The position numbers and the translations under genes are program-made. Below are positions 1-6,572 of a stretch of 6,572 bases of DNA, piece after piece. This DNA is from Deltaproteobacteria bacterium (GTDB lineage: Bacteria; JAUYMQ01), in NCBI GenBank assembly GCA_030698575.1, contig JAUYMQ010000364.1:1-6572 (forward strand), given 5' to 3'. How positions within the stretch are numbered: position 1 is the first letter of the stretch; each line of letters starts with the position of its first letter. The notes under the pieces were generated by a model. It did no database searches. It was given only the letters and a program-made list of their open reading frames with translations, and had not been told where the DNA came from.

Positions 1-1
1 C

Positions 2-319
2 CAGCTCGAGCTTCTCCTTGACAAGGATCGCATTCTTGAACTCTACCTGAACGCCGTCGACTGGGGGCCCGGCGGGCGGGGCATCGGCCGGGCGGCGCGG
101 GCCTACTACGGCAGGCGCCCGGCTGCGCTCGGCTGGGGCGAGTCGGCTTACCTGGCCGCTATGCTCCCCAATCCGCGCCGCTTCCATCCCGACGTGAGCC
201 CCGCAGCGCTGCGCGAGCGGCAGCGCCGCCTCGTCATGCGGCTCCTGAGGGAGCGCAAACTGCCGCAGGGTGCCGCCTCCCAGGCGCTCCACGCGCCGGC
301 GCCGCGCGCATCGAGATAG
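2..319 (+). CDS. mtgA: Monofunctional peptidoglycan glycosyltransferase (MtgA-like, GT51), C-terminal fragment
   Basis: Partial gene: an open frame enters from the left edge (first full codon at base 2) and ends at TAG 317-319, giving the last 105 residues. GT51 enzymes polymerise lipid II into glycan strands at the outer face of the inner membrane. Visible are the late conserved blocks of the family: ILELYLN (fragment residues 11-17), the Gly-rich WGPGGRGIGRAARAYYG stretch (21-37), and the E-x-A-x-LAAMLPNPRRF block (47-61). The early blocks, including the catalytic Glu motif, lie outside the window and cannot be checked. The protein ends about 45 residues after the last GT51 block with no transpeptidase domain. 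That points to a monofunctional enzyme rather than a bifunctional class A PBP, and the WGPG and LPNPRRF wording resembles MtgA. The MFS gene begins at the next base, so the two are probably co-transcribed. Confidence 0.85.
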   Translation, partial: QLELLLDKDRILELYLNAVDWGPGGRGIGRAARAYYGRRPAALGWGESAYLAAMLPNPRRFHPDVSPAALRERQRRLVMRLLRERKLPQGAASQALHAPAPRASR

Positions 320-320
320 G
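313..320 (+). promoter_or_regulatory. Candidate ribosome binding site for the MFS gene
   Basis: GAGATAGG overlaps the end of the glycosyltransferase gene. It lies 8 nt before the GTG at 329 but overlaps the GTG at 320. If this is the true site, translation starts at 329 and the protein is three residues shorter. The match to the anti-Shine-Dalgarno is only partial, so both starts remain possible. Confidence 0.35.
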
Positions 321-1516
321 TGCAGCCCGTGAAACTTCCCCGGAATGTCAGGGTCTTCGGCGTCGCGAGCTTTCTGACCGACGTTCATAGTGAGATCGTC
401 CTTCCGCTCCTGCCGCTCTTCGTGACACAGGCACTCGGCTTGCCGGCGACCTTCCTGGGTTTCATCGAGGGGGTGGCGGACAGCTCGGCGAGCCTCGTCA
501 AGGTCGGCTCTGGCTGGCTCTCCGATCGCATGCGGCGGCGCAAGCCCCTCATCGTCGCCGGCTACACGCTCTCCACAATTGTGAAGCCGCTTCTCGCCGC
601 CGCATTCACCGGCTGGCAGGTGATGGCGATTCGCTTCGGCGATCGCGTGGGGAAAGGAATTCGCAGCGCGCCGCGGGACGCAGCGCTGGCCGACGCGGTG
701 CCGGAGGAGACGCGCGGGCACGCCTTCGGTTTCCACCGCGCGATGGACACCTTGGGCGCGGTCCTCGGCTCCGCGATCGCCTACGTGCTGATGCGGGAGA
801 CCGACGGCGCCTACCGGAGCATTTTTCTCTGGGCCGCCCTGCCTGGCGTCCTCGCCGTCCTGACGCTCGCGATCTTCCTGCGCGAGAGCCCGCGCCCGCC
901 TCACGCGCCGGTTTCCGCGGCCGCTGCGCCGGGCCGACCAAGCGCGCGCCTCGGCTGGTTCCTCGGCATTCACGGGCTCTTCTCGCTTGCGGATTTCAGC
1001 TACGCGATCTTCCTCCTTCGCGCCGAGAGCCTGGGCGTCGCCCCGGCTCTCATCCCCCTGGTCTATCTCGTCTACAACGTCTCCTACGCGGCCTTGCCGG
1101 TGCGCGCCGGGCGGCTGTCCGATCGCTGGGGGCGCGTTCCGGTGCTGATTGCCGGTTATGCCCTCTCGGCGCTCTGTTGCCTGGGCCTGGCACTTGCTTC
1201 GGCCGCGTGGATGGCCTGGGCGCTCCTGGCGCTCAACGGTGCCCGCATGGCGGTGACCTCGACCATCCCGCGCGCGCTCGCTGCCGATCTCTCGTCTTCC
1301 GCGCGACGGGGAACCGATCTCGGGATCTACCATCTGGTGGTGGGACTGGCGGCGCTGCCGGCGAGCGTCGTGGCCGGCCTGTTGTGGGACGGGCTCGGAC
1401 CGCGAGCGCCGTTCCTGTGGGCGGCGGCCGTGTCGCTCCTGGCGCTGGCGGCGATTATTTTATTGCGGGGAAGGATTTCGCCCGCGAAAGCCCGGAGGCG
1501 TCAGGAGATCCCGTAG
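320..1516 (+). CDS. MFS transporter, 12 transmembrane helices, substrate unknown
   Basis: Inner-membrane secondary transporter of the major facilitator superfamily, 398 residues, the usual length for a 12-helix member. Helix 1 carries the SFLTDVHSE motif with acidic D21 and E25. The MFS signature A loop between helices 2 and 3 is GWLSDRMRRRKP (65-76), and a degenerate copy, GRLSDRWGR (264-272), sits at the equivalent place in the second half, as expected from the internal duplication. A conserved loop RFGDRVGKGIRSAPRD (105-120) and HRAMDTLGAVLG (139-150) place it in a subgroup often annotated only as 'MFS transporter'. A hydrophilic Pro/Ala-rich linker (about 189-208) joins the two halves. 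The C-terminus is basic. The start is a GTG touching the upstream TAG; a second GTG at 329 is better spaced from a GAGATAGG element. The 3' end overlaps the convergent operon by 16 bp. Nothing in the sequence reveals the substrate; transport of arginine or related compounds cannot be claimed from proximity, because the gene is on the opposite strand. Confidence 0.88.
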   Translation: MQPVKLPRNVRVFGVASFLTDVHSEIVLPLLPLFVTQALGLPATFLGFIEGVADSSASLVKVGSGWLSDRMRRRKPLIVAGYTLSTIVKPLLAAAFTGWQVMAIRFGDRVGKGIRSAPRDAALADAVPEETRGHAFGFHRAMDTLGAVLGSAIAYVLMRETDGAYRSIFLWAALPGVLAVLTLAIFLRESPRPPHAPVSAAAAPGRPSARLGWFLGIHGLFSLADFSYAIFLLRAESLGVAPALIPLVYLVYNVSYAALPVRAGRLSDRWGRVPVLIAGYALSALCCLGLALASAAWMAWALLALNGARMAVTSTIPRALAADLSSSARRGTDLGIYHLVVGLAALPASVVAGLLWDGLGPRAPFLWAAAVSLLALAAIILLRGRISPAKARRRQEIP

Positions 1517-2499
1517 AGCGTGCGGTAGTCGCGTTCCTTCCGGAAGGCAGCGACCTCCGGGGGGAGCAGGTGTTCCTCTGTCGTCAACTCGCCCAGATCG
1601 CCGATCATGCACTTGACCGAGCCGCCCCCCTTCTTGAGGAATTCCCCCACGTCCACCGTGATCGGCTCCACCCCCGTCTCGCGCACCCGTGCGAGAAGCG
1701 CCTCGCTGACACCCACGGGCATTAGCAGGCAGTGTTTCCCCCGGAAGCGGAGCGCGAAGCTGTTGGCGGCGTAGAGGGCGGCGTCATCATCGGATAGGGG
1801 GATGAGGTGGTCGCCGCAGTACTTTTCGAGAAGGTCGCGCGAGGCGGGCGAGAGGCCCGGCAGGTAGGCGAGCAAGTGCTTGCGTCCGGGACCAAAGCTC
1901 GCGAGCACGGTGTCGCCGTGGTAGTAGCGCTCGTCGACAAGTTCCAGGCGGAGCAGTTTCCGCGCGGGGACGAGCGCGGCGAGCTCCGCCTCGGCGCGTG
2001 GCTCGGATCGGAAGCCGTACACGCGGCGCCAGGGAGGGAGGCCGAAGCGAGGGACGAAGCGCTGCCGCTCGAGCGGGCCGCAGGTGAACAGGAATACGTC
2101 GCCTGCCGGGATGAAGTCGGCTTCCCCCTCGAAGCGGTAGCGCGACTGCACGGGTGCGAAGCCGAGGCGGCTCAGGAAGTCGCGATAGACCGGCGTCTCC
2201 CCGGCGCGCGTCTCGATGAGATTCGACAGGAGATAGAACCGGGCCGTTGGCGGCGTCTCCCCGGGATCGGGCAGGAACCCCGCGTTGGCCGGATAGACGA
2301 GGCCGGGGCACGCGTCGCTCGGGGGAATGACAAACACGCGCACGTCGAGCGATACCAGCGCGCCGGCCAGGGCATGCCACTGCGCGATGGCCTCTGCCCG
2401 CGAGACGCGCTTGCGCAAGCCGAGGCGGTTGCGGGTGTGCGGATTGGCGCCCCCGCGGACGCTGAAGTGCGCCGGGTCGCCCATGAGGACCGCCCTCAC
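1501..2499 (-). CDS. Amidinotransferase/dihydrolase-fold enzyme, probable N-succinylarginine dihydrolase substitute (AstB role)
   Basis: 332-residue member of the guanidino-group modifying (amidinotransferase, DDAH, arginine deiminase) superfamily. The likely catalytic Cys297 lies in GGGSVKCM (291-298), the family's C-terminal nucleophile motif. The likely catalytic His194 is in RYYHGDT (191-197). The acidic substrate-binding block is FEGEADFIPAGD (123-134). ANAG (71-74) supplies Asn72, at the place where dihydrolases such as AstB and cyanobacterial ArgZ/AgrE carry Asn, whereas deiminases carry Asp. YAANSF (243-248) is the usual pre-terminal block. Canonical AstB is about 440-450 residues, so this is a much shorter protein. 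It directly follows astD in a GTGA overlap, the position of astB in astCADBE. I infer it converts N2-succinylarginine to N2-succinylornithine, 2 NH3 and CO2. An arginine deiminase, a DDAH-like hydrolase, or a direct arginine dihydrolase remain alternatives. The GTG start is chosen because GGGAG sits 6 nt upstream; an ATG at 2484 is possible. Confidence 0.8.
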   Translation of the reverse strand: MRAVLMGDPAHFSVRGGANPHTRNRLGLRKRVSRAEAIAQWHALAGALVSLDVRVFVIPPSDACPGLVYPANAGFLPDPGETPPTARFYLLSNLIETRAGETPVYRDFLSRLGFAPVQSRYRFEGEADFIPAGDVFLFTCGPLERQRFVPRFGLPPWRRVYGFRSEPRAEAELAALVPARKLLRLELVDERYYHGDTVLASFGPGRKHLLAYLPGLSPASRDLLEKYCGDHLIPLSDDDAALYAANSFALRFRGKHCLLMPVGVSEALLARVRETGVEPITVDVGEFLKKGGGSVKCMIGDLGELTTEEHLLPPEVAAFRKERDYRTLYGIS

Positions 2500-3989
2500 G
2501 GCGTTCTCCCAGGCCAGGGAACGCCTGGCGGTAGCGAGGCGGGGTCGAAGGGCGCCTCGGTCTCGAGGGAAGCCACCGGGTAGGTGCAGTACACGGGCGC
2601 CAGGAGGGCGCTCGGGAAGTCGTTGCCGCTCCGCCTCCGACCGCCGAATGGGAGAGTCGAGGGGGCGCCCGCTGTTCCGCGGTTCCAGTTCAGCACTCCC
2701 ACCTCGCTGCGGAAGAACGCCTCCTCGTAGGCCGCCCGGCTGCGCGTGAAGATCGCGAGGGCGAGCCCATAGTCCGTCGCGTCCTGGGCGGACAGCGCCT
2801 CGTCGAGCCCGTCCACGACGAGCACAGAGACATCGGGGCCGAAGATCTCTTCCTGCTGGTACCGGCTGGCACGATCAACACGCTCGATACGGTGGACGCC
2901 CGGCGATACGTAGTGGCCGCGGCGGGTCGTGTCGGGGCGGTGGGCCTCGAGCAGGGCCTCGGCGCCTTCCTTCTCCGCGCTCTCAACGAGATCGAAGAAC
3001 CGGTGAAGCGCTCGTTCGGTGGCGAGGGGCCCCAAAAAGGTTTCCGGGTCGGCCCCGTGCCCGATGCGGGCCGCGCGGGCCAGGGAGAGGAAGCGGGCGA
3101 GGAAGGGATCCGCGACGCGGCGATCGAGGATTAGGCGGCTGGTCGCCGTGCAGCGCTGGCCAGTGGTTTGAAAAGCCGCGAGGAAGCACTCGGCCGCCGC
3201 GCGATCGAGATCAGCGTCATGCAGCACAATGGCCGCGTTCTTCCCACCCATCTCGAGGGCAAGGATTTTACCGGGCTGATCCCGCGTCGCCTCGCGAACC
3301 CGCGTTCCCGTCTCCCAGCTCCCGGTGAACAGCACCCCCTTCACATCCGCATGCCGCGCCAGGCGGGCGCCGCTCTCCCCGTCGCCTTGCACGAGATTGA
3401 AGACGCCCGGGGGCAGGCCGGCGCCTTCCCAGCACTCGGCGACGATCTGTGATACGCCCGGCGCGATCTCGGAGGGCTTCAACACGACGCAGTTGCCCGT
3501 GGCGAGCGCCGGCACTATGTGGCCGTTCGGAAGATGGAGGGGGAAGTTGTAAGGGCCGAGTACGGCGAGCACGCCACGAGACCGGAAGCGGCAACGGCCG
3601 CCGGCGACCTCGAAAGGAGCCACAAACCGAAGCGCCTCGTCGAGCGTGACGGCCACCTTGCCGACTGCGGCGGCGACTTCCTGCCGCGCCTCGTGAAGGG
3701 TCTTGCCCATCTCGCCCACGATGGCGAGGGCGGCTTCGTCGGCGCGCTTTTCGAGAAGCGTGGCGAAGCGGCGCAGGACGGTGTGACGCGCCTCCGGGCG
3801 GAGCTTCGCCCAGGCGGGCCAGGCGCGATGAGCGGCCTCGACGGCCTCATCCACCGCGGCGTGGCGAAAGGGGTAGCGGGCGGCCGGGGCGTCGAGATCG
3901 CCCGGGTCAGGGCACCGGATCTCGCCGTCGGGAGTGCCGGGCGGGACGAACTGTCCCGCCAGATAATCACCCCGCCCCTGGATGGCCAT
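2496..3989 (-). CDS. astD: N-succinylglutamate 5-semialdehyde dehydrogenase (AstD)
   Basis: NAD(P)-dependent aldehyde dehydrogenase, 497 residues, which oxidises N2-succinylglutamate semialdehyde to N2-succinylglutamate, the fourth step of the AST route. The full ALDH catalytic set is visible: Asn148 in LGPYNFP (144-150), Lys171 in KPSE, the general base Glu246 in LEMGGKN (245-251), and the nucleophile Cys280 in GQRCTATSR (277-285), followed by EEIFGP (380-385). The AstD subfamily is indicated by the N-terminal GDYLAGQFV, by PLHLPNGHIVPALATGN after PYNFP, and above all by the C-terminal PFGGRRRSGNDFPSA and YPVASLE stretches. Other ALDHs lack this combination. GAGGT (3995-3999) lies 5 nt before the ATG and supports the start. 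It sits 15 nt after astA and overlaps the next gene by 4 nt, so it is an internal operon gene. No key residue is missing. Confidence 0.94.
   Translation of the reverse strand: MAIQGRGDYLAGQFVPPGTPDGEIRCPDPGDLDAPAARYPFRHAAVDEAVEAAHRAWPAWAKLRPEARHTVLRRFATLLEKRADEAALAIVGEMGKTLHEARQEVAAAVGKVAVTLDEALRFVAPFEVAGGRCRFRSRGVLAVLGPYNFPLHLPNGHIVPALATGNCVVLKPSEIAPGVSQIVAECWEGAGLPPGVFNLVQGDGESGARLARHADVKGVLFTGSWETGTRVREATRDQPGKILALEMGGKNAAIVLHDADLDRAAAECFLAAFQTTGQRCTATSRLILDRRVADPFLARFLSLARAARIGHGADPETFLGPLATERALHRFFDLVESAEKEGAEALLEAHRPDTTRRGHYVSPGVHRIERVDRASRYQQEEIFGPDVSVLVVDGLDEALSAQDATDYGLALAIFTRSRAAYEEAFFRSEVGVLNWNRGTAGAPSTLPFGGRRRSGNDFPSALLAPVYCTYPVASLETEAPFDPASLPPGVPWPGRTP
2506..2510 (-). promoter_or_regulatory. 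Ribosome binding site supporting the GTG start of the dihydrolase gene
   Basis: On the minus strand GGGAG lies 6 nt before the GTG at 2499-2497, inside the last codons of astD. It favours this GTG, which overlaps the astD stop as GTGA, over the internal ATG at 2484-2482. The overlap suggests translational coupling of the two genes. Confidence 0.55.
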
Positions 3990-4004
3990 GAGAGACCTCG
4001 CCTG

Positions 4005-5030
4005 TCAGGGAATGGGCGTGACGGCCACCGGCGCGCCGGCGCGAGCGCCGATCGCTTCGCAGTGCTCGTCCGCCACGACGACCGCCTCGGCATCGAGAAC
4101 GACCGGCGCCGCAACGGCGCGGAAACCCGCCTTGCGCTCGTGGGAAATGATCGCACGACGAGCCTTCGCCGGGTCGGGCGCTTCGGGCCGGACGGAGCGG
4201 AGCACGGTATCTCGAAGGAGCGTCACGTCCTTCATCGGCGCGCCGAGGTAGGGACCGCCGTCGAAGGGATCGATCTGCTCGAGATACCGGAGCCCGATCT
4301 TCTCGAGCAGGTGACGCGCGCCCCGGGCCCCGGGGGCCACTTCTCCCAGCAGGCGCTGCACCCGCTCGGGGAACATGGTCAGGTAGAGCGGCGACCGGGG
4401 GAAGAGCGAGAGGATGAAGTTCTTGTCGGTGATGCTCAGACGGTCGGCCTCGCGGTAGTCCAGGCCAGTGAACTTGCGGCCATAAATTTCCCAGAAGAGG
4501 TTCCTCCCGGGTTCATCGAGCGGCGAGAGAAGCTCGGCCAGCACCTCTTTCTGAAATCGTTCCGGGTGGCGCGCGATGAAGTTGAAGCGCACGTAGCTGA
4601 GCTGCATCCCGAGCTGTTCTGGCGCGCGGCGGTAGTCGGGATGGAGGATGAGGCCCCCGACCTCGGTGGGGCCATCTGTCGTGTAGCCGAGCTGCAGAAC
4701 GCGGTGCTGGAAATCCCGGAGCGGGACCTCGCTGTGACGTTCCTCGGTCTGGACCTCCATGAAGAAATGCGGAGACGTGACAGTGCCGTGCTTGGCGATG
4801 ACGAGGCTCGTGCCGATCACGCGGCCGCGCTGCCGGTCCTCGAGAACGAAGACGTATTCCCCGCCGGCCAGCTGCTGTCGGAAACTGCGCTCGGAAGTGG
4901 CCAGGAGGCCGCGCAGGAGCGCCCGGTCCCGTGGCAGGTTCATCGTGTCGAGCAGCTCCGCAAGCGTCTCGATGGCATCGAGATCGCCCGGATGCCCCTC
5001 CCTGATGACGTAGCGCATCTCCTGCGTCAT
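4005..5030 (-). CDS. astA: Arginine N-succinyltransferase (AstA)
   Basis: GNAT-fold acyltransferase of 341 residues, close to the usual length of about 340. It transfers succinyl from succinyl-CoA to the alpha-amino group of arginine, the committed step of the AST pathway. Family marks in order: N-terminal IREGHPGDLDAIETLA (9-24), YVFVLED (59-65), the central GLILHPDYR (126-134) with the following helix LSYVRFNFIA, FWEIYGRKFTGLDYREAD (179-196), and the hallmark FDGGP near the C-terminus (256-260) preceded by YLEQID. The segment around 81-125 differs clearly from what I recall of the E. coli enzyme, so this is a divergent subgroup. One gene encodes the enzyme, unlike the paired AruF/AruG of Pseudomonas. 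The ATG at 5030 is 21 nt after the M20 gene stop. No strong Shine-Dalgarno is visible; an ATG at 5018 directly abuts GGAG and is therefore less likely. Ornithine or another basic amino acid could be an additional substrate. Confidence 0.93.
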   Translation of the reverse strand: MTQEMRYVIREGHPGDLDAIETLAELLDTMNLPRDRALLRGLLATSERSFRQQLAGGEYVFVLEDRQRGRVIGTSLVIAKHGTVTSPHFFMEVQTEERHSEVPLRDFQHRVLQLGYTTDGPTEVGGLILHPDYRRAPEQLGMQLSYVRFNFIARHPERFQKEVLAELLSPLDEPGRNLFWEIYGRKFTGLDYREADRLSITDKNFILSLFPRSPLYLTMFPERVQRLLGEVAPGARGARHLLEKIGLRYLEQIDPFDGGPYLGAPMKDVTLLRDTVLRSVRPEAPDPAKARRAIISHERKAGFRAVAAPVVLDAEAVVVADEHCEAIGARAGAPVAVTPIP

Positions 5031-5051
5031 GGTTTGCCGCCGAGCGTGGCT

Positions 5052-6461
5052 TCAGAGGCAGAGCCGCTCGATCATCCTCGTGTAGAAGGCGATGGCCTTC
5101 TCGCATTCGCTGAGAAGGTTGTGCTCGTTCGCGCGATGCACGTTCCCCACGGATTCGCCCGGCCCGAACACGATCGAGTCGATTCCCATCTGTGAATAGA
5201 TCGCCGCCTCGGTGCAGGTTGCCTTCGTGTCCGCCTCGGCGGGAAGCCCGATTTCCGCGAGCACCTCCTGGGCCGTCCCCAGGAGCTGGCCATCGCGGGC
5301 GTCGCGCATGGGCGGGTTCGACCGGAGGTTGTGAATCTGGATGATGCCGTCGGGATGGGCGTTGGAAAGCTGATCCTCGAGTCGGGCGACGGCTTCCGCC
5401 ACTTCGTCCATCGGAAGCCCCGGCACCGGGCGAACCTCGAAATTGAGGCGGACGATCCCCTCGACCGTTTCGATCCGGCCGACGTTCATGGTCGTCATCG
5501 GGGGATCGAACCCCTCCTCCTTGAATTCCGCCAGTCGTCCCTCGAGTTCCCGCAGCGCTTCCAGAACACCCTGGAGAACCGGCACCCCGCCCAGCGCCCG
5601 GCCCGCGCAGGGCCCCCGCTGTTCTATGCGGGCGCCCGCGGCAATGGCCTCGCTGGCGACGGTCTCGTCGCTGGCGAGCACGAGCGAGCAGCGGTTCGGA
5701 ACGACGTTCGTGGCTGTTCCCCCGTGGATCCCGAAGACGCGGAGAGGATGGCCCCGCCGGAGAAGATCGGAGACGAGTTCGAGGGCCGTGAGAATGGCGT
5801 TCGCTCCGAGCGAGGGGGTGCTCGCATGCGCCGCCGTGCCGGGGAACACGACCTCGATCATCTCGATGCGCTCCTCGGGCGCGGGCGTGCCCGAGGCCGG
5901 GTCGATCCGGATCTCCCAGACGGCGAGCCCCTTGTGTGCGCGGATGGGACGCAGATGGGAGGGCTCGCCCACCAGTGCGTGGGCGAACTGGAAGTAGCCT
6001 CCTTCGACCAGCGCTTGCGCGCCCCGAAGCCCCACCTCCTCGCCATGGGTGCCCACGAGCGCCACCCGGTGCCGGAAGGGAACGCCGCGGAACTCCTCGA
6101 GCGCCTTCAGCTTGCAGAGAAAGTCGAGCTTGGCGTCGGCGCTGCCGAGGCCGTAGATTCGATCCCCGTCGACCGTTGCGCGGAACGGTTCGCCGCCGCA
6201 GGAAGTCCAGGCAGCCGGATCGCCCGGTGGAACCGTGTCAAGGTGGGTGTTCAGCAGAAGATCGTCGCGCGACTTGCTCCCCTTCTCGGCGATCAGGTTG
6301 ACCTGCTGCACGCCGCGGAAAGCGGCCTCCTCGAGGCGCACCGTGAGGTCCGTTGGCGCGATGAGCCCGGCCAGATGCCGCGCGATTTCACCGGTCCCGT
6401 GCTCGCTGACCGAGATGATGCCGATGATCCGGCGCGCCTCTTCCAGAAAATCGAATCCCAT
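5052..6461 (-). CDS. M20 family metallohydrolase (ArgE/DapE type), probable N-succinylglutamate desuccinylase substitute (AstE role)
   Basis: 469-residue dinuclear zinc amidohydrolase of the M20/ArgE/DapE/ACY1 family, probably cytosolic as no signal peptide is seen. Metal and catalytic motifs are complete: THLDTVPPG (72-80, ligand His73), GLGSADAK (104-111, bridging Asp109), GTHGEEVG (137-144, general base Glu141 and ligand Glu142), GEPS (165-168, ligand Glu166) and VHRANE (441-446, ligand His442). The lid-domain His is His212 in GTAAHASTP. Relatives remove succinyl, acetyl or other acyl groups from amino acids. Heading an operon with astA and astD, it is best read as hydrolysing N2-succinylglutamate to glutamate and succinate, replacing the unrelated AstE of E. 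coli. This is inference: an aminoacylase, dipeptidase, ArgE or DapE activity cannot be excluded. It is longer than typical DapE/ArgE (about 375-385 residues), with extra sequence in the middle (roughly 265-325). GGAG lies 6 nt before the ATG. Confidence 0.87.
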   Translation of the reverse strand: MGFDFLEEARRIIGIISVSEHGTGEIARHLAGLIAPTDLTVRLEEAAFRGVQQVNLIAEKGSKSRDDLLLNTHLDTVPPGDPAAWTSCGGEPFRATVDGDRIYGLGSADAKLDFLCKLKALEEFRGVPFRHRVALVGTHGEEVGLRGAQALVEGGYFQFAHALVGEPSHLRPIRAHKGLAVWEIRIDPASGTPAPEERIEMIEVVFPGTAAHASTPSLGANAILTALELVSDLLRRGHPLRVFGIHGGTATNVVPNRCSLVLASDETVASEAIAAGARIEQRGPCAGRALGGVPVLQGVLEALRELEGRLAEFKEEGFDPPMTTMNVGRIETVEGIVRLNFEVRPVPGLPMDEVAEAVARLEDQLSNAHPDGIIQIHNLRSNPPMRDARDGQLLGTAQEVLAEIGLPAEADTKATCTEAAIYSQMGIDSIVFGPGESVGNVHRANEHNLLSECEKAIAFYTRMIERLCL

Positions 6462-6482
6462 AGCCCTCTCCAGAAAGGGGCT
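6462..6482 (-). promoter_or_regulatory. Shine-Dalgarno of the operon's first gene within a predicted hairpin
   Basis: On the minus strand GGAGAGGG (6471-6464) is a good ribosome binding site 2 nt before the ATG (GGAG at 6 nt). In the transcript, 6479-6474 (CCCUUU) can pair with 6469-6464 (AGAGGG) around a CUGG loop. This gives five Watson-Crick pairs and one G-U pair, extended by two outer pairs (6482/6462 and 6481/6463) across one bulged C. Most of the Shine-Dalgarno would be in the stem. The pairing was read by eye and no folding energy was computed. Confidence 0.4.
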
Positions 6483-6572
6483 CGCGGGCGAGAAGGGCCC
6501 CGGCTTGGCCTATCGTCGGGTTTGCCCGGATTCTTGACCGGAGGCGCCGTCGCGGGGGGCGTGATAAGTTGG
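6483..6572. other. Upstream leader of the operon, no gene seen
   Basis: This non-coding end of the window probably holds the promoter for the minus-strand operon. I find no convincing sigma-70 promoter. The best minus-strand pair, TCAAGA and GATAGG at 17-nt spacing, matches only half of each consensus. A plus-strand TTGACC (6534-6539) has no -10 at proper spacing, since GATAAG at 6563 is 23 nt away. No clear operator palindrome was seen. The operon may also continue upstream beyond the edge. Confidence 0.3.

Follow-up and report, generated by a model that had tools for sequence, protein, structure and literature searches.

Which enzyme acts on N-succinylarginine in an arginine succinyltransferase (AST) operon that carries astA and astD but no recognizable astB? 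The question is raised by the 6,572-nt stretch of DNA analysed here (the window), in which a 332-aa protein is encoded in the astB slot of such an operon. A sequence-only reading of the window had proposed that this protein belongs to a distinct family of N-succinylarginine dihydrolases. We consider it likely that the gene encodes an N-succinylarginine dihydrolase replacing AstB in a variant AST operon.

The operon consists of four packed genes on the minus strand, in the order M20, astA, astD and, last, the gene of the 332-aa protein, with gaps of 21 nt and 15 nt followed by a GTGA overlap between the TGA stop of astD (2498-2496) and the GTG start of the last gene (2499-2497) (Table 1). The open reading frames and the sequence bear out the earlier description of an astA-astD-332-aa gene order with GTGA coupling to astD, and this arrangement is not due to chance because it recurs in dozens of genomes. 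The M20 gene, which the sequence-only reading did not name, belongs to the operon, probably in the role of AstE. On the plus strand, an MFS gene (320-1516) is convergent with the 332-aa gene and overlaps its 3' end, and a C-terminal fragment at the contig edge (2-319) appears by eye to be peptidoglycan transglycosylase-like (NAVDWGPGGRGIGRAARAYYGR). A 558-aa open frame on the plus strand (3519-5195), antisense to astD and astA, was dismissed as a high-GC shadow, as were other large antisense ORFs.

Table 1. Coordinates of the operon genes and of the codons and motifs of the 332-aa protein in the window.
Feature	Position	Strand	Evidence or conservation
ArgZ-like guanidine hydrolase gene in astB slot, 332 aa, GTG start	1501..2499	-	ORF; NCBIfam/PDB sequence matches to ArgZ/AgrE and DDAH only; model pLDDT 93; fold match to ArgZ and AstB
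GTGA overlap, astD stop/start of 332-aa gene (translational coupling)	2496..2499	-	sequence
astD, N-succinylglutamate 5-semialdehyde dehydrogenase	2496..3989	-	best matches PRK09457 and TIGR03240; TIGR03240 412 bits, E 4e-123, cut-off 579 not reached
astA, arginine N-succinyltransferase (AstA/AOST family)	4005..5030	-	PF04958 296 bits, cut-off 29.4; sole copy in genome
M20 metallo-deacylase (ArgE/DapE-like), proposed AstE substitute (N-succinylglutamate desuccinylase)	5052..6461	-	PF01546 100.6 bits; homologue at same place in other loci
Cys297 codon, nucleophile	1609..1611	-	invariant 68/68
His194 codon, catalytic base, HGD motif	1918..1920	-	invariant 68/68
Arg164 codon, second alpha-carboxylate-binding Arg by alignment	2008..2010	-	invariant in family and 19/19 other GMEs
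Family-specific 19-residue insert, residues 142-160, absent from ArgZ-type enzymes	2020..2076	-	alignment; Gln146, Arg147, Pro155, Arg159 nearly invariant
Glu124 codon, catalytic acid of FEGEAD block	2128..2130	-	invariant 68/68
Arg98 codon, alpha-carboxylate-binding Arg by alignment	2206..2208	-	invariant in family and 19/19 other GMEs
Asn72 codon, dihydrolase-type Asn	2284..2286	-	invariant 68/68
Gly66 codon, six residues before Asn72	2302..2304	-	invariant 68/68; Asp/Asn in 16/19 other GMEs, Ser/Ala in AstB
N-terminal lid motif FSVxGGANPHTR, residues 12-23, in place of (D/G)VxYxINPWM-type motif of ArgZ/DDAH-type enzymes	2431..2466	-	alignment

In searches of NCBIfam and of PDB sequences, the 332-aa protein matches only one side of the guanidino-modifying superfamily, that of ArgZ/AgrE and DDAH. 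No NCBIfam model reaches its cut-off on the protein: NF045659 (DDAH) gives 128.6 bits (cut-off 300), NF052232 (ArgZ/AgrE arginine dihydrolase) 83.3 bits (cut-off 450), and NF046062 (CtlX) 15.9 bits with an E of 0.005 (cut-off 334). The expectation that current annotation would label the protein only as an amidinotransferase was roughly right, given these scores and the Pfam match to PF19420 "DDAH_eukar" at 32.6 bits, above its cut-off of 23. Among plasmid records, the matches are actinobacterial only (27-32%) and the named ones are called dimethylargininase; a scan of viral contigs with the protein gave no match. The AlphaFold2 model (mean pLDDT 93) has the alpha/beta propeller fold, and its best solved match in Foldseek is ArgZ (6jv1, E 4.8e-23). 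VIA-align superimposes the model on the same ArgZ structure with a Z of 35.9 and an rmsd of 1.8 over 263 residues, and on AstB (1yni) with a Z of 28.5 and an rmsd of 3.6 over 303 residues.

By sequence, the 332-aa protein is not AstB. No match to PF04996 (AstB) was found at E 0.001 in the window genome or in any of 50 further carriers, with E. coli and Caulobacter positive as controls. A PDB search with the family profile finds ArgZ at 6e-31 (ArgZ/AgrE near 1e-30) but picks up none of the AstB chains even at an E of 1, and a profile-profile comparison of the family with AstB gives a probability of 4% (E 0.01). The protein was also correctly described as about 110 residues shorter, with 332 aa versus 447 aa in E. 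coli AstB. If it were a true, highly diverged AstB ortholog and not a replacement, the common fold superfamily would follow directly, as would the structural alignment covering more residues of AstB than of ArgZ, and one tree does put AstB weakly among family members (support 24/88). However, the AstB branch of that tree is 6 changes per site long and the placement is unreliable for this reason. With the profile searches also against it, we regard such an ortholog as highly improbable. A "TR.R" motif common to E. coli AstB and the family was dropped, as AstB does not conserve it. The proposal of a family distinct from AstB is largely supported: the family is compact, lacks any PF04996 match, and is tied to astA and astD.

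We found 70 loci of the family in a scan of genome contigs, with 42-60% identity to the window protein. Their hosts are Binatia, Myxococcota-like Deltaproteobacteria, Omnitrophota, Lindowbacteria, Nitrospinae, and others, mostly uncultured bacteria. Same-strand astA and/or astD accompany the family gene in 50/70 loci, and astD lies within 60 nt of it in 37 of the 42 loci having astD. The typical Myxococcota-type loci (e.g., L020, L022, L033, and L076) run aminotransferase (PF00202)-astA-astD-family gene, which is the C-A-D-B order of E. coli, and the Omnitrophota-type loci run M20-astA-astD-family gene, as in the window; L085 combines the two in a complete set, aminotransferase-M20-astA-astD-family gene (C-E'-A-D-X). 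A homologue of the M20 gene occupies the same place as in the window in, for example, L052, L066, L070, L078, and L085. Searching with E. coli AstE by tblastn gave no homologue in any fetched family locus; hence, AstE may be replaced as well as AstB in such operons. In many Binatia-type loci, the family gene stands apart from astA, though AstA is encoded elsewhere in the genome; an M20 gene and often an aminotransferase gene adjoin astA in genomes of this type. The AST module was rearranged in a mostly Binatia-type group (L101-L109 and L113), where astA is convergent with the M20 gene and, in several cases, with an aminotransferase gene, and the dihydrolase gene lies elsewhere.

The genome survey that had been suggested, for co-occurrence with astA and astD where astB is absent, gave AstA in 48/51 carrier genomes, usually adjoining, and AstB in 0/51. 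The outcome named in advance as speaking against the proposal was a canonical astB at another place in the genome, together with a gene not co-conserved with astA and astD; the opposite was observed. Among 192 diverse genomes, AstA occurs in 5/188 non-carriers; the contrast with 48/51 is very large, but two samplings and related genomes are combined in it and its Fisher p should not be read at face value. In the same 192 genomes AstA is found in eight, three with AstB, three with the family, and two with neither (overlap p ~2e-4), and AstB (three genomes) and the family (four carriers) never occur together. The phylum of genome G028 has AstB in 90/195 and the family in 0/195 at E 1e-50, the same profile matching known carriers as a positive control. 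Three carriers have no detectable AstA, two of which (L017 and L046) have astD beside the family gene; the L017 record gives the same match as G086.

Two loci with AstA fall outside both groups. The cluster L099 (G130:C10) has the order aminotransferase-M20-AstA-AstD, with neither AstB nor a family member, in a genome rated 100% complete, and is possibly an ornithine succinyltransferase route. In L100 (G175:C8, 7253-9140), a solitary astA is followed by an ORF that looks by eye like a carbon-nitrogen hydrolase; genome G175 has neither AstB nor a family member.

Residue conservation was counted over 68 full-length family members, with 19 other guanidino-modifying enzymes (GMEs) as the comparison set. 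Asn72, Arg98, Glu124, Asp128, Arg164, His194, Asp196, Lys296, and Cys297 are unvarying in 68/68. The residues picked out beforehand, namely Cys297, His194, the F123-EGEAD block, and Asn72 in ANAG, are all present and invariant except F123, which is Met in 5/68, and the argument built on Asn72 as a dihydrolase-type Asn stands. In ArgZ and AstB, an Asn at the position equivalent to 72 is associated with two rounds of hydrolysis and therefore with an ornithine-type rather than a citrulline-type product; the 332-aa enzyme would be expected to do the same. The DDAH-type matches (NF045659 below its cut-off and PF19420 above) would also fit an N-succinylarginine deiminase whose end product is N-succinylcitrulline, or an enzyme hydrolysing some other arginine derivative, N-acylated or methylated, but deiminases have Asp at the position of the invariant Asn72, and the family keeps Asp196 where DDAHs have Lys (PMC11659421). 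Furthermore, no gene for the use of succinylcitrulline was seen in the conserved operon across the family loci. Of the alternative functions, deimination or action on another N-acylarginine is the less likely, and quite improbable.

The substrate of the preferred dihydrolase may be read from the residues around the amino-acid end of the pocket. Arg98 and Arg164 map by alignment onto Arg98 and Arg145 of DDAH1, and would bind the alpha-carboxylate. Human DDAH1 holds the alpha-amine through Asp73, which lies six positions ahead of Asp79, the residue that binds the guanidinium (PMC10958460); the counterpart of Asp73 in the family is Gly66. NnhA, which has a non-amino-acid substrate, carries Gly143 for the amine-binding Asp, six before Trp149 at the guanidinium position, and has also lost the carboxylate arginines (PMC11659421). 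The family has retained the carboxylate site but not the amine site, and this alignment-based argument, with contacts carried over from DDAH1 and NnhA, points to a blocked alpha-amine, the change expected for an N-alpha-acylated arginine. The lid motif, the insert, Gly66, and Ala127 may provide the residues contacting the succinyl group; Ala127 is present in 68/68 members and equals AstB Ala177, in contrast to the Gly of 18/19 other GMEs.

The main rival to this assignment is an ArgZ/AgrE-like arginine dihydrolase working on free arginine, in which ornithine would be made first and AstA would then succinylate ornithine, the first two steps being swapped. The AstA family takes both arginine and ornithine, and the top-scoring NCBIfam model of the window AstA is the combined arginine/ornithine TIGR03243. 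The nearest characterised relatives of the 332-aa protein use free arginine, and the G130 cluster without a dihydrolase fits ornithine as the AstA substrate. In addition, CtlX, a distant arginine deiminase relative and proposed citrullinase encoded beside ornithine/arginine succinyltransferase genes, has been proposed to feed ornithine to the succinyltransferase pathway (PMC9007349). However, Gly66 is invariant where ArgZ has Asp, the N-terminal motif of ArgZ and other free-amino-acid enzymes is swapped for FSVxGGANPHTR with the 19-residue insert added, and AstB, found in none of the carriers tested, comes after AstA in the pathway. We consider free arginine an unlikely substrate and prefer N-succinylarginine.

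Among known systems, the dihydrolase domain of ArgZ (Synechocystis Sll1336) and AgrE (Anabaena Alr4995) is nearest to the 332-aa protein by sequence and predicted fold, with identical catalytic Cys, His, Glu, and Asn (C297, H194, E124, and N72) and both carboxylate-binding Arg residues kept. The differences lie in the missing ornithine cyclodeaminase domain, the Gly for Asp six before Asn, the other N-terminal lid motif, the 19-residue insert, the HGD instead of HLD, and the ast operon setting. In the case of E. coli AstB (PF04996), the operon slot, the fold superfamily, the Asn in an (A)NA motif, the small residue at the amine position, and the Ala after the catalytic Glu-Gly-x are alike, but there is no detectable sequence family match, the lengths differ, the family core is nearer ArgZ, and the two are distributed complementarily among genomes. 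DDAH (dimethylargininase; PF19420 and NF045659) has the same core fold and Cys/His/acid set, whereas the family has Asn72 for Asp79, Gly66 for the amine-binding Asp73, and Asp196 for Lys. CtlX is likewise a guanidino-type hydrolase tied to the succinyltransferase pathway (PMC9007349), but it is a weak match (NF046062) with Asn in place of the guanidinium-type Asp196 of the family.

For N-succinylarginine hydrolysis by the 332-aa enzyme, we infer the following chemistry. AstA would make N-succinylarginine, and Cys297 would attack its guanidinium carbon, with His194 and Glu124 as acid/base, giving N-succinylarginine + 2 H2O -> N-succinylornithine + 2 NH3 + CO2. Asn72, instead of the Asp of deiminases, would let the citrulline-type intermediate undergo a second hydrolysis, as in ArgZ/AgrE and AstB. 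A class-III aminotransferase in the AstC role, AstD, and the M20 deacylase in the AstE role could then yield glutamate and succinate. Within the guanidino-modifying enzymes, the 332-aa enzyme would trace back to the ArgZ/DDAH branch and not to AstB. We lean towards a second origin of N-succinylarginine dihydrolase from an ArgZ/DDAH-type ancestor that lost its amine-binding acid and had its lid remodelled. We likewise lean towards the resulting variant AST pathway (AstA and AstD, with B replaced and, at many loci, E too) being, in Binatia, Myxococcota-like Deltaproteobacteria, and Omnitrophota, a main route of arginine catabolism that current profiles miss. Several observations count against the replacement of AstB: the G130 cluster, where the rest of the AST module, with neither AstB nor the family, can run without a dihydrolase, perhaps starting at ornithine; the many Binatia loci with the gene away from astA and the three carriers without detectable AstA; the window genome, whose class-III aminotransferase matches are weak only, with no clear AstC; and the overall similarity to free-arginine enzymes.

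A literature search, with most subscription journals outside its reach, found no description of such an AstB replacement; the reaction, the pathway and the superfamily are all known, and what apparently differs is the branch of the superfamily that does the work. If true, the assignment would supply the astB step for genomes with astA and astD but without AstB, explaining an apparent pathway hole, and would correct annotations that at present suggest dimethylarginine metabolism. It would also be a clear case of two branches of the superfamily arriving at one substrate by making the amine-site residue small. An acid versus a small residue six before the guanidinium-binding Asp/Asn would then distinguish free from N-acylated arginine, a sequence rule applicable to other unassigned members of the superfamily. 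Near the Myxococcota-type operons, a MATE transporter and an endonuclease/phosphatase-type protein recur as extra genes, which we judged to be syntenic neighbours.
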